In this document: in pieces, positions 1 to 64,000 of the stretch
Numbering within the stretch: position 1 is the stretch's first letter
Layout of the letters: every line of letters begins with the position of its first letter
Assembly: GCA_001799565.1 (NCBI GenBank)
Contig: MGTS01000037.1
Span: 1-64,000 of the forward strand
Reading direction: 5' to 3'
Source: Elusimicrobia bacterium GWA2_51_34
GTDB taxonomy: Bacteria > Elusimicrobiota > Elusimicrobia > Elusimicrobiales > UBA9959
DNA length: 64,000 nt
The notes under the pieces: model-generated
What the model saw: only the letters and a program-made list of their open reading frames with translations
Told to the model about the DNA's origin: nothing
Database searches by the model: none
Position numbers and translations under genes: made by a program

Positions 1-189
1 GGCGTGGTAATCCGAGTAAAGCGTAGCTTCACCCATTGGGTGAAATCTGCTTCCCAATACAAAAGTATAGTTAGCGGAGGATTAGGGCCCTTTCTTTCTG
101 TTGCCATGAATTGCTTTCTTTGGTAGACTCTAGAAAGCCGCCCAAGCGTATCCGGCGCGGCAGAATTGGAACTTTTAAGGAGGCGTATA
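1..189. other. 5' edge region, no recognised gene
   Basis: Frame 1 is open from base 1 to a TAG at 124-126, so the tail of a gene entering from outside is possible, but its 41-residue translation matches no family I know. Slipin genes often follow nfeD, and this tail does not look like NfeD. A short ATTGGG/CCCAAT stem lies at 35-58. Bases 89-122 carry ttgctttc-like words of the kind seen at 6040-6186. Confidence 0.4.
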
Positions 190-951
190 ATGTTCAGCGC
201 AAGCTTAATGCCGTTGGTTATAATAGTCATAGCGGTGCTTTTTACCAGCATCAAAGTGCTCAATGAATACGAAAGGGGCGTCGTACTCACCTTCGGCCGT
301 TTTACGGGAGTGAAAGGGCCGGGCCTGATAATTCTTATCCCCGGCGTGCAGCAGATGATCCGCATAAGCACCCGCGTGGTGGTTATGGATGTCCCCTCCC
401 AGGATGTTATAACCCGCGACAACATCTCGGTCAAGGTTAACGCGGTGATATATTTCAGGGTGGTAAACCCGCAATCCGCCGTACTGAATGTTGAAAACTT
501 TATGTACGCCACCAGCCAGCTCGCGCAAACCACCTTAAGGAGCGTGCTCGGTCAGCAGGAACTTGATGACCTGCTTGCCCAACGCGACAAGATAAACCAG
601 AACCTGGCGCAGATACTGGACCTGCACACCGAGCCCTGGGGCATAAAGATTTCCAGCGTGGAGGTCAAAAATGTGGACCTTCCGCAGGATATGCAGCGTG
701 CCATAGCCCGCCAGGCCGAAGCTGAACGCGAACGCCGCGCCAAAGTAATTCACGCGGAAGGCGAATACCAGGCCTCGCAGAAGCTGGCCGATGCCGCAAA
801 GATCATGAGCACCTCGCCCGCGGCCATACAGTTGCGCTATCTGCAGACGCTGACCGAAATATCCACGGAAAAGAACTCAACGGTCATCTTCCCCGTGCCA
901 ATGGACCTTATAGCGATGTTCTTAAACAAGGACAAGAAGCCGCAAGCCTGA
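190..951 (+). CDS. Slipin / stomatin-like SPFH membrane protein
   Basis: Membrane-anchored SPFH (band 7) protein of 253 residues, of the slipin type that forms oligomeric scaffolds at the inner membrane. One hydrophobic segment lies at about residues 5-22, followed by the NEYERGVV and FGR-GPG signatures and the SPFH domain to about residue 190. An Ala/Glu/Arg-rich helical stretch ([11 protein letters not shown]) follows, then a conserved slipin-like tail. The ATG at 190 is chosen over an upstream TTG at 166 because AAGGAGG lies at 177-183, seven bases before it. The usual nfeD partner is not visible in the window. Family assignment is secure; the exact role is not known from sequence. Confidence 0.93.
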
Positions 952-953
952 TG

Positions 954-1040
954 CAGTAACCGGTTATCGGTAACCGGTAACCAGTAATCGGCAATCCGGT
1001 AACATGTTTACCGGTTACTGTTTACTGGTTACCGGTTACT
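954..1040. repeat. Intergenic heptamer hairpin (GTAACCG word)
   Basis: Six left-arm units of the 7-bp word GTAACCG and variants run without gaps from 956 to 997. A GGTAACA centre follows, then five right-arm units of CGGTTAC and variants at 1005-1039. The two arms are reverse complements at word level, so a transcript would fold into a long hairpin. It fills the gap between the slipin gene and hemW. The same word recurs more weakly at 15876-15905. Confidence 0.85.
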
Positions 1041-1058
1041 TTTTTATCCCCTTATTCT

Positions 1059-2171
1059 ATGTCCGGATTATATATTCACATCCCGTTCTGCCGCAGTAAA
1101 TGCGCTTATTGCGATTTCACCTCTTACGCCGGCAAAGAAGAATTAATTGACGCCTACCTTGACGCGATCAGGAAAGAGGCGCACACGTACACCTCAGGCG
1201 GACAACATGTCAGCCAATGCCGTAGTGACGGACTGGGCGGGTTTAGCACCCTTTATGTCGGCGGAGGCACGCCAAGCCTGCTTACCGTCGCTCAGCTGAA
1301 AAACCTTTTTTCTTTTCTGAAACAGGACATAATCGGACAGGATATCCTGGAAGAAACCACCTTTGAAGCCAACTGCGAAAGCCTGAGCGAAGAAAAGCTG
1401 GCGGTTTTAAAAAACTCGGGAGTAAACAGATTAAGCCTGGGCCTTCAATCCGCCGAAGACCGCCTGCTGCGCCGCCTGGGAAGGCCGGCGGATTTTAAAC
1501 ATTTTCTTTGGGCCTTTGAAGCCGCAAGAAAAGCGGGCTTTGAGAATATAAACATAGACCTTATGAACGCGCTTCCCGGTCAAAGCGTGAACGACTTCGC
1601 CCAAAGCCTTGAAGAGACGATAAAACTAGCGCCTGAACATGTTTCGCTTTACGCGCTTGAAGTGCATAAAGGCACTGATCTTTTCCGGCAGGGTGCGCGT
1701 GAAAACCCGGATATTGCGGCCGATATGTATGAGCTGGCCGTAGACCGCCTCTCCAGAGCCGGTTACGCCCGTTATGAAATTTCTAATTTCGCCAAGCCCG
1801 GCCTGGAAAGCCGCCACAACCTGAACTACTGGGACCAGGGGGCCTACCTTGGGCTTGGCTGCGCCGCAGCCTCTTACCTTGACGGCACGCGCTGGAACAA
1901 CACGCATAACCTGGACATGTATCTAAAGACCGCGCCTGTTTTGCGCGAGAATGAAGAGAAGCTGGCGGGCCGGGCCAAAACTGCCGAAAGAATAATGCTG
2001 GGGCTCCGCAAAACAAGGGGAATTGAACTTGATGATGATATAATTATAGAATTCAATGGAAAGATAGACCGCCTGCTCGGCCTTGGTCTCATAGAGAAAA
2101 CCGGCCGCGCGATAAAGATCAAAAGCGGTAAATTGTATCTTTCAAACGCCGTTTTCAGGGAATTTATCTAG
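1059..2171 (+). CDS. hemW: HemW-like radical SAM protein (heme chaperone family)
   Basis: Radical SAM protein of 370 residues related to oxygen-independent coproporphyrinogen oxidase. The cluster-binding CxxxCxxC lies at residues 11, 15 and 18 (CRSKCAYC), and the SAM-binding GGGTPS follows near residue 70. The short length, and the start MSGLYIHIPFC without the N-terminal extension of HemN, fit HemW, which binds heme rather than acting as the oxidase. A C-terminal HemN-type domain is present (YEISNFA, NLNYW). No clear Shine-Dalgarno sequence precedes the ATG; the 7-bp word hairpin ends 18 bases upstream. Assignment to HemW rather than HemN is inference from length and start. Confidence 0.93.
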   Translation: MSGLYIHIPFCRSKCAYCDFTSYAGKEELIDAYLDAIRKEAHTYTSGGQHVSQCRSDGLGGFSTLYVGGGTPSLLTVAQLKNLFSFLKQDIIGQDILEETTFEANCESLSEEKLAVLKNSGVNRLSLGLQSAEDRLLRRLGRPADFKHFLWAFEAARKAGFENINIDLMNALPGQSVNDFAQSLEETIKLAPEHVSLYALEVHKGTDLFRQGARENPDIAADMYELAVDRLSRAGYARYEISNFAKPGLESRHNLNYWDQGAYLGLGCAAASYLDGTRWNNTHNLDMYLKTAPVLRENEEKLAGRAKTAERIMLGLRKTRGIELDDDIIIEFNGKIDRLLGLGLIEKTGRAIKIKSGKLYLSNAVFREFI

Positions 2172-2180
2172 GGGAACAGA

Positions 2181-2303
2181 AGTCTAAGAGTCAAGAGTCG
2201 CAGAGTCTGAGAGTCCGCTCAAGACACTGCGTGATTTAAAGCAATTTCCTTTTCCCAGACTCCAAGACTCCTAGACTCTCAGACTCTAAGACTCTAAGAC
2301 ACA
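2181..2303. repeat. Intergenic word hairpin (agagtct/gactct)
   Basis: The left arm at 2181-2218 is a run of 7-8-bp agtctaag-like words. The centre at 2231-2254 contains AAGCAATTTCCTTTT. The right arm at 2256-2303 is a run of gactcc/gactct words, the reverse complement of the left. It lies between hemW and valS. The same word is used 26 kb away at 28744-28848. Confidence 0.85.
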
Positions 2304-2321
2304 GTTACCCCCAAGGAACTT

Positions 2322-5075
2322 ATGCTCAGCAAGGTCTATGATCCCAAGCCGGTAGAAACCAAATGGGCCGATGCCTGGCAGAAAGACAGGCTTTTTATCC
2401 CGTGCCCCAGCCCGAAACGCAAACCTTTCGTGGTGGTAATTCCCCCGCCAAACATAACCGGCGCCCTGCATATGGGCCATGCTCTTACCTACACCCTTCA
2501 GGATGTGCTGGTGCGCTACCAGCGGATGCTCGGCCGCGAAGCCTGCTGGGCGCCGGGCACCGACCATGGCGGCATAGCCACCCAGAATGTGCTTGAAAAA
2601 GCGCTGAAAGCCGAAGGCAAAACACGCGCCGACCTGGGCCGAGAGGAATTCCTGAAGCGGATGTGGGCCTGGTACAAGGAATGCGGCGCCACAATTTTAA
2701 ACCAGCTGCGCAAGCTTGGCTGCTCCCTGGACCTTAACCCCGACAATGTCCGCTTCACCATGGACTCAAAAAGAGCCGCTTCAGTATATGAAGCCTTCCG
2801 CTCGCTTTGGGCCAAAGGCCTGATATACCGCGGCGCGCGTATGATAAACTGGTGCTCACGCTGCGGCACCGCGCTCTCGGACATAGAAGTGGAACATGAA
2901 GATGAAAAATCAAAGCTCTGGCACATACGTTACCCTTTTCAAGACGGCTCAGGCTCAGTTACCGTGGCCACCACCCGGCCGGAAACCATGCTGGGCGACA
3001 CCGCGGTTGCGGTACACCCCGAAGACGCAAGATATAAAGGTATGTCCGGCAAAATGTTGAAGCTGCCGCTTACGCACCGGAGTATACCGCTGGTGGCGGA
3101 CGAGGGCGTGGAAAAAGACTTCGGCACCGGCGCGGTAAAAGTCACACCCGCCCACGACCCGCTGGACTTTGAAATAGGAAAACGCCATAACCTGGAAATA
3201 ATTCGCGTAATTTCCTTCGAAGGGCACATGACGAAGATATGCCCGTCTGAATACGCGGGCTTGAGCGTACAGGCGGCCCGCAAGCGGATAGTTGAAGACT
3301 TAAATACCGCCGGACTGCTTGTAAAAGAGGAGCATTACAAACACTCCGTAAGCAAATGCTCCCGCTGTAACCAGCATATAGAGCCGCTGGTATCAGAACA
3401 GTGGTTCGTAAAAATGAAAAGTCAGGCGGCGCCGGCCATAGCGGCCGCGGAAAAAGAAGAAGTTAAGTTTTATCCGCCTTCCTGGAAAAAACCTTTTACC
3501 GACTGGCTTAACAACATACAGGACTGGTGCATTTCCCGCCAGATCTGGTGGGGCCACAGGATACCCGCATGGTATTGCCGTAAATGTTCTGGACCGGGCC
3601 TTAAATTCTCAGACAGGGGCGGCCTTTCCCGCGTATCTTTTGCCCAGGGAGCCAAACCGGTAGTCTCCTTTGAAAAACCCCCGGCCTGTCCGGATTGCGG
3701 CGGAACGGACCTCCTGCAGGACCCTGACGTGCTTGACACCTGGTTCTCTTCGGCGCTGTGGCCTTTCTCAATTTTTGGCTGGCCGGAAAAGACCAAAGAC
3801 CTGGAATATTATTACCCCGCCTCGGTCCTGGTAACCGGCTACGAAATAATCTATTTATGGGTGGCCCGCATGGTAATGAGCGGCATTGAACATATGGGCA
3901 AACCGCCTTTTTCCCAAGTCTATCTGCACGGCATTGTGCGCGACAGGCACGGCAAGAAGATGTCAAAATCTCTTGGCAATGTAATAGATCCGCTGGCTAT
4001 GATAGAAAAATACGGCACCGACGCCATGCGCTTCTCCCTGATGGCTCAGACCCTGGGCGGCAAAGACATCCCTTTCTCGGAAGAAACCATAATAGGCGGA
4101 AGGAATTTCGTAAACAAGCTCTACAATGTTGCCCGCTTCATACAGATGTACCTGCCAGCAAGGCCGGGGCCGCTTACGGCCGAACGCCCCGACGAACTTG
4201 CCGACCGCTGGATACTGGAACGCTACGCCGCGGCCCTTGATCGCTCAAAAGCCGCCATGACGGAGTACGACCTGCCCAAAGCCCAGGATGCGCTATATTC
4301 TTTCGTCTGGGACGAACTGTGCGACTGGTACCTGGAACTGGCAAAACCCCGCCTTGCCGGGCCGGATAAGGAAAAAGTGATGGGGCTCCTTCTGGAACTT
4401 TTCACCGGCTCCCTTAAGGCGCTTCACCCGTTTATTCCTTTCATAACCGAAGAACTTTACGCAAACCTGAAACTCTACCTTGACAAGTCACAAGCCACAA
4501 GTCACAGGTCACAAGTAAAACCAGACAGCGGGGAACAGCGCCGCGCGGGCTATCTGCTGGAGGAAAGCTGGCCGGCGGCCGCGGTTGCCGCTTCGGACGC
4601 TTCCGCGCTTATGGAAGAGCTTATGGGTGTAATAACGCAGATACGCACCGCCCGCGCTCAATTTGAAATACCTCCCGGCAAAGCCATCAACGCCCTTGCA
4701 GCCTCAAACGACGCGTCCGCGCTTTCGCGCCTTAAGGCCGGCGCGGGTTATATTAAACTGCTGGCTAAAGTTGAAAACTTTACTCTGGGGGTCGGACTGG
4801 TTAAACCGCCAAGGTCGGTAAGCGCTATTTCCGGTCCTTTCAATATTTATGTGCCGATGGACGGGGCCGTGGACCTGGAAAAAGAAAAAGGCCGCCTGGC
4901 CAAAGAGCTGGAACGTGTACGCGCGGAAAGCGCGCAATGCCTTGTACGCCTTAACGACCCGTCATTCGCGGCACGCGCGCCGGCCGCTGAAGTGGAAAAG
5001 ATAAAAGCAAGGTCAAAAGACTCTGCCGGCAGGATATCAAGACTTACAATTATCCTTGAGGAACTAAGTGATTGA
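2322..5075 (+). CDS. valS: Valyl-tRNA synthetase
   Basis: Class I aminoacyl-tRNA synthetase that charges tRNA-Val, 917 residues, a normal length. The HIGH-type motif is HMGH at residues 50-53 inside PPPNITGALHMGH, and KMSKS is at about residue 546. The editing domain (TTRPETMLGDTAVAVHP) and a C-terminal coiled-coil arm (VDLEKEKGRLAKELERV onward) are present. AAGGA at 2313-2317 precedes the ATG. Residues about 722-733 (SQATSHRSQVKP) are encoded by five tandem copies of a 7-bp CAAGTCA-type word. They lie in the variable linker between the anticodon-binding domain and the LLEESWP segment, so the enzyme is probably functional. Confidence 0.97.
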   Translation: MLSKVYDPKPVETKWADAWQKDRLFIPCPSPKRKPFVVVIPPPNITGALHMGHALTYTLQDVLVRYQRMLGREACWAPGTDHGGIATQNVLEKALKAEGKTRADLGREEFLKRMWAWYKECGATILNQLRKLGCSLDLNPDNVRFTMDSKRAASVYEAFRSLWAKGLIYRGARMINWCSRCGTALSDIEVEHEDEKSKLWHIRYPFQDGSGSVTVATTRPETMLGDTAVAVHPEDARYKGMSGKMLKLPLTHRSIPLVADEGVEKDFGTGAVKVTPAHDPLDFEIGKRHNLEIIRVISFEGHMTKICPSEYAGLSVQAARKRIVEDLNTAGLLVKEEHYKHSVSKCSRCNQHIEPLVSEQWFVKMKSQAAPAIAAAEKEEVKFYPPSWKKPFTDWLNNIQDWCISRQIWWGHRIPAWYCRKCSGPGLKFSDRGGLSRVSFAQGAKPVVSFEKPPACPDCGGTDLLQDPDVLDTWFSSALWPFSIFGWPEKTKDLEYYYPASVLVTGYEIIYLWVARMVMSGIEHMGKPPFSQVYLHGIVRDRHGKKMSKSLGNVIDPLAMIEKYGTDAMRFSLMAQTLGGKDIPFSEETIIGGRNFVNKLYNVARFIQMYLPARPGPLTAERPDELADRWILERYAAALDRSKAAMTEYDLPKAQDALYSFVWDELCDWYLELAKPRLAGPDKEKVMGLLLELFTGSLKALHPFIPFITEELYANLKLYLDKSQATSHRSQVKPDSGEQRRAGYLLEESWPAAAVAASDASALMEELMGVITQIRTARAQFEIPPGKAINALAASNDASALSRLKAGAGYIKLLAKVENFTLGVGLVKPPRSVSAISGPFNIYVPMDGAVDLEKEKGRLAKELERVRAESAQCLVRLNDPSFAARAPAAEVEKIKARSKDSAGRISRLTIILEELSD
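4484..4518 (+). repeat. Heptamer word repeat inside valS
   Basis: Five 7-bp units (caagtca, caagcca, caagtca, caggtca, caagtaa) lie in tandem inside valS and are translated. The same word builds the intergenic hairpin at 25467-25608. No inverted arm is evident here, so this looks like a half element that stayed in frame. Confidence 0.8.
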
Positions 5076-5103
5076 AGAATCTTGATTTGAAGGTGATTTT
5101 TAT

Positions 5104-5391
5104 ATGAGCGAACGCTGGATACGCAAAGACCGCGAGCAATACCTGTTCATCGGAGTAATGATCGCCTGCATTATAGGCGCCATCGTTTCTTCTTACTGGC
5201 ATGCTTCCGACCGCATCCAGGTAAGAAGAAATATAAAAATAAAGGCCGGCGCGCCGAAAGAAGCAATGAAAAGGCTGAAAGAAGTGCAATTTTCCCCGCA
5301 AACACCGAAGGCGGGCGCTACCCAGTACTACAAGCTTGATTCAGGGATCAAACCCATGGTACCAAAACTAGGACAGGAATATGGCAATTAG
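5104..5391 (+). CDS. Small single-pass membrane protein, unknown
   Basis: 95-residue protein of no family I recognise. Charged N-terminus (SERWIRKDREQY), one membrane helix at about residues 14-32, then a basic, Pro/Lys-rich extracytoplasmic or cytoplasmic tail. GAAGGTGA at 5089-5096 is the likely ribosome site. It starts 28 bases after valS and overlaps the next gene by 11 bases, so the three genes are probably co-transcribed. Confidence 0.75.
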   Translation: MSERWIRKDREQYLFIGVMIACIIGAIVSSYWHASDRIQVRRNIKIKAGAPKEAMKRLKEVQFSPQTPKAGATQYYKLDSGIKPMVPKLGQEYGN

Positions 5392-6037
5392 CCAAGAACG
5401 GCATAAAGCTTCTGTCGCCTTCTTTTGCTTTCCGTTGCTTTCTTTTGCTTTCTTTTGCCTTCTTTGGGCCGCTCCGGTTTTGGCTATTGACTACAACGAC
5501 AAGAATGCCCAGAGCTTTGACTATACTCCCGCGGATAATCAGACCACGCCCTCCATAGCCCAGCCGACCATAACCTCGGAATATGAAGACGCTGACATAA
5601 TTGACGACCCGGTTTATGGAGTAGTAGCGCTTTCAAAACAAAGATGGAAAAACTGGGTGCTCAGAGCGGTTTATCTGCTTTTAATAGACATCGCGCTGGT
5701 CATGCTTATAATCGCGCTGCCTAAAACCGATGAATACACCATTATCACTTCCTATATATTGTCAGGAGCCAGTTTCGTGCTGGCTTTATGGGAATTTCTG
5801 TGCGCGGTTTTTTTGTTCCAGTTGGGTTCTACTTCCTGGCTCTACGTTGCCCCTGTGTCGTTTATTATGGGGGCGGTTTTTTACCTGATGCTTTTAAAAA
5901 TTAAAAAATTTGACACTTCATTGGAGGATTTGAAAAAGTCATTCCAGCAGATGAACGCGGTCAACAAAGAAGACGCGCGCCTGGTCTCAGTGGATGGGAC
6001 CCCCGGAAACTGGCCGGATCAGGATTTTATAAGATAA
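5381..6037 (+). CDS. Membrane protein with signal peptide, unknown
   Basis: 218 residues. An N-terminal signal peptide is predicted to end near AAPVLA (about residue 35). Three membrane helices follow at about residues 88-110, 116-143 and 150-170, and a charged C-terminus. The start codon lies inside the end of the preceding gene, which suggests translational coupling. The hydrophobic core of the signal peptide is encoded by repeated 10-bp words (gctttctttt and variants, 5408-5460), the same word family as the element just downstream at 6040-6186. No family recognised. Confidence 0.75.
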   Translation: MAISQERHKASVAFFCFPLLSFAFFCLLWAAPVLAIDYNDKNAQSFDYTPADNQTTPSIAQPTITSEYEDADIIDDPVYGVVALSKQRWKNWVLRAVYLLLIDIALVMLIIALPKTDEYTIITSYILSGASFVLALWEFLCAVFLFQLGSTSWLYVAPVSFIMGAVFYLMLLKIKKFDTSLEDLKKSFQQMNAVNKEDARLVSVDGTPGNWPDQDFIR

Positions 6038-6039
6038 TA

Positions 6040-6186
6040 ATTGATAGCGATTGAAAGCAAAGGAAAGCAAAAGAAAGCAACAGAAAGCAAGAAATACAAA
6101 AGAGCCGCGATAACGCGGCTCTTTTGTATTTAAAGACATCTTACTTTCTGTTGCTTTCAATGGCCTTCAGCAGCATTCTGTTGCTA
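6040..6186. repeat. Intergenic 10-bp word hairpin enclosing a terminator
   Basis: The left arm (6040-6090) holds gaaagcaaag/gaaagcaaaa-type 10-bp units; the right arm (6140-6186) holds ttactttctg and ttgctttcaa-type units, the reverse complement. A strong terminator hairpin forms the centre. The element lies at a convergent gene junction. Confidence 0.8.
6092..6131. terminator. Bidirectional rho-independent terminator
   Basis: A perfect 18-bp stem (AAATACAAAAGAGCCGCG and its complement) closes on an ATAA loop. The A-rich and T-rich outer flanks let it act on both strands. It sits between the + strand valS group and the - strand secretion cluster, where a two-way terminator is expected. Confidence 0.9.
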
Positions 6187-6194
6187 ATGATTTT

Positions 6195-7124
6195 TTAGAA
6201 CTGCAGCCAGAAACCGAAGCGGTGGACATTACCCAAATCCCCGAACGGCAAATAGGCGTAATCCACGCCAAGGCCGGCCACTTTCACACCGAAACCAAGA
6301 CTGAGCCCCACAACCGCGCCCAAATTTGAGGTGTCATATCCGAATTTGTAACCGCCCCTGAGCGCGAAAGCGTTCCTGATCCAGTATTCGGCCCCGAAAG
6401 CGGGATAAAATTTCTCATCGTTCACATATTCACTCAGTTCGGCTGTTACATTTAAATTGGAAACGGCTTTATACAGGGCCCCGGCCGCTATCTTGAACGG
6501 CAGGGGGTCGGCCGCGTCCACGAATTTCATTTTAGTGCCCAGGTTCTGCATTGAAAGCGACACGTTGATTTTAGGGGAGGCGTGATAAATAGCGCCCGCG
6601 TCGGCCGCCACGGCTGAAGCGTTTTTTGAGTCTATGGAAGAATTTATAAATTTAACGGCGCAGCCGGCGTCAAGGCCCGGCAGGGAATCCGGCATAAATT
6701 CTTTTTTCGCGTAGGCAAGCGTAACCGCCAGATCGTTGGAGTCAAAAGAGCCGAGCGCGGACACCGCGCCCGCGTTGTCGTTAAGCCCGCGCCTTTCAAT
6801 GTCGCCCACATTTAGAAAGCTGGCTCCAAAGCCGAAACGGTTGCCCGATATGGTACCCGCGTAGGAGAGGTTTCCCATTTTTGCGCCCTGCAGATAGTTT
6901 GTAAAACCAAGGCCCACTTCCCGCTTGTCGGATTGCGCCAGCCCCGCCGGGTTTATGAACACGGCGCCGGAATCGTCGGCCAAAGCGCCAAAGGCTCCCG
7001 CCATGGCCAAAGCCCTGGGGCTCATGGACACCTTAAGGAAAGACGCCGCCGTAGTCCCGACACCCGACGCGTAAACCCCCGCGGGCATTGCCAACGCCAG
7101 GGAAAAAATAAGTAATTTTCTCAT
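6195..7124 (-). CDS. PorV-like outer-membrane protein (UPF0164/PorV-PorQ family)
   Basis: 309 residues with a signal peptide (MRKLLIFSLALAMPAGVYA) followed by the family hallmark: SPRALAMAGAFGALADD and INPAGLAQ. The rest is Gly/aromatic-rich strand-forming sequence ending in WLQF, as expected of a beta-barrel. PorV proteins act as shuttles of the type IX secretion system in Bacteroidota, carrying cargo with a C-terminal sorting domain to the cell surface. The gene lies directly downstream of a giant secreted protein with such a tail-like domain, which supports a cargo-shuttle pairing by context. No other T9SS part is in the window. AGAGGTAA precedes the ATG. Confidence 0.88.
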   Translation of the reverse strand: MRKLLIFSLALAMPAGVYASGVGTTAASFLKVSMSPRALAMAGAFGALADDSGAVFINPAGLAQSDKREVGLGFTNYLQGAKMGNLSYAGTISGNRFGFGASFLNVGDIERRGLNDNAGAVSALGSFDSNDLAVTLAYAKKEFMPDSLPGLDAGCAVKFINSSIDSKNASAVAADAGAIYHASPKINVSLSMQNLGTKMKFVDAADPLPFKIAAGALYKAVSNLNVTAELSEYVNDEKFYPAFGAEYWIRNAFALRGGYKFGYDTSNLGAVVGLSLGFGVKVAGLGVDYAYLPFGDLGNVHRFGFWLQF

Positions 7125-7153
7125 AAGTTACCTCTTTTATCAAATCTGCAGAC

Positions 7154-7180
7154 TGGACACTGACCACCGGCCACTGTCCA
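7154..7180. repeat. Imperfect palindrome between cargo and PorV-like gene
   Basis: TGGACA and TGTCCA flank a GC-rich centre made of ctgacc/ggccac words, directly downstream of the giant gene's stop codon. The words resemble the agtggcc hairpin at 43740-43868. It may be a small member of the word-hairpin family. Confidence 0.5.
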
Positions 7181-10100
7181 CTATTTTATTATCGCCATTT
7201 TATGCGCTTTATTAGCCAGTTTCTTTCCGTCCAGATAGGTCAGCATGAAGTAAACGCCGGACGCGCAGTTGGAACCATTATCATTTTTGCCGTCCCACTC
7301 GGAATAATAGACGCTGTTTTCAGGCCTGAGACCCTCATCTATAGTGCGCACCTTTTCGCCGGCCACATTGTAGATGACAAACTTAAGGTTGCCGGTCTTG
7401 CCCGCCGGCAGGTTATATTTTATCACCGTGCCCGCGGTGGGGTAAGGGTTGGCTATTCCGGAAGTTCCCACGTCTCCGCTCAGTACGACATTCTTTGACT
7501 TCAGGTTGAACGGGTTGGGCATGTTATAAACTTCAAACGAACTGCTGAACGCGGGCGTGTTTGTAGCCGGATTAGCAGTGAACACGGCGAACTGGCCCGT
7601 CTGCGAGCCTGAAGCTGCGGAAGGCACATAATAGCCCTTCGGCGATATCGCGCTCATCTTATGCGCTTTCCTTGAAAGAGGCGTCGCGCCGCCGGTAGCG
7701 CCTTCAAAGGCGCTTTCCAGGCTGTCCACGTCAACGGACACCGTACCCAGCATAGGGTCCACGCTGTAGGTGCCCGGCACCTCCTGCCACTGCCCGGTGG
7801 CCGTGTCGTACTGATAGAGCTTCAGGGCGTTGGTGTTTGTCACCTTTTCCTTGTCATATTTCAAGGTAAGAGCGAACGACTTGTTGGCCTGGGCGTTTGA
7901 AAGGTCTATATTGTATATTTCAGAAGCCATCAGCTCTTCAATCGCAGCCGCTATGGTTATGTCTCCCCGGTCCGTTTTGACCGTTCTGACATTCGGCAGG
8001 GTCCTGAAGAACCCGCCCACCAGGTCGTCCAGCTGAACCTGTTCCGTTGACGTCTGCGTAAGAGAACCGGGGTCAAGCTCAATACCGGAGTATTCCTCTT
8101 TTTCCTGGTCCATAAAAGCGCTGCCGCCGACAAGTGAAATATCCTGCACGTACTGTTCCGTCTTGGAATTGGAAACGCTGTCATAAATGAGCGTTTTTTC
8201 CATCTTGGTTATGTCGCCCACCGTAACATATACGGCGTAATACCTGTCGCTGATAGAAGTGGTGAACTGGCCCACGAACGAGTTGTTCGGGCCCGCCACA
8301 AGCATCAGGCTGGAGGCCGAGGACGGATCATAAACCGCTCCCGGGTTGAACGCGCAGGCCGGTATGCTGAGAAGTTCCTTCGGGCTGTTTATTATAACAT
8401 CCACTTTCCTTGGAGAGTCGGCATTCCTCCTGAGCTTGACCATTATCTGCGGAGGCAGGTCAAGCAGGACAATATCCCCCATGGGGTTCTGCCCGGAGGA
8501 AACAAGGGTCACTGTTGAAAAAGTCATTTTACCCGTTTCTATTACCGCCACCTTGTAATTGTGCCCCGGTATTACGCCTTTAAGTTCAAATAACCCGTTT
8601 TCATCCGTAAGGTCCTCAATAGTGGGAAGGTAACTCTGCGGATTTGTGATATTAAGGGTCTCGTCATAGGCCGACACTTTGATCCCTTCTTTTGTCGTTG
8701 GATTGGGGAATTTGGTAAGCAACACCTTACCGACTATGGTTGAGGTGGAAGGCTCAAGATAAAAAACCGGAAGAACCAAAGAATCGTCTTTGGCAAGGTG
8801 AACTTTCTTTCCGGTTTTAACGAAACCATCCATGGCTATTTCCAGTTTGTAAACGCCCGTAGGCAGGTTTTCCACAACAAAAGCGCCGGAAGAATCAGCA
8901 ATAAGGTATTTCTCCGTTATCCTGCCTTTTACATAAACGGAGGCGTTCCGCAAATACATTGAGGGCGTGGTTGAGCTCATTACAACTCCGCGCAATCCGC
9001 CTATGGAAATGCTCGCAAGGTCAAAATCAAAGTTATACAAGGATTCGTCAGGCAGGGTTATGTTCTTTGTAACCGGCGGATAATTGGGGTTGGCGAACAC
9101 GGCCGTGTATTTCCCGGGCGGCAGGCCCCACAAAGAATATCTCATATTCCCGTTACGTATAATATCCCTCATCATTTCTTTATCCTGCGATTGTATGCTG
9201 GATTCGAAGCCTATTATCCCCGTAGCGTCGGGCAAGACATGGCTGAAACCTTTCAGTTCACCGGCGGTGTCATAGACCATAAGCGCCGGTATCAGCGGCA
9301 TTATCTCGCTGTCAAAATTAGCGAACATCCTTGCGAAGTCGCTGTCCGTGAATATATTAGCGCCCTTTACCCAGCCGCTGATCTCGGTCTGCCCTACGGA
9401 ACCGAGTATGCTTACGGGTATCGGCTGGCCGACAGTTCCCAGATTAAGGTTTTCCGTGTCGGGCTTTACGGCCACATTCCTGGCTTTTCCCATAAAATTA
9501 GCGAACTGGCTGTAATTTTCCGCCACGCACTTGCTGTCGTCCGGAGTACAATAGCGAGAACCTATAAGCAGATAGAAGTCGTACTGCCCCTGCGGCATTA
9601 CCAGTTTGCTCCAGGTAGCGGGCACGGTAGCGGTGCTGTAATCAAAAGAGTATGCCGGATTATCAAAGAACAGCTCGGTTATATACTTCTGATTCATCTT
9701 CTGGCCGCTTGGCACGGCTATTATATGGTAGCTCCAGGCAGCCGTTGATATCACGGGCAGGCCGAAGATCTGCGGCTGGACAAAAAGCCCCGTCTCCAGT
9801 GAAACATTGACATTCGTGGTTTTGCCGGCATTAACTACTATGTTGTCCACCTCGGCTGGCGCATACGGATTTGAGGTGCTGACCGCTATCCTGATAGAAA
9901 GGCTATATTTACCGGGAGGGATATTAGCGAATTCAAAAGTCCCGGCCTCATTGATAGAACCTCCTTCGTTAAAAGAAACATTCTCACCGGACAGCTCTAT
10001 GCGTGGCCAGTTGTTGTCCCCGGGTTTATAAGTGCTTCCGTCCGGATATTTTAGAAGGCCCGTAACCCTTCCTGAAGGCGTCAGGTTCAAGTTCCTGATT

Positions 10101-13100
10101 ATTATGTTAGTGTCTTCAAAAGAAATCCGGTTATCAAATGAATTAAGCTTGGCCCAGGAATTAGACAGGACCGTAAGCCAGTAAGTCACATCATTGTCCG
10201 AAGACACGTACACCGTGTAAGAAGTCGTATTGCTTGTCAAGCTACCGTATATTGTTTTGAAGAACATCCTCCGGTTCTGGCAATCGTTGTCGCCGCATTC
10301 TTCAAAGGCGGCCACCGTAACAGCCGAAGACTTGGCTATAACCAGGGGATTTGAAGCGCTTACTGTATAGGTGGTGGTAAAAACCAAATTGCCGGTGATC
10401 ACGGCATTCGTGGTTATCCCAACCCCCACGTCAAAGACGTACGGCATTATGCCCTTACAGGTTCCCGAACTGTCAAGAACCCATTTTTTCCCGGCCGCGC
10501 AGGCATTATTGGGCGGATACGAAGGGGCGGCGGCGCCGGCGGAGGAGATAGTTATTCTCAGGTCGTCGGACGTGTTTTCAATGTTATCATCGCCGGAGTT
10601 TATGTTCCTGTAAACCGGGTTTTCAACCTGAAGCAATAGATTTCCGTCGGTAAGGCCCGGTACTGTAAACATGCCGTCTCCGTCGGTATAAGCAGTTACA
10701 TCACCTATGTTGGCGCGAAGCGACCTGTAATTATTGTTCCATTCAGAAGAAGTATACGTGGAACCGTAAGAGTCGTAACCAAAATATCCGTTCTCCTTGC
10801 CGTTAACCCTGACCTTTACATATGAAAGCGGGTTACCTAAATATTTTATCACACCGGTAAGGGTATAGGTGGCGGGCTGCAAATAATAATTCATATTCAG
10901 AGCCGGCAGCATTACATTGGAAGGCCCAATGCTTCCCCGCTGAGGAAAGTTTTCGTATCCCGCCCTGTTTATATACATATTGAGCGTATCTGTGGCTATT
11001 GAAAGCCCGCTGAAACTGAACCTTCCATTAGTGTCCGAAAGGCCTTCCTGCGAAAAATCGCAGGGGTTCTGGCTGCAGTCATTGTAAACTCTTATCTTCG
11101 CCCCGCTTATGGCATTACCCTGCATATCCCCCACAAAACCGCTGAAATAAACGGAGGCGGTGGAAGTGGTCTGGGTATAATTGGAGGAAGGAGGCATGGC
11201 GCTGGACATATTTACCGCAAATACCGAGCCGGAAGGCACCGCTGTCTGGGGTGACAGGCTTGTTGAAAGCCAGCCGGGGATATTCACGTCTATACCGTAA
11301 GTGCCCGCGGCCAGGTTGGGCACATTGTATATTTCAAGGGTGTCAGCTGTGTCCGTGGCCTTTAAAACCCCGTAAGAAACTCTCTCACGTGTCTGGGTCA
11401 GGTAAATTTCGCCCATTATAAAGGCGCCCCTGTAGATGTTGCTGATGTTAACCTTAACCGTGTTCTGAGGCGCGGCCATGGTTGTCAGTTTGTAGGGCAA
11501 AGACGCGCTTGCTAAAAATGTCTTATTAAAGCTGCCGAACGGGTCCATTACCTGGTCCTTGAAGGTGGGCGTGTAACCGGGCGTAGACAGGGCGACAATA
11601 TAAGAAACGCCCTTTATAACGTCAAACGAAGCGTTGCCTGAACTATTGGTTTTCCCGATATCCATAAAACTCAGGTCGGGCGAACCCTTTGCGTTAAATG
11701 GTATCAGCGCTATATTCACGTCCCCCAAAGGCGAACTGTCCGACTTTTTTGTAACCGCAAGGCTTAAAGAAACTTTATTGTCGGCAAATGGTATTTTCAG
11801 CGCCCTTACCCTCCTCACACTGTTCATATAACTCCAGCTGTCTGTATAGCCGAACAGATATGCCTGGCCGGCGGAATTTAAAGCCGCTGCCGCTCCCGCA
11901 TTACTTTCATTATAATCGCCACCGTATGTAAAGGAGGACTGAAACACAAGGCTGCTATTGAATTTCAAAGCCAACATCTTATTGGTGGTATTATAGAAGG
12001 AATTCTGCACATTTGACGTTCCGGTTACATAAACATTGCCCGTATTAGTGTCAATAGCTATGGAAGCGGCTGTTTCCATATTCCCCGCGTCATACATGGC
12101 CGTATTCAAGAGGGCGAGGTTATTGCTGGATTTCCAGATAAGGAAGTTATTATTCTGGCCGTTATTGGCGGTGGCAAGCACAAAAACATTGCCGTTCGCG
12201 TCAATAGCCACGGAATTAGCCGTATCGTTGCTCATATTGCCCGGCGAGCTGAAGGTAGCCGAGGATATAGTTGTAAAATCCGATTTCAATTTGGCAAGGA
12301 ACATTTTATTCCTGCCGTTTTCATTGTAATAGCCGGTAACAAAGATATAATCCGCACTATCAACCGCAACATCACCGGGATAATCCGGCAAACTGGAAGG
12401 CGCATATGAGCCATAAAGGTACGTCGCGGTTTGGCTCAGACTTGTATTAAACTTCACTATGCCGATATCACTGTTAATGCCGCCTATGGCGTATATATTA
12501 TCGTACGAATCCATGGCCATTGAACCGGATTGTATGTATGCGCCAACATCATAAGGCCCGGAGGCGCTGAAAGTTAAATCTTTATTATATTTCCTCAGGT
12601 TCAGAATGGTGTCCTTTGAATCCAGCGTATAGATAAAGCCGGAAGGGGAGATAAGCATGTCCGACACGTTATGCCCATACTCGTCCATATCGTTGTATAT
12701 AGCTGTGGATATGCCTACAGAACCGGCGCCTGTGCTGAATTTTGTTATGAAGGCCTTTCCGTTGGAATTAGCCAGACCATAAACATAATCACCTTTTCCG
12801 CCCTCGGTATATACCGCCATGGCTTTTGGCTCCATCCAGCCGCCGTTAGAATATGTCACGCCGCCGGCCAGATTGACATTGCCTATAAACCCCTCTCCTA
12901 CCTGCGGGCCATATCTCCTGTCAGTTGTCGGATACCCATCGGCGGGCAAGGAGTCGCCCCCCGGGTCGTCCATAGCTACAAATTGGTACGAATAATGACC
13001 ACCGGCCATACCGGTTGAAACATAAACGCAAGACACGCCCATTCTGTAATCCGCCCCCTCACAGGTCATTACAAAAGGACTGTCGGCTATTTCTACTTCA

Positions 13101-14440
13101 TCTCTGTATATACGGACCTTTACGTATTGGGGGGCATCTCCATCGGGGTCCTGGTACCTGACCTTGTACGTGAAAGTGTCGGCCACAACCCCGTCTTCCG
13201 GGTTTAGGCCGTCATTCCAGTAATTAGTGGTGCTCAGCCATACCAGCCTTGGCGCCCTGTTCAACGTGGAACCCGCGTCAAATCTCACGGTCGCCACATC
13301 AGCGTTCGTGCTGTAGCCGTTATACCTGTCGGACTGCCCCGTAACATAAACATGGCTGGAGTTATCCACTGCCACGCTTACAGGATAATCATTCTCCCCG
13401 CCGTCCATAAAAAATGAATTCTTGAAACTCAGATCGTCCGTATCAAGGATAAATGCCCCGTAATCCAGGTTGCCGTTATTGCTTATGAAAGCGGCTGCCG
13501 CCAGGTTGGTGTGCATATCCACCGCCAATCCACTCAGCATGCCATACCCCGGGTTTATGAATGTGGCTGTGAAAGGAGAGTTAAGGAGGTTATCATATTT
13601 CAGGGTATCCAGCGCCCAGCTATCGCACATATAGGTCACCGGATCGCATACCTGCCTGCTGTTCGCCAGAAACACAGCCTGTGTCACAGGTTCCACGGAC
13701 ATGAAATAATTTCCGCCGGTATTTGAAGTTGAAACAACAACGGAACTAGACACGACAATAGGGCCGGTAGTAAATTTCTTCAATGTTTTAATACCATCAA
13801 CCGCTGCCAATACATACACATTGGAAGCAAAATCCAAGCTGAGCTTTTCACAATTACTATAGGAGCCCTCAGTGTCATAATATGTCGTGCCCGCCGTTAA
13901 ATCAGCGCTTAGCGGCAGTATTGAAAATTTGTCGGTAGAGAAACAAGCGAATAAACCTGAATTACTGGCGACTATGTCACCGGGGGAAAGGTAGTTGGCA
14001 GGGTCGGAAAAAGAAGCGGAGGACGTAAAAACAAGGTCATTGCTATACCTGGAAATTAACATTTCATTCCTGCCGGTATCATTGTTCCACCATGAACCCA
14101 GGGCATAAACATTTTCGGTTGACGGCATTATTGCCAGTTTCAGGTAGTTTACTCCGTTCGTAGACGCCAAAGTAACCGAGGACGTAATTACACCGGCTGA
14201 ACTATACCTCAATATATAGTAATTCGGGTAGGTGTTAGCCAGAACATAAACAAAAGGCCCCCCGGCCGTTACGCTATCTACTTTTATATCGGAAGCGGAA
14301 TCCCAATCAGTTGTGCCGAAAACGGCGCCGCTTGAAACGGAGAAATCTCCGCTGATGAACCCGCCCGCGCTTTGTGCCCGGCACAGGGAGGCGGGCAGAA
14401 TTAAAACCAAGGCCAAAATAATTTTTTTAATGTTGAACAT
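7181..14440 (-). CDS. Giant secreted multidomain surface protein (2419 aa)
   Basis: Signal peptide at residues 1-22. Two propeller-like regions rich in repeated VYVTG/VYVLA-type strands lie at about 25-390 and 520-890, separated by an Ig-like stretch (WNDGLNPEDGV, about 400-510). Then follow at least six carboxypeptidase-regulatory-like beta-sandwich domains (patterns such as SDTNGRFSFSGL, TDGDGMFTVPGL, ADSSGAFVVENLP) between about 890 and 2000. From about residue 2300 the tail (NMPNPFN, YNVAGEKVRTI, WDGKNDNGSNCASGVYF) is a FlgD-Ig/T9SS-like C-terminal domain. It is probably exported to the surface with help of the PorV-like protein encoded next. AGGAGAAT precedes the ATG. No enzyme active site recognised; an adhesin or structural role is inference. 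Confidence 0.9.
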   Translation of the reverse strand: MFNIKKIILALVLILPASLCRAQSAGGFISGDFSVSSGAVFGTTDWDSASDIKVDSVTAGGPFVYVLANTYPNYYILRYSSAGVITSSVTLASTNGVNYLKLAIMPSTENVYALGSWWNNDTGRNEMLISRYSNDLVFTSSASFSDPANYLSPGDIVASNSGLFACFSTDKFSILPLSADLTAGTTYYDTEGSYSNCEKLSLDFASNVYVLAAVDGIKTLKKFTTGPIVVSSSVVVSTSNTGGNYFMSVEPVTQAVFLANSRQVCDPVTYMCDSWALDTLKYDNLLNSPFTATFINPGYGMLSGLAVDMHTNLAAAAFISNNGNLDYGAFILDTDDLSFKNSFFMDGGENDYPVSVAVDNSSHVYVTGQSDRYNGYSTNADVATVRFDAGSTLNRAPRLVWLSTTNYWNDGLNPEDGVVADTFTYKVRYQDPDGDAPQYVKVRIYRDEVEIADSPFVMTCEGADYRMGVSCVYVSTGMAGGHYSYQFVAMDDPGGDSLPADGYPTTDRRYGPQVGEGFIGNVNLAGGVTYSNGGWMEPKAMAVYTEGGKGDYVYGLANSNGKAFITKFSTGAGSVGISTAIYNDMDEYGHNVSDMLISPSGFIYTLDSKDTILNLRKYNKDLTFSASGPYDVGAYIQSGSMAMDSYDNIYAIGGINSDIGIVKFNTSLSQTATYLYGSYAPSSLPDYPGDVAVDSADYIFVTGYYNENGRNKMFLAKLKSDFTTISSATFSSPGNMSNDTANSVAIDANGNVFVLATANNGQNNNFLIWKSSNNLALLNTAMYDAGNMETAASIAIDTNTGNVYVTGTSNVQNSFYNTTNKMLALKFNSSLVFQSSFTYGGDYNESNAGAAAALNSAGQAYLFGYTDSWSYMNSVRRVRALKIPFADNKVSLSLAVTKKSDSSPLGDVNIALIPFNAKGSPDLSFMDIGKTNSSGNASFDVIKGVSYIVALSTPGYTPTFKDQVMDPFGSFNKTFLASASLPYKLTTMAAPQNTVKVNISNIYRGAFIMGEIYLTQTRERVSYGVLKATDTADTLEIYNVPNLAAGTYGIDVNIPGWLSTSLSPQTAVPSGSVFAVNMSSAMPPSSNYTQTTSTASVYFSGFVGDMQGNAISGAKIRVYNDCSQNPCDFSQEGLSDTNGRFSFSGLSIATDTLNMYINRAGYENFPQRGSIGPSNVMLPALNMNYYLQPATYTLTGVIKYLGNPLSYVKVRVNGKENGYFGYDSYGSTYTSSEWNNNYRSLRANIGDVTAYTDGDGMFTVPGLTDGNLLLQVENPVYRNINSGDDNIENTSDDLRITISSAGAAAPSYPPNNACAAGKKWVLDSSGTCKGIMPYVFDVGVGITTNAVITGNLVFTTTYTVSASNPLVIAKSSAVTVAAFEECGDNDCQNRRMFFKTIYGSLTSNTTSYTVYVSSDNDVTYWLTVLSNSWAKLNSFDNRISFEDTNIIIRNLNLTPSGRVTGLLKYPDGSTYKPGDNNWPRIELSGENVSFNEGGSINEAGTFEFANIPPGKYSLSIRIAVSTSNPYAPAEVDNIVVNAGKTTNVNVSLETGLFVQPQIFGLPVISTAAWSYHIIAVPSGQKMNQKYITELFFDNPAYSFDYSTATVPATWSKLVMPQGQYDFYLLIGSRYCTPDDSKCVAENYSQFANFMGKARNVAVKPDTENLNLGTVGQPIPVSILGSVGQTEISGWVKGANIFTDSDFARMFANFDSEIMPLIPALMVYDTAGELKGFSHVLPDATGIIGFESSIQSQDKEMMRDIIRNGNMRYSLWGLPPGKYTAVFANPNYPPVTKNITLPDESLYNFDFDLASISIGGLRGVVMSSTTPSMYLRNASVYVKGRITEKYLIADSSGAFVVENLPTGVYKLEIAMDGFVKTGKKVHLAKDDSLVLPVFYLEPSTSTIVGKVLLTKFPNPTTKEGIKVSAYDETLNITNPQSYLPTIEDLTDENGLFELKGVIPGHNYKVAVIETGKMTFSTVTLVSSGQNPMGDIVLLDLPPQIMVKLRRNADSPRKVDVIINSPKELLSIPACAFNPGAVYDPSSASSLMLVAGPNNSFVGQFTTSISDRYYAVYVTVGDITKMEKTLIYDSVSNSKTEQYVQDISLVGGSAFMDQEKEEYSGIELDPGSLTQTSTEQVQLDDLVGGFFRTLPNVRTVKTDRGDITIAAAIEELMASEIYNIDLSNAQANKSFALTLKYDKEKVTNTNALKLYQYDTATGQWQEVPGTYSVDPMLGTVSVDVDSLESAFEGATGGATPLSRKAHKMSAISPKGYYVPSAASGSQTGQFAVFTANPATNTPAFSSSFEVYNMPNPFNLKSKNVVLSGDVGTSGIANPYPTAGTVIKYNLPAGKTGNLKFVIYNVAGEKVRTIDEGLRPENSVYYSEWDGKNDNGSNCASGVYFMLTYLDGKKLANKAHKMAIIK

Positions 14441-14493
14441 AAATTCTCCTAAAATAACCCCGCTATAGCAGCCTTTTTACCTACGGCTTACGG

Positions 14494-14570
14494 CTTTCCG
14501 CCGAAGGCGGACCCGCCAGGCTGTTTGGCGGGAAAGCTTATGGCAGAACTGCGCCGTGCGGCGCAGTTCT
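14494..14570. terminator. Hairpin cluster after the barrel gene
   Basis: Small stems TCCGCC/GGCGGA (14494-14508) and CCCGCC/GGCGGG lie next to a perfect 12-bp stem, AGAACTGCGCCG with its complement, at 14545-14570, closed by TG. The last stem overlaps the stop codon of the barrel gene. No long T run follows, so it may stabilise or process the operon mRNA rather than end it. Confidence 0.55.
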
Positions 14571-15825
14571 AGAACTCCCACTCCACTCCCGCCAGATAAG
14601 TGTCGGCCTTGTAGTTATATCTGTAATTGGCCTCGTACCGCATATTAGAAGAGGAAAGCTGGTAATTGTAGGAGGCCCTGGCGAAAAATCTGTTGTATAC
14701 CGGGTAGCGGACAAAAAGGGAACTCAGCCATACGGTCTGATTTATCTTTGACTCTCCGTAAGCGCCGCTTTCATCCTGTTTCAGACGGCCGGAGTAATAA
14801 AGCCGCTTCCATTCAACGCCAAGGCCGAACTGCGCGCCGTTCTTTAAATTAAAGTTCATGGCCGGAGCGAGCCCCAGTTCAATGTAACTGTAATAATCCT
14901 TTATATACTGCGTCCTTGAGGAATCGTAGGAGTTCTGGTTTGAACTGAGCCAGGAAACGTTTGATTTAAGCGAAAGAAAGAGCGGCTTCATGGCTCGCGT
15001 CATCTTTAAACCCCAGGACTGCGCATACTCAGAGCGCTTATCGCTTTCAAACGAGCCGGCTGAGGAAACCAGGCTCTGGTCGCCGTATGTACGATAGGTA
15101 AAGTCGTAAGAAGCGCTCATTACCAGCGGCTCAGGAAACCAGGTGTAGGCGAACCCAAGGCGGTGGTTGGCGTTATCCATGGTATTGACGCCGGCGTTGA
15201 CTGAAAGCTCGTTGAAAGTGGTGGTATCTATTATGCTGACCGACTGGGAAAGCAAAGTGGCGTAATTGGGATATTTAACCTGGTAAAAGTCGTAGGACTC
15301 GCTGAAAGTGCCGTGCGGCCGTTCCTGTTCGGCCTCAAAGCCGAATGAGAGCGTGTTATAATCAAAAAGCCCGTCATTCCATTTCTCGTCTTTGGTTTCC
15401 CTGACCAGCGCCTTTGAGTAGGAAATTCTGGGTTTATATTTATTAAATTCGTCGGCGTAGATATATTTAAGCGAAATAGTGTGAGTCTGGCGCTGGCGGG
15501 TAAGCACTCCGCCGCCGGCAAGTTCCTGTATATCCTGCGTGCCGGAATAATTGCCCGAGTATACAGGAACAAGCTCGTGAGAGTCTGAAAATTTTATGAC
15601 CGGCGAGACAAAGGCGTCAAAGCGGCCCTGGAAAGTGGCGGCCTCGGAGTCAAGATAATACTTGCCGCCGAGTATTGACACATCCATTACAGGCGTCACC
15701 TTAATTTGGGCAAAAAGCGAGGGTAGAGGGGTTAGGGTAGAGGGTAGAGTAAAGAAGAGGAAAAGTCCGCCAATTTTCATTACCGAAATTTTTATATTTT
15801 TCATATTCTCAGATTTCCCACGCAT
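14569..15825 (-). CDS. Outer-membrane beta-barrel protein, unknown family
   Basis: 418 residues. A charged N-terminus and hydrophobic signal segment end at about residue 40 (SLFAQ). Alternating aromatic strands continue to a final YLAGVEWEF, the C-terminal aromatic expected of a BAM substrate. GGAGG lies six bases before the ATG, which fixes the start at 15825. It lies between a FecR-domain gene and the giant secreted protein gene, all on the same strand, so a role in building or anchoring that surface system is likely but unproven. Part of the signal peptide is written in a 7-bp word repeat (15719-15753). Confidence 0.8.
   Translation of the reverse strand: MRGKSENMKNIKISVMKIGGLFLFFTLPSTLTPLPSLFAQIKVTPVMDVSILGGKYYLDSEAATFQGRFDAFVSPVIKFSDSHELVPVYSGNYSGTQDIQELAGGGVLTRQRQTHTISLKYIYADEFNKYKPRISYSKALVRETKDEKWNDGLFDYNTLSFGFEAEQERPHGTFSESYDFYQVKYPNYATLLSQSVSIIDTTTFNELSVNAGVNTMDNANHRLGFAYTWFPEPLVMSASYDFTYRTYGDQSLVSSAGSFESDKRSEYAQSWGLKMTRAMKPLFLSLKSNVSWLSSNQNSYDSSRTQYIKDYYSYIELGLAPAMNFNLKNGAQFGLGVEWKRLYYSGRLKQDESGAYGESKINQTVWLSSLFVRYPVYNRFFARASYNYQLSSSNMRYEANYRYNYKADTYLAGVEWEF
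15719..15753 (-). repeat. Heptamer word repeat coding for a signal peptide
   Basis: Tandem 7-bp units agggtag, aggggtt, agggtag, agggtag and agtaaag lie within the barrel gene and are read on the other strand as the LPSTLTPLPSL part of its signal peptide. The same word forms intergenic hairpins at 21095, 41615 and 56210. Confidence 0.75.
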
Positions 15826-15875
15826 TATTCCTCCAAAAATTCAGACTATTGCAACTCTTGGCCGTTTGCTTTTTA

Positions 15876-15934
15876 CACTACCGGCTACCGATTACTGGTT
15901 ACTGAATACCCTCTCCCCTCTACCCTATACCCTG
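15876..15934. repeat. Degenerate word repeats between FecR and barrel genes
   Basis: Words ctaccgg/ctaccga/ttactgg are followed by cctctcc/cctctac/cctatac heptamers. The first half resembles the element at 954-1040 and the second the arm at 21172-21199. The inverted partner of the second half is the coding repeat at 15719-15753, 120 bases away, so this may be one split hairpin spanning the gene start. Confidence 0.5.
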
Positions 15935-15936
15935 CC

Positions 15937-17373
15937 TTAGAACCTCAGCAGGCCGGCGTCTTTCAGCATCTTGGCCGAGTACATCACGTCTATAGTTCGC
16001 CCGCCGAAAAGAGAGCTGGTATATACCCGCTCAAAGTTAAGGCGGTCGGTTATCTGGTCCAGGGTTTCCCCCCCGCCAAGGCCCGCGCCGAAATCGCCGG
16101 CGGAAAGTATTTTCCCGTCGTCAAAAAGCACAAAATCCTCCGCCTGTATCCAGGTGCCTTCGTTAAAAGTGTTTTTTGAAACACTATGATAAACGTCGCC
16201 GCTGGCTGAAGAAACCAGCCCGGAACCGCCCAGGTAGGTAATGGGATTATCGGCCACTCCGGTGGCCATATTGGAGTTGGTGGCTGTCCATATCAATTTG
16301 CCCAGACCGCCATTGTCATCGGCTTCGGAAGGCCCCGCGGCATAAAATGAATAGTTACCGAAAACCAACTGGTACGCGGGATTGGAGGAAAGACCGTTAT
16401 ATACCATTCTGCCGCCGGAGGCGTCCTCGGTCACTTTATCCAGGGTGTTGGACATAACGCTGTTCATGTCTGTCAGTTGCCACTGCGGAGCGGTGGAGCC
16501 GGGCGAAGAGATCATGTTGGCGGTCGCCAGCGACAGATCCCCGGGCAGGGCCGTATTGAAGGTGAAAAGTATCTTGCCGAAGTCAAAGCGGTTGTCGCGG
16601 GTGTTAAGCACCACATACTTGAACTGGTTGGCCGAGGGCCTGGTGGTGTATTCCTCCATCCTCACGCGGTTGCCGAAAGCGTCTATAGCCGTTTTGCGGT
16701 TCTGGTATTCGGCCGACTGTATTTCAGCCTGGGCGGAGGCCAGCACAGCCTCTTTTGAGATCTCACTGTATATCTCGCGCCGGGCGAGCGCCTTTGAGTC
16801 GCCGGAGGCTGATTCCATGCTGGCAGGCGGGTTCGGATTATTCCGGGGTTCTTGCATCCGGCCGCGCATGGGGACGCTGGCGAACTGCCCTTCGCGCACC
16901 ATGGCCGTGGCGCCAGAGCGGTCGCCCGTGAGCACACTGCCTTCCTGCACTTCAACCGTGGTATTTCCATCACCGTCCGCCGAAACGGTAAAATCCGTGC
17001 CGCGCACGGCGCAGACGGCTGACGGCGTTCTTACCTCAAATTTTTTGGAAAATTTCTTTACCCAGGAACGCACCCTGCCGAAATAAAGCCCCAAGGATAC
17101 GGTCTCTTTATTTTCAGTGGTCACTTTGAAAGCGGACATAGGCGCCACTTTTACCCTTGAACCGTCGTCCATGTAAATTTCAAGAGTGGAGGCCCGCGCC
17201 GTGCGCAATTCATCGCCGGAGGCAAGCGCCGTTTTATCTTCGCCCGATACGCGCTCCCAGCCGGCCGCGCCGGCCTTTTTTAAATCCACCTCTCCGCGCC
17301 AGGAAGAGATGTAAGCGGCCTGAACAAAACCTGAAAAAACAAAAGTCATAGCCAAAGATAATAAATATCTCAT
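15937..17373 (-). CDS. FecR-domain periplasmic protein
   Basis: 478 residues from the ATG at 17373. This start is preferred over an in-frame TTG at 17391 because AAGGAG precedes it. The signal peptide ends near GFVQA. A FecR-like domain lies at about residues 25-150 (ALASGDELRTA, LGLYFGRVRSWVK, VRTPSAVCAVRGTDF), followed by a Gln/Asn-containing region and a C-terminal domain I do not recognise. FecR domains in Bacteroidota relay signals to sigma factors, but free-standing secreted FecR proteins are common in other diderms; no sigma or anti-sigma gene is adjacent. First gene after the promoter at 17497-17525. Confidence 0.85.
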   Translation of the reverse strand: MRYLLSLAMTFVFSGFVQAAYISSWRGEVDLKKAGAAGWERVSGEDKTALASGDELRTARASTLEIYMDDGSRVKVAPMSAFKVTTENKETVSLGLYFGRVRSWVKKFSKKFEVRTPSAVCAVRGTDFTVSADGDGNTTVEVQEGSVLTGDRSGATAMVREGQFASVPMRGRMQEPRNNPNPPASMESASGDSKALARREIYSEISKEAVLASAQAEIQSAEYQNRKTAIDAFGNRVRMEEYTTRPSANQFKYVVLNTRDNRFDFGKILFTFNTALPGDLSLATANMISSPGSTAPQWQLTDMNSVMSNTLDKVTEDASGGRMVYNGLSSNPAYQLVFGNYSFYAAGPSEADDNGGLGKLIWTATNSNMATGVADNPITYLGGSGLVSSASGDVYHSVSKNTFNEGTWIQAEDFVLFDDGKILSAGDFGAGLGGGETLDQITDRLNFERVYTSSLFGGRTIDVMYSAKMLKDAGLLRF

Positions 17374-17496
17374 TTTTAAACTCCTTCTCAATAAACGCGG
17401 TAGTAAGAAAACAAAGCGACACAGAATGGAAGGTGAAATTTTATATCGTATTCCCGGAAACGGAATGTGTTCCGAAACAGGTTACGCATGGGTAAT

Positions 17497-17525
17497 ATTA
17501 TATACGCTCTGCCTGGAACTGTCAA
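17497..17525 (-). promoter_or_regulatory. Consensus sigma70-type promoter of the FecR/secretion cluster
   Basis: On the minus strand TTGACA (17525-17520) and TATAAT (17502-17497) are separated by exactly 17 bases, a perfect match to the housekeeping consensus. Transcription would start near 17490, giving a leader of about 115 bases before the FecR gene. A CGGAA/TTCCG inverted motif lies in the leader near 17461-17474. It could drive the whole cluster down to 6195. Confidence 0.85.
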
Positions 17526-17578
17526 CATAACTTCAGATACATCAGGAAAACTGGGACTTGAACTTTAAAACCCTTCAA

Positions 17579-18499
17579 CTACCGCTCGCAGATATCGCAG
17601 GAGGAATTCTCAGTCATTTCGCTTTCCACCTGGAAAGCCGAGTGGCGTATGTCAAATTTTTCCGAGGCAAGACAAACGGCTTTTTTAAGCGCCTGTGCTG
17701 CCAACGCCTGATCTTTTACCAGCAGGTGGGCGCTGAGCGCGTTAAAGCCTGAAGACAGGCTCCACACATGCAGTTCATGCACGCCCAAAACCCCTTCAAT
17801 GGCCAAAAGCGCGGTTTCCAGCTCGCTTATGTCAAGGCGCGGGGGCGCCCCTTCCATGAGAATATGCAGGGTTTCGGCCATCAGGCGGGAAGAGCTGTAA
17901 AGGATGAGCGCTATTATAAGGAGAGAAACAACGGTATCGGCCCTGTAGTAGCCGGTAAAATGAATCACCAGCCCTGCCGCTATAACACCCACCGAACCGG
18001 CCAAATCGCTTAAGACATGAAGGAAAGCGCCTTTTATATTTATGTTGTGTTCCTTCTCAGAGTGCAGAAACCAGGCGGAAGCGATATTGGCAAACAGGCC
18101 CAGAAAAGCGATCATAAGCATCGGTCCCGAAAGTACGGGCTCCGGGTGTTTAAACCTGTCGTAAACTTCCCTCAGCATGTAGCCGGCAACCCCCCACAAA
18201 AGCAAAGCGTTAATGAGCGCCGCCACCACCTCGGCGCGGCGGTAGCCGAAGGTGCGCTTTGCATCCGGCCGCAAAGCCGCTACTTTTGAGGTAAAAAAGC
18301 TGAGGGCTAAAGCGGTTACGTCGCTTACCATATGCAGAGCGTCGCTTAAAAGCGAGATGCTGCCGGTAAGCAGCCCGCCTATTAACTCAACCGCGGCAAA
18401 AACCGCGGTTATAAAAAAAGCCGCTCTTATGGATTTTCTTTCCCGGCTGTGACCCTGGCTCTGTCCGCAACTGTGGTCGTGATGGTGATGGCCGCTCAT
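17579..18499 (-). CDS. CDF-family cation efflux transporter (CzcD/ZitB-like)
   Basis: 306 residues. Histidine-rich N-terminus (SGHHHHDH), six predicted membrane helices, and a C-terminal cytoplasmic ferredoxin-like domain (LDISELETALLAIEGVLGVHELHVW). HxxxD metal-site motifs are seen in helix 2 (HMVSD, residues 56-60) and helix 5 (HVLSD), as in Zn2+/H+ antiporters. Likely exports Zn2+ or related divalent ions from the cytoplasm. The next gene is divergent and begins only about 20-70 bases away. The 187 bases between its 3' end and the FecR gene hold the FecR promoter. Confidence 0.92.
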   Translation of the reverse strand: MSGHHHHDHSCGQSQGHSRERKSIRAAFFITAVFAAVELIGGLLTGSISLLSDALHMVSDVTALALSFFTSKVAALRPDAKRTFGYRRAEVVAALINALLLWGVAGYMLREVYDRFKHPEPVLSGPMLMIAFLGLFANIASAWFLHSEKEHNINIKGAFLHVLSDLAGSVGVIAAGLVIHFTGYYRADTVVSLLIIALILYSSSRLMAETLHILMEGAPPRLDISELETALLAIEGVLGVHELHVWSLSSGFNALSAHLLVKDQALAAQALKKAVCLASEKFDIRHSAFQVESEMTENSSCDICER

Positions 18500-18519
18500 G
18501 CTTTAAATTCTACAACAAT

Positions 18520-19536
18520 ATGACAAAAAATGTACCGGAAAACTTTGGGCAAAATGCTAAAATGGGTTTTATGCTGAAGACGTACGGCCTGGAAATCTCG
18601 CTCAAGCGCGTTAATGACAGTATTACCGGGCTTTTACACGGCATTGACCCTTCCGTTTTTGACATCAACCAAATCCCCTTTAGTTTTATCGGCAAGGCCG
18701 CAAGAGCCCGGTTCTCAATTCTGATGGGCGACGCTTTAGGCCTTAAACGCCGGCTCTCGGAACGCGTGGGAGAAGTCGCCGAGCTTACACACACCGCCTC
18801 ACTCCTGCACGACGACTGCGTTGACAAAGCCGCCAACAGAAGGGGAATTGCCACGCTCAACGCTTCTTTGGGCTTCAACAAAGCGATACTTGTGGGCGAC
18901 CTGGTGGTGGCCCTTGCCTTTGAAAGAGCATCCGCCATAGCGCCGGGCATAGCCGAAGAGCTGGTGAGCGCGGTGCGCCGCATGACTGAAGGAGCGCTCC
19001 TGGAGGAAAATTCAAAAGGCAGGCGTGTGAGCGAAAAAGAGCTTGACCGGCTTACCGCTTTAAAAACCGGAGCGCTGTTCCGCTGGTGCGCGCTGGCGCT
19101 CACGCGCCTTGCGGAAAAACCCGCCCTGTTCGAACCCTGCGCCCGGCTTGGCGAGGAAACAGGCGTCTCGTTCCAACTCATAGACGACGTTCTTGACTTT
19201 GAAAGCGAGGCCTCAAGCTCCGGTAAGGACAGCCTTAAAGATATTTTCGAGGGCAAGCATACCCTGCCGCTTGTTTTGGCCCTGAAAGACAAAACTTCCG
19301 GCCCTGAACTGGAAAAACTTATTTCCGCTTTCTCCGCTTCAGGCGCCAGGGACATGGCAAGCGCCGCGCTTGCCGCCGCAGTAGTGACAAAAGGAGGTTT
19401 TGCCAAAGCGGCAAGGGATTCGGCGCGGCAGCGGGCGCGCGCCTCCATCTTTCCGCTTATAGAGCTTCTGCCCGAAAAAGAAAGCGCTGTTGAACTTAAA
19501 AATTACATAAACGCGCTACTTGAAAGAACGGCGTAA
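18520..19536 (+). CDS. Trans-polyprenyl diphosphate synthase
   Basis: Up to 338 residues. The first Asp-rich motif is DDCVD (in LLHDDCVDKAANRRG) and the second is DDVLD (in QLIDDVLDFE). These bind Mg2+-diphosphate for chain elongation of isoprenoid diphosphates. It resembles IspB-type long-chain synthases that make quinone side chains; product length cannot be read from sequence. The start is uncertain: ATGs lie in frame at 18520, 18562 and 18571, and none has a clear ribosome site. The later ones leave more promoter room between this gene and the divergent CDF gene. Confidence 0.88.
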   Translation: MTKNVPENFGQNAKMGFMLKTYGLEISLKRVNDSITGLLHGIDPSVFDINQIPFSFIGKAARARFSILMGDALGLKRRLSERVGEVAELTHTASLLHDDCVDKAANRRGIATLNASLGFNKAILVGDLVVALAFERASAIAPGIAEELVSAVRRMTEGALLEENSKGRRVSEKELDRLTALKTGALFRWCALALTRLAEKPALFEPCARLGEETGVSFQLIDDVLDFESEASSSGKDSLKDIFEGKHTLPLVLALKDKTSGPELEKLISAFSASGARDMASAALAAAVVTKGGFAKAARDSARQRARASIFPLIELLPEKESAVELKNYINALLERTA

Positions 19537-19542
19537 TAACAG

Positions 19543-19742
19543 CAGCGAATAGCGAAGTAGCGAAATAGGGGTTGGAGAAAGTGCGAAGCACAAGCCTGAG
19601 GCAGTGACTCTGGCCTGTCGCGGGCCTCTGGCGCCATCCGCGACTGTGCCGTATCAGGGGCTAAGCCTATCAAACGGCCAATTCTGTGATCAAGTTCCTT
19701 ATTTCTGCCCTCTATTCGCTATTTCGCCACACATTCGCTTAC
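19543..19742. repeat. Intergenic word hairpin (agcgaat/attcgct)
   Basis: Left words agcgaata, gcgaagta and gcgaaata (19551-19568) pair at word level with right words attcgct, atttcgcc and acattcgct (19713-19740). The interior holds gtgcgaagcac, shared with 21131 and 56246, a copy of gccgtatcaggggctaa (shared with 45362), and a final gatcaagttccttattt core. Confidence 0.75.
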
Positions 19743-19807
19743 CCATTGAGTTTTGTTCCCTTTTTTTATAGATTGTATGTATGTTTGAGGGTGCATGGAG
19801 GAAACTG

Positions 19808-20335
19808 ATGAAGAATAGACTTCTAATACTGGCGGCATTGCCGCTTTTAACGCTTGGCTTTGCGTCCTGCGGCAATAAAAATGTAAAAAAAGGCGGCGCA
19901 ACCGACATGATCACCGACACCGCTACCTCTCCTACCCTTGAGATGCAGGAAAGCACCGACACCGAGGCGGGTTTGCGCGGTGGAGAATTTGTTTCGCAGG
20001 AAAATATTGTAACCATTAATTTTGATTATGACACCTCCGTGCTGTCTGACGCGGCAAGGCAGGCCCTGCAGAATAACGCCGCCATACTGAAGCCCCACAA
20101 AGACTGGGTTATTATGGTGGAAGGCCACTGCGATCAGCGCGGCACGATTGAATATAATCTGGCGCTTGGCCAGAAAAGAGCCAAAGAGGCGCGCGACTAC
20201 TATATCCGCCTTGGCGTTAACAAGAATTCGCTTGGCACAATTTCCTACGGCAAGGAAAAAACTCTTTGCGAAGAGGAAACGGACGCCTGCTGGCGGACAA
20301 ACCGCCGCGCGGAAACCAAGGTAAAGGTGAAATAA
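19808..20335 (+). CDS. pal: Peptidoglycan-associated lipoprotein Pal
   Basis: 175 residues from the ATG at 19808, which has GGAGG just before it; an upstream in-frame ATG at 19781 is less likely. Lipobox LGFASC gives a lipidated Cys near residue 21. The OmpA C-terminal peptidoglycan-binding domain includes FDYDTSVL, VEGHCDQRGTIEYNLALG and RRAETKV. Pal tethers the outer membrane to peptidoglycan and is pulled by the Tol complex. Three bases separate it from cpoB, and tolB follows, so this is a Tol-Pal module lacking tolQRA. Confidence 0.95.
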   Translation: MKNRLLILAALPLLTLGFASCGNKNVKKGGATDMITDTATSPTLEMQESTDTEAGLRGGEFVSQENIVTINFDYDTSVLSDAARQALQNNAAILKPHKDWVIMVEGHCDQRGTIEYNLALGQKRAKEARDYYIRLGVNKNSLGTISYGKEKTLCEEETDACWRTNRRAETKVKVK

Positions 20336-20338
20336 TAC

Positions 20339-21091
20339 ATGGTAAAGCTAAAATATCTGCTTTTGTTCCCGGCATTTTTACTGACCGCGGGTTGCGTGGC
20401 CACCCAGCGCGACATGCTGCAGATGCAGAGCCAGATGGATGACCTGAACACCAATCTTAACAACATGCAGAAAAATCAGGCTGACCTGGCCGTGAAGATG
20501 GACAACCTCTCCACCAGCTTAAATATATTTTCGGAAAGCATGAAAGACATCATCGCCCGAATGGAAAAATTTTCCTCCCGCCTTGACGAGGTTGACTCCG
20601 GCATGAATAAGCGCGTAAACGCCATCGGCCAGACCATCAGGAAACAACAGGAAAACGTAGAAACCACCCTGCTTCCCGCAAAAATTTACAACGACTCCTA
20701 TTCAGCTTTTCTTAACAACAGCTTTGACTCCTCCATAAGCGGATTTAAAAATTACCTTTCCCGTTTTCCCGACGGAGATATGGCGGAAGGCGCTTATTAT
20801 TATCTGGGAGAATCCCTGTATTTAAAAGGGCAATGGAGAGAGGCGGCCCTGGCCTACGCCACAATCCTGGAAAAATATCCGAAATCCGCGCGCGTACCGG
20901 TAGTACGCCTTAGATACGCGCTTTCCATATTAAAACTGCCGGAAAACAAAAAGGCCGAGGCGGTAAAATACCTGCAGTCCATACAAACCGATTTTCCGAA
21001 GTCCGCCGAGGCCAAAACAGCGAAAGAATATCTTTCAAAGCTTAACCCGCCCAAAACCGAACCGCGCAAGGTAAAACCCGCGCAACAGTAA
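20339..21091 (+). CDS. cpoB: CpoB/YbgF-like Tol-Pal associated TPR protein
   Basis: 250 residues. The lipobox LTAGC predicts a lipoprotein, unlike soluble E. coli CpoB. A coiled coil at about residues 25-110 (MQSQMDDLNTNLNNMQKN) is followed by TPR repeats (SGFKNYLSRFPDGDMAEGAYY onward). CpoB coordinates peptidoglycan synthesis with outer-membrane constriction. The position between pal and tolB supports the call. Confidence 0.88.
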   Translation: MVKLKYLLLFPAFLLTAGCVATQRDMLQMQSQMDDLNTNLNNMQKNQADLAVKMDNLSTSLNIFSESMKDIIARMEKFSSRLDEVDSGMNKRVNAIGQTIRKQQENVETTLLPAKIYNDSYSAFLNNSFDSSISGFKNYLSRFPDGDMAEGAYYYLGESLYLKGQWREAALAYATILEKYPKSARVPVVRLRYALSILKLPENKKAEAVKYLQSIQTDFPKSAEAKTAKEYLSKLNPPKTEPRKVKPAQQ

Positions 21092-21094
21092 AAT

Positions 21095-21199
21095 AGGGGA
21101 TAGGGTTCAGGGTAGAGGGTTTAGGGGAGGGGTGCGAAGCACAATTCAGTAATCAAGTTCCTTATTTCCGTACTCTACCCTATCCCCTATACCCTTTAA
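21095..21199. repeat. Intergenic heptamer hairpin (AGGGTAG word)
   Basis: Five gap-free left units (aggggat, agggttc, agggtag, agggttt, aggggag) at 21095-21129. A core follows at 21131-21165 containing gtgcgaagcac and tcaagttccttat. Four right units (actctac, cctatcc, cctatac, cctttaa) lie at 21172-21199. The 35-base core is nearly identical to 56246-56280. Confidence 0.87.
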
Positions 21200-21211
21200 C
21201 AAAAATCAGCC

Positions 21212-22498
21212 ATGAAAAATATAATTACGCTGTCACTTCTGCTTCTCGGCACGGGAACGCTGCGCGCGGAGACGGAGGTTTATATAGGCGTAGAGGGCCA
21301 GAAAGAGGTTGCCAAAACCGCGCTTGCCCTGGCCTCTTTCTTACCCGCGCGTCCGGACTCCCCCGAAGACCTGGAGCTTGCTGAAACTTTCCGCGACATA
21401 GTGCGCTCCGACCTGATGTATTGCCGCTATTTTGAACTGAAAGAAGACCCGTTAAATCCCGCGAATTTAAGTTCCAGCCCCGAGGCTCTGGCATTCTGGA
21501 AAACCCTGGCAGGCAGCCTTATTACCGCAAAAGCCTCGGACCTGGGCAAGGTATGGACCTTTTCCGGCAGGATTTATGACCTGGAAACCGGCCATGTGCT
21601 GCTTGATAAATATTACCAGGGTGAACCCCGCGCTATAAGACGGGCGGCCCACCTTTTCGCGGACGACATCGTGCTGCGTCTGACCGGGCGGCGCGGCATC
21701 GCGCACTCAAAGATAGCCTTTTCAAATAATTCCACCGGCAGCAAAGAAATTTACGCCATTGACTACGACGGCGGGAACCTTATCCAGCTTACCCATGATA
21801 AATCAATAGCTCTGCTGCCGCGCTGGTCGCAGGACGCTTCGCGCGTTTATTACACCACCTACCGCTACGGTAACCCCGACATGTTTGAAATTGACCTGAA
21901 GGCCGGAAAGATCCGCCCTTTTACAACCTTTCAGGGCCTCAATATCCCCGGCGGCCTTTCGCCGGACGCAATGACCATGGTAATGACCCTGTCGCGGGGC
22001 GACGACCCCAATATCTACGCCCTTAACATGGTCACCAAATCGCTGAAAAAGCTTTTAACCAATTTCGCGGTCAGTTCCTCTCCCACCTATTCCCCCGACG
22101 GCAGGCAGATAGCTTTTATTTCAAACCGTTCCGGCAACCCGCAGGTGCATGTGCTGGACACGAACTCAGGCAAAATACGCCGCCTGACCCGCCTGAACTG
22201 GTGCGATTCCCCTTCGTGGTCGCCTTCAGGCGAATGGATAGTGTTTTCCGGACGCGAAACCGCGAAGGAGAAACTGAATATTTTCCTGACCGACCTCACC
22301 GGAGGACAGGTACGACGCCTTACCTATAAGGCGGGCAATAACGAAGACCCCTCCTGGTCCCCCGACGGCCGTTTTATATCCTTTACCTCCACAAGGCGGG
22401 GCCGCAGGGAACTTTTCATTATGGACTCCGACGGCAGCGCCCCCCATCCTCTTACGGAACTGGCCGGCAATTCCTACACTCCCAACTGGGGCCCTTGA
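21212..22498 (+). CDS. tolB: Periplasmic TolB beta-propeller
   Basis: 428 residues. The signal peptide ends near LRAE. The TolB N-terminal domain (about 20-160) is followed by a six-bladed propeller of PD40 repeats: IAFSNNSTGSKEIYAID, SPTYSPDGRQIAFISNRSG, DPSWSPDGRFISFTSTR. TolB binds Pal and TolA at the cell envelope. No Shine-Dalgarno is seen; the word hairpin ends about 12 bases before the ATG. The gene order pal-cpoB-tolB differs from the usual tolB-pal-cpoB. A weak ACCGCA/TGCGGT stem lies just after the stop (22504-22521). Confidence 0.93.
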   Translation: MKNIITLSLLLLGTGTLRAETEVYIGVEGQKEVAKTALALASFLPARPDSPEDLELAETFRDIVRSDLMYCRYFELKEDPLNPANLSSSPEALAFWKTLAGSLITAKASDLGKVWTFSGRIYDLETGHVLLDKYYQGEPRAIRRAAHLFADDIVLRLTGRRGIAHSKIAFSNNSTGSKEIYAIDYDGGNLIQLTHDKSIALLPRWSQDASRVYYTTYRYGNPDMFEIDLKAGKIRPFTTFQGLNIPGGLSPDAMTMVMTLSRGDDPNIYALNMVTKSLKKLLTNFAVSSSPTYSPDGRQIAFISNRSGNPQVHVLDTNSGKIRRLTRLNWCDSPSWSPSGEWIVFSGRETAKEKLNIFLTDLTGGQVRRLTYKAGNNEDPSWSPDGRFISFTSTRRGRRELFIMDSDGSAPHPLTELAGNSYTPNWGP

Positions 22499-22551
22499 GA
22501 AAAACCGCAAGGCCCTGCGGTCCAAATGTATTTTACCGGAACCAAAGACCC

Positions 22552-22581
22552 TTGTGATTTTCTTTACAGCTTTGGTATACT
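22552..22581 (+). promoter_or_regulatory. Probable sigma70-type promoter
   Basis: TTGTGA (22552-22557) and TATACT (22576-22581) are 18 bases apart, about 50 bases before the start codon of the secreted-protein gene. Confidence 0.5.
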
Positions 22582-22631
22582 TAAAAACAAAGAGAAAGCA
22601 GAGTAAACCGCAGGATAAACGGGAGGAACAT

Positions 22632-23120
22632 ATGGCTAAATCGCTAATAATATTAATGTTGCTTTTGGCGCCAGGAATGGTTTTCGCGGCGGATGAACTG
22701 GAGTTGAATAAATTTACGGCAGCTGATGTGATGACCGCCATGAGATCCATTCCGGTGGCGCTACCTGTGCCATCCGGGCTTATAGATGCCGCGCAACAGC
22801 CGCTCCCGGCCATAAAGATCTTCTGCAGCAGAAGGGACGTTTCTCTTTGGGGGAAGGTGACCGGACAGGGCGCCGCCTTAGGGTTTAAAATCTGGGATCC
22901 GGATATTAAAAACGGCGGATATCTTGCCAGAATTCCTTCACAAACTAAACTTTTCAAGTACGCGGGCAGTGACGAAAGCGGCCAGATAAAACTTACGCTT
23001 TACATTCCCTCAGAGGCTTTTCAACTTGCCAAGAACGAAAAATTTGCATCTATCATTTACGCGCTAGGCGATGGCAACGATACAGCCGACAAGTATAACC
23101 TTGACTGCGTTATAAAGTAA
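22632..23120 (+). CDS. Secreted protein of unknown function
   Basis: 162 residues from the ATG at 22632, chosen because GGGAGG precedes it at the right distance. A clean signal peptide ends at MVFAAD. The mature part is about 140 residues with three Cys and no motif I recognise. It appears monocistronic: own promoter upstream and a strong terminator downstream. Confidence 0.7.
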   Translation: MAKSLIILMLLLAPGMVFAADELELNKFTAADVMTAMRSIPVALPVPSGLIDAAQQPLPAIKIFCSRRDVSLWGKVTGQGAALGFKIWDPDIKNGGYLARIPSQTKLFKYAGSDESGQIKLTLYIPSEAFQLAKNEKFASIIYALGDGNDTADKYNLDCVIK

Positions 23121-23142
23121 CCTATATTCGGTTTTAAGGGAG

Positions 23143-23171
23143 AAACAGGGGCGCAAAACGCCCCTGTTTTT
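23143..23171 (+). terminator. Rho-independent terminator
   Basis: An 11-bp perfect stem (AAACAGGGGCG with its complement) around CAAAA is followed by a T run. It ends the secreted-protein transcript, and its distal end touches the stop of the convergent transposase fragment. Confidence 0.92.
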
Positions 23172-23670
23172 ACGGTTGAAAAACAGCGCGCAGCTTCTCA
23201 AGCATCAATGGCCAGAAGCCGAAAACGGCCACCTGGCCTCTGGAGGAGCGGAATTTAAGGTCGCGGTTGGCTTTCAGGGCGGAGGAAAGTTCCGCGTCCA
23301 GCAGTTCAAGAAACTCCGGTCCCAGGCGCTTGCGGCGCTCCGAAAGCATACCCGGGCTTACAACATCCTCCAACGCAAAATATTCCTGCCCGCAGAAGGC
23401 CTGGATGTAAGGGCTTTCCATAAATTCCGCCACGGCGTCCTCGTCGGAAATATTCTTAAGCTGCTTTACCGCCAGCAGACCGCAAGCCAGTCTTGAATCC
23501 TTGGCAGGACGCCCGTAGCCCGCCGAGAAATACCGGCCATAGGCGGCGTCAAGCCTCTCCCAGGGCAGCGCCTCCGCCAGTTTAAGCCAGCGGTTGCGGG
23601 AGGAAAGCTTGTCCCCCAGATGGAAAAGTTTCCCAAAAAGCGAAGGGTTGAATTTTTCAGAGCGATACAT
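23170..23670 (-). pseudogene. N-terminal fragment of an IS5/IS1182-type transposase
   Basis: 166 residues. The first ~125 match the DUF772-type N-terminal domain of IS1182-like DDE transposases (FHLGDKLSSRNRWLKLAEALPWERLD, GRPAKDSRLACGLLAVKQL, FMESPYIQAFCG). The catalytic DDE domain is absent and the last ~25 residues do not match, running into the terminator at 23143-23171. No terminal inverted repeats are seen. Most likely a decayed insertion; a retained DNA-binding protein is possible because the frame is intact and AAGGTAA precedes the ATG. Confidence 0.8.
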
Positions 23671-23708
23671 AAAGAATTACCTTATCGAAATAAAATCTAT
23701 TTCCATAC

Positions 23709-23795
23709 GTAAGCCATATGCTTTAAGCCATAAGCCGTATGCTTTTCCTAGGAATTAGCGCAGGCTATGGCTTATGGCCTACGGCATATGGCTAT
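23709..23795. repeat. Intergenic heptamer hairpin (ATAAGCC word)
   Basis: Five left units (gtaagcc, atatgct, ttaagcc, ataagcc, gtatgct) at 23709-23743, centre tttcctaggaattagcgc, right units aggctat, ggcttat, ggcctac, ggcatat at 23762-23789. Same word family as 30130, 45351 and 46583. Confidence 0.87.
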
Positions 23796-23798
23796 ATT

Positions 23799-24362
23799 TT
23801 ACTTTTCCGGCTTGAAGCATTTTCTGCAGCGGGCTTCATATTTCTCTCCGGACCCCACCTCTATCCTGCGGCTGCTGCCCGCAAGGCGCTGACTGAAATG
23901 AGCGGGGTTGCCGCAAACCATGCAGATAGCGAGGTTCTTGGTTATAAACTCGGCCACCGCCATCAGCCTTGCCATGTTTAAAAACGCTTCGCCGCGGTAA
24001 TCCTGGTCCAGACCCGCCGCTATTACGCGCTTACCCGAGTTAGCCAGCTCCTGGCAGACTTCCACTATTTCTTCCCCGAAAAAATGAGTCTCGTCTATTC
24101 CCACCACCTGGGTGTCAGGGGCGATTTCCTTCAGTATTTCCTTGGCGGTTTTTACGGGCCGGGCCGCCAGCACCAATTTGTCGTGCGACACCAGATGCTC
24201 CTTTGAGTAGCGCGTATCAAGGTGGGAATTAAAAACCTGCACCTTCTGCCTGGCAATATTCGCAAGTTTCAGGCGCCGTATCAGCTCCTGTGTTTTACCG
24301 GAAAACATACTGCCGCAAACCACTTCAATCCACCCCGACCCCGACGAAACATTAAAAATCAT
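23799..24362 (-). CDS. tdk: Thymidine kinase (type II)
   Basis: 187 residues. Phosphorylates thymidine to dTMP in pyrimidine salvage. P-loop GSMFSGKT near residues 17-24, DETHFF Walker B-type motif, and the zinc-binding pairs CMVCG and CRKC of the type II lasso domain. GGGAGGTAA precedes the ATG. Confidence 0.95.
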   Translation of the reverse strand: MIFNVSSGSGWIEVVCGSMFSGKTQELIRRLKLANIARQKVQVFNSHLDTRYSKEHLVSHDKLVLAARPVKTAKEILKEIAPDTQVVGIDETHFFGEEIVEVCQELANSGKRVIAAGLDQDYRGEAFLNMARLMAVAEFITKNLAICMVCGNPAHFSQRLAGSSRRIEVGSGEKYEARCRKCFKPEK

Positions 24363-24410
24363 ATAAAAATTACCTCCCGTTTGATGATACTGCTAAAAGT
24401 TTGCCGATAA

Positions 24411-24489
24411 GCTGGTAGGCTTGTATGCTGGTATGCTTTTAAGGAATTTCTTAAAAAGCCTACTAGCCTACCCGCATACTCGCCGCCTA
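24411..24489. repeat. 8-bp word hairpin overlapping the epimerase gene end
   Basis: Left units gctggtag, gcttgtat and gctggtat (24411-24434), palindromic centre ttttaaggaatttcttaaaa, right units gcctacta, gcctaccc and gcatactc (24458-24481). The right arm encodes the last residues (RRRVCG) of the epimerase. The same word occurs at 63679-63772. Confidence 0.85.
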
Positions 24490-25430
24490 CCTATTCTGCT
24501 TGAAAAATAATCCCAGGTAAGCCCAAGGCCCTCGGCAAACATCACCTGAGGTTTGAAGCCCAGCTCTCTGCGGGCGCGGGAAATATCAGCGTAGGTCTTG
24601 CGGATATCGCCGCGGCGCCTGGGTAAAAAGACTTTTTCTATTTTCCGGCCCAGAATACGCTCAAGCTCCTTAACAATATCCAAAAGCGAGATATTTGAGC
24701 CCGTGGCCACATTGTACGTCTTGCCGGAAACCCCGCTTGAGCGCGCCGCCCGCAAATTGGCGTCCACCACATTGGCGACGAAGGTAAAATCGCGCGACTG
24801 TCTGCCGTCCCAGTGTATCTCAAGGGGCTTGCCCTGCGCCGCCAGTTCCATAAACCTGGGTATTACGGCCGAGTAAACGGATTCAGGATTCTGCCTTGGC
24901 CCGAACACATTGAAATAGCGCAGCGCCACGGTTTCCAGCCCGTAGGTTTTGGCGAACACATGGCAATAATGCTCGCCGGCCAGTTTGCTTACCGCGTAAG
25001 GGGATACCGGCGCTGTCGGCAGACTCTCCCGCTGCGGGAACACGCGGCATTCCCCGTAAGCGGAACTTGTGGCCGCGTAAACGAAGCGTTTCACCCCCGC
25101 TTCTTTGGCCGCCATTAAAGCGTTAAGCGTGCCGGTGGCGTTATTGTCGTTGGCGGCGCGCGGATTGTCCACGGATTTAGGCACGGAGCGGAAAGCCGCC
25201 TGATGCAGCACATAAGTAACGCCCTTCATGGCGCGGACAAGGTCCCGCGGCCGGCGCAGGTCGCCTTTTACCAGCTCAAATTTTCCGGCAAGCGCCGCAA
25301 GATTTTCTTTCCTGCCGGTGGAAAAATTATCAAAAACACGCACCCGTTCGCCTATCCTTACAAGTTCTTCCGTTATATTGGAGCCGATAAAGCCCGCCCC
25401 TCCGGTAACAAGCCAAAGCCGTTTTTTCAT
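24468..25430 (-). CDS. NAD-dependent sugar-nucleotide epimerase (SDR family)
   Basis: 320 residues. Rossmann motif GGAGFIG (residues 9-15), catalytic S/Y-x3-K as SPYAVSK, HQAAFRSVPKS and RYFNVFGPRQ. These fit extended SDR UDP-sugar 4-epimerases of the WbpP/UDP-GlcNAc group. Likely makes UDP-galactose- or UDP-GalNAc-type precursors for surface polysaccharide; the substrate cannot be fixed from sequence. The C-terminal codons lie in a word-repeat hairpin, so the extreme C-terminus is probably not conserved. Confidence 0.9.
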   Translation of the reverse strand: MKKRLWLVTGGAGFIGSNITEELVRIGERVRVFDNFSTGRKENLAALAGKFELVKGDLRRPRDLVRAMKGVTYVLHQAAFRSVPKSVDNPRAANDNNATGTLNALMAAKEAGVKRFVYAATSSAYGECRVFPQRESLPTAPVSPYAVSKLAGEHYCHVFAKTYGLETVALRYFNVFGPRQNPESVYSAVIPRFMELAAQGKPLEIHWDGRQSRDFTFVANVVDANLRAARSSGVSGKTYNVATGSNISLLDIVKELERILGRKIEKVFLPRRRGDIRKTYADISRARRELGFKPQVMFAEGLGLTWDYFSSRIGRRRVCG

Positions 25431-25466
25431 TTTAATTATTCTCCCCGAAAATATAGTTTATCAAAA

Positions 25467-25608
25467 TATCAGTTGCAAGTCACAGGTCCCAGGTGTGGTT
25501 AGTTGCAAGTCTCATGTCTCAGGTCACAAGTAAAAAATGAGATTTTGCTTGAGACTTGTGACCTGTGCTCTTGTGACTTGTGACCAGCGTCCGCCTTAGG
25601 CGGACGCT
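25467..25608. repeat. Intergenic heptamer hairpin (AGTCACA word) with terminal stem
   Basis: Left units such as agttgca, agtcaca, ggtccca, agtctca, tgtctca and ggtcaca (25469-25529); right units acttgtg, acctgtg, ctcttgtg and acttgtg. A perfect 10-bp stem AGCGTCCGCC-TTA-complement (25586-25608) overlaps the lptD stop codon and may terminate lptD transcription. The same word is found inside valS (4484-4518). Confidence 0.85.
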
Positions 25609-27736
25609 AATCCCTTGCCTCCCCCTCTTTTCTCCATGGATGCCAGAATTTTTTGGAATCCTCGTCCAGATCGTCCTTCACGGCGGGAGCGTTCATTCTG
25701 AAATTTATCAGAAAGTGAAAATCTCTGACACCGGGACGCAGGCGGACCGTCCACATTGTTTTAAAATCGTGGAAATCTTTATAAAGTATCACGCTTTTTT
25801 CAAAAAACGTTAACTCTGAAAATTTCATAAATCCGGCGGCCACGGCTTTAACGCGCATAGCGCCCTCAATACGCCACGAAGAGGACGCACGCGGTCTGAA
25901 ACCGAAGCCCTGGTTAAAAACATAAACATTGGGCTCCGAATTATAATTGGCGATACCGGAACGCGTATAGTTTATTAAATCCCCCACGTTTACCTGAGCC
26001 ACACAACTCTGGTTGCCCCGCGCGAACTGGTACGAATCCGCGAAAAATACTTCCAGACTCTTGGACGGGGAATAATAAAGCTCGGAAGTAAGCGGAGACA
26101 TACGCTGTGAAAAACTGTCAAAACCATAGATAGCTTTAAACGAGTCCCGCATATCATAAGAGGTCTGCGTTTTAATATAAAAATTGGAGCGCGGCATTAT
26201 GAAAAGGCTTGAACTTACAGAACTGGCCTCCTCGCCTTTATCGGGGGCTTTTAAGTCCGGATTCAGCCGGTTTACTTCCAGCCGGCGCTGGTATGAATAC
26301 CCAAGGTCCAACGCGCCCCAAAAACGGTCATAACGCATATTCACATTGGAACCGTAGCGGCCGATAAAGTGATCATCATTAACGGCTGAAGTGGCTATAA
26401 AAACCGACTGATTGTAAAAGATGGAAGGCGAGAGTATGACATTTTTGCTGAATGGCACCGATTTTGACATCGTCCAGGTTCCGGCTCCCTTGCGCTGATA
26501 GTAGGCAAGCCCCGGTTCCTTGGCGCTTTCAAAATATCCGGAGAATGAATTTAAAACCGGCAGGCGGCCCAGCTTAAAAGGCACGGTGTTGAAATCAAGT
26601 CTGGGCGCCGACTCACGATCTTTATGGAAGCTTTTCAAATCCGGGCTCTGCGCGTAATGTTCTGAAATGCTTAGACGCGTAGTGGTGTAATTGGACTGGC
26701 GGGTAAAGGCGATACTCGCCTGTTCGTCGGGGCTTATGGCAAACGGGTTGTTACGAAAAAAATCGTTATTAAACTGGGGATCGGACAGCAGGCGAAAAAA
26801 AGACTGGCTGTAATAGCGGGCGGGATCGCTTTCGCTGAAGCGGTTGAAACTGTGCCAATAACCGCCGTTAACGCCCCAGCGGTCGCCGCGCAGCGCCCCC
26901 GTCTCCCTTATGCGGTAAACGGACAGGTTGGAGATATTTTTCTCCGGCTTCCGGTAATCCACCTCGGCGCCGGTGCCGAAGCCCTTTTTCTCAAAATAAT
27001 CCAGAAAAAGCTTGCCGCGCACATTCGGGGTGAATTTGTAAACAAAATTAGACTTAATATAAAAACCGTTGCGGCCGTCGTAGCCGGGATGGAAACTGCT
27101 AGTGACCGGCGTGCCCTCGCCAAGAGGCCGGTAAAGCACCGGGAAATAAAGGAGCGGAATCGGTCCCAAAAAAAACACGTTGTTAAAAGCCAGAAAATAC
27201 CTGTTAGGCGCCATATAAAGGCGGCTGGCTCTTATGCGGTAGTGAGCCGGTTCCTCATCGCAGCTGGTAAGGCTGGCTTTCTTATAAAGGTAGCGACGGT
27301 TATTGAATTCTATGCGTCTGCCGCGGAAAATAAAATTTTTATACGCCTGGCGGCCGTCGGTAATAAAACCGGAATCGCTTCCGTAATCGAACATCCCGCT
27401 TTTGCCGTAAATGGTGGAGGAGTCGTCGTCAATTACAAAATCCCCTGGGAAAACAGCCGTGCGGCTTGCCATGTTAACGCTTATCTCCATGGCGCGTATT
27501 ACTTTAAGCAGCTTGCCGGCGGATGAAAATTCTTTAAGGTGAGCGTTGCCCTTAAGGTTTATTATCCTGGTGTATTCGTTAAACTGTCCATCATCAGCCG
27601 AGAAATTCATGTGATGCGCGCCGGTAGAGGAAGGCAGGTCATAAGCACGCGCCGGAGCGGAAAAACAGGACAGCAGCAGAAAATGAAAAATGAAAAATGA
27701 AAAATGAAAAACAGGGCTGGCGGATCTGCGCGTCAT
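25607..27736 (-). CDS. lptD: LPS-assembly outer-membrane protein LptD
   Basis: About 709 residues from the ATG at 27736. An OstA-type N-terminal beta-jellyroll (NFSADDGQFNE, LKGNAHLKE, GKSGMFDYGSDSGF) is followed by a barrel with the LptD-typical segment ASLTSCDEEPAHYRIRASR and FFLGPIPLLYFPVLYRP. LptD inserts lipopolysaccharide into the outer leaflet. A longer form from a TTG at 27832 would overlap the upstream kinase by 50 bases, so the ATG is preferred, although no ribosome site is evident at any start. The signal peptide (PVFHFSFFIFHF) is encoded by the arm of a word repeat. Confidence 0.9.
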   Translation of the reverse strand: MTRRSASPVFHFSFFIFHFLLLSCFSAPARAYDLPSSTGAHHMNFSADDGQFNEYTRIINLKGNAHLKEFSSAGKLLKVIRAMEISVNMASRTAVFPGDFVIDDDSSTIYGKSGMFDYGSDSGFITDGRQAYKNFIFRGRRIEFNNRRYLYKKASLTSCDEEPAHYRIRASRLYMAPNRYFLAFNNVFFLGPIPLLYFPVLYRPLGEGTPVTSSFHPGYDGRNGFYIKSNFVYKFTPNVRGKLFLDYFEKKGFGTGAEVDYRKPEKNISNLSVYRIRETGALRGDRWGVNGGYWHSFNRFSESDPARYYSQSFFRLLSDPQFNNDFFRNNPFAISPDEQASIAFTRQSNYTTTRLSISEHYAQSPDLKSFHKDRESAPRLDFNTVPFKLGRLPVLNSFSGYFESAKEPGLAYYQRKGAGTWTMSKSVPFSKNVILSPSIFYNQSVFIATSAVNDDHFIGRYGSNVNMRYDRFWGALDLGYSYQRRLEVNRLNPDLKAPDKGEEASSVSSSLFIMPRSNFYIKTQTSYDMRDSFKAIYGFDSFSQRMSPLTSELYYSPSKSLEVFFADSYQFARGNQSCVAQVNVGDLINYTRSGIANYNSEPNVYVFNQGFGFRPRASSSWRIEGAMRVKAVAAGFMKFSELTFFEKSVILYKDFHDFKTMWTVRLRPGVRDFHFLINFRMNAPAVKDDLDEDSKKFWHPWRKEGEARD

Positions 27737-27784
27737 GCGTTTCACATTTTGCATTTTACACTTTACATTTTGCACTTTGCATTT
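27680..27784. repeat. Heptamer hairpin across the lptD start
   Basis: Four ATGAAAA units lie at 27683-27710 inside the coding region, read as FHFSFFIFHF on the minus strand. Their inverted counterparts (cacattt, tgcattt, tacactt, tacattt, tgcactt, tgcattt) lie at 27743-27784, just upstream of the start. The lptD start codon is therefore in the loop of a potential mRNA hairpin. Confidence 0.8.
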
Positions 27785-28727
27785 ACTGCCGTGCTTTCTC
27801 AAGCCCGAACAGGGCCGCGCCGTAAACCCCAAGGTCGGCGTTTTTGGCGATCTTTATTTTCACCATTTTAAAGGGCGTCTTTATCTGCTGGGCGCTGAAG
27901 ACCGCTTTAAGCGCCGGCATGAAATGCCCGGCCGCCTTTGAAACCCCGCCCGTAAGCACCACACAATCGGGGTTAAGCAGGAGCAGCATATCTGCGAGTC
28001 CCCTGCCTAACGCGCCCCCCATTTCCGACCAGATAGCCGCCGCGGTTTTATGGCCCGCGTCGGCCGCCCTTCTAAGACATATAGTATTTAATTTTTCGCG
28101 GCCGGGAACGCCATATTTTTTAACAAATCTCCCGGCGTCCGGAATGCGGGCCGCGGCTTCCCGCATTATGGCGTAACTGCCGCAATAGGCCTCAAGGCAG
28201 CCGCGGCCGCCGCAATTACATTTGCGCCCGCCGGGAACTATTTTCATATGCCCGGCTTCGCCGGCAGAACCGGTGGCGCCGTGGTAAAGTCTGCCGCCAA
28301 CTATAAGCCCCGACCCTATGCCAGTGCCAAGCGTTATAGCCAGAACATTACCCTGAGCACGGTCCAATTCCAGAACATATGCCCCCCAAGCCGCCATATT
28401 GGCGTCATTTTCCACAAAACAGGCGAGCCCGGTCATTTTTTTTATAGGAGCGGCAACTTCCATACGGCTCCAGCCTAAATTGGGAGAAAAGCGTAACAGG
28501 CCTTTTTCCGGGTCAACATCGCCGGCTATGCCGACACCCACCGAAAAAAGTTTTTTGCCATATACGCCTTTGAATGCCTTTAACACGCCGCATAAACGGC
28601 GCATGAAAGCGGAGGGGCCCGATCCCGGTAGAGTATGGAACCTCTCTTCCCTTAAAAGCCCGCCGGATTTATCCAAAACCGCAAGTTTGGTGTTGGTACC
28701 GCCGATATCTATTCCTATGCCAAGCAT
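27783..28727 (-). CDS. ROK-family sugar kinase (glucokinase-like)
   Basis: 314 residues from the ATG at 28727, selected over a TTG at 28739 because GGAGG lies just upstream. ATP-binding GIDIGGTNTK at the N-terminus, the ROK zinc motif CNCGGRGCLEAYC, and AITLGTGIGSGLIVGG. Probably phosphorylates glucose or a related hexose/hexosamine. Its neighbours are folC and lptD, so there is no pathway clue from context. Confidence 0.9.
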   Translation of the reverse strand: MLGIGIDIGGTNTKLAVLDKSGGLLREERFHTLPGSGPSAFMRRLCGVLKAFKGVYGKKLFSVGVGIAGDVDPEKGLLRFSPNLGWSRMEVAAPIKKMTGLACFVENDANMAAWGAYVLELDRAQGNVLAITLGTGIGSGLIVGGRLYHGATGSAGEAGHMKIVPGGRKCNCGGRGCLEAYCGSYAIMREAAARIPDAGRFVKKYGVPGREKLNTICLRRAADAGHKTAAAIWSEMGGALGRGLADMLLLLNPDCVVLTGGVSKAAGHFMPALKAVFSAQQIKTPFKMVKIKIAKNADLGVYGAALFGLEKARQ

Positions 28728-28743
28728 GATATCCTCCAAGAAA

Positions 28744-28848
28744 GTCTGAGAGTCCGGGAGTCTGCGAGTCTAAGAGTCTGGGGAATGACTCCTTGACTCC
28801 TTGACTCCTTGACTCCTAGACTCCTAGACTCCTAGACTCCTAGACTTA
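28744..28848. repeat. 8-bp word hairpin overlapping the folC end
   Basis: The left arm (28744-28780) is a run of agtctgag/agtctaag words. The right arm is seven exact 8-bp repeats, gactcctt three times then gactccta four times, from 28787 to 28842. The right arm encodes the folC C-terminus SRSLGV and its stop codon. Same word as 2181-2303. Confidence 0.88.
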
Positions 28849-30119
28849 TCCCCTAGTATTTCCAGCGCCGCGCCGGCAAGGTAAAAAGAACCCAGCACAG
28901 CCGCTGTCCGGGCTTTTGACGCCGACAACAGGGCCGCTTCTATATTTTCCTGGACCTCAATTGAAGCGTCAGGCCTTAAACCGGAAAAAATATCAGCCAA
29001 TACGCAGGGGTCAACCGCGCGCGGAGAGCATGGCCTTGTAAAAATCACTTTTGACCCCGCCAGCGGAGAAAGAATTTTAAGTATGCTCCCGTAATCTTTG
29101 TCCTCAAGCGCGCCGATTACGAAAGCGGCCTTGAGTCCGGCAAAAGGCGAAGCCGCCCAGGTGCGCGCGAAAGCCTGCGCGGCCCCAGGGTTATGCGCCC
29201 CGTCAAGCACAAATACCGCCCGCCCAAAGGCAGGCCCGCTTGTAAGCGTCTGAAACCGGCCGGCGAGCCGCACTTTTTCAAAACCGGAGGCCGTGTGCGT
29301 TTTATTAACGGGCCAGCCCATACCGTTAAGTATTTCCAGGCCCTCATAAACCAGCGTGGCGTTTGAATTCTGCGGCGAACCCATAATACCGAAGGGATAA
29401 AGCTCCCCTGTTTTTTTACGAGTGAGCGTAATGGAATCGTTTTCCCAATTATAAGACTTTATTTCAAATTCCGGGGCAAAAAAATGCAGGGGCGAGTTTT
29501 TAAGCTCAGCCTCTTTCAGTATCGGAGCCATAGCCTCGGCGCGAAGGACCGGCGCGATGCATGAAACACCCTGCTTTATAATGCCCGCTTTCTGGAAAGC
29601 TACCGAGGATAAAGTATCGCCCAGATATTTTTTATGGTCGTAGTCCACCGAAGTTATAACGCACAGCTCCGGTTTTTTTATGACATTGGTGGCGTCAAAA
29701 CGCCCGCCTATGCCCGCTTCTACAACGGCAATATCAATTTTACTCCTTTCAAAATGAAGGAACGCCATGCAGGTCAGAAGCTCAAAAAAACCAAGCTCAG
29801 GTCCGGCCGCGTATACCTTCTCAAAAGCGGCGGCGAAACCGGCGCGGCTTATTTCCGCGCCGCACACCTGTATCCTCTCTGTCAGCCGGATAAGGTGCGG
29901 AGAAATAAATAAGCCCGTTTTTAGCCCGGCCGAGCGGATGGCGACTTCAAAAACAGCGCACACCGAACCCTTGCCGTTGGTGCCGGTAACATGAATGGTC
30001 TTTATTTTGTCCTGCGGGTTGCCAAGCCTCTCAAGGCAGGCCAGAACGCCCCCAAGGTCGTCTTTTTTAACAACGCTGGGCCTTTCCAATAAAATTTTTT
30101 CAGCTTCCTCAAAAGTCAT
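28824..30119 (-). CDS. folC: Folylpolyglutamate / dihydrofolate synthase
   Basis: About 431 residues. Mur-ligase-type ATP-binding site GTNGKGS near residue 45 and DGAHNPGAAQAF in the C-terminal domain. Adds glutamate to (dihydro)folate. Whether it has both activities cannot be told from sequence. The ATG at 30119 is preferred to a TTG at 30134. The last residues are encoded by 8-bp repeat units, so the true ancestral end was probably slightly upstream. Confidence 0.93.
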   Translation of the reverse strand: MTFEEAEKILLERPSVVKKDDLGGVLACLERLGNPQDKIKTIHVTGTNGKGSVCAVFEVAIRSAGLKTGLFISPHLIRLTERIQVCGAEISRAGFAAAFEKVYAAGPELGFFELLTCMAFLHFERSKIDIAVVEAGIGGRFDATNVIKKPELCVITSVDYDHKKYLGDTLSSVAFQKAGIIKQGVSCIAPVLRAEAMAPILKEAELKNSPLHFFAPEFEIKSYNWENDSITLTRKKTGELYPFGIMGSPQNSNATLVYEGLEILNGMGWPVNKTHTASGFEKVRLAGRFQTLTSGPAFGRAVFVLDGAHNPGAAQAFARTWAASPFAGLKAAFVIGALEDKDYGSILKILSPLAGSKVIFTRPCSPRAVDPCVLADIFSGLRPDASIEVQENIEAALLSASKARTAAVLGSFYLAGAALEILGDKSRSLGV

Positions 30120-30129
30120 TCTTTTGCTC

Positions 30130-30250
30130 TGCAATTTATTGCCATAAGCTTTTTAAGGAGTTCCTTATAAACCTATAGCCTATGGCTTAACGCTTATGGC
30201 AATAGCCGTATCGAAAATATGGCGGGAGCGGCGCCCTTACGGCTTATGGC
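30130..30250. repeat. Intergenic word hairpin (GCCATAAGC) with shared core
   Basis: Words gccataagc and gcttatggc flank a TTTTAAGGAGTTCCTTATAA centre (30151-30170). Bases 30141-30218 match 46611-46688 with four differences, including the tail aatagccgtatcgaaaat. Lies between folC and murA. Confidence 0.88.
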
Positions 30251-30255
30251 AAGTT

Positions 30256-31512
30256 TTAATTTTTTACCCTCTCTATATCCGCTCCAAGGCGCCTCAGTTT
30301 ATCTTCAAATTTCTCATAACCACGGTCTATGTGATAAATCCGCCGCACCAGCGTCTTACCGCCGGCCACAAGAGCCGCTATCACTAGCGCCGCGCCCGCG
30401 CGCAGATCCGAAGCCATTACCGGTGCGCCTAAAAGAGTTTCAACACCCTGTATACGCGCCTTTTTGCCCGCCACGGAAATGTCCGCTCCCAAGCGGCCAA
30501 GCTCCGCCGCGTGCATGAACCTGTTTTCAAAAATACGCTCATTTACGGAACATAAACCCCTGGCCCTGGACATAAAAGCCATCCAGGGGGCCTGCAGATC
30601 GGTTGGAAACCCCGGGTACGGCCTGGTTATAATACTGACCGGTCTGGGCCTTGAGCCTGAAGAATTTATTCCTATGGCGTCCTTAAACACCGACACTTCA
30701 ACGCCTGCCAGACGTAAATGCCTGGTAAGCGCGTCCACGGTTTTCGGGATAACTCCGGACAAGCGCACTCTGCCGCCCGCCGCGGCGCAGGCAAGCATAA
30801 AAGTTCCGGTTTCAATGCGGTCGGCCATCACAGAGTGCTTAAAACCTTTAAGGCGCGCAGTGCCGGCCACCTCAATAGTGGCTGTGCCTTCTCCCTTTAT
30901 ACGCGCTCCCATTTTTTTAAGCACGGCGGCAAGGTCGGCTATTTCCGGCTCTCTGGCGCAGTTTTCAAGCACGGTCCGGCCTTCTATGAGAGCGGCGCAC
31001 ATCATAAGGTTTTCTGTGGCGCCTACGCTGGGAAAACGGAATTTAACGCGCGCCGCTTTAAGTTTTTTGGCGGTAAGCACCACATTTCCCTTCTCCCGTG
31101 ATATTTCAGCTCCCAGTTTTTTAAACGCCTGCAGGTGTATGTCTATGGGCCGCAGCCCTATTGAGCAGCCGCCCGGAAGAGAAAATACGGTTTTTTTGAA
31201 CCGCGCGAGCAGAGGCCCCGCCACCAGCATGGAAGCGCGCATTTTTCTTACCAGGTCGTAGGGCGCGTGAAGCTTCAGCGGTCCCCGCTCCTCGGCCACG
31301 AAATCGCCATAACCGAAAAAGCAGTTTTTTCCGAGGTAATTCAGCAGTTCAAAAGTGGAACGAATATCCCTGAGCTCAGGCACATTTGTTATTTCACAAC
31401 GTTCTCCGGTAAGCAGAGTTGCCGCGAGTATCGGCAGCACCGCGTTTTTTGAGCCGCTTATTTTTATTTCGCCGTTAAGCTGTTTCCCGCCGCGAATTAT
31501 AAAATTATCCAT
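30256..31512 (-). CDS. murA: UDP-N-acetylglucosamine 1-carboxyvinyltransferase
   Basis: 418 residues, the standard length. First committed step of peptidoglycan synthesis, transferring enolpyruvate from PEP to UDP-GlcNAc. N-terminal GGKQLNGEIKISGSKNAVLP and the active-site loop LPGGCSIGLRP, with the Cys that fosfomycin alkylates. PTDLQAPWMAF and RIFENRFMHAAEL are also conserved. Downstream of rpmE-prfA-prmC on the same strand. Confidence 0.97.
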   Translation of the reverse strand: MDNFIIRGGKQLNGEIKISGSKNAVLPILAATLLTGERCEITNVPELRDIRSTFELLNYLGKNCFFGYGDFVAEERGPLKLHAPYDLVRKMRASMLVAGPLLARFKKTVFSLPGGCSIGLRPIDIHLQAFKKLGAEISREKGNVVLTAKKLKAARVKFRFPSVGATENLMMCAALIEGRTVLENCAREPEIADLAAVLKKMGARIKGEGTATIEVAGTARLKGFKHSVMADRIETGTFMLACAAAGGRVRLSGVIPKTVDALTRHLRLAGVEVSVFKDAIGINSSGSRPRPVSIITRPYPGFPTDLQAPWMAFMSRARGLCSVNERIFENRFMHAAELGRLGADISVAGKKARIQGVETLLGAPVMASDLRAGAALVIAALVAGGKTLVRRIYHIDRGYEKFEDKLRRLGADIERVKN

Positions 31513-31540
31513 AGTTTTTTTCCATTTATTATTAGGAAGT

Positions 31541-31652
31541 ATATAGTAGACAGTATGTAGTATGTAGGGGGTACAGAGTAAAAACGACTAGCAGGCTCAC
31601 CGCATTAACTCTGCCCCTACCTACTGCATACTACCTACTATCTACTATCCTC
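31541..31652. repeat. Intergenic heptamer hairpin (GTAGTAT word)
   Basis: Left units atagtag, acagtat, gtagtat and gtagggg (31543-31570); right units ctacctactgc, atactac, ctactat and ctactat (31617-31648). Lies between prmC and murA. Confidence 0.85.
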
Positions 31653-31655
31653 ACC

Positions 31656-32543
31656 CTATCCCCATGTCCTCCCGTAAATAAAACGCTGTTTGCCGCTGAA
31701 ATCTTTCAGGGCCCGGCTCCCGCTCCAAAACCGGCCATAAAAAAGGCCGGCCAGATCTTTCCACTGCCCGGCGCCGGTTTCAATAAAAAGCTCTCCGCCC
31801 TTCTCAAGCGAGCGCGGAGCTTCTTTTATCAGCCGCCGTATAATTTTAAGTCCGTCGCCCCCCCCGTCAAGAGCGAGCCGCGGCTCAAAGCGCACCTCCA
31901 CCTGCAGGCCGGCCAGCGCCGCCGTGGGAATATAGGGCGGATTTGCCGCTATAATATGGTACTTACCCGGCACGGCGCCAAGGCTGTCCGCTTTTAAAAA
32001 ATTAACCCTGCCGGAAAGGCCCAGAAGCGCGGCGTTTTCACGCGCGCGTTTAAGCGCCCGCGCTGAAATATCCACCGCCGTAATTTTAAGCTCCGGAAAA
32101 CGCGCAGCTAACGCCAGCGCGATGGCGCCTGAGCCGGTGCCGAAATCAAGCAGAGACACAGCCTTTCCCCTCTGGTTCCGGCGTTTTTTAAGGCTTGAGC
32201 AAACCAACTCCACCAGTTCCTCGGTTTCGGGCCGCGGCACCAGCACGCCCTTGTCCACCTTAAGCCTCAAACCGCAGAAATTCTGTTCGCCGATTATATA
32301 GGCGAGCGGCAGGCCGCGCACTTTCAAATCCAGGTTTTTTTTAAAAATCTGTCGCGCCGCGGACGGAATTTCCATGCCGCGCCGCGCCAGAAGATCCAGG
32401 CGCCCTATGCCCAGGGCGGAAGCCAAAAGCCACTGGGCGTTAAGAGCCGCTTCCTCTATGCCGTTTTCCTCAAGACGAGCGGCAGCCTCTTCAAGCAGGC
32501 CGCGGCCTGTCCGGGTGGCGGGGTCAGTCTTCGCTTTGGTCAT
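31656..32543 (-). CDS. prmC: Release-factor glutamine methyltransferase
   Basis: 295 residues. Methylates the Gln of the GGQ motif of class I release factors. SAM-binding [14 protein letters not shown], catalytic NPPY (in [10 protein letters not shown]), and the helical N-terminal domain. Its start lies inside the 3' end of prfA (20-base overlap), indicating translational coupling with its substrate gene. Confidence 0.96.
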
Positions 32544-33597
32544 CGCCGGGTTTCCTAAAACTATCCGCTTTCAGCCTTATTTCCTCAAGCATTTCCCTGA
32601 TATTTCCGTCTAAAAGCTCGTCAAGGTTATACAAAGATAACTGCGCGCGGTGGTCGGTCACGCGGCTTTGGGAAAAATTATAGGTGCGTATTTTTTCAGA
32701 GCGATCACCCGTGCCCACCTGCTTTTTGCGCTCTCCCGCCTGAGACTCGGCCTGGGACTCTTCTGAAAAGCGCGCCAGCTTGGCTAACATAAGCTGCATG
32801 GCCTTCTCGCGGTTCTGGCCCTGCGACCGTTCCTGCTGGCACTGGGTAACCGTGCCGGTGGGCAGATGGGTCAGGCGCACGGCCGTTTCAACCTTATTCA
32901 CATTCTGGCCGCCGGCCCCGCCGGAGCGGTAGGTATCCATTTTTAAATCTTTCGGGTCTATTTTTATTTCCACCGCGTCTATTTCAGGCATCAAAGCCAC
33001 GGTAACGGTTGAGGTGTGCACCCGGCCCGAAGCCTCGGTCCGGGGAACCCTCTGCACGCGATGCACGCCGCCCTCATACTTAAGCCAGGAGTATACTTCC
33101 TGTCCCGAAACATAGAGGACCGCGTTTTTTATGCCTTTAAGGCCGGTGTAGTTTAAGTCTCTTATTTCCACCTTCCAGCCCATGAGTTGGGCGAATTTAG
33201 TGTACATCCGCAGCATGTCCGCGGCGAAAAGCGCGGATTCGTCTCCGCCCACTCCCGCCCTAATTTCAAGAAAAACATTTTTCGCGTCCGAAGGATCGGG
33301 GGGAAGTATAAGTAATTTAAGCTTCTTATCAAGCCCGGCCGCGCGGTTTTTAAGCTTTTCATATTCCGCCGCAGCCATGGCCGCCAGTTCGGGGTCCTGG
33401 TCCGACATCATTTTTCGCGCGCCTTCGGCGTCTCCGCGCGCTTTTTCAAGTTCAGCCGAAGTTTCAAGCACGTTTTTTAAATAAGAATGCCGCCTGGACA
33501 GCGCCTCAATATCTTTCGGCACAAGCCCCCCCGAGGCCAGCCTGTCCTCAACCTGAGAAAATTCCTCTTTTATTTTTTTAAGCTCTTCATCATTCAT
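32524..33597 (-). CDS. prfA: Peptide chain release factor 1
   Basis: 357 residues. Recognises UAA/UAG and triggers peptide release. GGQ motif in [14 protein letters not shown]. The codon-recognition tripeptide appears as PRT in [14 protein letters not shown], in place of the common PAT or PVT but still of the PxT form of RF1. Coiled-coil N-terminal domain. Follows rpmE and overlaps prmC. Confidence 0.96.
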
Positions 33598-33683
33598 AAG
33601 GAAGAGATTCCAGCGATAAAGAAAAACGATTACAGTGATATAACACAGAAGTTAAAATAAAACAATCAAACTATTTCAGCAGA

Positions 33684-33707
33684 AGGGTCTGCTTTTTAGC
33701 GGACCCT
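33684..33707. other. Small hairpin between prfA and rpmE
   Basis: AGGGTCTGC and GCGGACCCT pair with one G-T wobble around TTTTTA. It may be a processing stem or part of the leader of prfA. Confidence 0.5.
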
Positions 33708-33713
33708 AAATAA

Positions 33714-33749
33714 AAGGCAGGCGCTTCAAGATATGAAAACGCCTGCCTT
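33714..33749 (-). terminator. Rho-independent terminator of rpmE
   Basis: A 10-bp stem AAGGCAGGCG with its complement around a 16-base loop. On the minus strand it is followed by TTTTATTTA. Placed 15 bases after the rpmE stop; partial read-through would feed prfA. Confidence 0.8.
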
Positions 33750-33763
33750 AAATGTGGAAGCAG

Positions 33764-34123
33764 CTACTTTGTTTCCGGTTTTTTCTCCACAGCGGGAGCC
33801 TTTTCAGTTTTGGCAAAGGTCTTCTTGGGTGTGGAGGAAAGGACTCTTTGCGTCTTGGCGCCGTGCTTGGGCGCCACGGAGGATTTCACGACCTTTTTGG
33901 GCTTGCGCACTACCATTTTTCCGCCAGTGGACGCGAATTTTTTCTTAAATTTCTCCACGCGGCCTGCAGTGTCAAGCAGTTTCTGTTTGCCGGTATAAAA
34001 AGGATGGCAGGCGGAGCAGATTTCAACCTTGATGGACGGTTTAATGGAGCGGGTTTTAAAAGTGTTGCCGCATACGCAAACTACTTCGCAAAGATTATAG
34101 TTAGGATGGATACCGATTTTCAT
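33764..34123 (-). CDS. rpmE: 50S ribosomal protein L31 with basic C-terminal extension
   Basis: 119 residues; ordinary L31 is about 70. The core is MKIGIHPNY with zinc ligands CVCG and [10 protein letters not shown], so it is the C+ (zinc-binding) type. An Ala/Lys/Pro-rich tail of about 45 residues follows, likely disordered and rRNA-facing. AAGGAAAATAA precedes the ATG. Adjacent prfA is a frequent neighbour. Confidence 0.95.
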
Positions 34124-34162
34124 AAGTTATTTTCCTTAAAAATAAGGTCTTTCTGTCTTTAA

Positions 34163-34171
34163 ATTATATCA
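34163..34171 (-). promoter_or_regulatory. Extended -10 promoter element for rpmE
   Basis: TGATATAAT on the minus strand is a TGnTATAAT extended -10, about 40 bases before the rpmE start codon. No good -35 hexamer is seen, which is usual for extended -10 promoters. Confidence 0.6.
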
Positions 34172-34310
34172 TATTGCAAAAGTCGCCGGACGCGCGAAAG
34201 AAAATGCGGGGAGCGGGTAGATAGTCGTACTCCGCGGCTAGGCGTGGGGACAGAAACGGGAACCGGCGCCGGACAGGCGGTTTTTAAAATTTTTTTTAAG
34301 CGTTATGTGC
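34172..34310. other. Intergenic stretch at island border
   Basis: No gene, hairpin or repeat is evident. This is the border between the housekeeping run and the accessory island that begins with the HTH gene remnant. Confidence 0.5.
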
Positions 34311-34317
34311 TGGATGT

Positions 34318-34589
34318 TGCCAAGTTTCAGCGCACCAGGTGCCTTTCTAGCGCAGATATATTTCAATAGCTTTAGCTTTTAACTTTGGATCCGCACGTTG
34401 TATAGGCGGCACACTGTTTTTAATTATATTTTCATTTTTCACCCATATATAAAAGTTATTACGCGACAAGCCATAGGTTTTGCAAAAAGCGGAAAGCGAA
34501 ACGCCCCGGACTTTTTCTTTAGCCCAGGTTCCCAAATAAAGCTTGCGCTGATTAGCTTTGATTGTTTTCCTTTCTTCACTTTTTGTCAT
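34318..34589 (-). pseudogene. HTH protein, copy 1, broken by a TAG
   Basis: The open part is 80 residues (34347-34589) and closely parallels the intact copy at 39105-39464: GVSLSAFCKTYGLSRNNFYIW is a helix-turn-helix of the kind found in transposase OrfA proteins. It stops at a TAG where the intact copy has a TAT (Tyr). Beyond the TAG the homologous codons KGTWCAET can still be read before similarity ends near 34318. So this copy is a truncated, probably dead duplicate. Confidence 0.8.
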
Positions 34590-34613
34590 ATTTTTCGACC
34601 TTTTCTGGTTGTG

Positions 34614-34997
34614 TCATCTTTTAAATACACTCCACATAATATATCCTGAAACAAATCCAATTGGCACTGCGGCCAATTGATATGTAGGCAAATATATCAT
34701 TGCAAGGCCAGCGGTTGAAGAGTTTGGAATATAAAATATTTGCAGAATAACGATAATATCAAGAAGCAGGATTAAAATTCCAGATAGTGTTAATCCATAG
34801 ATATAAGCGCCATTTGGTCTTTCCTTCGCACGAAGCATATAAACCTCAAACAACATTACCAAAGATAGATATGGAGCAAATCGAAGAAATAAATCAAAAT
34901 ATTCTCTTTGCGATAACAAAAAACACCCCCCATGAATGCTCACCCAGATAAATGCTATTAGTAGTGTCGCTCTAATTATTTTGGTCTGCTTTTGCAT
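34614..34997 (-). CDS. Four-helix membrane protein, probable toxin immunity protein
   Basis: 127 residues with four predicted membrane helices (about 9-28, 40-55, 68-92, 100-123) and few charged residues. It starts four bases after the stop of the phospholipase-like toxin tip at 35002-35331, with AAAGGA before its ATG. Immediate pairing with a toxin is the basis for calling it immunity. AT-richer than the neighbouring housekeeping genes, as is usual for such cassettes. A protein with a similar C-terminal topology is encoded at 39457-39945. Confidence 0.65.
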   Translation of the reverse strand: MQKQTKIIRATLLIAFIWVSIHGGCFLLSQREYFDLFLRFAPYLSLVMLFEVYMLRAKERPNGAYIYGLTLSGILILLLDIIVILQIFYIPNSSTAGLAMIYLPTYQLAAVPIGFVSGYIMWSVFKR

Positions 34998-35001
34998 ATC
35001 A

Positions 35002-35331
35002 CTATCCTTTTATTTGCCCTTTACACACACAGTTGGATTTTTGTGCACTTTTATATGATCTCCCCCCCCACTTAATTACTTCTTTAAAATATAACTTTGC
35101 GCGGTCTCTACATTTTTTATTATTGTGAAAGAGCACTCTACAGGAGTCCAACATATTATGTAAGAATCTTTTATCACAACTCCATTTAGATTTGTCACAT
35201 TTTTCATAACAATTGTCATGTGCTTGACATGACCCTGTAAAGTCAAAAAACTCACCCCTATCCCTATCCGGAATTGCCCAATCACCTTCACTAGGGCCAC
35301 AAACAAGGCCGAGTGGGTCAGTATTAGTCAT
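35002..35331 (-). CDS. Orphan Rhs C-terminal toxin tip with phospholipase A2-like domain
   Basis: 109 residues. Begins TNTDPLGLVCG, the DPLGL signature that closes the core of Rhs/YD-repeat proteins, followed by a variable toxin tip. The tip has GSCQAHDNCYEKC, the CxxHDxCY catalytic signature of phospholipase A2 with its His-Asp pair, plus WSCDKRF and DSC disulfide Cys. The rest of the Rhs protein is missing: the ATG coincides with a repeat, ATAGGGGACGTTG (35330-35342). Hence a displaced toxin cassette that may be silent or a donor for recombination. Membrane-lipid attack fits a membrane-embedded immunity partner next door. Confidence 0.8.
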   Translation of the reverse strand: MTNTDPLGLVCGPSEGDWAIPDRDRGEFFDFTGSCQAHDNCYEKCDKSKWSCDKRFLHNMLDSCRVLFHNNKKCRDRAKLYFKEVIKWGGRSYKSAQKSNCVCKGQIKG

Positions 35332-35440
35332 AGGGGACGTTGTTGAAAGATTGATTATTTATGCACCGCAAGATTTTCATGTAAGTCTTTTCCTCTCTCT
35401 ATAAGTCTCGAAATTTTGGGGATAGGGGCGTTGTTGACTT
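35330..35440. repeat. Direct repeats related to the RAYT element ends
   Basis: ATAGGGGACGTTGTTGAAAG (35330-35349) and ATAGGGGCGTTGTTGACTT (35422-35440) resemble each other. Their first half matches the AATAGGGGACGTTG at the ends of the RAYT element (37861-37874). They suggest an earlier insertion or excision that cut the Rhs gene. Nothing else is recognised in the gap to 35482. Confidence 0.6.
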
Positions 35441-35482
35441 GTGCGCTTATAATAAAACCCTAACCTTGCCGCAGCTTATAAA

Positions 35483-36073
35483 TTAAAGCCGGGAGCCGAC
35501 CACAAACATAAACCCCAGATTATCGGCTGAATCAAGGCTGAAATTTCCACCCCGCATATTAAAAACGTGGTTCCAGCGGGCTTCAAAAGAGGCTGTAGAG
35601 CCGCGCCAGAACGGATAGCTAACCCCCCCGCCAAGCAGCAGGCCGGGGCTGGTGCCGGAGGCCGAAGAACGGGAAACGCCGGCGCTTCTAAATGAGGTTT
35701 GCGCCCATTGATAAAGCCCGACTCCGGTAAAACCATAGTAAGAACGCCCGTTCCGCGAATAAAACGCCTTCAGATACGGAACAAGCGAGAAAATTTTTAT
35801 TTTAAGGTCGGGTAATTTTCTGTTTTCATGGCTCATAGACAGAGAACTGTCAAGGCCGTAACTCAGCAGCTTATCCAGGGTTTTTTCAACCGACACTTTT
35901 ACAGCCGGGGAAGGCTTGAAACCGGCGCCCGTATCCCCCCAAAGTCCGCCGGCAGGAAAGTCTATGCCGCCGCCGGCTGACAGACTGTAATCCGAAGCCG
36001 AAGCGGGAACCACGGCGAACACGGCGGTAAAGCCAAACAAAAAAAACAAAAGTCCGGCAGCCGGATAACCCAC
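35483..36073 (-). CDS. Small outer-membrane beta-barrel protein
   Basis: 196 residues starting with GTG at 36073, immediately after the TAA of the preceding gene; GGAGGG lies just upstream inside that gene. The signal peptide ends near ASAS. Strand-forming mature part, Gly-rich turns (LSAGGGIDFPAGG), ending MFVVGSRL. Resembles small 8-stranded barrels in general. Co-translated with the Lys/Glu-rich secreted protein upstream. Confidence 0.75.
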   Translation of the reverse strand: MGYPAAGLLFFLFGFTAVFAVVPASASDYSLSAGGGIDFPAGGLWGDTGAGFKPSPAVKVSVEKTLDKLLSYGLDSSLSMSHENRKLPDLKIKIFSLVPYLKAFYSRNGRSYYGFTGVGLYQWAQTSFRSAGVSRSSASGTSPGLLLGGGVSYPFWRGSTASFEARWNHVFNMRGGNFSLDSADNLGFMFVVGSRL

Positions 36074-36541
36074 TTATTTTCCACCCTCCAGAGCCGGTGT
36101 TTCAGACGGCGTCATTGGTTTAATTTTCTTTTCCGGAGCGGGATGATCTTTTTTAAACCGCACCATTTCTTTCCCATGAGCGTCTTTTAAAGACTGCACA
36201 GCCTGCCTGTGTTCCTTTTTCTTCGCCCTTATGTCGCCGCGCGTTTCCGGCGCGGAAGAAACTTTCATCTGTTTAAGCTCTTCCTGCTGTTTTTTCTTCA
36301 GCTCGGCCACAGCCCGGCCCTGCTTCATTTTTAATTCCTCAATGGTGGCGGGAACCGCCGAAACCGGAGCTGTTGAAATAACGGAAGGGGCCAAGAGAGC
36401 TTCATTCTCCCGTTCAGCGCCGGGGCGCGCGGCGGCGCCGTCTACTGGCGGCACTCCTGAAACAGGCGGAACCGGGGAATTCTGAGCGTAAACGCCGGCG
36501 CTTAAAAAGCCGATAGCCAGCAGCAATATTATCTTTTTCAT
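36074..36541 (-). CDS. Secreted Lys/Glu-rich helical protein, unknown
   Basis: 155 residues from the ATG at 36541, which has AAGGAG before it. The signal peptide ends at GVYAQ. A Pro/Val-rich stretch (PVPPVSGVPPV) is followed by a highly charged helix (LKMKQGRAVAELKKKQQEELKQMK) likely to form a coiled coil, and a Lys/Pro tail. Abuts the barrel gene with no gap. Function unknown; a periplasmic linker or spacer is conceivable. Confidence 0.7.
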   Translation of the reverse strand: MKKIILLLAIGFLSAGVYAQNSPVPPVSGVPPVDGAAARPGAERENEALLAPSVISTAPVSAVPATIEELKMKQGRAVAELKKKQQEELKQMKVSSAPETRGDIRAKKKEHRQAVQSLKDAHGKEMVRFKKDHPAPEKKIKPMTPSETPALEGGK

Positions 36542-36603
36542 TTTATTCTCCTTAATCATTTTCAACTCAGGTGGATATGCCGCAGGAACGATGATAATTG
36601 ATA

Positions 36604-36716
36604 GCAAGAAAAAGCAAAAGAAAGCAATTGAATGCCACAGAAAACAAGAACATAAAATATTTTTCTTTCTTACTAGCAGTAGCTTTCAGTAGCTTTCTGT
36701 AGCTTTCTGTAGCCCT
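36604..36716. repeat. Intergenic 10-bp word hairpin (agctttctgt)
   Basis: Left 10-bp units gatagcaaga, aaaagcaaaa, gaaagcaatt, gaatgccaca and gaaaacaaga (36600-36650); right units tagctttcag, tagctttctg and tagctttctg (36680-36710). Same word family as 6040-6186. Confidence 0.82.
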
Positions 36717-36740
36717 AATTTTCCATTGATAAAACAGCCC

Positions 36741-37823
36741 TCAGCCTGAACCAGGAACCACTCCTGTTCCCGCTTTTATTTTATCAAGACTGTAAACGCC
36801 GGCGCGCGAAATAAAGCCGGCGCCGCGCATACCGCTGCCTTTTATAAAAAACGGGATATCCAGGTCTATAAAATCAAAACCGCCGAGCCCGCCGGCGAAT
36901 TGCGCCGAAACGCCTGAAGCGAGCTCGCTCTCAAGCATTTCCCCCATCATCAGTTTTACGCCCTTTGCCCTGGCAAGCGCCCAAACCTCGCGCGCCTTTA
37001 TAAAACCGAACTTGGTCAGCTTTATGTTCACGGCCGTAACCGCTTTGGCGGCCAGCAGCCGAAAAACATCGTTAACGCTGTAAGCGCTCTCATCGGCGCA
37101 CACGGGCATTTTCAGATTTTTTGAAAGCGAGGCCAGGCCTTCAAAATCGTCCTTCGCCACCGGCTGTTCAAAAACAGCGGGCACAATGCCCCTTTTTTCA
37201 AGAGCCCGGATAAATTTGCCGGCCTCCCGCGCGGTGTAGGCGCAATTGGCGTCAAGGTAGATATCGCAGCCGGGCGCGGATTCCCGCACCGCCTCAAGCC
37301 TGCGTATATCCTCGTCAAAATCAATGCCCACTTTTATTTTAAAAGCTTTAAATCCCCTGCGCCTCATTTTAAGCGTGAAGGCGCGGGCCTCGGCCGCCCC
37401 GCCGATCACAACGGTAACGTCGGTTTTAAGGCGGGGCTCGGCGGCGCCAAAATATTGCCAGAGCGAAATGCCAAGCCGGCGGGTTACCAGGTCCAGCATA
37501 GCGGCTTGCACCGCGGTCAAAGCCGCCCGGCGAGAGTCCAGCATTTCCTCAAGCGCGCAGAAAAGCTTAAGGTAATCGGCTGAATCTTTGCCCTCAAGGT
37601 AATTCGCGGCCATGGCCAGGCCTTCACGCGTGCCCCGCAGAGTTTCTCCGGTAACATGGCTTGCCACCGCGGCTTCGCCCCAGCCGGTAAAACCGTCTTT
37701 TGACTTTATGGAAAAAAGAGCGTTTTCAAGGCTTTTATGGCTGCCGCTTGAAATGGTAAATGGGGTGAACAAATCCGCCCGCAGGACGCGTTCGGCGCAA
37801 CCGGTTATAAGCGAAGTTTTCAT
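36741..37823 (-). CDS. Dipeptide epimerase (enolase superfamily, Ala-Glu epimerase type)
   Basis: 360 residues. Enolase-superfamily barrel with the base KIK (in FKIKVGID), metal ligands D in YLDANCAY, E in FEQP and D in CADES, and the second catalytic Lys in NIKLTK. This is the signature of L-Ala-D/L-Glu epimerases that recycle murein peptides. It agrees with murQ elsewhere in the window. Substrate specificity may differ among dipeptides. Confidence 0.9.
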   Translation of the reverse strand: MKTSLITGCAERVLRADLFTPFTISSGSHKSLENALFSIKSKDGFTGWGEAAVASHVTGETLRGTREGLAMAANYLEGKDSADYLKLFCALEEMLDSRRAALTAVQAAMLDLVTRRLGISLWQYFGAAEPRLKTDVTVVIGGAAEARAFTLKMRRRGFKAFKIKVGIDFDEDIRRLEAVRESAPGCDIYLDANCAYTAREAGKFIRALEKRGIVPAVFEQPVAKDDFEGLASLSKNLKMPVCADESAYSVNDVFRLLAAKAVTAVNIKLTKFGFIKAREVWALARAKGVKLMMGEMLESELASGVSAQFAGGLGGFDFIDLDIPFFIKGSGMRGAGFISRAGVYSLDKIKAGTGVVPGSG

Positions 37824-37834
37824 ATCGGTGTCGT

Positions 37835-37890
37835 AGGCTCAATAGGGGACGTCAAGGCTCAATAGGGGACGTTGCTTAAACGCTTAAATG
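37835..37890. repeat. Double direct repeat and left inverted end of RAYT element
   Basis: AGGCTCAATAGGGGACGT occurs twice, at 37835-37852 and 37855-37872. The second runs into the 26-base end GGGGACGTTGC...TTAAATG (37865-37890), whose perfect inverted copy is at 38867-38892. The stop codon and last codons of the RAYT gene lie within this end. Confidence 0.88.
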
Positions 37891-38850
37891 CTCCGCTTTT
37901 GCTATCTCCCTGCCTTTATACGCCAGGTATGAGACGGCCCCGGAACTTATCCTGAGCTCCTTCATTAATACCGCACCGTTTACCCTGGCACTTGTTTTGC
38001 GCAGATAACAATATAATGCTCGCCCGCGCCCTATTCGTGACTGCCTGCTTGAACTAAGCAACTCCTCTTTGGTCACTCCCGTAATCCGCTCTACTTCGCT
38101 CAGCACTTCCTCTTTTGTCATCCGCTCTGAAAACATTCCCTCTTCGGTTTCCTTAAGAATACTTTCAACAAAAGCGCCACTCCCCAGTATACGATCGTCA
38201 AACATCTCTCTTTCATCGGCCTTGCGGGCAACGTTAACCAACCCGCCTATGCTTCGCAAAAGGCCTCCACCGGAATATTCGCCCCTTTTGTAGCGGTTAA
38301 GTCTCTCACCGACAAACTGTTCATAGGCCAGACGTGCCTTCTGCCTATTGGAACCAAAATATTCCAACACTGCACAAATGTCTGTTATTCCATCCTCTTT
38401 ACCGCCACACAACGCGCTATGTCCGCACCAGGGGTACGCCTTCAGTTCTTTCAAATTTCTCACGATACGCGCCCTAAGCGGATTTAGGTGTATATAGGCA
38501 GTCAATTCAAGGAGATAAGGATCCTCCTCGCATAAAATTGCCTTATATCTGTTCTGGAATAGATGCCCGGAACGCCTATACCGCACGTTAAAACCGACAG
38601 CATATCCGGTCATAAGCCGCCGCATAATCTCTGCAAGAGGACGCTTCCCCCTTAGTATTAACAGATGGAAGTGATTCGGCATCAAACACCAAGCCAGGCA
38701 TTTACCCCCCGTTTTGTTGAGTGCGGCTTTGAGCCGTTTCAGGAAATCTTCGCGGTCCGCTTTATCCCCGAATATTTCATGGCGTTCATTACCGCGTGAC
38801 ATTACATGATACAGGCCGCCTTCAATATCAATTCGTGCTTGTCGTGGCAT
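37876..38850 (-). CDS. REP-associated tyrosine transposase (RAYT, Y1_Tnp)
   Basis: 324 residues. The N-terminal Y1 transposase domain (MPRQARIDIEGGLYHVMSRGNER) carries the HUH motif HFH in LMPNHFHLLI and the catalytic Tyr in LTAYIHLNPLRA. The C-terminal part (EEVLSEVERITGVTKEELLSS onward) is a DnaA-like DNA-binding region found in some RAYTs. It is flanked by perfect 26-bp inverted ends, so it may be a self-mobile unit rather than a fixed RAYT gene. No accessory genes. Confidence 0.93.
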   Translation of the reverse strand: MPRQARIDIEGGLYHVMSRGNERHEIFGDKADREDFLKRLKAALNKTGGKCLAWCLMPNHFHLLILRGKRPLAEIMRRLMTGYAVGFNVRYRRSGHLFQNRYKAILCEEDPYLLELTAYIHLNPLRARIVRNLKELKAYPWCGHSALCGGKEDGITDICAVLEYFGSNRQKARLAYEQFVGERLNRYKRGEYSGGGLLRSIGGLVNVARKADEREMFDDRILGSGAFVESILKETEEGMFSERMTKEEVLSEVERITGVTKEELLSSSRQSRIGRGRALYCYLRKTSARVNGAVLMKELRISSGAVSYLAYKGREIAKAEHLSV

Positions 38851-38866
38851 ATCCGGAATTATACAA

Positions 38867-38892
38867 CATTTAAGCGTTTAAGCAACGTCCCC
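38867..38892. repeat. Right inverted end of RAYT element
   Basis: Perfect 26-base reverse complement of 37865-37890. A third copy in the orientation of the left end lies at 40052-40077. Confidence 0.9.
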
Positions 38893-38896
38893 CATA

Positions 38897-39064
38897 CTAA
38901 GACCACGCCAAACATTTATTGCCTGTTCTTTCCAGGTTTGTCTTAAACCGTAAAATAAAATCCTCGCAATCATCTTTCTTAATAAAAATCGCCTTTCGCT
39001 CATTGCCACGAGCGATTACATGGTATAACTGCCCGGCTATATCTATTCTTCCATGTCTTGGCAT
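38897..39064 (-). pseudogene. Truncated second RAYT gene (N-terminal 55 codons)
   Basis: Begins with ATG at 39064 and reads MPRHGRIDIAGQLYHVIARG, then GNERKAIF and GNKCLAWS before TAG at 38897-38899. This is a paralogue of the first ~55 residues of the intact RAYT, cut off just before the HUH motif. The intact element's right end starts five bases later, so one element has inserted into or replaced the rest of another. Confidence 0.88.
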
Positions 39065-39104
39065 ATCATCTTCCTAAAGTTGGTCAACTAGTCAACAACG
39101 TCCC

Positions 39105-39464
39105 TTATCGTTCCGCAGGCAAATTCATTGCACTCCTATACGGCGCAATTATTTTCCGTATGGTGGCAGCGCTTAACAGGCCCTTGAAAACCATTGAGAT
39201 TGTTTCAGCGCACCAGGTGCCTTTATAGCGAAGATGTATCTCAACCGCTTTAGCTTTTAACTTCGGGTCCACACGGTGTATAGCTGAAATCTGTTTTATG
39301 GTTTTTCCATTATTAAGCCATAAATAAAAATTATTTCTAGACAACCCATGCGATTTGCAAAAAGCGGAAAGCGAGACGCCCCGGGCCTTTTCATTAGCCC
39401 AGGTTTCAAGAAGAACTTTTTTAAGTACGTTCTTAAGCGTCTTTCTTTTCTCGCGTTTAGTCAT
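39105..39464 (-). CDS. HTH protein of transposase-OrfA type, intact copy
   Basis: 119 residues, basic. Helix-turn-helix GVSLSAFCKSHGLSRNNFYLW at about 29-49, then DPKLKAKAVEIHLRYKGTWCAET. It resembles the DNA-binding subunit of insertion sequences, but no partner catalytic gene follows. Its ATG lies inside the end of the membrane-protein gene (8-base overlap), so the two are translated together. The broken copy at 34318-34589 follows a membrane-protein gene in the same way. Confidence 0.72.
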   Translation of the reverse strand: MTKREKRKTLKNVLKKVLLETWANEKARGVSLSAFCKSHGLSRNNFYLWLNNGKTIKQISAIHRVDPKLKAKAVEIHLRYKGTWCAETISMVFKGLLSAATIRKIIAPYRSAMNLPAER

Positions 39465-39945
39465 TTTTTTCCTTTTTCGACTGTCCTATTTCTGCTTTCG
39501 AATACAGGGACTTCTTTTCAAAAATTACTCTGGAAAGCAAATATCCCATAAAATACAAAGCTGGCATTACAACTGGCATCGATACAACATATATTATTCC
39601 TAAACTTGGCTCAAGACCGAGCGTAACATCTTGAACAATATTACGAGCCATATACACATAGCCCAGATATGTTACTATTGCACCTATAAGTCGGCACAAA
39701 GAATCTCTTATAACAAAACCAGATTTTAACATTCCCCATTTGATAAACATAAAGGATAGGACTATAAAAGGGGTAGAATAAACCACATATATGAAAAGGT
39801 AACGTGGTGTTAAGCCATACATTATTAATGACATTACAGAATTGCTTATTCGAGGAATACCCAAAAGGAAGGGAGTAAAAAATGTTATTATTCCAAGCAC
39901 AAGAAAAAACTTACGGAAGATGTTTGCAGATATATCTTCTTTCAT
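39457..39945 (-). CDS. Four- to five-helix membrane protein, possible orphan immunity protein
   Basis: 162 residues from the ATG at 39945, preceded by GGAGAGG. Hydrophobic helices at about 12-35, 48-70, 85-105 and 120-145; a Lys/Glu-rich tail. The C-terminal half resembles in layout the putative immunity protein at 34614-34997 (two helices ending in GY-x-W/S-x-V-I/F), and both are followed by the same HTH gene. No toxin tip remains upstream; a RAYT end at 40052-40077 is found there instead. Function by analogy only. Confidence 0.55.
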   Translation of the reverse strand: MKEDISANIFRKFFLVLGIITFFTPFLLGIPRISNSVMSLIMYGLTPRYLFIYVVYSTPFIVLSFMFIKWGMLKSGFVIRDSLCRLIGAIVTYLGYVYMARNIVQDVTLGLEPSLGIIYVVSMPVVMPALYFMGYLLSRVIFEKKSLYSKAEIGQSKKEKND

Positions 39946-40051
39946 AAAAAACCTCTCCAACCTACTGACAACACAAACATCCATCCCTATGGGCTCGTTC
40001 ATGATACCCAAGAGGAACACCCATTTTAACCCCTGCAGATATTAGAACATG

Positions 40052-40102
40052 GGGGACGTTGCTTAAACGCTTAAATGCTTTGCTTCTGGCGATTTTTAAT
40101 TC
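40052..40102 (-). pseudogene. RAYT element end with gene-tail remnant
   Basis: The 26-base element end (40052-40077) is present again. Just beyond it, the minus-strand reading PEAKHLSV-stop parallels IAKAEHLSV-stop of the intact RAYT gene. So a third element left its 3' end here. No further homology is recognised to 40200. Confidence 0.7.
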
Positions 40103-40212
40103 CGGCTGGTACCAGCGCTTCCGACGCAGTGAATACATTTAAATACATAAAACAGGATAAAAGCAAGGCTGATTTTTAAGGAGATGCTCCGACATGATCC
40201 CCTATAAAACTA

Positions 40213-40235
40213 AAAACCCGCTCTTCGCGGGTTTT
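40213..40235 (-). terminator. Rho-independent terminator of the alpha-amylase gene
   Basis: A 9-bp stem AAAACCCGC with its complement around TCTTC, followed on the minus strand by a T run. It lies about 75 bases after the amylase stop. Confidence 0.85.
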
Positions 40236-40307
40236 CTCTTCGCCCATAAGGCCGGGGCGCTTGCCATTAGGCGGGCAGCCCTGGGCTGACTATTAAAAAG
40301 TCAAGGC

Positions 40308-41567
40308 TTATTTTTTAGACCAGACCTTGTAACCGTTGCCCTGGACGGACAGGCTCCAGCCTGAGCCGGGATCCCAGCTCTGGTAGCCAAGTTTGACCGC
40401 CAGTTTATTATCTATTACAGCGGCGTATATATCCTGCGAAGCATGTACTATATTTACATTGCTGGAAGAGGTTATCCCCAAGGTTTTTCTTATCCCGGCA
40501 AGCTTTGTTATTTCGTTTTTTAGGCCCCAGTCAAAAAAATGCGACCAGAAGACGCACGGTATGCCGGGATGAGTTAAAATATAAGCGTAACCCTGTATCA
40601 CCTTGTCGGAAGGGAAAGGCCAGGACTTGGAAGAACTAGCCTCAACGGTGGTATCGTGATTATCCACGAAAGTCACGGCGTTGTCCGGCCACCAGCCGAT
40701 AAGGCCGGAAGGTCGGCCGCCGGCGTCTTTCAGCCGCCAGTATTCTCCGGACGCTACGGCCTGCTGAAGTATGCCCTTGGTGGTAAAATCGAACACTTTT
40801 ATCTCGCCGCCGACCGAATCCATCCAGTCGGTTAAAGCCTGCCTGTGCGGGTCGGTATTATTAAGGTCCAGGTCGTCCCATATCTCGGCCACGGCAAAAG
40901 CCGGTTTCGTGGCCTTGTTGTACATAAGCATGTATTTGGAACCATAACCCCGCGCAAAATCGTAGCGCCAGCCGTCGTAGCCTATAGAAGCCCTCAGCCA
41001 AGCCAGCCAGGCCGTTATAGCTTTCCGCACGGCGGCATTGGTATGGTCCAGGTCCCGCGCGAAAGGCACCCCCTTACCGGTATCCGCCGCTCCCTTGCCC
41101 TGTGCCCACTCGTCATCAGAGCAGACCGATTCAGGGCCCCACGCCGGGTCGGTGAAGTCGGCCCAATTCCCGGTGCCTACACGGTGATTGACAACGATAT
41201 CAGCTATAACCTTAACCCCTTTGGCGTGCAAAGCTGTTATGGCCGAAGTAAGTTCTGCCGAAGAACCGTATCTGGAGTCCTGCGTATAAAGCCTTCTGGG
41301 CAGATAGCCCTCGTCGCTGGCCGAATCAGAAGAAGGCGGCAGCCAAACCAGGTTTATTCCCGCCTGGGACATATCGCCGGCCTTACTTTCAACAATATTC
41401 CACCAGGGGGAAGTCTTCCATGAAGACCAGTTAAAACCCTGGAGCATGATGGTAGAATCAAATCTTGGGGGGGATGAGCCGAGGTTATGAGCGGAAGCGC
41501 AAAAAACCACGCCGCCTGAAAGAGGCAGCAACAATACTAAAGCGGCCAGTAGTTTTATTACTTTCAT
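40308..41567 (-). CDS. Secreted alpha-amylase (GH13, plant/bacterial type)
   Basis: About 419 residues from the ATG at 41567; longer forms would extend through the promoter. The signal peptide ends near FCAS. GH13 regions: DIVVNH, GWRYDFARG (nucleophile Asp), AVAEIWDD (acid/base Glu), FVDNHDT. A short all-beta C-terminal domain as in plant alpha-amylases ends in YKVWSKK. Hydrolyses alpha-1,4-glucans outside the cytoplasm. Has its own promoter and terminator. Confidence 0.93.
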   Translation of the reverse strand: MKVIKLLAALVLLLPLSGGVVFCASAHNLGSSPPRFDSTIMLQGFNWSSWKTSPWWNIVESKAGDMSQAGINLVWLPPSSDSASDEGYLPRRLYTQDSRYGSSAELTSAITALHAKGVKVIADIVVNHRVGTGNWADFTDPAWGPESVCSDDEWAQGKGAADTGKGVPFARDLDHTNAAVRKAITAWLAWLRASIGYDGWRYDFARGYGSKYMLMYNKATKPAFAVAEIWDDLDLNNTDPHRQALTDWMDSVGGEIKVFDFTTKGILQQAVASGEYWRLKDAGGRPSGLIGWWPDNAVTFVDNHDTTVEASSSKSWPFPSDKVIQGYAYILTHPGIPCVFWSHFFDWGLKNEITKLAGIRKTLGITSSSNVNIVHASQDIYAAVIDNKLAVKLGYQSWDPGSGWSLSVQGNGYKVWSKK

Positions 41568-41579
41568 AACCCTGTACAT

Positions 41580-41608
41580 ATTTTTAGCATATATAAAGAT
41601 TTTGTCAA
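41580..41608 (-). promoter_or_regulatory. Promoter of the alpha-amylase gene
   Basis: TTGACA (41608-41603) with an A/T-rich -10 (TAAAAA or AAAAAT) 16-17 bases away. Transcription would begin about 10 bases before the ATG at 41567, so the leader is very short. Confidence 0.6.
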
Positions 41609-41614
41609 GGGCCG

Positions 41615-41731
41615 AGAGGGCATAGAAGAAAGGGTATAGAGTAGAGGGGCTAGGGTATAGGGCAAGGAGTTCCTTATTTCCGCACCCCATCCCCTTTCTT
41701 TCACCCTTTACGCTTTACTTTTTACCCTTTA
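41615..41731. repeat. Intergenic heptamer hairpin (AGGGTAT word)
   Basis: Left units agggcat, agaagaa, agggtat, agagtag, aggggct and agggtat (41617-41659), core ggcaaggagttccttatttcc, right units ccatccc, ctttctt, tcaccct, ttacgct, ttacttt and ttaccct. The right arm touches the lolD stop codon. Confidence 0.87.
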
Positions 41732-42403
41732 CGTCTTCTGGCCGGACTCCAGCCTGCCGCCTGAAAGATGGAACACACGGTCGGCGTAAGAAACGAATTC
41801 CTCGTTATGGGTTACCATAAGCACCGCGGCGCCCAGCGAGTTGGCTTTTTTTAAATCATCCAGCACTATTCCGGCGTTATGCTTGTCCAGGTTGCCGGTA
41901 GGCTCGTCGGCTATCAGCAGGCCTGGGTTATTTGCGAGGGCTCTTAAAATGGCCGCCCGCTGCTTTTCGCCGCCCGAAATTTCCATGGGGAATTTATCCG
42001 CCAGCGCCTCAAGCCCGAAACGCTTTAAAAGCCCGCGTGCGCGCGCGGGATCGCTTCGCCCGGCGATCCGCGAGGGCATATCAATATTTTCAAGCACCGT
42101 GAATTCCGGCAAAAGCGAGTCAAACTGAAAAATGAAACCTATATTCTTAAGCCGCAGGGACGCCTTTTCTTTTTCGCCCAGAAGTTCAAGCTTGCGGCCG
42201 TAAAGGCGTATTTCCCCGCTGTAAGAATCATCAAGCAGACCGACAAGATTCAGGAATGTGGATTTCCCGGAACCTGACGGCCCAAGGAGAACGATAAATT
42301 CCCCCTTGCGGGCGAAGAAATTTATTTCTTCAAGCACCTGCACCTGTTCATGGCCCTGCACATAAGCTTTGCCCAGGTTTTCTATCTCAACGATCTTGTC
42401 CAT
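41729..42403 (-). CDS. lolD: Lipoprotein-releasing ABC transporter ATPase LolD
   Basis: 224 residues. Walker A GPSGSGKST, signature ISGGEKQR, Walker B LLIADEPTGNLD. Powers extraction of lipoproteins from the inner membrane for delivery to the outer membrane. Encoded after lolC on the same strand, consistent with a Lol complex. The final residues (ESGQKT) are specified by the edge of the word-repeat arm. Confidence 0.93.
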   Translation of the reverse strand: MDKIVEIENLGKAYVQGHEQVQVLEEINFFARKGEFIVLLGPSGSGKSTFLNLVGLLDDSYSGEIRLYGRKLELLGEKEKASLRLKNIGFIFQFDSLLPEFTVLENIDMPSRIAGRSDPARARGLLKRFGLEALADKFPMEISGGEKQRAAILRALANNPGLLIADEPTGNLDKHNAGIVLDDLKKANSLGAAVLMVTHNEEFVSYADRVFHLSGGRLESGQKT

Positions 42404-42409
42404 ATCGGT

Positions 42410-42505
42410 AACTGTCCAGGTGGATAGGCTGTAGGCAGTTAGACTGTTAGGTAAAACCCCGATTTGACTAACAGCCTAATAGCCTACAGCCTTCAGCCTA
42501 TCGCT
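42410..42505. repeat. Intergenic word hairpin (GTAGGCAG), duplicated at 58.3 kb
   Basis: Left words aggctgt, aggcagt, tagactgt and taggtaa; right words gactaacagcctaat, agcctac, agccttc and agcctat. Bases 42410-42454 are the reverse complement of 58271-58314 with two differences. Confidence 0.88.
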
Positions 42506-42509
42506 TTTG

Positions 42510-43733
42510 CTATCCATAGCGAATAGCGTCCACGGGACTCACTTTTGAGGCCCGAAGCGCCGGATAAACGGCGCTGAGCATGCAGAGCATGTAGCTTATA
42601 AAAACCGTGCCCAGCACATCGCGCAGTTTTATCTCCACCGGCACGCGGCTGATATAATAGATATCGGATGGCAGCTCAACCAGCGGATAGCGCCCGATAA
42701 ACAGCGAGAGCGCCAGCCCCAGAAGCACGCCAAGGCTTATGCCGGTTATGGCTATAAGGTTGCCCTCCCAGAAAAACACGCGCCTGATAAAAGCGGGACC
42801 GGCACCGATGGAGCGCAGTATGCCTATGTCGCGCAGTTTTTCCACGCTCATCATCAGCAGATTTGAGGCGATATTAAAAGTGGCCACCAGAATTATGAGC
42901 GCGAGCACCAGAGACATCATGAATTTTTCAAGCTTAAGCGCCGCGAAAAGCGTCTGGTTCATGTCGGCGTAGGTTTTAACCGTATACTGGAAACCGAGGC
43001 TTTTCTTAAGAGCGGCGGCCACGCGGCCCGCCAGTTCTATGTCGTCAAGTTTAATACCCAGACCGTTGGTTCCGCCGTCAAGGTTAAAAAAGTCCCCCGC
43101 GTCTTTTACACCGCAGTAGGCCATGGTATTGTCAAATTCGTAATAGCCGGTGTGAAGAAGGCCCGCCACTTTAAACTTGCGCATTTTCGGGAAAATGCCT
43201 ATGGACGTAGCCACGGATTTGGGAGACACTAAAATAACCTCGTCACCCAGCCACACTCCTATATTTTTTGCCAGTTCCTCGCCAAGCATCAGGGCGGGAA
43301 CAGGGGAACCGGTTCCCTTCAGCGCGTCCCAGGAGCCGGTTTTCAGCGAAGCCTTGAGATTGTTTATTGTAAACTCACGCTCGGGGTCAAGCCCTTTCAC
43401 CACCACGCCGGTGGAACGGTCCCCAAAAGTAAGTATCGCCTGCCCGAGCACGAACGGGGAGAAGGCCTTCACATGCGGCTCTTTGGAAAGCGCGTTGGAC
43501 AGGCGCGCCTGGTCCTGACCCCGCATGGGGCCGTAAATTAAAATATGCGCCTGTGCGTCAACTATTTTCTGCTTGATGTCGGACTGGAAGCCGTTCATAA
43601 CGGAGAGCGTGGTAATTAAGGCCGCCACCCCCACGGTAACGCCGGCCACGCCTATGAGCGTGGTCACCATGGAAAACAGGCCCTTTCTTTTGGCTTTCAG
43701 ATACCGGTAGGCGATGAAGAATTCTGCAGACAT
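42510..43733 (-). CDS. lolC: Lipoprotein-releasing permease LolC/LolE family
   Basis: About 407 residues from the ATG at 43733; an in-frame extension upstream is coded by repeat sequence and is unlikely. N-terminal helix with SAEFFIAYRYLKAKRKGLFS, a large periplasmic MacB-PCD-like domain, then three helices of an FtsX domain ending SPVDAIRYG. A single LolC/E gene suggests a homodimeric LolCF-like system, as in many non-enterics, unless a second copy is elsewhere. Confidence 0.92.
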   Translation of the reverse strand: MSAEFFIAYRYLKAKRKGLFSMVTTLIGVAGVTVGVAALITTLSVMNGFQSDIKQKIVDAQAHILIYGPMRGQDQARLSNALSKEPHVKAFSPFVLGQAILTFGDRSTGVVVKGLDPEREFTINNLKASLKTGSWDALKGTGSPVPALMLGEELAKNIGVWLGDEVILVSPKSVATSIGIFPKMRKFKVAGLLHTGYYEFDNTMAYCGVKDAGDFFNLDGGTNGLGIKLDDIELAGRVAAALKKSLGFQYTVKTYADMNQTLFAALKLEKFMMSLVLALIILVATFNIASNLLMMSVEKLRDIGILRSIGAGPAFIRRVFFWEGNLIAITGISLGVLLGLALSLFIGRYPLVELPSDIYYISRVPVEIKLRDVLGTVFISYMLCMLSAVYPALRASKVSPVDAIRYG

Positions 43734-43739
43734 AAAGAG

Positions 43740-43868
43740 AGTGGTCAGTGGCCAGTGATTAGTGGCGAGTCGTACGGAATGAAGCGAAAAATCACCGGCT
43801 GAAATTAAGACATCGGATTTGCAATTCCCCCGCTGATCACTGGCCACTAACCACTGGTCACTGCTACT
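43740..43868. repeat. Intergenic heptamer hairpin (AGTGGCC word)
   Basis: Left units agtggtc, agtggcc, agtgatt and agtggcg (43740-43767); right units cactggc, cactaac, cactggt and cactgct (43838-43865). The right arm ends at the lysS stop codon. Confidence 0.87.
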
Positions 43869-45345
43869 GGCCGGCCGGCTTCAGCAGGGGGAACAGTATT
43901 ACTTCCCTTATAGAAGGTTTGCCGGCAAAAAGCATGGTGAGGCGGTCTATGCCTATGCCTATGCCGCCCATAGGAGGCATGCCGTATTCCATGGCTTCAA
44001 TAAAATCTTTATCAAGGACGTCGGCCTCGCCGTTATTTTCCTCGTCGCGCTGGCGGAGCTGCTCCTCAAGGCGGCTCTTCTGGTCCTCGGGGTCGTTAAG
44101 CTCGGTGTAAGCGTTGGCTATCTCCTCCCGGCCCGCAAAAAATTCGAAACGCTCCACCAGGCTCTCGTCGCCCGTTTTGCACTTTGCGAGAGGAGTAATG
44201 GCCGTCGGGTAGTCCATAATAAAAACCGGCTGTTCAAACTCCGGCAATATTTTCTCGTCCAGCACGCGGTCAAATATTTTTGCCATCGGGGTTTTGTCCG
44301 TATATTCAATACCCAGCCTGCTCGCGGTTTTTTTAAGATTTTCTTTATTAAAAGCCTTGCCTTTCAGCACTTCATGGATATCCTGGCCCGTGCGTTTTTT
44401 CCATTCTTCAGGCAGGGAAATTCTGGCGAACGGAGGCTTTAAACTTATTTTCATGCCGTTGTAGTCTATGGACTCCATGCCCGCCAGTTCCGAACAGCGC
44501 GAAAAAATTTTTTCCACCAGTTCTGCCATGCCGTTATAATCGGAGTAGGCTTTGTACGCCTCAAGCGTGGTGAATTCCGGGTTATGGCGGGTGTCTATAC
44601 CTTCGTTGCGGAACACACGGCCTATTTCATACACACCGTCGAAACCGCCGATGACAAGCTTTTTAAGCGGCAGCTCGGTGGCGATGCGCATATAAAGCTC
44701 GCTCTTGTAAATGTTGTGAAAAGTTATGAAAGGCCGCGCCGAAGCTCCGCCCGCCTGGGAACAAAGCACGGGGGTCTCCACTTCAAGATAGCCCGAATTA
44801 TCCAGCACCTGGCGAATGGCGGAAATTATCATCGCCCGCTTTAAAAAAATACCGCGCACCTCGTCGTTTGAGATCAAGTCCAGATAGCGCTCGCGATAAC
44901 GGGTTTCCGGGTCGGTGAGGCCGTGCCATTTTTCCGGCAGAGGCCGCACGGATTTGGACAGCACCGTTATTTTTTCGGCGTTCACCGTAAGCTCGCCAGT
45001 ATGCGTGGTAAAAAGTTTCCCTTCCACGCCTATAAAGTCGCCGGTGTGGATATTTTTTTTAAACGTCTCGTAAGGCTCATCACCCACGGCGTCTTTTTTT
45101 ACATAAATTTGCAGCTTGCCCGTGCCGTCTTTAAGCTGGGCGAAAGCGGCCTTGCCCATGATCCGCATAAGCATAACGCGGCCGCCCACCGTTACGGCGG
45201 AATCGGGCTGCGCCTTGCGCGCTTCGGCCAGCGTGTGAGTAAGCTTGAAACGGCGGGGGAAGGGGTCTATGCCCTTATCCCTGAGAGCTTGTATTTTAGC
45301 GTAGTTGCCGGTTACTATTTCATTCAGCGTGTTGTTTATTGTCAT
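43864..45345 (-). CDS. lysS: Lysyl-tRNA synthetase (class II)
   Basis: 493 residues, normal length. OB-fold anticodon-binding domain (VTVGGRVMLMRIMGKAAF), class II motif 2 FRNEGIDTRHNPEFT and motif 3 GIGIGIDRLTMLF. The start ATG has no evident ribosome site; the word hairpin begins at once upstream. The next genes on this strand are lolC and lolD. Confidence 0.97.
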   Translation of the reverse strand: MTINNTLNEIVTGNYAKIQALRDKGIDPFPRRFKLTHTLAEARKAQPDSAVTVGGRVMLMRIMGKAAFAQLKDGTGKLQIYVKKDAVGDEPYETFKKNIHTGDFIGVEGKLFTTHTGELTVNAEKITVLSKSVRPLPEKWHGLTDPETRYRERYLDLISNDEVRGIFLKRAMIISAIRQVLDNSGYLEVETPVLCSQAGGASARPFITFHNIYKSELYMRIATELPLKKLVIGGFDGVYEIGRVFRNEGIDTRHNPEFTTLEAYKAYSDYNGMAELVEKIFSRCSELAGMESIDYNGMKISLKPPFARISLPEEWKKRTGQDIHEVLKGKAFNKENLKKTASRLGIEYTDKTPMAKIFDRVLDEKILPEFEQPVFIMDYPTAITPLAKCKTGDESLVERFEFFAGREEIANAYTELNDPEDQKSRLEEQLRQRDEENNGEADVLDKDFIEAMEYGMPPMGGIGIGIDRLTMLFAGKPSIREVILFPLLKPAGQ

Positions 45346-45350
45346 TTTCT

Positions 45351-45482
45351 AGCCTATGGCTATGCCGTATCAGGAGCTAACACATGCGGCTGTTCCAGCC
45401 GCGCCATATGCCGTAAGCCGTAGGCCAGAGGCAACAAAGAAATCTTTTCTGCATATGGCCTTATGGCCTAAAGCTTATGGCG
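45351..45482. repeat. Intergenic word hairpin (GCCTATGGC)
   Basis: Words gcctatggc, gccatatgccgtaagccgtagg and, on the other side, gcatatggccttatggcctaaagcttatggc. The interior holds gccgtatcaggagctaa, also present at 19648-19664, and an inner cggctg-ttc-cagccg stem. The right arm encodes the last codons of the response regulator. Confidence 0.78.
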
Positions 45483-45873
45483 TTGTTGACGGCTTAGATG
45501 CGATGGCGTCTTTTACGATTTTTACCAGGTTTTTGGGTTCAAACGGCTTTTCAACGAAAGCGAAAATATTGGAAGACAGCTCAAAGAGATCTTTCATCTG
45601 CCCTTTAGCGGTAAGTATTATTATGGGAATGCGGCTGAGCCCGTCAATTTCCTGAAGCTTTCCCTGCAGGGTATAACCGTCCATTTCAGGCATCATGATG
45701 TCAAGTATTATAGCGTCGGGAATAACTTTCGGGGCGCCGTCGGCGGCGGTAAGGCGGTTATAGGCCTCCAGGCCGTTAAAAGCCTCAAGCACTTCGAAAT
45801 GCTCCCGCTCCATAAGCACCTTTATCAGGTACACCACATCTTTTTCGTCATCCACTACCATTACTTTAGCCAT
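45475..45873 (-). CDS. Single-domain response regulator (CheY-like)
   Basis: 133 residues from the ATG at 45873, preceded by GGAGGG. Acidic pocket VVDDEKD, phospho-acceptor Asp in ILDIMMPEMDGY, LTAKG, and the conserved Lys in FVEKPFEP. No output domain. No histidine kinase is adjacent, so the partner is unknown. The last residues (SKPSTTP) come from word-repeat DNA. Confidence 0.92.
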   Translation of the reverse strand: MAKVMVVDDEKDVVYLIKVLMEREHFEVLEAFNGLEAYNRLTAADGAPKVIPDAIILDIMMPEMDGYTLQGKLQEIDGLSRIPIIILTAKGQMKDLFELSSNIFAFVEKPFEPKNLVKIVKDAIASKPSTTP

Positions 45874-46121
45874 AAACCCTCCAATAACGCCGGCCTGAAA
45901 GCCGTCTAAGAATAAAACCGCAAATTCCCCGGCGCCCGGACCGTCCGATAAACACAATCCCTGGCCTGCGGCCAAAGCCGGATTTACTCAATAGTATATA
46001 ATTTTTTACGATAAAAAAGCCGGGGCAGGCGCGGCGGGCGGAAAAAACCGGCGCAAAAAATGTAAAATGAATATGCGCCCAACGCATGTCCGGAGCCAAA
46101 ATTATTTCCTGGAGATTACAA

Positions 46122-46577
46122 ATGGCAATTGAAAAAACCCTCATCCTCATAAAACCCGACGGCATCAAACGACGGCTTACCGGCCTTGCCATAGACCGGC
46201 TTGAAAATGCGGGGTTTGAGCTTGTAGGGGCGAAGGCGGTAAGCGTCACGGAGGAACTGGCCAGAAAACATTATGACGCCCTTAAAGACAAGCCGTTCTT
46301 TGAGAACCTTATAAAATATATACGCGGAGAGTTTCACGGCATTTCAAAAAACCGCCTTATCGCTTTGGTTTACAGGGGAGAGAACGCCATAAAGGGTGTG
46401 CGCGCCGTTGTGGGGGCCACAAACCCCGAGGATGCCGCGCCGGGCACCATACGGGGCTCATTTGGAAGGATAAGCTCAAAAGGGCAGTTTGAAAATGTAG
46501 TCCACGCCTCAGGCGACGCGCAAGACGCCGTGCGGGAAGTGGCTCTCTGGTTCAAGCCTGAAGAGATAATAGAATAA
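46122..46577 (+). CDS. ndk: Nucleoside diphosphate kinase
   Basis: 151 residues from the ATG at 46122, with TGGAG before it. Balances NTP pools through a phospho-His intermediate. Start MAIEKTLILIKPDGIKR, and the active-site His in NVVHASGD (usually N-x-x-H-G-S-D). KG-rich loop and C-terminal region normal. Confidence 0.95.
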   Translation: MAIEKTLILIKPDGIKRRLTGLAIDRLENAGFELVGAKAVSVTEELARKHYDALKDKPFFENLIKYIRGEFHGISKNRLIALVYRGENAIKGVRAVVGATNPEDAAPGTIRGSFGRISSKGQFENVVHASGDAQDAVREVALWFKPEEIIE

Positions 46578-46582
46578 CGCGT

Positions 46583-46689
46583 AAAGGCTGCCATAAGCGT
46601 TAAGCCATACGCCATAAGTTTTTTAAGGAGTTCTTCATAAGCCTATAGCCTATGGCTTAACGCTTATGGCAATAGCCGTATCGAAAATC
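46583..46689. repeat. Intergenic word hairpin (GCCATAAGC), second copy
   Basis: Left words gccataagc, taagccatac and gccataagt, centre ttttaaggagttcttcataa (46621-46640), right words cctatagcc, tatggctt and gcttatggc. Bases 46611-46688 match 30141-30218 with four differences. It ends one base before the hydrolase ATG, so the element supplies the translation start region. Confidence 0.88.
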
Positions 46690-47649
46690 ATGAAACTCAA
46701 ATTTTTGTTTCCTGTTATTCTTTTTTGCGGCGCCGCGCTTTTTGCGCAGGGGGCCCGCCCCGCCCTTTTGGCCCGGGAAGCGCGGCTTGAAATCCGGCCT
46801 GAGTCTTCTACGCCCGAACGATTGAGCCAAAAGGGCGGGGCCCGCCTTGAGGAGCGTGTAACTGTTGAAACTGACGATGGCTGGAAATTAAACGCCCGCT
46901 ACCTGAAAGCCGCGCAGGGAGTACCAACGCTTATCCTGATTCACACCCAGAAAAGCGACCTGACGGAATGGGGGCTTTGGTTCCCTTACCTGAAAAGATA
47001 CGGCTACGGCTACCTGGCTTTGGACCTGCGCGGACACGGCTTCAGCTTTGTCATGCCTAATGGCTCCACCACCAGCTACAAAGCTTTTAATACAAGCGGC
47101 CCCGACAATGAATTCAACCGGATGACCAGGGATGTGGAAGCGGCCGTGGCATACCTCTCAACCAACTCCGTAACCGCCGACAAAATAATCCTGGCCGGCT
47201 CCGTGCTGGGCGCGAACCTTGCCATAAAAACCGCCGCAATAAACCAGGACATAGCGATGGTTATAGCCATTTCTCCGGCGCTTAATGTAAACGATGTGCT
47301 GTCTATAAATCCGCTGCGGGCCTACGGTAAAAGGCCTATCCTGCTGGTAGTCGGAACCGACCGGGCCAGGCAATACAAAGAATTTCAGCTTATAAATGAT
47401 ATAGCAAAATCAGCCTGCGGAAAAGAAAATGTAAGCGTGCTGGTTGAAGCCAAAGGCATAGGGCCGGACCTGGTTACAAAATACAACATTAAAAAGGTTC
47501 TGGACTGGCTTAGGAACCCGCGCCTGCCGCAGATAGTTGAACTGTCAAGCGGCACGGCGCAAAATCCCGCTACGCAGGCCGGACCGCAACAGGAAACCGA
47601 CCCGGACAAAGAAGATAGTGCCGCCTATAAAGATGAGGATGACCGATAA
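46690..47649 (+). CDS. Secreted alpha/beta-hydrolase-fold protein with altered nucleophile motif
   Basis: 319 residues. Signal peptide to GAALFAQG, then the in-frame palindromic element (residues about 22-53), then an alpha/beta hydrolase core: LILIHTQKSDLTEWGLW, ALDLRGHGFS, and a nucleophile elbow reading AGSVLGANLA. Active relatives have G-x-S-x-G here; the middle position is Val and a Ser lies one place earlier, so the enzyme may be inactive or use a shifted residue. A Lys/Asp/Glu-rich tail follows. Overlaps murQ by up to 17 bases. Confidence 0.8.
   Translation: MKLKFLFPVILFCGAALFAQGARPALLAREARLEIRPESSTPERLSQKGGARLEERVTVETDDGWKLNARYLKAAQGVPTLILIHTQKSDLTEWGLWFPYLKRYGYGYLALDLRGHGFSFVMPNGSTTSYKAFNTSGPDNEFNRMTRDVEAAVAYLSTNSVTADKIILAGSVLGANLAIKTAAINQDIAMVIAISPALNVNDVLSINPLRAYGKRPILLVVGTDRARQYKEFQLINDIAKSACGKENVSVLVEAKGIGPDLVTKYNIKKVLDWLRNPRLPQIVELSSGTAQNPATQAGPQQETDPDKEDSAAYKDEDDR
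46752..46846 (+). repeat. In-frame palindromic element, copy A
   Basis: Perfect 15-base inverted arms CCCCGCCCTTTTGGC (46758-46772) and their complement (46826-46840) enclose 53 bases. The whole is translated within the hydrolase, just after its signal peptide. About 85% identical, in the same frame, to 51651-51745 inside the MacB-like gene. Confidence 0.92.
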
Positions 47650-48538
47650 ATTTACCGGGTACTCAAAGCTCCCCACCGAACAGATAAACAGGCGCACCCG
47701 CAACCTTGACCGGCTGCCTCTGCGGCGTGTGCTTGAAAAGCTGAACTATGAAGATTCCCTGATACCGAAAGCTGTAAAAAAAGCCATACCGCAGATAGAA
47801 AGGGCGGCGCGGGCTGTGTCGCGGGCGTACCTGGCGGGCGGCAGGATATTTTTTATAGGAGCCGGCACCAGTGGCCGCCTGGGAGTGCTTGAAGCGGCGG
47901 AACTGCCCCCCACTTACGGCCTTAATCCCGGCGCCTTCACCGCGCTTATGGCGGGCGGCAATAAGGCCGTGTTCCACTCAAAGGAGGGCGCGGAAGATAT
48001 TTTTAACAACGGACGGCGCGAAATTTCAAAACTCGCCCGCAGGAAAGACGTGGTTATAGGCATAGCCGCAAGCGGCATAACCCCGTATGTGCGCGGAGGG
48101 CTTACCGCAGGCAAAAAGAAGGGCGCGGTAACGGCGCTTATTACCTGCAACTCCGGTGAAAAACCCATGGAGGCCGCAATAATGGTAGCGCTTGACGTGG
48201 GACCGGAACCCCTGGCCGGTTCTACCCGCATGAAGTCGGGCACGGCCACCAAACTCGTGCTCAATATGATCACCACTTCAGCCATGGTTGTTTCAGGCAA
48301 GGTTTACCGCAACTGGATGGTTGATGTGAAAACCACTTCGCGGAAACTGCACGCCCGAGCCGAACGCATCACCGCCACCCTGGGTGAAGTGCCGCGGGAA
48401 GAAGCGCGGCGGCTGCTTGCCATCACCGGCAACGATGTGAAAACGGCCATTGTCATAGCACGCCGCAAAATAGGCCTGGTAAAAGCCAGGGCCCTCATAA
48501 AAAAACACAAAGGCTTCCTTAAAGCCATCCTGGGATGA
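47633..48538 (+). CDS. murQ: N-acetylmuramic acid 6-phosphate etherase
   Basis: About 301 residues (ATG at 47633 or 47639). Cleaves the lactyl ether of MurNAc-6-P in cell-wall recycling. SIS-domain motifs GAGTSGRLG, ELPPTYG, GIAASGITPYV and GPEPLAGSTRMKSGTATK. Overlaps the end of the hydrolase gene, suggesting coupling. With the dipeptide epimerase it points to active murein recycling. Confidence 0.95.
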   Translation: MRMTDKFTGYSKLPTEQINRRTRNLDRLPLRRVLEKLNYEDSLIPKAVKKAIPQIERAARAVSRAYLAGGRIFFIGAGTSGRLGVLEAAELPPTYGLNPGAFTALMAGGNKAVFHSKEGAEDIFNNGRREISKLARRKDVVIGIAASGITPYVRGGLTAGKKKGAVTALITCNSGEKPMEAAIMVALDVGPEPLAGSTRMKSGTATKLVLNMITTSAMVVSGKVYRNWMVDVKTTSRKLHARAERITATLGEVPREEARRLLAITGNDVKTAIVIARRKIGLVKARALIKKHKGFLKAILG

Positions 48539-48543
48539 AGAAG

Positions 48544-48639
48544 AGGCGTGGCAGTTTAGAGGCTTAGCAATTTGGATGCGTGGCAGCTTAGAGGCGTAGC
48601 AGCTTAGAGGCGTGGCAATTTGGATGTTTGGCAGTTTAG
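48544..48639. repeat. Six tandem 16-bp repeats upstream of tolC-like gene
   Basis: Six gap-free 16-base units (aggcgtggcagtttag and variants ending ttag or ttgg) run from 48544 to 48639. A single inverted counterpart, ctagactgcttcgcacgc, lies at 48663-48680 within the first codons of the tolC-like gene. So this too looks like a hairpin, with one arm in coding sequence. Confidence 0.88.
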
Positions 48640-48644
48640 AAATT

Positions 48645-49985
48645 ATGAAATACCAAAAGACCGCTAGACTGCTTCGCACGCTGGCCTTTATTCCCGGCTT
48701 TTTTTGCCTGACTGCCGACGCCCAGGAAACCGCCCCGCTCACCCCACCACCTGCTTATTACCCGAAGGGCAATCAAATAGAACAAAAACCCGCCTATGGC
48801 GGGCAAGCAGGTGGTGGGGTTACCTTTGACGAAGCATCCAGACTGCTCCTCTCCGGCAACCCGCGGGCCATAGCCGCCGGGCGCGCCATGGACTCGGCCC
48901 GCAGCCGTTCCTTATATTACCGCGCCGGCCTTTTGCCCCAGTTCTCCGCCAACGCAGGCTACAACCGCATCGGCGGGGACGTCAGTATGACGGACGAATC
49001 CTACTCATACGGATTTGCCGCCACCCAGCCCCTTTTCTCCCCCGCACTCCCCGCCCTGGTCCGTTCCGCCCGGGCTTCTTACCGCAAAAGCGAAGCGGAC
49101 TATGACCTGGTTAAAACCTCTCTCTTATTTGACCTGAAGACTACTTTCGCCGATCTTATAAAAGCCCGCGAAGCCCTGAAACTTTCCGAAGAGACCCTCA
49201 AACGCCGGGCTGAGAATGTGGAAATAATCCGCATAAAGTACGAGGCAGGCCGCGAGAACAAAGCCGCTCTTCTGGAAACACAGTCGGTACACAAGACCTC
49301 ACAGTGGCAGCACGAGAACTACAAAAAAGACCTGCGGCTGCTGGAAAGGAAACTGAACCGCCTGCTTGCCCGCCCCCCTCTGGCGGACACCGGGGTGTCC
49401 GCGCTCCCGGAGCCAACGGCTCCGGCGGAGAATTTTGAATCTTTCTCAACAACCCTGGAGCGCCACCCGTCGCTGCGCTCCGCCAGGGCCTCACTGGAAG
49501 CAAGTCAGGCCGGCGTAGACCGCACAAAGAGCGGTTTTCTGCCGGAAGCCGACGCCAGCGGCAGCTACATCTGGTCCGGTTCCGACTGGCCCGATAAAAA
49601 CAAAAATTGGTCGGCGGGCGTAAATCTTTCCATGCCCCTTTTTACCAGCGGCAAACTTTCGGCCGATCTGGCCGCCGCCCGGGCCGACAAAGCCCGCGCC
49701 GAAGCCTCGCTTAAAGACGCCAGAGACGAAGTTTATATAAACGCGGAAGACGCTTTCCTCGCCCTGCGCCAGGCCTGGGCCTACATGGACGTGGTAAAAA
49801 GCTCGCTTGAGGCCGCAAACGCCCGCGCGTGGCTTCTGCGCAAACAGTACCTTGCCGGACAGGCTTCCTATTTTGAATGGCGAAATGTTGAAGAGCAGTT
49901 CATCGGCGCCGAAAACCAGCTTTTGTCGGCCAGGCGGGATCTTGTTGTAGCCAACGCCGCCTTCACCAGGACTTTAGGAGAATAA
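48645..49985 (+). CDS. TolC-family outer-membrane efflux channel
   Basis: 446 residues from the ATG at 48645. Signal peptide to TADAQ, a palindrome-coded insert (about residues 32-60), then two OEP repeats: FDEASRLLLSGNPRAIAAG to about 245, and ERHPSLRSARASLEASQAGV to the end, with strand regions PQFSANAGYNR and ADASGSYIWSG. Forms the outer-membrane duct for the MFP and MacB-like proteins encoded next, all on one strand with short gaps. No specific substrate can be named. Confidence 0.93.
   Translation: MKYQKTARLLRTLAFIPGFFCLTADAQETAPLTPPPAYYPKGNQIEQKPAYGGQAGGGVTFDEASRLLLSGNPRAIAAGRAMDSARSRSLYYRAGLLPQFSANAGYNRIGGDVSMTDESYSYGFAATQPLFSPALPALVRSARASYRKSEADYDLVKTSLLFDLKTTFADLIKAREALKLSEETLKRRAENVEIIRIKYEAGRENKAALLETQSVHKTSQWQHENYKKDLRLLERKLNRLLARPPLADTGVSALPEPTAPAENFESFSTTLERHPSLRSARASLEASQAGVDRTKSGFLPEADASGSYIWSGSDWPDKNKNWSAGVNLSMPLFTSGKLSADLAAARADKARAEASLKDARDEVYINAEDAFLALRQAWAYMDVVKSSLEAANARAWLLRKQYLAGQASYFEWRNVEEQFIGAENQLLSARRDLVVANAAFTRTLGE
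48742..48819 (+). repeat. In-frame palindromic insert in tolC-like gene
   Basis: Perfect 15-base arms CCCCACCACCTGCTT (48742-48756) and their complement (48805-48819), with an inner stem CCCGCC-TAT-GGCGGG (48789-48803). Translated as a Pro-rich then Gly-rich loop just after the signal peptide. Different in sequence from copies A and B at 46752 and 51651. Confidence 0.88.
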
Positions 49986-50021
49986 TAAGGATTGAAGATT
50001 ACAGACCAGAAGGGAAAATTG

Positions 50022-50981
50022 ATGAAAAATAACTTTTTCAGAACCAGGAAATTCATATTCGCCGTAATCATTCTTCTCCTCGCGGGCGGAGGTTGGCTGG
50101 CCTATAGGCAGATCCGGGCCAAAAAAGAGCTCAGTAAGCTGGAGGATCTCTCGCCTGTAAAAGTCGCCAAGGGGCTGTTCATCATAAAAACCCAGGCCAT
50201 AGGCATAGTTGAGCCGGAGAACCGCGTGCTGGTAACACCCTCGGTCAACGGCCGGGCCGAAGAAATTCTGTTCCGCGAAGGCGACATGGAGAAAAAGGGC
50301 CAGATACTTGCCTGGATAAGTTCAAGCGAGCGCACCGCGCTTTTAGATTCCCTTAAAATGAAAGACTCAACCCCCGAAGAGAGAAAAATGGTGGAAGAAG
50401 CCTACAATCTTACGCCCGTGGTCTCCCCCATAAACGGCATGGTGATAAAACGCGCCGTTGAGCCGGGACAATCCGTAAGCGCGGTCAAGGAAATCGCCAT
50501 CCTTTCCGACCGCCTTATTGTTAAGACCTATGTTGATGAAACCGATATAGGCGCCGTAAAAGAAGGCCAGAAGGCAGAGTTCTACCTTGATTCTTTCCCC
50601 AAGAACAAGTACGAGGGCAATGTGCTTTCCATCGCCAGGGAGTCCATTCTTAAGGAAGGCGTGACGGTATACGAAGTAAAAATACTGTCGTTGAAAAACA
50701 TCCCGGTACTGCGCTCCGGCATGACGGCCGACGTGCGCGTGATAACCGATGTGAAGCCAAAAGCCCTTTACCTGCCCAAGAAAGCCATAACTTATAAGGA
50801 CGGAAACGCTTTTGTAACCATAAAGGACGAAAAGGACAAAAAAGTGACGGATAAGAAGGTGGAAACCGGCGCCACCAACGAGAACACCATAGAGATTCTT
50901 TCCGGCTTAGGCGAGAACGACACCGTTTACTACTCAACAGGGATAGCAAAAGAGCGCTCCGGCTTCAGAGCTTCACATTAA
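50022..50981 (+). CDS. HlyD/MacA-type periplasmic adaptor (membrane fusion protein)
   Basis: 319 residues from the ATG at 50022, preceded by GAAGGGAAAATTG. One N-terminal membrane anchor (about 10-27), lipoyl/barrel-sandwich halves (VTPSVNGRAEEILFREGDMEKKG and VVSPINGMVIKRAVEPGQSV), beta-barrel and membrane-proximal domains. The usual alpha-helical hairpin is very short (about 25 residues), unlike E. coli MacA. Bridges the MacB-like ABC protein and the TolC-type channel. Confidence 0.9.
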   Translation: MKNNFFRTRKFIFAVIILLLAGGGWLAYRQIRAKKELSKLEDLSPVKVAKGLFIIKTQAIGIVEPENRVLVTPSVNGRAEEILFREGDMEKKGQILAWISSSERTALLDSLKMKDSTPEERKMVEEAYNLTPVVSPINGMVIKRAVEPGQSVSAVKEIAILSDRLIVKTYVDETDIGAVKEGQKAEFYLDSFPKNKYEGNVLSIARESILKEGVTVYEVKILSLKNIPVLRSGMTADVRVITDVKPKALYLPKKAITYKDGNAFVTIKDEKDKKVTDKKVETGATNENTIEILSGLGENDTVYYSTGIAKERSGFRASH

Positions 50982-50982
50982 G

Positions 50983-53022
50983 ATGGACTCACTTATAGAC
51001 ATCCGCAAGGTTTCAAAGACCTATATCACCGGCTCGTTTAAAGTGGAGGCGTTGAAAGAAGTTTCCCTTCAGATCAAAGCCGGCGAGCTGGTTTCCCTGG
51101 TCGGACCGTCCGGGTCCGGAAAATCCACTTTACTGCATATCATGGGTTTTCTGGACCGGCCCGACGCCGGAGAATACTATTTTGCCGGCCACCCTACGGC
51201 AAGCCTGGCCGAAGGGCAGCTGGCCGCTATACGCAGCCGCATGGTGGGCTTCATCTTCCAGTTGTTCCATCTTTTAAAGAGGACCTCGGCCAAAGACAAT
51301 GTAATGCTGCCCATGGTATACAGCGGCCTTGGGACCGATTCCAAAAAAGCGCTTGACTGCCTGGCCCTTGTCGGCCTTTCCGACCGGGTAAAGCACAAGT
51401 CAAACGAACTCTCCGGCGGCCAGTGCCAGCGCGTGGCCATAGCCCGCGCGCTGGTAAACGACCCGCTGATAGTGCTCGCCGACGAACCCACCGGCAACCT
51501 GGACGCCAAAAGCCGACAGGAAGTAATGCAGGTAATAAAAGACCTGAACGACCGCGGGCTTACCGTGGTAATAGTCACGCACGACGAGGAGGTCTGTGCC
51601 CAGACCCGCCGCGTGGTGCGCATGAAGGACGGCGAAATAGTTTCCGATGAGCCCCGCCCCGCCCTTTTGGGCCGGGAAGCGCGGCTTGAAGTACGGCCTG
51701 AATCTTTTACGCCCGAACGATTGGCCCAAAAGGGCGGGGCGGGCTTAGGTTCAGACCCCCCCGGGCGCTCCATGCATCTGCCGCAGGCCAGGCTGGGCTT
51801 TACACCGTCGGAAATAACCGAGCAGATCAAGGTGGCTTTCAAGGCCATCTGGAGCCATAAGATGCGCAGCGCGCTTACAATACTCGGCATTTTTATAGGA
51901 GTGGGCGCCATCATCTCGCTTATGACCATAAGCGAAGGCTTCATGAAAAGCCTGCTAAGCGGCGCCACGGAGGACGACGCGAAAAAGATCTGGGTCACTC
52001 CCCGCCACGAACATATGAAACCGCGCCGCCCCCTTAACCACGGAGATTTGGAGGCCATAAAGTCGGGAGTGCCGCTGGCGGAAAAAATAACGCCTATAGT
52101 GGCGGGCAACGCCCAGGCCTCGGTAGGCAATACTCATGTTGACGCAAGCGTCCAGAGCCGCGAAGGCTTTACTCTTGAAGCGCAGAAATCCAAAAAAAAT
52201 ATTTTTGAGAACCGCAAGCTGGAAGGCCGTTTCTTCACGCCGGACGAGAACTCAAGCCGAGAACGTGTTGCGGTTATAAACCGTACCCTGGCCACTAAGC
52301 TGTTCGGCTTGGAATCCGCGGTTAATAACGAGATGCGCCTGAAAGGCATTACTTTCACTATAGTGGGGGTTGCCGAGGACCACCAGGCGGAACAGATCTT
52401 CGGAGGCCAACCCACGGCTTACATCCCCTTAAACACCGCTTCAAAACGCGTGTTCGGACAGACCCGCCTGAACTATATAGAGGTGCTCGCCCCCACACCC
52501 TTTGCCGCCTCCGAAGTCCGAAAGCAGATAATTATTGCCGTGCGCAAAGAGCGCGGGCTGCGCGATGATACGGAAGATAATTTTGAAGTGCGCACTTTTG
52601 AAGCGCAGATACAGATGTTCAAGGATAATATGGGTAAGCTCTCGCTGGTGGTTTACGCTATAGCCGGAATTTCACTGCTTGTGGGCGGCATAGGCATAAT
52701 GAACATAATGCTTGTAAGCGTTACCGAACGCACGCGCGAAATAGGACTGCGCAAAGCCCTTGGGGCCAAGAACTCCGATATTTTAGGCCAGTTCCTTATT
52801 GAGGCGGTTACGCTTTGCTTTATCGGCGGGGCACTGGGGATAGCTTTGGGTTTCGGGCTCGGTTGGGCGGCCTATTTTTTTATAAAAGTGCCCCCGACGC
52901 TTGGCGCGGGTACCGTCGCCTTCGCCTTCATCTTCTCAAGCCTGATCGGAGTAAGCTTCGGCTTCTGGCCGGCCCTGCGCGCGGCAATGCTTGACCCCAT
53001 AGAAGCATTGCGGTACGAATAA
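50983..53022 (+). CDS. macB: MacB-type ABC exporter, fused ATPase-permease
   Basis: 679 residues. ATPase (1-220): Walker A GPSGSGKST, signature LSGGQCQR, Walker B VLADEPTGNLD. A palindromic element then codes residues about 223-254, in the linker before the first membrane helix (MRSALTILGIFIGVGAI). A periplasmic domain follows, then three FtsX helices ending in the conserved SFGFWPALRAAMLDPIEALRYE. Mechanotransmission-type exporter of toxins, peptides or drugs with MFP and TolC. The start lies one base after the MFP stop. Confidence 0.93.
   Translation: MDSLIDIRKVSKTYITGSFKVEALKEVSLQIKAGELVSLVGPSGSGKSTLLHIMGFLDRPDAGEYYFAGHPTASLAEGQLAAIRSRMVGFIFQLFHLLKRTSAKDNVMLPMVYSGLGTDSKKALDCLALVGLSDRVKHKSNELSGGQCQRVAIARALVNDPLIVLADEPTGNLDAKSRQEVMQVIKDLNDRGLTVVIVTHDEEVCAQTRRVVRMKDGEIVSDEPRPALLGREARLEVRPESFTPERLAQKGGAGLGSDPPGRSMHLPQARLGFTPSEITEQIKVAFKAIWSHKMRSALTILGIFIGVGAIISLMTISEGFMKSLLSGATEDDAKKIWVTPRHEHMKPRRPLNHGDLEAIKSGVPLAEKITPIVAGNAQASVGNTHVDASVQSREGFTLEAQKSKKNIFENRKLEGRFFTPDENSSRERVAVINRTLATKLFGLESAVNNEMRLKGITFTIVGVAEDHQAEQIFGGQPTAYIPLNTASKRVFGQTRLNYIEVLAPTPFAASEVRKQIIIAVRKERGLRDDTEDNFEVRTFEAQIQMFKDNMGKLSLVVYAIAGISLLVGGIGIMNIMLVSVTERTREIGLRKALGAKNSDILGQFLIEAVTLCFIGGALGIALGFGLGWAAYFFIKVPPTLGAGTVAFAFIFSSLIGVSFGFWPALRAAMLDPIEALRYE
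51651..51745 (+). repeat. In-frame palindromic element, copy B
   Basis: Perfect 21-base inverted arms CCCGCCCCGCCCTTTTGGGCC (51653-51673) with their complement at 51723-51743, around 49 bases. Translated from PRPALLGREARLEVRPESF onward. Same length, frame and register as copy A. Confidence 0.93.
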
Positions 53023-53120
53023 TAGCGTAGAAGACATCAGCCGGCAAAAACAGGTTTGAAATGTGTAGATAAAAAGCTTTAGCGGCACGTCAGAGGAAGT
53101 AGAAAAGGCAGGCAGAATCA

Positions 53121-53129
53121 TGCTAAAAT
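53121..53129 (+). promoter_or_regulatory. Extended -10 element upstream of receiver-like gene
   Basis: TGCTAAAAT has the TGnTAnnnT form. It lies about 90 bases before the start codon at 53221. The gap 53023-53220 is otherwise without a recognised feature. Confidence 0.4.
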
Positions 53130-53220
53130 TATTTACAGGTTTTAGTTTCACATAAAGCTTGCTCAGGGGGCCCCGGACTAAACACCGCGCTTATATTCTT
53201 ACAGACACAGCGCGTAAATT

Positions 53221-53655
53221 ATGCCGAATTTTAAAATTTTTCTGATCACGGCCAACGAAACATTGGCGGCTAATGCCTCAAAAGCTTTCGCTTCTGCGGG
53301 GTTTAATTTCGTGCTGCAGTGTTCCTGCGCGGATTTTTTCGCGCAAGGCTGGAGGGACGCCGGCATAGTTTTTCTTGACCTGGCCTGCGTAGGGCAGGAT
53401 AAACCGGCGGAACTGAAAAAATTTCTTGGCAAAATGCGCGAGGTATCTGTAATAGCCATGTGCGAAACACCCAAAACCTCAAACAGGGAAATGATTGAAA
53501 TTTTAGCTTCCGGGGTTGACGACGCTATCTCCACCTCTATAGAGATGTCGTTGCTTATGGCGAAAACCAGGGCTTATATACGAAGGGTTGAAGTACGGCG
53601 CATGATAAAAACCGAGCAGGCCGCGAAGAAATGGTGTCAGGACGGCGGTAACTGA
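53221..53655 (+). CDS. Degenerate receiver-domain protein
   Basis: 144 residues with a receiver-like alternation. The central Asp is kept (VFLDLACVG), but the acidic pair is replaced (ITANE) and the usual T/S and K positions are not clear (IAMCETPKTS, then GVDDAISTSIE). Probably a pseudo-receiver that binds partners without the normal phosphorylation chemistry. Basic C-terminal helix (RAYIRRVEVRRMIKTEQAAKK). No neighbour gives a pathway. Confidence 0.65.
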   Translation: MPNFKIFLITANETLAANASKAFASAGFNFVLQCSCADFFAQGWRDAGIVFLDLACVGQDKPAELKKFLGKMREVSVIAMCETPKTSNREMIEILASGVDDAISTSIEMSLLMAKTRAYIRRVEVRRMIKTEQAAKKWCQDGGN

Positions 53656-53719
53656 CGGCAAGACTTAAGCCACGAAACCACCTGGTCAGAACACAAAATA
53701 TCTGTCTGCTGTCCCACCT

Positions 53720-55171
53720 TCAGTACCTATCCGCCAGTTCCACAAGCAGATCCTCATGAAGTTTGTCTATTTCAGCGGGGTCGGCCGAGTAATTGTTGAT
53801 TATAAAGGTAAATGCCAGGTTGCGGCCTTTTTTTGTTTTAAGATACCCCGTATAAGCGCGCACGCCGTTAAGCGAGCCGGATTTGACGCGAAGACCGCTT
53901 GCCAGGTAAGTGTTCCCGCCCATGCGCTTTATGTGTCCGGTGGCTTCGGGGTCCGCCGGAAACACCAGCGTGTCCCTGAAAGCCTCAAAATATTTCTTTT
54001 TTGAAACCGAGCAAAGCAGGTCTGTAAAGTTCTCCGCCTTCGCCGTGTCCACGCGCGACAACCCGGAAGCGTCCACGAGCTTCATTTCCGAGACATCCAC
54101 TTTCTGCGCGGCAAGAAAACTTTTAACAATTTCCAGGCCGTTATCATCCGTGCCCTTAAGGCCCTGCGCGGCGGCCAGCTGCCTCAGCATTAGTTCGGCG
54201 TAAAGGTTGAAACTGCGCTTATTGGCTATCCGGATTATATTTTCAAGCGGAGCGCCCTGCGTTTCAGTTATTAAAATCCACCGGGCATCCTTAATAGGTT
54301 CGCTTATTTTATATGGTTTTTTATTGGCATTAATACCGGCGCGCGCCAGATACGCGTTAAAGCTTTGCGCCGCAAATAATGCGGGGTCACTCAGCGCGCC
54401 TTTAATGAAGAATTCATCGCCACCCTGCGGTATGGAACCGCGCAGCACCGCCGCGTTTTGTTCCGGAAAAGCGAAAATGTAGCCGTTGTCTCCGGAACCC
54501 CGGGGGCCGGTCAGCATGTGGTTTTCAAATTTAAGGTCCGCCTGGAAAGGCTCGGTACGCAGAACCTCGGCTTTCCCCCCTACTGAATCCGACGGTTTAA
54601 AATAGAGTTTATAAAGATTGTCGTTTATGGTTAGGGCCGAGGCCTGGGCGGCGTAATAATTGCCTATATCTTCCCAGGCCCAGGAGCCGGGCTGGACGCT
54701 TTCAAAACTGGTATCGTAGCCCACAACGGAGCCGTTTATAACGTTTATCCCTTTGGCCTTTACGGCGGCGGCCCACATCTTAAACGTTTCTTCCAGCGGT
54801 ATCGCGTCCTTTATCAATTGCGAACCAAGCGAGGGATCTCCCCCGCCTTCAATATAAATATTGCCGTTTAAAAAACCGTTTACAATACCACCGGCGTAAT
54901 AAACGGCGGTTTTAATTTTATAATCAGGGCCAAGCCGGTCAAAAGCCGCCGCGGTGACAAAAATTTTAAGGATGCTGCCGGGAATCAGGTTTTTTTGCGC
55001 GTTATAAGCGGCTACCGGCGCGCCGGTGGCGGCGTCTTTCACGCTTACGCCCCATGAGGCGTTTTTAACTCCCGGCCGCGCGGCCATTTCCTTTATCCTG
55101 GCGTTAATATTCGCCGCGCCGGCGCGTCCAGCGCACATAAAAACCAGAACCAATATCATCGCGCTTTTCAT
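53720..55171 (-). CDS. dacB: D-alanyl-D-alanine carboxypeptidase (PBP4, S13 family)
   Basis: About 483 residues from the ATG at 55171. The signal peptide ends near GRAGAAN. Active-site motifs: SxxK as SILK (IPGSILKIF), SxN as SFN (KRSFNLYAE), KTG-like KSG (RVKSGSLNG). Trims or cuts peptidoglycan peptides in the periplasm. An in-frame extension to 55219 would include the promoter and is rejected. Very short or absent 5' leader. Confidence 0.94.
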   Translation of the reverse strand: MKSAMILVLVFMCAGRAGAANINARIKEMAARPGVKNASWGVSVKDAATGAPVAAYNAQKNLIPGSILKIFVTAAAFDRLGPDYKIKTAVYYAGGIVNGFLNGNIYIEGGGDPSLGSQLIKDAIPLEETFKMWAAAVKAKGINVINGSVVGYDTSFESVQPGSWAWEDIGNYYAAQASALTINDNLYKLYFKPSDSVGGKAEVLRTEPFQADLKFENHMLTGPRGSGDNGYIFAFPEQNAAVLRGSIPQGGDEFFIKGALSDPALFAAQSFNAYLARAGINANKKPYKISEPIKDARWILITETQGAPLENIIRIANKRSFNLYAELMLRQLAAAQGLKGTDDNGLEIVKSFLAAQKVDVSEMKLVDASGLSRVDTAKAENFTDLLCSVSKKKYFEAFRDTLVFPADPEATGHIKRMGGNTYLASGLRVKSGSLNGVRAYTGYLKTKKGRNLAFTFIINNYSADPAEIDKLHEDLLVELADRY

Positions 55172-55178
55172 GAATAAA

Positions 55179-55187
55179 AGTATAGCA
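55179..55187 (-). promoter_or_regulatory. Extended -10 promoter of dacB
   Basis: On the minus strand TGCTATACT (55187-55179) is an extended -10. The start point expected 6-7 bases downstream coincides with the ATG at 55171, predicting a leaderless mRNA. Confidence 0.6.
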
Positions 55188-55278
55188 ATTCCGCCAACCG
55201 GGAGGCCACGAAACGTCAACCGCGGTATCGGATTATTTTTTGTCTTTCACGGCGGAGAAATGCTAAGTTATAACTCCG

Positions 55279-56202
55279 ATGAAACTGCTGATGACCTCGC
55301 TGCTGGCGCTTTTACCGCTTTACGCCCTGGCCGGTGAACCGGCGGGAAAGAAAACCACCTATGAGCTGGAGCTGGACCCGTATTACTCCGCCTTCGGAGT
55401 CTATAACAGCCTTACCGGCAAACCCATACCACATATGCAGGTGGATAGTGAACTTGAGATATACAAAGAACTTATCAAAAATTTCTATCTGCCTCGCACC
55501 TTTATAATTGAAGCCAGCGTTAACCCCCTGCCCTACGCCGGCACCCTTATCAAGAAACACCAGCCGGATTTTTACCATAACATGCAGTGGACCGGTAACT
55601 TTAACGCCGTGCGGGCCGTTACGGCAGGTTTTGAGGAACCATGGGCGCTTTCGTTCTTCTTCGGTAATGTGGTTTCTTTTGACTCAATTAAAAAAGCCTA
55701 CAAGGGCAAGCGCAACGGCTATTCCGGCATGCTTATAAACATCGGAAACTACCACATAAAAGATAATACTTTGGTAAAGGACAATTGGATAGAAACCGAG
55801 GCTAAACTCAAAGGCGAACAGATACTGGCTACCCGGGAACTGCGCTGGAGTTTTCGCGGAGGAATGAAATTCCACGCCAATAAATATATAGCCGATTCAT
55901 TTTATCTGGGGTTCAGGCGCAGCCGTACTGATTTCAAGAAGAGCGGTAAAGACAGTTTCTGGCTGCACAACAGCGGATTTGAGTACGTTTCGGACTTCTC
56001 ACAAAAGAAGCTTGAGCCTATCCGGCACTACTTTGTGGTTGAAAAAAAATTCCCCTTTAAGAATTCACGCGCGGCATTCACCATGGGGCTTGGCTTTGTA
56101 TGGACGGCAAACAAGAAATATTCCGGCCCTCTTTCCAGCGTAGGTGATATAAAAGCCGATAATGCCTTCCAATTCATCCTAAGGCCTAATTTGGAGTTCT
56201 AG
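55279..56202 (+). CDS. Outer-membrane protein, probable beta-barrel, unknown
   Basis: 307 residues. The signal peptide ends near ALAGE. Alternating aromatic strands (FVVEKKFPF, AFTMGLGFVW), final strand FILRPNLEF ending in Phe as in barrels. Divergent from dacB, with about 105 bases between. No family recognised. Confidence 0.72.
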   Translation: MKLLMTSLLALLPLYALAGEPAGKKTTYELELDPYYSAFGVYNSLTGKPIPHMQVDSELEIYKELIKNFYLPRTFIIEASVNPLPYAGTLIKKHQPDFYHNMQWTGNFNAVRAVTAGFEEPWALSFFFGNVVSFDSIKKAYKGKRNGYSGMLINIGNYHIKDNTLVKDNWIETEAKLKGEQILATRELRWSFRGGMKFHANKYIADSFYLGFRRSRTDFKKSGKDSFWLHNSGFEYVSDFSQKKLEPIRHYFVVEKKFPFKNSRAAFTMGLGFVWTANKKYSGPLSSVGDIKADNAFQFILRPNLEF

Positions 56203-56209
56203 GAACAGC

Positions 56210-56302
56210 AGGGGATAGGGACTAGCGAATAGGGATTAGGGAAGGGGTGCGAAGCACAATTCAGTGATCAAGTTTCTTATACCTCTACTTCACTTCCTGC
56301 TA
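56210..56302. repeat. Intergenic heptamer hairpin (AGGGATT word)
   Basis: Five left units aggggat, agggact, agcgaat, agggatt and agggaag (56210-56244), core 56246-56280 (two differences from 21131-21165), and a short right arm acctctacttcacttcct that enters the aldolase gene end. Confidence 0.83.
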
Positions 56303-57207
56303 TAACGACCGCTTTTCATGGCGTCAAAATAAAGAACATCGGCCTTTGACAAAAATCTGGGGGTCAGGTTAAGTGTTTTCATGCAGTCCATAATGTAGAA
56401 GAGCGCCGTCAACACTTCATTTACGGCTTCCATTTCTCCCCGCCCTTCTAACGCCTCGGGCCCGCAGTAAAGGGCCTGGTCCGGCGACAACACATTCTCA
56501 AGGATGAAGCGCGCGCCGTAATGGGCAAGACGGGCGCTGTTATACGTGGAAAGACCGGCCGCCGGATCACTGGCCGGGTAGGGCGGCAGGGAAAGACCGC
56601 GCCTGATAGTGTCATTTACGCGCTCGTTAAGTTCCAACGCGCCCAGAACACCCGCGTTTGCCACGGCAAGGCCGTGATTAGCAAGAAAGAAAACCTGATG
56701 CCCGGCGGCTCTCGCGCGGTCATTTATAGCCGAGCATAATTGCGGCCCAGGGGATTTATAGGCTATAAATTCCGCCTGGGGAAACATTTCTTTACCCAGG
56801 GCGGCGCCCTCAACACTCATGTTCAGCATATTGGCGTAAACAGAGTGCGTGTGTATTACCACGGTATTCAGGAGAGAATGAAAACCGGTCTCAATGGACG
56901 GCTTGGCGTCCTTTATACCTTTGACCGGCAGCGTCTGGGAACAGATATAGTCGGAGAATTCGCCCTCGCTGCCGGGACCGGAAGCAATGCGGCGGCGGAT
57001 ATTGCCGTAGTTTACCAGGGCGTAACCTCCCTCCGGCGAAACATCCTTAAGTTTTACGCCCGAAGCCTTTATCAGCATGCGCTCGGAATTGAGCTTTAGC
57101 GAAACATTGCCCCCGCCGCCCTGCGTTAGATCCGGGCGCGAGCCGGCGGCCAGCGCCAGGCGCGCAAGCGTTTCGGGAGCATTGTCCAAAGAAGTGTCAA
57201 AAGGCAT
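56290..57207 (-). CDS. Class II aldolase/adducin-family protein
   Basis: 305 residues. Zinc site HTH in VVIHTHSVYAN and a further His in FLANHGLAV; the acid residue lies in PSIETGFHSLL; an N-terminal GGGGNVSLK phosphate loop. Cleaves or makes sugar phosphates, like fuculose- or rhamnulose-phosphate aldolases; the C-terminal ~90 residues are extra relative to minimal family members. Substrate unknown and no sugar pathway nearby. Confidence 0.88.
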   Translation of the reverse strand: MPFDTSLDNAPETLARLALAAGSRPDLTQGGGGNVSLKLNSERMLIKASGVKLKDVSPEGGYALVNYGNIRRRIASGPGSEGEFSDYICSQTLPVKGIKDAKPSIETGFHSLLNTVVIHTHSVYANMLNMSVEGAALGKEMFPQAEFIAYKSPGPQLCSAINDRARAAGHQVFFLANHGLAVANAGVLGALELNERVNDTIRRGLSLPPYPASDPAAGLSTYNSARLAHYGARFILENVLSPDQALYCGPEALEGRGEMEAVNEVLTALFYIMDCMKTLNLTPRFLSKADVLYFDAMKSGRYSRK

Positions 57208-57210
57208 AAG

Positions 57211-57294
57211 TGAGTTTGAGAGTTAGGGGTTAGGAGTTAAGAGTTATGAGTTAGACCGGAACTCCCAACTCACAACTCCACAACTCCCAACTAC
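57211..57294. repeat. Intergenic heptamer hairpin (AGAGTTA word)
   Basis: The gtta ends of successive left units fall exactly every 7 bases (57225, 57232, 57239, 57246, 57253). In the right arm, aact begins at 57260, 57267, 57274, 57282 and 57289. A clear inverted tandem design. Confidence 0.88.
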
Positions 57295-57322
57295 AAATTC
57301 AATTCCACTGTCCTAATCAGGA

Positions 57323-58234
57323 TTATCCTTGCTTAGCCCTCGGATGGGCTTTATCGTATACCTCTTTAAGGCGTTCAAGCGACACATGGGTATAGATCTG
57401 CGTGGTGGCAAGGTTCTTGTGGCCGAGCATTTCCTGCACGGACTTGAGGTCGCAGCCATGGTCCAGCAAATGCGTGGCGAAGGAATGCCTTATGGCGTGC
57501 GGGTTAAGCGTGCGCGCGAACCGGGCCCGGCGGGCCATTTTTTTAATAATAAGAGCGACACCAGCGCCGGTCAGCCTTGTGTTCACGTGATTTAAAAAAA
57601 GCGGCAGGCCGGGCTGCGCGGGACGCGGTCTGGTGTCAAGGTAAACCCTTAAAACTTTAAGGGCTTTGTCCCCCACCGGCACAAGGCGCTCTTTTGAGCC
57701 TTTGCCCATTACACGCGCAAATCCCCCGTAAAAATCCAGATCCCCGATATTAAGGCCGGACACTTCCGAACGCCTTAGCCCGCTTGAATACATAAGAGTG
57801 AGAATGGCAAAGTCGCGCGCGGCGAAAAGATAATTTTTCTTTTCGGCGTTTACCTGAGCGGGGGCGTTTGAGTCCTCAAGGCGGCCCACTTCGCCCTCGG
57901 TAAGGAAGTGCGGCAGACGTTTTTCCGTTTTTGGTATGGTGACAAGCTCAAAGGGGTCGTTTTCCATCTCGCTATTTGTAAAAAGGTAGGACAAAAAAGA
58001 CCGCACGGCGGAGATTTTACGCAAAAGAGTGCTGCGCGCCACCTTGCGCTCGCTTATAAAAGCTATGTAGCCGCGCACTTCCATGCGCTCAATTTTTCGC
58101 GGGGAATCCACGCCAAGACTTTCAAGGTAGCGGGAAAACTCTTTGAGGTCAAAACCGTAGGCCTTTATGGTGTGCTTTGAAAAATTCCGCTGAGACTTTA
58201 TATGCAGCAAAAATTTTTCTATAAGAAAGTTCAT
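57323..58234 (-). CDS. xerC: Tyrosine recombinase XerC/XerD family
   Basis: 303 residues, normal length. SAM-like N-terminal domain, then catalytic Arg in SSGLRRSE, Lys in GKGSKERLV, HxxR in HAIRHSFATHLL, His in LGHKN and Tyr in QIYTHV. Resolves chromosome dimers at dif. It follows topA on the same strand, and dprA-topA-xer is a known cluster order; hence a housekeeping Xer rather than a phage integrase. Confidence 0.93.
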   Translation of the reverse strand: MNFLIEKFLLHIKSQRNFSKHTIKAYGFDLKEFSRYLESLGVDSPRKIERMEVRGYIAFISERKVARSTLLRKISAVRSFLSYLFTNSEMENDPFELVTIPKTEKRLPHFLTEGEVGRLEDSNAPAQVNAEKKNYLFAARDFAILTLMYSSGLRRSEVSGLNIGDLDFYGGFARVMGKGSKERLVPVGDKALKVLRVYLDTRPRPAQPGLPLFLNHVNTRLTGAGVALIIKKMARRARFARTLNPHAIRHSFATHLLDHGCDLKSVQEMLGHKNLATTQIYTHVSLERLKEVYDKAHPRAKQG

Positions 58235-58235
58235 T

Positions 58236-58318
58236 TTGTTTAGGCTGAAGGCCGTTAATCGTGTCGCTTCTTACCTACAGTCTAACTGCCTACAGCCTAT
58301 CCACCTGAACAGTTGTTA
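58236..58318. repeat. Intergenic word hairpin (CTGCCTACAG), inverted copy of 42.4 kb
   Basis: Right-arm words cctacagt, ctaactg, cctacag and cctatcc. Bases 58271-58314 match the complement of 42410-42454. The left partner (aggctgaaggc) is short. Touches the topA stop codon. Confidence 0.83.
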
Positions 58319-60475
58319 AATTTTACCCGCGCCTCCGGTCAGCTTTTCCACTTCTTCGGGGGTGACTTTTTCTATGCTGCGGCATTTAGGGAAGCCGGAA
58401 CAGGCCAGGAAAAACCCGCGCACGCTTTTTCTAAGCAGCATGGCGCTCTTTTTGCATTTCGTACAGATCTTTTCGGTCTTGATTGGTTTAAAAACTTCCT
58501 GCTTATTGCCTTCCCTGTCCAGCGGAATCTTGCCCTTGCATTTAGGGAAATGCGAGCAGGAAAGATATTTGCCGAAGCGGCTTTCACGCAGGTCCATGGG
58601 GGCGAGGCACAACGGGCACTTCTCTTCTGTCTTTATCACGTTGGGCCGGGTTACAACCATGTCCTTTTCCGCTTTGGCCAGCATTTTTGAAAAGGGGCCG
58701 TAAAACTCGCCCATCATCTTCACCCAATCCACGCCGCCGTCAGCCACATCGTCAAGCTTGTCCTCTATGGAGGCGGTATAGGAAATTTCCATGATGTCGT
58801 GAAAAAAACCCTTCAGCTTTTCAGTGACCAGCGCCCCAAGATTCGTGATAAGCAGTTTACGGTCCTTCTCTTTGCTTATATAGCCGCGGTCCACTATATT
58901 CCGTATTATAGCCGCGTAGGTGGAAGGGCGCCCGATACCGTTTTTCTCCAGCGTTTTTATGAGGCTGGCCTCGTTATAATTGGGCGGAGGGCTGGTTTTA
59001 TGCGCCGTGGTCTTCATATCCTTCAGGGTTACAATATCCCCCTCTTTCAGCGGCGGGATGGCGGCCTCTTCTTCGCTCTCGGCATCAACATCCTCTTCCT
59101 TTTCTTCTATATAGACCTTAAGGTAGCCCTCAAATTTAACCGTGCGTCCGCTGGTGCGCAGAACCGCCGCCCCCTTTTCGTCCGAAAATTCTACGCTGAC
59201 GGAGTCAAAGACCGCGTCTTCCATCTGGCTGGCCATGAACCGCCGCCAGATAAGGTCGTAGAGCTTGGCCTGTTCGCCGGTCAGGAACTTACCCATATCT
59301 TCAGGTTTTCGCGCTACTCCCGTGGGATGTATGGCCTCGTGGGCTTCCTGGGCGCCTTTCACCTTTTTAAGGTAAAGCGGGGGAGTTGCCGGAACAAACT
59401 CCTTGCCGTAAAATTCACCTATAAATTTAGCGGTTTCTTTCTGCATATCAACGGAAACATTAAAAGAATCGGTCCTCATGTAGGTGATAAGGCCGGCGCT
59501 CTCGCCGCCCATATCAACGCCTTCGTAAAGGCTCTGCGCCACTTTCATGGTACGCTCCGAAGAAAAACCGAGTTTGTTGTAAGCGTCCTGCTGGAGCGTG
59601 CTTGTAATGAACGGCGGTTTCGGCTTCTGCCTTACAACTTTGGTTTCAAGCTTTGAAACTTTTAAAACGCTGTGGCGCAGCAATGTGGCCGCCTCAACAG
59701 TGTCCTCCATTTTTTTAAAAACGGAGGTCTTATAACGGTAATCCTCGGAGAAAAGCTTAAGCGTAATGGTCTGTTCCACCGGCTTGGACTGCCAGCGGAC
59801 AAGCTTGGCCTCAAAAGGCTTGCTCTCCCCCTTTGTCAGCATACCCGCAAGGGTGTAATAATCCTCTTCCGTGAAGGCCGCTATTTCTTTGGCGCGCTCG
59901 GCTATAAGGCGCACCGCCACCGACTGCACACGGCCGGCTGAAAGGCCGCTTTTTATTTTCGCCCATAGGAGGGGTGATAGCTTGTAGCCCACAAGGCGGT
60001 CTATAACACGCCGCGCCTGCTGGGCGTTTACCATGTTCTGGTCCAGCTCGCGCGGAGCCTTAAGGGAGGCCGCAATGGCGGTTTTGGTTATTTCATGGAA
60101 GGAAATACGCTTGAATTTGGCTTTGTCCGCGTTCATAACTTCGCGCAAATGCCAGGAAATGGCTTCGCCCTCGCGGTCGGGGTCGGTGGCGAGATAGATG
60201 ACATCGGCGGTCTTGGCGAGGGTATTCAACTCGGAAATTATTCTTTTCGCGCGCTCAATTATCACATACTTCGGGGTAAAACCGTGTTCCACATCCACCC
60301 CAAGCTCCCCCTTGGGAAGGTCGCGCACATGTCCGTACGAACTTCTGATGGTGAAAGCGCCCTGAAGGAAACGGGTTATGGTTTTTTCCTTGGTGGGAGA
60401 CTCAACAATGACAAGACTTTTGCCGGTTTTGGTGGTTTCAGCTTTAATTTTTTCAATCTTTGTTTTTTCAGCCAT
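58316..60475 (-). CDS. topA: DNA topoisomerase I
   Basis: 719 residues. Relaxes negative supercoils. Toprim motifs VIVESPTKEKTI and DPDREGEAI; catalytic Tyr in LITYMRTDS; C-terminal zinc fingers with Cys pairs CPLC...CSHFPKC and CTKC...CSGFPKC (two of the type found in TopA). An Ala/Asp/Glu-rich insert near residue 475. A very AT-rich stretch (60476-60505) precedes the ATG. Confidence 0.97.
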   Translation of the reverse strand: MAEKTKIEKIKAETTKTGKSLVIVESPTKEKTITRFLQGAFTIRSSYGHVRDLPKGELGVDVEHGFTPKYVIIERAKRIISELNTLAKTADVIYLATDPDREGEAISWHLREVMNADKAKFKRISFHEITKTAIAASLKAPRELDQNMVNAQQARRVIDRLVGYKLSPLLWAKIKSGLSAGRVQSVAVRLIAERAKEIAAFTEEDYYTLAGMLTKGESKPFEAKLVRWQSKPVEQTITLKLFSEDYRYKTSVFKKMEDTVEAATLLRHSVLKVSKLETKVVRQKPKPPFITSTLQQDAYNKLGFSSERTMKVAQSLYEGVDMGGESAGLITYMRTDSFNVSVDMQKETAKFIGEFYGKEFVPATPPLYLKKVKGAQEAHEAIHPTGVARKPEDMGKFLTGEQAKLYDLIWRRFMASQMEDAVFDSVSVEFSDEKGAAVLRTSGRTVKFEGYLKVYIEEKEEDVDAESEEEAAIPPLKEGDIVTLKDMKTTAHKTSPPPNYNEASLIKTLEKNGIGRPSTYAAIIRNIVDRGYISKEKDRKLLITNLGALVTEKLKGFFHDIMEISYTASIEDKLDDVADGGVDWVKMMGEFYGPFSKMLAKAEKDMVVTRPNVIKTEEKCPLCLAPMDLRESRFGKYLSCSHFPKCKGKIPLDREGNKQEVFKPIKTEKICTKCKKSAMLLRKSVRGFFLACSGFPKCRSIEKVTPEEVEKLTGGAGKI

Positions 60476-60600
60476 AGATGTATATATATATTATTATAAT
60501 ATAAGGAAACAGGAACTATTCTAGCTTTTTTCCGAGGTGCTGAACAGAAAATTATAAAAAACACCGAAGTTTTTGAAGATTTATGCTTAAATTTGATTAA
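60476..60600. other. AT-rich topA upstream region
   Basis: 60480-60505 is an alternating TA tract containing TATAAT-like hexamers on the minus strand, suitable for a supercoiling-sensitive topA promoter. No matching -35 is obvious. No gene seen to 60600. Confidence 0.45.
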
Positions 60601-60613
60601 AATAGGACCGCAG

Positions 60614-60762
60614 GATAGCTAAGTCAGGGTCCTGCCGGCGGGTTTATTTTCGGGGGCCGGGTCGGCCAGCGCGGCCGCCCTTATCCTCGCCCTCCCCTGA
60701 CTGCAAGCCCAAGTCGGGCTCCGGAAACCCCCGAAAACAAATCCCGCCGTCACCCTTCCGGT
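60614..60762 (-). repeat. Structured palindromic repeat, copy 1
   Basis: Inverted arms GGCGGGTTTATTTTCGGGGG (60637-60656) and their partner (60728-60748) enclose a loop with ACTTGGGCTTGCAGTCA and GAGGATAAGGGCGGCCGCG on the minus strand. Copy 2, inverted, is at 62240-62430. The arms differ between copies yet still pair, as in a conserved RNA or DNA hairpin. It contains no gene. Confidence 0.85.
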
Positions 60763-60967
60763 TATTAAATCTCCGTCTTTTTTCACTTATAGGTGTTTAA
60801 CCCCACCCTTTTTGCGGCACATGTACCCCACCCAAAACAGTAAAATTAACTTATGAGGTGACTGAATTTTGCCGGCAGGATTGCTCTCCACGCGTTGCCT
60901 AATTCGACGTATTGCCCGCATAATATTCAACCTTTCAATAACGTTCGCATGATTTGGCGGTTTTTGT
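60763..60967. other. Noncoding stretch after lipoprotein gene
   Basis: About 200 bases with no convincing open frame, hairpin or repeat; lower GC than the neighbouring repeats. Confidence 0.4.
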
Positions 60968-61849
60968 TTAGTTTTTTAGCAATCCTTCTCTGCAAAGATA
61001 ATCCAAAAGTTCTTTTTCACCAATCAACAATTTTAATTCCGGGGGAACTATAACATTATCCCTTGCCTTTTCCGGGTAGCATGCCCTGGCTTTTTTTCGC
61101 GCCTCTCCAACAACCTTTTCTTTATCTTGATTTGAAATTCCTTCAATCATTTTTTTAAGGTCGGCCTCTTTAATATCACATAAACAATCGTATGTATTGC
61201 ACACTGGCACTCCCGGCACTATGCCCGCATTATCCTGATCTAGTTGCATCCTTTCAATTGCCGCAGGACAATAAACTTTGCGGCTAAAAACTCCACTGTC
61301 TACACGTTTAAGCATCGCGCAATAGCCATTCGCCACCCATAAAAACTCATACTTACCATCAATTCCCCTTTTACTCCCCTTGGAGTTACTTCCGAAAACA
61401 ATTTTAAGTTTCGTCCCTTTTTCAAGACCGTTAAAAGAGTTTATCAAATTCTCTGATTTATCCCCAGGTATCGAAAGCGGAGAGCTATTCTCCAAAGGAG
61501 TTCCATCCTCATTAGCATACTTAACCAAAGTCCCATAAACCATTGTGTCAATCCGCGTAAATATTGAAAACCCACAAACTGGGATACATATAAGTTTTCT
61601 GTCCACAAAAACATTTGCGATACTATCGGACGGAGCTTGGCTTTTCGCGTCCTCTATCGCTGCATTTAGCGAGTCATCTCCGGTTGGGCCAAGACCAAAT
61701 ATGTAGTAAGCACTCGAGGTTCCAGTCACCGTTCTAACTGGGGTCTCATATTTACTACCAATACTGGTTGATGATACAGCCGCAGGCATATAATGAACAC
61801 ATCCTGCCAAAAAGAGAGTGAACAACGAAACCAATAATGCGTTTTTCAT
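60968..61849 (-). CDS. Lipoprotein with TRL-like region, unknown function
   Basis: 293 residues. Lipobox LAGC at residues 14-17 predicts lipidation. About residues 45-110 (SSAYYIFGLGPTGDDSLNAA, then ...TMVYGTLVKY) resemble TRL-like lipoproteins with alternating Gly and Asp. A Cys-rich segment (CNTYDCLCDIKEADLKK) and a charged C-terminus follow. AT-richer codon use than topA or dprA. Lies alone between two inverted structured repeats, splitting the dprA-topA pair, so horizontal acquisition is likely. Confidence 0.7.
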   Translation of the reverse strand: MKNALLVSLFTLFLAGCVHYMPAAVSSTSIGSKYETPVRTVTGTSSAYYIFGLGPTGDDSLNAAIEDAKSQAPSDSIANVFVDRKLICIPVCGFSIFTRIDTMVYGTLVKYANEDGTPLENSSPLSIPGDKSENLINSFNGLEKGTKLKIVFGSNSKGSKRGIDGKYEFLWVANGYCAMLKRVDSGVFSRKVYCPAAIERMQLDQDNAGIVPGVPVCNTYDCLCDIKEADLKKMIEGISNQDKEKVVGEARKKARACYPEKARDNVIVPPELKLLIGEKELLDYLCREGLLKN

Positions 61850-62022
61850 GTTTCCTTTGTATGTCTTTAACCTTTTTGAGACTTCGGCTTAAAACGAAGG
61901 ATCAAAAAGGTAGCTGGTTTTATAATTCCTCAGCCTTCATCTTTTATCCCTCCGAAAATTGCATGAATATTTTTATTAGAAAATTTCTCAATAAAAAATG
62001 ATTTCAACTGCAATTTTTCGGG
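61850..62022. other. Noncoding stretch upstream of lipoprotein gene
   Basis: A + strand stem actttttgag...cttcggctt...aaggatcaaaaagg lies near 61870-61910. No gene recognised. Presumably holds the lipoprotein promoter. Confidence 0.4.
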
Positions 62023-62094
62023 TTACACAACGCGGATATATTTGCCGCTTTTTAACGCGATCAGCTCTGAGGTTTCAAGCTCAAAAAAGCCCCC
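62023..62094 (-). pseudogene. Duplicate of the dprA 3' end
   Basis: The minus strand reads GFFELETSELIALKSGKYIRVV then TAA. The true dprA end is ALFELETAELIALRSGKYSRAV with TAG at 62497-62499. So a second, diverged copy of the last ~22 codons lies 475 bases downstream, with no body attached. Confidence 0.88.
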
Positions 62095-62239
62095 CAACAC
62101 AAATATTCTACCAAATAGGTACCACTATAAACCTGGCTGCGACCACTGGGTGGGTCATTGGGATGTACCGTTAAAAGGGCGGGACAAATACCTATTAATT
62201 TTAAGACGCGCCGGAGGATAGGCCAGAGAAACGTGAAAA

Positions 62240-62430
62240 TCTGAGGGGTAGGCGGCGGGGTTTGTTCGCGGGGGTTTTCCGGACCGCGACTTGGGCTTGC
62301 AGTCAATGGAGCGGGAGGATAAGGGCGGCCGCGAGCCGTCTGATGGCCATAGGCCCTTATACGGCACTGCCATAGGCTGGTGGCCGCATCCGACCCCCGC
62401 GGGCAAACCCCGTCGCAGGACCCCGACCGA
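62240..62430 (+). repeat. Structured palindromic repeat, copy 2
   Basis: Arms 62252-62274 (GCGGCGGGGTTTGTTCGC then GGGGG) and 62394-62416 pair over 23 positions, three as G-U in the + strand RNA. The loop shares ACTTGGGCTTGCAGTCA and GATAAGGGCGGCCGCG with copy 1, and the distal flank GCAGGACCCCGACC matches as well. An extra ~55 bases form an inner hairpin region. Bases 62095-62239 hold no recognised feature. Confidence 0.85.
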
Positions 62431-62496
62431 GTTTCTACACAGCTCTCCACCCAAAGCCATAAGTCCGGCGTTACGACTTCCGGAAAAGGTGGGAAG

Positions 62497-63660
62497 CTAC
62501 ACAGCGCGGGAATATTTGCCGGATCTTAACGCTATCAGCTCAGCGGTTTCCAACTCAAAAAGGGCGGCGCCCGCGCGCTGAACGCTCCAGGCCGACGCGC
62601 CCGGCTTCCCCGCCATGGAAAGCTTCAGCACCACTTCATCGGCGCAAAGCCCTTCGGACGAGTCTTTGACCGCCACCCAGACAGCGTTGGCGTCTTCCGA
62701 AAGAGTTTTTAAAATTCCGGCGCTGCCCCCGCCTTCCGGTTTTGAAAGCGCTGAGGTCTTAAGGCCAAACATTGCCTCCGGCGGAAAACTTGAGATAATA
62801 TCCAAAGCGTCCTCAACCGGCGCGGCTCCGTTTTTTATAAGGTAATTAGGCCCCCGGGCAACAGGGCAATCCACCTGCCCAGGCACCGCCAGAACTTCCC
62901 GGCCCTGCTCAAGAGCCGCTCTGGCGGTAATAAGCGCTCCGGATTTAAAATCGCCCTCCACAATAACTACAGCGCGCGAAAGGCCGGATATCACGCGGTT
63001 GCGCCTGGGGAAACTTACGGGCAAAGCGCCGGCCCCCATGGGGAATTCCGAGAAAATAGCCCCGCCTTTTTCAACTATTTCAGCGGCAAGCCGGGTATTT
63101 TCACGCGGGTAACAGACATTTAAACCGGTGCCGATAACGGCCCAGGTGATGCCGCCGGCTTTAAGAGACGCCTGATGGGCGGCCGTGTCTATGCCGCGCG
63201 CAAGCCCGCTCGCCACGGTAACCCCGGCCCCGCAAAGCTCACACGCAAGCCGCGCGGCGGTTCGAAGTCCGTAGCTTGTGGCCTTGCGCGTTCCCACCAC
63301 TCCCACGGCGGGAGCCGCCGTGCTGAACCGCCCTTTAACATAAAGAACAAGCGGCGGGTCATAAATGTCTTTCAAAAGTTCGGGATAGTCCGGGTCAAGC
63401 GCCGTTAAAGCCCGGGCGCCGGCCTTCAGTACAAGGTCAAGCTCTTTGGCGGGATCAAAAGCTCTGGTTTCCCTTACAAACCGCTCCGCGGTCTCAATAC
63501 CCAAACCGCCATCCGCGGATAGTTCGGCCGGGGTTTTTGAAAGTATTTCCCGCGCCCCACCATAAAGCTCTATAAGACGAAGCGCCCAGTCGCTTCTCAG
63601 GCAGGAAAAAGAATTTATCCTTACCCTGGCCAGTTTTTCTTCGTCAACGGAAACGGACAT
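62497..63660 (-). CDS. dprA: DNA processing protein DprA (Smf)
   Basis: 387 residues. Loads RecA on single-stranded DNA taken up in natural transformation. N-terminal helical domain, Rossmann core with VGVVGTRKATSYG, VASGLARGIDTAAH, FPRRNRVISGLS and SGALITARAALEQGREVLAVPG, C-terminal winged-helix (DML1-like) domain ending in the FELETAELIAL segment that is duplicated at 62023-62094. Confidence 0.95.
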   Translation of the reverse strand: MSVSVDEEKLARVRINSFSCLRSDWALRLIELYGGAREILSKTPAELSADGGLGIETAERFVRETRAFDPAKELDLVLKAGARALTALDPDYPELLKDIYDPPLVLYVKGRFSTAAPAVGVVGTRKATSYGLRTAARLACELCGAGVTVASGLARGIDTAAHQASLKAGGITWAVIGTGLNVCYPRENTRLAAEIVEKGGAIFSEFPMGAGALPVSFPRRNRVISGLSRAVVIVEGDFKSGALITARAALEQGREVLAVPGQVDCPVARGPNYLIKNGAAPVEDALDIISSFPPEAMFGLKTSALSKPEGGGSAGILKTLSEDANAVWVAVKDSSEGLCADEVVLKLSMAGKPGASAWSVQRAGAALFELETAELIALRSGKYSRAV

Positions 63661-63678
63661 GTTGCCTCTGTTTTAATA

Positions 63679-63772
63679 GCGAGTATGCTGGTATGCCTGT
63701 AGGCTGGTAGGCTAGTAAGCTTTATTTAAGAAAGTACCTTATAAAAACATACCAGCATACCCGCTTACCAGC
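63679..63772. repeat. Intergenic 8-bp word hairpin (GCTGGTAT)
   Basis: Five left units gcgagtat, gctggtat, gcctgtag, gctggtag and gctagtaa (63679-63718), centre with aagaaagtaccttataaaa, right units cataccag, catacccg and cttaccag (63748-63771). Same word as 24411-24489. Confidence 0.88.
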
Positions 63773-63779
63773 TTCTTTA

Positions 63780-64000
63780 CTATTTCTTTTTTACCAGCAT
63801 ACCCTTGCTGATGGAAGTTGAAGCGTCCAGCACTTTTGCCCTTACCCGCTTGCCCTCAACACTTAAAACCTCAAGGTTGCAGACACGCTGCAATTCAAAA
63901 CCGGCCTTCTTGCCTTTTTTACCGTAAACGGAGGTCCCTTTCAGATAAGCTTCAAGGTAATCGCCTATTTTTACAAACCCTTCCAAACGCAGTTTAACCA
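63780..64000 (-). CDS. C-terminal part of an unidentified protein
   Basis: The frame is open from the window edge (...VKLRLEGFVKIGDYLEAYL) to the stop at 63780-63782, at least 73 residues. Lys-rich, with strand-like segments LEVLSVEGKRVRAKVLDAST. Apparently the 3' end of a longer gene cut by the window. No family recognised. Confidence 0.6.
   Translation of the reverse strand, partial: VKLRLEGFVKIGDYLEAYLKGTSVYGKKGKKAGFELQRVCNLEVLSVEGKRVRAKVLDASTSISKGMLVKKK

What the first reader, a model, noticed from the sequence alone, without database searches (positions are those of the whole stretch)
6195..17525. FecR-barrel-giant protein-PorV cluster behind a perfect promoter
A consensus TTGACA-17-TATAAT precedes four collinear envelope genes including a 2419-residue protein with a FlgD/T9SS-like tail and a PorV-like shuttle. 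This suggests a dedicated surface secretion unit, possibly a type IX-like route outside Bacteroidota.
Basis: partly seen in the sequence, partly recalled or inferred. Interest (0 to 1): 0.58.

Follow-up and report, generated by a model that had tools for sequence, protein, structure and literature searches.

The report
Elusimicrobia surface-protein operon with own PorV
Four neighbouring genes in an uncultured Elusimicrobia bacterium look like one unit that puts a giant protein on the cell surface through a relative of the type IX secretion system, a system that papers describe only from Bacteroidota and close relatives.

Summary
In detail: a consensus promoter, conserved in relatives, starts a four-gene run (FecR-domain protein, outer-membrane barrel, 2419-residue protein, PorV-family barrel) that ends at a strong terminator-like hairpin. 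The genome is Elusimicrobiota. The four genes recur together in many Elusimicrobiota and exist as divergent paralogous sets, so they form a unit. But the sortase PorU is missing and the GldL/GldM motor was not detected, so it is not a canonical T9SS. The new point is pairing: this genome has 19 PorV-family frames, and 12 have a type A-tailed cargo gene directly upstream. In Bacteroidota such one-to-one pairing is known for type B tails with PorP/SprF, while one PorV serves all type A cargo. The best reading is a T9SS-like export route with cargo-specific PorV shuttles; the FecR/barrel pair is probably a periplasm-to-outer-membrane anchor or gate (weakly supported). No experiment exists.

The parts
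17497..17525 (-). sigma-70 type promoter TTGACA-17-TATAAT, followed by a leader of about 120 bases
   Evidence: 12 of 12 matches; conserved before orthologues
15937..17373 (-). FecR-domain protein, 478 aa, signal peptide by eye; FecR fold at residues 51-204 plus an unknown C-terminal region
   Evidence: PF04773 E 4.5e-18; AF2 model, PupR 6ovk Z 17.3, rmsd 2.4, 138 aligned; 19-sequence alignment
14569..15825 (-). 16-stranded outer-membrane beta-barrel, 418 aa from this ATG; no Pfam or NCBIfam family
   Evidence: AF2 model (of the 412-aa form) pLDDT 79.5 with 16 long strands; CdiB 6wil Z 21.4, porins 18-20
7181..14440 (-). giant cargo protein, 2419 aa: signal peptide by eye, beta-propeller-type repeats, CarboxypepD_reg Ig-like domains, type A-like sorting domain at the C terminus
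   Evidence: CarboxypepD_reg 4 stretches, SBBP, FlgD_ig at 2347-2397
7181..7483 (-). C-terminal domain (last 100 aa) of the giant, ending KMAIIK
   Evidence: FlgD_ig 33.9 bits (cut-off 27), CHU_C 21.3 (27), PorU model 24.9 bits over its tail, TIGR04183 18.7 bits (23)
6195..7124 (-). PorV/PorQ-family outer-membrane protein, 309 aa: proposed cognate shuttle or anchor
   Evidence: NF033709 168 bits, cut-off 90; profile to F. johnsoniae PorV 6h3i_F E 4.3e-25
6092..6131 (-). terminator-like hairpin, 18 pairs, ending the run

Best explanation
The four genes are probably one operon that makes a giant surface protein and equips it for export. All four products start with Sec signal peptides (by eye). 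The giant waits in the periplasm; its Ig-like type A-like tail is recognised at the SprA/Sov homologue encoded elsewhere in the genome; the PorV-family protein made from the next gene docks on that translocon, takes the tail and leaves with the cargo. Because PorU is missing and PorV is made beside its cargo, the PorV protein most likely stays bound as the surface anchor, as PorP/SprF proteins do for type B cargo. The FecR protein and the 16-strand barrel, nearly always neighbours, probably form a periplasm/outer-membrane pair that holds, gates or senses this complex. Shown by sequence: gene run, conservation, paralogous sets, SprA homologue, PorV-family membership, tail homology, gene pairing. 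Inferred: transcription as one unit, export, shuttle specificity, anchoring, every role of FecR and the barrel, and the energy source.
For: (1) Unit: FecR adjacent upstream in 57 of 63 barrel loci with enough flank; a frame of 500 aa or more next in 67 of 69; it ends inside the locus in 40, carries the tail in 28 of those, and PorV follows in 26 of 26 with room. Divergent sets of the four genes stand in tandem. (2) Translocon. All 129 SprA-positive genomes have PorV-family matches; all 10 PorV-negative genomes lie among the 20 SprA-negative (Fisher 1.7e-10, not corrected for kinship). All 48 barrel-positive genomes are SprA-positive (one search read). (3) Tails: 16 of 17 own-genome tails match TIGR04183 at E<=0.01; their profile hits the tails of PorZ 5m11 (1.2e-12), PorU 6za2 (3.1e-11) and translocon-trapped substrates 8glk/8glj (5.1e-5, 0.0077). 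(4) Pairing: 12 of 18 frames directly before a PorV gene carry the tail against 2 of 186 other frames in the same stretches; with a tail model built from giants of the window and of relatives, 7 of 18 against 0 of 186 (read). Elsewhere in the phylum 18 of 29. Tail and PorV distances correlate inside this genome (13 pairs, r 0.37, p 0.006; r 0.32, p 0.03 without C35b and a near-duplicate).
Against: No PorU; GldL/GldM not detected, so the energy source is unknown. No genome in the phylum reaches the SprA model's curated cut-off (0 of 149), and SprA_N (PF14349) gave nothing in this genome. The giant's own tail scores under the cut-off of TIGR04183 (18.7 of 23) and also resembles FlgD. 6 of 19 PorV-family frames have no tailed gene directly beside them, one has it downstream, and 4 tailed genes seen have no PorV-family match beside them. 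Gene pairing plus co-duplication could give the distance correlation without specificity. Nothing tests the role of FecR or the barrel. Signal peptides were read by eye only.
Confidence: 0.62

Rival explanations
1. Ordinary T9SS in a phylum where it was overlooked: PorV paralogues are interchangeable shuttles, neighbourhood is only co-expression, and the motor and attachment proteins are present but too diverged for the models.
For: SprA, PorV and type A tails are all homologous to T9SS parts; the GldM search had no positive control.
Against: PF01364 did ring in one genome, so the search works, yet it found nothing in 148 of 149; 19 PorV-family frames in one genome is far from a single all-purpose shuttle.
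Confidence: 0.22
2. The FecR protein and barrel form their own exporter (two-partner-like) for the giant, independent of SprA; PorV is a fatty-acid-type porin.
For: Best structural match of the barrel is CdiB, Z 21.4, rmsd 3.2, 284 aligned; a large frame follows the barrel in most loci.
Against: Porins score Z 18-20, nearly tied; no room for POTRA in a 418-aa barrel protein; the giant has a type A-like C-terminal tail; FadL model PF03349 only 20.5 bits for the PorV protein, cut-off 29.7.
Confidence: 0.08
3. A cell-surface signalling or uptake cluster: FecR as regulator of an outer-membrane receptor barrel, the giant as binding protein.
For: FecR domain matches the PupR and BDI_1681 putative anti-sigma folds, Z 16.6-17.3.
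Against: No anti-sigma domain was matched, no sigma factor recognised by eye among the neighbouring frames, no TonB-type plug in the model; conserved linkage to the tail-bearing giant and PorV.
Confidence: 0.08

Closest known systems
Type IX secretion system of Bacteroidota (SprA/Sov translocon, PorV shuttle, type A C-terminal domains)
   Same: SprA homologue, PorV-family protein, type A-like tails
   Different: Phylum Elusimicrobiota; no PorU sortase found; GldL/GldM not detected; 19 PorV-family frames instead of one PorV, most beside a cargo gene
Type B CTD / PorP-SprF cognate shuttle pairs of Flavobacterium johnsoniae (PMC12618676 abstract and passages; PMC9143113 passages)
   Same: Shuttle gene directly downstream of the cargo gene, pairs per cargo; extra envelope genes beside some pairs (PorE there, FecR and barrel here)
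   Different: Here the shuttle is PorV/PorQ-family and the tail type A-like; PMC12618676 states that type A cargo all use one PorV
FecR/PupR cell-surface signalling proteins
   Same: FecR fold (Z 17.3 to PupR 6ovk) next to an outer-membrane barrel
   Different: Secreted-looking protein without a matched anti-sigma part; barrel without plug or signalling domain; no sigma factor recognised beside it
CdiB/FhaC two-partner transporters
   Same: 16-stranded barrel beside a giant surface-type protein
   Different: No room for POTRA domains; generic barrels score nearly as high

Membership tests
Type IX secretion system | SprA/Sov outer-membrane translocon in the genome | tested here: met
   1811-aa homologue on contig C6: TIGR04189 131.8 bits, E 1.5e-38 (cut-off 200 not reached); PDB profile to 6h3i_A E 1.4e-20
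Type IX secretion system | PorV-family shuttle | tested here: met
   NF033709 168 bits, cut-off 90; 6h3i_F E 4.3e-25; equivalog cut-offs for PorV or PorQ proper not reached
Type IX secretion system | PorU C25 sortase | tested here: not met
   PF01364: none in own genome, 1 of 149 in the phylum
Type IX secretion system | GldL/GldM (PorL/PorM) motor | tested here: inconclusive
   TIGR03517 0 of 149 with no control ringing; TIGR03513 1 of 149 at 24.7 bits, under cut-off
Type IX secretion system | GldK/GldN ring, PorW/SprE, PorT, Plug | not tested
   no genome searches left
Type IX secretion system | tail-dependent export to the surface | not testable with these tools
   needs experiment
Type A sorting domain | match to the T9SS type A models | tested here: inconclusive
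   window giant: TIGR04183 18.7 bits (cut-off 23), E 0.0013; FlgD_ig 33.9 (27). As a family: 16 of 17 own-genome tails at E<=0.01; profile to PorZ and PorU tails E 1.2e-12 and 3.1e-11
PorV/PorQ family | NCBIfam subfamily model over cut-off | tested here: met
FecR anti-sigma regulators | FecR domain | tested here: met
   PF04773 E 4.5e-18; fold match Z 17.3
FecR anti-sigma regulators | N-terminal cytoplasmic anti-sigma part | tested here: not met
   only FecR matched (residues 60-153); short signal-like N terminus
TpsB/CdiB transporters | POTRA domains before a 16-strand barrel | tested here: inconclusive
   16 strands from residue 41 on; fold lists cannot exclude a family

The most novel reading that the evidence does not exclude
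Elusimicrobiota carry an ancient, phylum-wide type IX-like export route without a sortase and perhaps without the GldLM motor, in which each type A-tailed cargo travels with and stays on its own PorV paralogue. The FecR/barrel pair beside the giant would be a new attachment module replacing the PorU-PorZ-PorQ complex.
Probability: 0.38. Interest if true: 0.85.

Novelty: new variant of a known kind. Interest (0 to 1): 0.7.

Why it matters
Papers place T9SS in Bacteroidota and allied FCB phyla and say its genes are absent elsewhere (PMC11285876 passage; PMC11205867 abstract). A translocon homologue in 129 of 149 Elusimicrobiota genomes would widen its range to a mostly uncultured phylum and give names to many of its large surface proteins. 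Cargo-specific PorV pairs would show that cognate shuttling is not a feature of type B tails alone, and natural absence of PorU would allow the core translocation step to be studied apart from sorting.

Tried and rejected
Por_Secre_tail (PF18962) found 4 tails in this genome but not the window's, so tail families alone under-count. SprA_N (PF14349) gave nothing (no control rang); the full-length SprA model was needed. A phmmer of the single SprA homologue against PDB gave nothing; a 4-sequence profile did. Profile of the barrel against PDB sequences: only chance-level hits to actin-capping protein, E 0.024 or worse. The idea that set-3 barrels carry a TPR part (Slam-like) was dropped: the extra N terminus looks like a beta-solenoid by eye and matches no Pfam family. 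The set-3 gene before the giant matched a Bdellovibrio adhesive-fibre N terminus and Lcl_C weakly; not pursued. The C-terminal half of the FecR protein had no good fold match (best there Z 5.1). Literature: no paper linking T9SS or PorV to Elusimicrobiota appeared in searches (listings and abstracts' starts); PMC7031533 and PMC8542988 name T9SS only in their reference lists, PMC12204202 and PMC11495043 have no such link in the passages seen; PMC12530935 and PMC8857248, in the listings, were not opened. The library lacks most subscription journals and bioRxiv.

Rows dropped before counts: the own-genome locus L164 was left out (29 of the 30 loci returned). In one search, 17 of 80 loci had under 1.8 kb upstream and 11 under 1.5 kb downstream. 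One FecR candidate region (G024) was not fetched. In one search, 10 FecR orthologues were examined, not all that were fetched. One search kept 80 of 138 relatives. In one search the tail model CTD2 was partly built from the same tails, hence the second figure with the model from giants. A first hand count under a looser flank rule gave 67 of 73 for FecR adjacency (also in my notes); (57 of 63) is the one used.

Full report
What is there. The window is contig C37 of a 2.63-Mb genome, 97.8% complete. Relatives found with the barrel are named Elusimicrobia/Elusimicrobiota MAGs in nearly all of the 80 loci kept, so the phylum is Elusimicrobiota. Four minus-strand genes run from a perfect sigma-70 promoter (17525-17497) to an 18-pair terminator-like hairpin (6131-6092): FecR-domain protein, 16-strand barrel, 2419-aa protein, PorV-family protein. 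The promoter is more than chance: 10 of 10 orthologous starts examined have a site of at least 10 of 12 in 480 bases, against about 10.6% of 2000 random pieces.

It is a unit. A FecR search found matches in 22 of 41 genomes, all within the 25 of the window's own family and none in the 16 of the sister family. The order FecR-barrel-giant-PorV recurs. Among the 80 named barrel loci, FecR is adjacent in 57 of 63 with flank, a frame of 500 aa or more follows in 67 of 69, and where that frame ends inside the locus and carries the tail (28 of 40) a PorV gene follows in 26 of 26 with room. Several genomes carry a second, divergent set of all four genes in another order (giant tail, PorV, barrel, FecR) directly before the first (L037, L076, L078, L080 and others; L036 and L044 seen in part), and some a third set with an extra adhesin-like gene (L053; L052 with further frames in between). 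Joint duplication of four unrelated families is strong evidence for joint function. In the phylum sample the barrel is in 48 of 149 genomes. The barrel family also has a branch without FecR, next to a histidine-kinase-like frame (by eye), in L127, L134, L144 and L145.

The translocon exists. The SprA model rings in 129 of 149 phylum genomes, never over its curated cut-off. The frame in this genome (1811 aa) scores 131.8 bits over four stretches, and a profile of four such proteins finds F. johnsoniae SprA at E 1.4e-20 in four collinear stretches. SprA and PorV go together: 129 of 129 SprA-positive genomes have PorV-family matches, and all 10 genomes without PorV lack SprA (Fisher 1.7e-10; these 10 are all of one genus, g29, mostly small genomes, so kinship inflates this). 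All 48 barrel genomes are SprA-positive (one search read).

The tails. The last 100 aa of 17 tailed proteins of this genome match TIGR04183 (type A sorting domain) in 16 cases, the PorZ model in 15 and the PorU model in 11, at E<=0.01; their profile finds the solved tails of PorZ, PorU and the trapped translocon substrates, and FlgD less strongly than the first two. The 17 were chosen because they stand beside a PorV gene or matched a tail family before. The window giant's own tail is at the weak end (TIGR04183 18.7 bits, cut-off 23; FlgD_ig 33.9, cut-off 27).

The pairing. This genome has 22 PorV-family matches in 19 frames, 14 over the cut-off. Twelve of 19 have a tail-bearing gene directly upstream on the same strand, one has it directly downstream, six have neither. 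Of 18 frames directly before a PorV gene 12 carry a tail, against 2 of 186 other frames in the same stretches; with a tail model made only from giants of the window and its relatives the figures are 7 of 18 and 0 of 186. In 29 top-scoring PorV loci, one per other genome, 18 have a tailed frame upstream. Inside this genome, tail distances and PorV distances correlate over 13 pairs (Mantel r 0.37, p 0.006; 0.32, p 0.03 after removing two), as expected from either co-evolution or co-duplication.

What is missing. PorU: C25 peptidases in 1 of 149 genomes. GldM: 0 of 149, no control rang; GldL: one weak match. GldK, GldN, PorW/SprE, PorT and Plug were not searched. The energy source and the fate of the tail are therefore open.

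FecR and barrel. The FecR part models as a PupR/BDI_1681-type fold (Z 16.6-17.3); no anti-sigma domain was matched. The barrel model has 16 strands and matches CdiB (Z 21.4) and ordinary porins (Z 18-20) almost equally, so its fold does not tell its job. In F. johnsoniae several type B cargo/SprF operons also carry a PorE protein that is thought to tie the complex to the cell wall (PMC12618676 and PMC9143113, passages). FecR plus barrel may do the like here; this step is inference.

Comparison. Reviews and primary papers confine T9SS to Bacteroidota or the FCB group (listing); [quoted passage not shown] PMC12618676 (abstract and passages) states that type A tails all use one PorV and describes cognate, gene-adjacent shuttles for type B. 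Elusimicrobiota thus combine type A-like tails and PorV-family shuttles with the type B style of pairing. It works like a T9SS route; because the PorU feature was tested and not met, I do not file it as a canonical T9SS but as a variant. Ten literature searches found no earlier report for this phylum (listed in Tried and rejected), within an open-access library only.

Noticed in passing
L044:13015-14100, L047:13607-14023, L052:6900-7617 and 8811-9230: Small frames that look by eye like HEPN/MNT or four-helix-bundle proteins are inserted between the barrel and the giant in three relatives; not identified by any search.
   Followed up: no
L044:3928-13090 (also L081:12290-21254): The giant gene is split into frames of 2822 and 193 aa in this relative, either an assembly error or a real break just before the tail.
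   Followed up: no
L051:6315-8552, L052:4512-6827, L053:4395-6713: Third-set barrels carry over 300 extra N-terminal residues of beta-solenoid look; the one scanned (L053) has no Pfam family.
   Followed up: partly
L053:6760-9129: A 789-aa adhesin-like gene between barrel and giant matches a Bdellovibrio mosaic adhesive trimer N terminus (22.9 bits, cut-off 60) and Lcl_C (23.8, cut-off 34.9).
   Followed up: partly
L127:9932-12816, L134:9920-12901, L144:9364-12124, L145:9980-12817: A branch of the barrel family without FecR stands directly before a frame that looks like a histidine kinase.
   Followed up: no
L115:8439-11221: FecR-barrel pair in a Candidatus Sumerlaeota MAG, one of only two of the 80 loci whose title names another phylum (the other, L112, is called Clostridia; mis-binning not tested).
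   Followed up: no
L192:980-9311: Another own-genome cluster: tailed 1284-aa frame, 582-aa frame, FecR-domain protein, PorV-family gene, a variant arrangement of the same parts.
   Followed up: partly
L071 and L072 (genome G045): The only genome of 149 with a C25 (PorU/gingipain-type) peptidase match, the two parts of the domain on two contigs.
   Followed up: no

Follow-up and report, generated by a model that had tools for sequence, protein, structure and literature searches.

The two inverted repeats near the right end of the window are very probably copies of a conserved folded core that is carried by small, non-autonomous IS1634-type transposable elements. The window comprises the first 64 kb of contig C37 from an Elusimicrobiota genome of 2.63 Mb, labelled G000; G001 and G002 denote sister genomes of the same genus, while G007 and G010 are relatives. 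On the evidence of the aligned copies, the three-way-junction hairpin of each core is kept by compensating changes and by strand-specific G-U and G-A mismatches. The IS1634-derived mobility of the complete members is well supported by sequence comparison, and an RNA-level function of the core is favoured, with more reserve. The repeats and their surroundings consist of the following features.

60625-60760, minus strand: copy 1, a structured core A composed of the long stem P1/P2, a junction, and the hairpins P3 and P4; 116.6 bits with the covariance model R1.
60802-60837, minus strand: 5' module of copy 1 in degenerate form, with two G-boxes and AT-rich sequence downstream; weight-matrix score 6.0, which is near noise (other window positions 1.7-7.2).
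60968-61849, minus strand: lipoprotein-like gene, candidate passenger, between the head-to-head copies.
62024-62087, plus strand: left direct repeat, an extra copy of the dprA 3' end, 83% identical to 62498-62561.
62148-62183, plus strand: 5' module GGGTGGG-N22-GGGCGGG upstream of copy 2; pattern match with 0 mismatches (reversed control 0 matches), weight-matrix score 49.4.
62241-62425, plus strand: copy 2, structured core A with a nested insert; R1 88.6 bits.
62335-62382, plus strand: repeat X, inserted in the loop of hairpin P4 in copy 2; G000 has about 30 other matches.
62449-62474, plus strand: outer 3' arm CCCAAAGCCATAAGTCCGGCGTTAC, a class-1 end, which pairs with GCGCCGG near 62209 and is conserved among class-1 copies.
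62498-62561, plus strand: right direct repeat, the dprA 3' end proper (gene on the minus strand).

The initial annotation described two inverted copies whose arms differ in sequence and still pair within each copy, and both points hold. A repeat finder run on the window joins the copies through inverted matches at 60670-60732 and 62271-62333 (63 nt, 89% complementary), 60623-60660 and 62390-62427, and 60725-60749 and 62253-62277. The G-U pairs claimed for the plus strand of copy 2 were recovered as well, and the RNA fold of this copy reaches -146.9 kcal/mol on the plus strand versus -129.5 kcal/mol on the minus strand. Copy 2 is longer than copy 1 because a separate dispersed repeat, repeat X, occupies its hairpin loop. 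Copy 1 shares 88% DNA identity with a copy at C14:169864, and its degenerate module holds the position with respect to the core that is seen elsewhere in the family. A third R1 match in the window, at 51640-51755 (28.5 bits), was rejected as a family member; it is a palindromic repeat within an ABC-transporter reading frame. The long, GC-rich palindrome at 51655-51750, CCCGCCCTTTTGGGCC...GGCCCAAAAGGGCGGG, lies in frame within the ABC-transporter gene 50983-53022 and leaves the frame unbroken.

Copies of the family are found well beyond the window. A DNA query with copy 1 returned eleven pieces, corresponding to nine copies, in G000 and more in G001 and G002. In total, 36 copies were aligned, and R1 was built from 27 of them, excluding both window copies that it later scored. 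With this model, 10 copies were identified in G000 and 21 and 28 in two genomes of the same genus, along with weaker matches in another five genera of the family; in all, 18 of 61 genomes were positive. The same search of the sister family returned no members. No Rfam family matched at the gathering threshold, and no credible weak match was present either. A phage or plasmid origin was considered and dropped, as a search of phages, plasmids, and viral contigs for the repeat family gave no match. In a literature search, neither a report of such repeats in Elusimicrobiota nor an IS1634-derived MITE with folded cores was found. Relative to the downstream gene, approximately 22 of 31 cores, counted by eye, are convergent, which is a weak bias.

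Core A is made up of an outer helix, a long stem, and a two-hairpin junction, whose sequence GAGGAUAAGGG hardly varies except in one G001 subgroup. The claim that covariation between the two window copies reflects selection on structure gains support from the 27 other copies, where 26 of 48 pairs are changed on both sides (142 cells in total); slid partners give 4 to 9 pairs, and none of 500 shuffles reaches the observed values. Many copies beyond the original two thus show compensating changes. Across genera, in an alignment of 43 matches that was itself fitted to the model, 44 of 48 pairs are changed on both sides, compared with at most 23 in slid controls. The alignment of 27 copies was not fitted to the structure and was used to count mismatches on the folded strand, which is the minus strand for copy 1 and the plus strand for copy 2. 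G-U occurs in 50 cells versus 15 for A-C, and G-A in 65 cells versus 1 for U-C. This excess indicates that one strand is the folded one, and minimum free energy folding agrees with the polarity. Part of this bias could also be seen with hairpins of single-stranded DNA, so it is by itself no proof of RNA.

The transposon anatomy is apparent from ten elements in G000, G001, and G002 that are bounded by the terminal inverted repeat (TIR) CYGWCTTCCGM, usually abutted by direct repeats of 21 to 125 bp. These direct repeats were first detected by comparing the flanks of the copies. Their scores range from 32 to 230, against a 99% point of 26 and a maximum of 46 in the null; three of the ten (32, 40, and 40) lie below the null maximum and one equals it. 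In eight of the ten elements, the TIR is 0 to 4 nt away from the direct repeat on both sides. Four copies in G001 have inverted ends CTGACTTCC[GA]A and direct repeats measuring 125 bp in one case (97% identical) and about 94, 50, and 35 bp in the others, and the TIR elements of G002 have repeats of 77, 33, 28, and 21 bp. For one further G001 copy, an empty counterpart site exists in G002. Two elements belong to G000 itself:

C21, about 142310-142966 (657 nt): ends CCCGTCTTCCRCAA, 72-bp direct repeat, two cores.
C9, about 29266-29738: ends CCCGTCTTCCRCAA, 40-bp direct repeat, two cores.

The cores of both elements are arranged head-to-head and face outward, which is also the arrangement of the window copies. 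The elements measure about 380 to 660 nt and consist of the ends, the 5' module, and hairpin cores, with no transposase gene inside. The combination of TIRs, long variable direct repeats, and a missing transposase gene shows that complete members inserted as units.

The parentage of the ends can be traced to the IS1634 family. At a contig edge in G001, the end motif immediately precedes a transposase fragment with a match to the IS1634-family model NF033559 of NCBIfam (216 bits, cutoff 100), the TIR CCCGACTTCCGCA lying 74 nt upstream of the start codon. G010 contains a full IS1634-type insertion sequence (IS) without a core. The first 11 nt of its left end are the same as in the youngest G001 mini-element, and the left end matches four G001 copies over up to 66 nt (78-85%) and two G000 copies over 38 to 40 nt (90%). 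Its right end, GGTGTCCCAAATCGGAAGTCAGG, is identical to that of the G001 mini-elements, and the match extends over 27 to 28 nt (89-96%). The G001 IS in turn matches the G002 elements over about 78 nt. The transposase is present in G001 and G010 and was not detected in the fragmented assemblies of G000 and G002. By their IS1634-type ends, their duplications, and the lack of a transposase, the complete elements are identified as IS1634-derived miniature transposons. Direct repeats of 8 to 514 bp have been reported for IS1549 and IS1634, and a 2008 survey of the IS4-related families offered no mechanistic model for these long duplications (PMC2266710).

A 36-nt module, GGGYGGG-N22-RGGYGGG followed by an AT-rich stretch, is located upstream of the cores on the same strand. 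In copies whose module scores above noise, the spacing to the core is 25 to 66 nt. The module occurs 14 times in G000 and 10 and 22 times in the sisters, with 0 occurrences in the reversed control. It is recognisable in genus g6 too, and not in genera g4, g9, and g12. Besides core A and its divergent form, core B, the module is found ahead of two further structured cores, C and D, and most of the modules that lack a core A match lie before one of these two. According to the author's count on RNAalifold structures, covariation is seen in 20 of 51 pairs of core C and 6 of 26 pairs of core D. The ratio of G-U to A-C is 13:5 in core C and 7:0 in core D; G-A to U-C stands at 4:5 and 2:5, without the lean of core A.

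Nested inserts are a recurrent feature of these cores. Repeat X (45-50 nt) occupies the same hairpin loop in copy 2, in the copies at C42:102670 and C1:39287, and in one G001 copy. The ABC-transporter genes that flank the copy at C42:102670 are homologous to those beside the copy at C16:194106 of G002 (85% amino-acid identity), and only the former copy contains repeat X, providing a natural before/after pair. Repeat X (GCCGTCTGATGGCCATAGGCCCTTATACGGC...) is also present at 19646-19679 of the window; in cores A, C, and D, it inserts into hairpin loops. Two module copies of G000 with matching flanks (L168 at C38:5769 and L169 at C41:40664) lie within inverted repeats AATTAAAAGTGCACA; one carries core C, which the other lost or never had. 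At L185, L078, L178, and other loci, the hairpin GCACTTTTTCC...GGCCAAAGTGC lies inside the G-boxes or after the core as a further nested palindrome. A separate observation concerns the RAYT genes at L103 and L104, which are flanked by GTAG-type REP copies, AAAAGGTAGCGTCTACCTTTT (in L103 at 1435-1457 and 2087-2109).

The window copies themselves are probably old members that either have decayed ends or come from a subgroup with another end sequence. The terminal repeat CYGWCTTCCGM was found beside neither of them, and no flanking direct repeat was found around copy 1. Copy 2 and its module span 62088-62497 and are enclosed by the 64-bp direct repeat, which scores 73 against a 95% point of 26 and a maximum of 56 in the null. 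Copy 2 appears to have inserted into the dprA 3' end, duplicating about 64 bp, and the imperfect identity of the repeat (83%) fits the expectation for an old insertion. At the orthologous site downstream of dprA in G002, the direct repeat is absent, the module and outer arms are present, and the core is divergent. This absence and the modest identity of the repeat count against the preferred reading, as do the missing terminal repeats beside the window copies, the lack of a detected IS1634 transposase in G000, the coreless full IS, and the negative search for promoters and terminators. The 3' arm of copy 2, CCGGCGTTAC, assigns it to the subgroup with 31-bp inverted ends, in which the class-1 outer arm forms an inverted repeat at both ends of one G001 copy. 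These 31-bp ends were rejected as element termini, being complete in that copy only and there without direct repeats.

It is also conceivable that the two copies and the lipoprotein-like gene moved together as a single composite element of 1.9 kb, although this reading is doubtful. The head-to-head, outward layout is that of complete elements, and the G002 locus lacks both copy 1 and the gene. The only other homologue of the gene in G000 likewise adjoins a core copy, so that both G000 members of this lipoprotein family (the window gene, L264, and L263 being its listed loci) lie beside a core A element; the two sister genomes have no member, and one of two G007 homologues is beside an element. 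However, the stretch as a whole is enclosed by neither a TIR nor a direct repeat, and copy 2 has a flanking repeat of its own. The gene has no Pfam match, and its role as a passenger is possible, not established. A somewhat better, still tentative case can be made for core and module as a free-standing, multicopy small-RNA gene with a secondary association to transposon ends. Its covariation is strong and strand-polar, the module is kept between two genera though the cores diverge and is always upstream on the same strand, several copies persist in orthologous gene neighbourhoods, and many copies are missing recognisable ends. It is at odds with the ten complete members bounded by TIRs and long direct repeats and with near-alike copies at unrelated G001 sites; furthermore, no canonical promoter or terminator was found when the elements were searched for sigma-70 promoters and intrinsic terminators.

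Two other proposals concern the origin of the palindromes. Compensation may stem from palindrome correction, i.e., intrastrand template switching in replication, instead of selection on RNA. Long, GC-rich inverted arms invite this process, and young copies do change both arms together. Correction removes mismatches, however, and would not on its own leave the observed polarity: it provides no reason for three times more G-U than A-C, for a G-A to U-C ratio of 65:1, or for invariant junction loops, and the same lean is seen for G-U, though not for G-A, in cores C and D. This makes correction an unlikely source of the pattern. Least probable are REP/BIME-type elements moved by RAYT tyrosine transposases and recognised as single-stranded DNA hairpins. 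The repeats are indeed palindromic, extragenic, and multicopy, and G000 has six Y1_Tnp matches, but at least three RAYT loci have another palindrome, AAAAGGTAGCGTCTACCTTTT, at their flanks, and a core copy is found at only one of twelve such loci. In addition, complete copies have TIRs and long duplications and differ in size from REP elements, which are given as 20-40 bp (PMC3733652).

Miniature transposons are usually viewed as decayed transposons, and their hairpins as a consequence of inverted ends. In the family described here, the hairpin is a separate, elaborate core under one-strand selection, and different cores are found behind one shared 5' motif. The initial annotation offered two interpretations, a noncoding RNA or hairpin ends recognised by a transposase or recombinase. 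The fold is strand-polar and RNA-like as the former implies, with the transcript itself being presumed. As to the latter, the repeats are indeed parts of transposable elements, but their folded cores lie inside, and the ends of complete members are separate IS1634-type terminal inverted repeats. For the preferred reading of a folded core on IS1634-type mini-elements, an IS1634-family DDE transposase made elsewhere would act on the ends in trans. The core would function as an RNA transcribed outward from the conserved 5' module and may be retained because the folded transcript insulates or regulates the element. Insulation from neighbouring transcription and action as a small RNA are candidate roles. 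A bolder proposal, held to be improbable, is a mobile family of structured RNA genes in which one 5' motif drives interchangeable RNAs (A/B, C, and D) on IS1634-type ends and the RNA directly participates in transposition. If true, this participation would account for the constraint at the RNA level as well as for the long, variable target duplications of this IS family. The family also represents a natural series of IS1634-type insertions, with duplications of 21 to 125 bp, in mini-elements small enough for testing.

Among known systems, IS1634 and IS1549 (IS4-related DDE transposases) share with the mini-elements the terminal CYGWCTTCCGM (IS family consensus C-----YT), the subterminal left end over 66 nt, and long, variable target duplications. 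The mini-elements differ in having no transposase gene, in their size of about 380-660 nt versus 1.5-2 kb for the IS, and in carrying folded cores, of which the full IS has none. Prokaryotic MITEs, such as QMITE2 of Coxiella and the ISL3-type MITE of Microcystis, are likewise short, non-coding, multicopy, and extragenic, with TIRs in common with an IS and predicted stem-loop transcripts. In contrast to these, the present elements are GC-rich rather than AT-rich and have two outward cores whose junction fold is maintained by covariation. Their cores are interchangeable downstream of a single 5' motif, and their duplications range from tens of bp to more than 100 bp. REP, BIME, and REPIN sequences with their RAYTs are also extragenic palindromic repeats that sometimes form inverted pairs, but size and ends differ, and the RAYTs in these genomes have their own REP. 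With HEARO, the group II intron, and other mobile RNAs in Rfam, the family shares the idea of a structured RNA within a mobile element, although the core itself matches none of them in Rfam.
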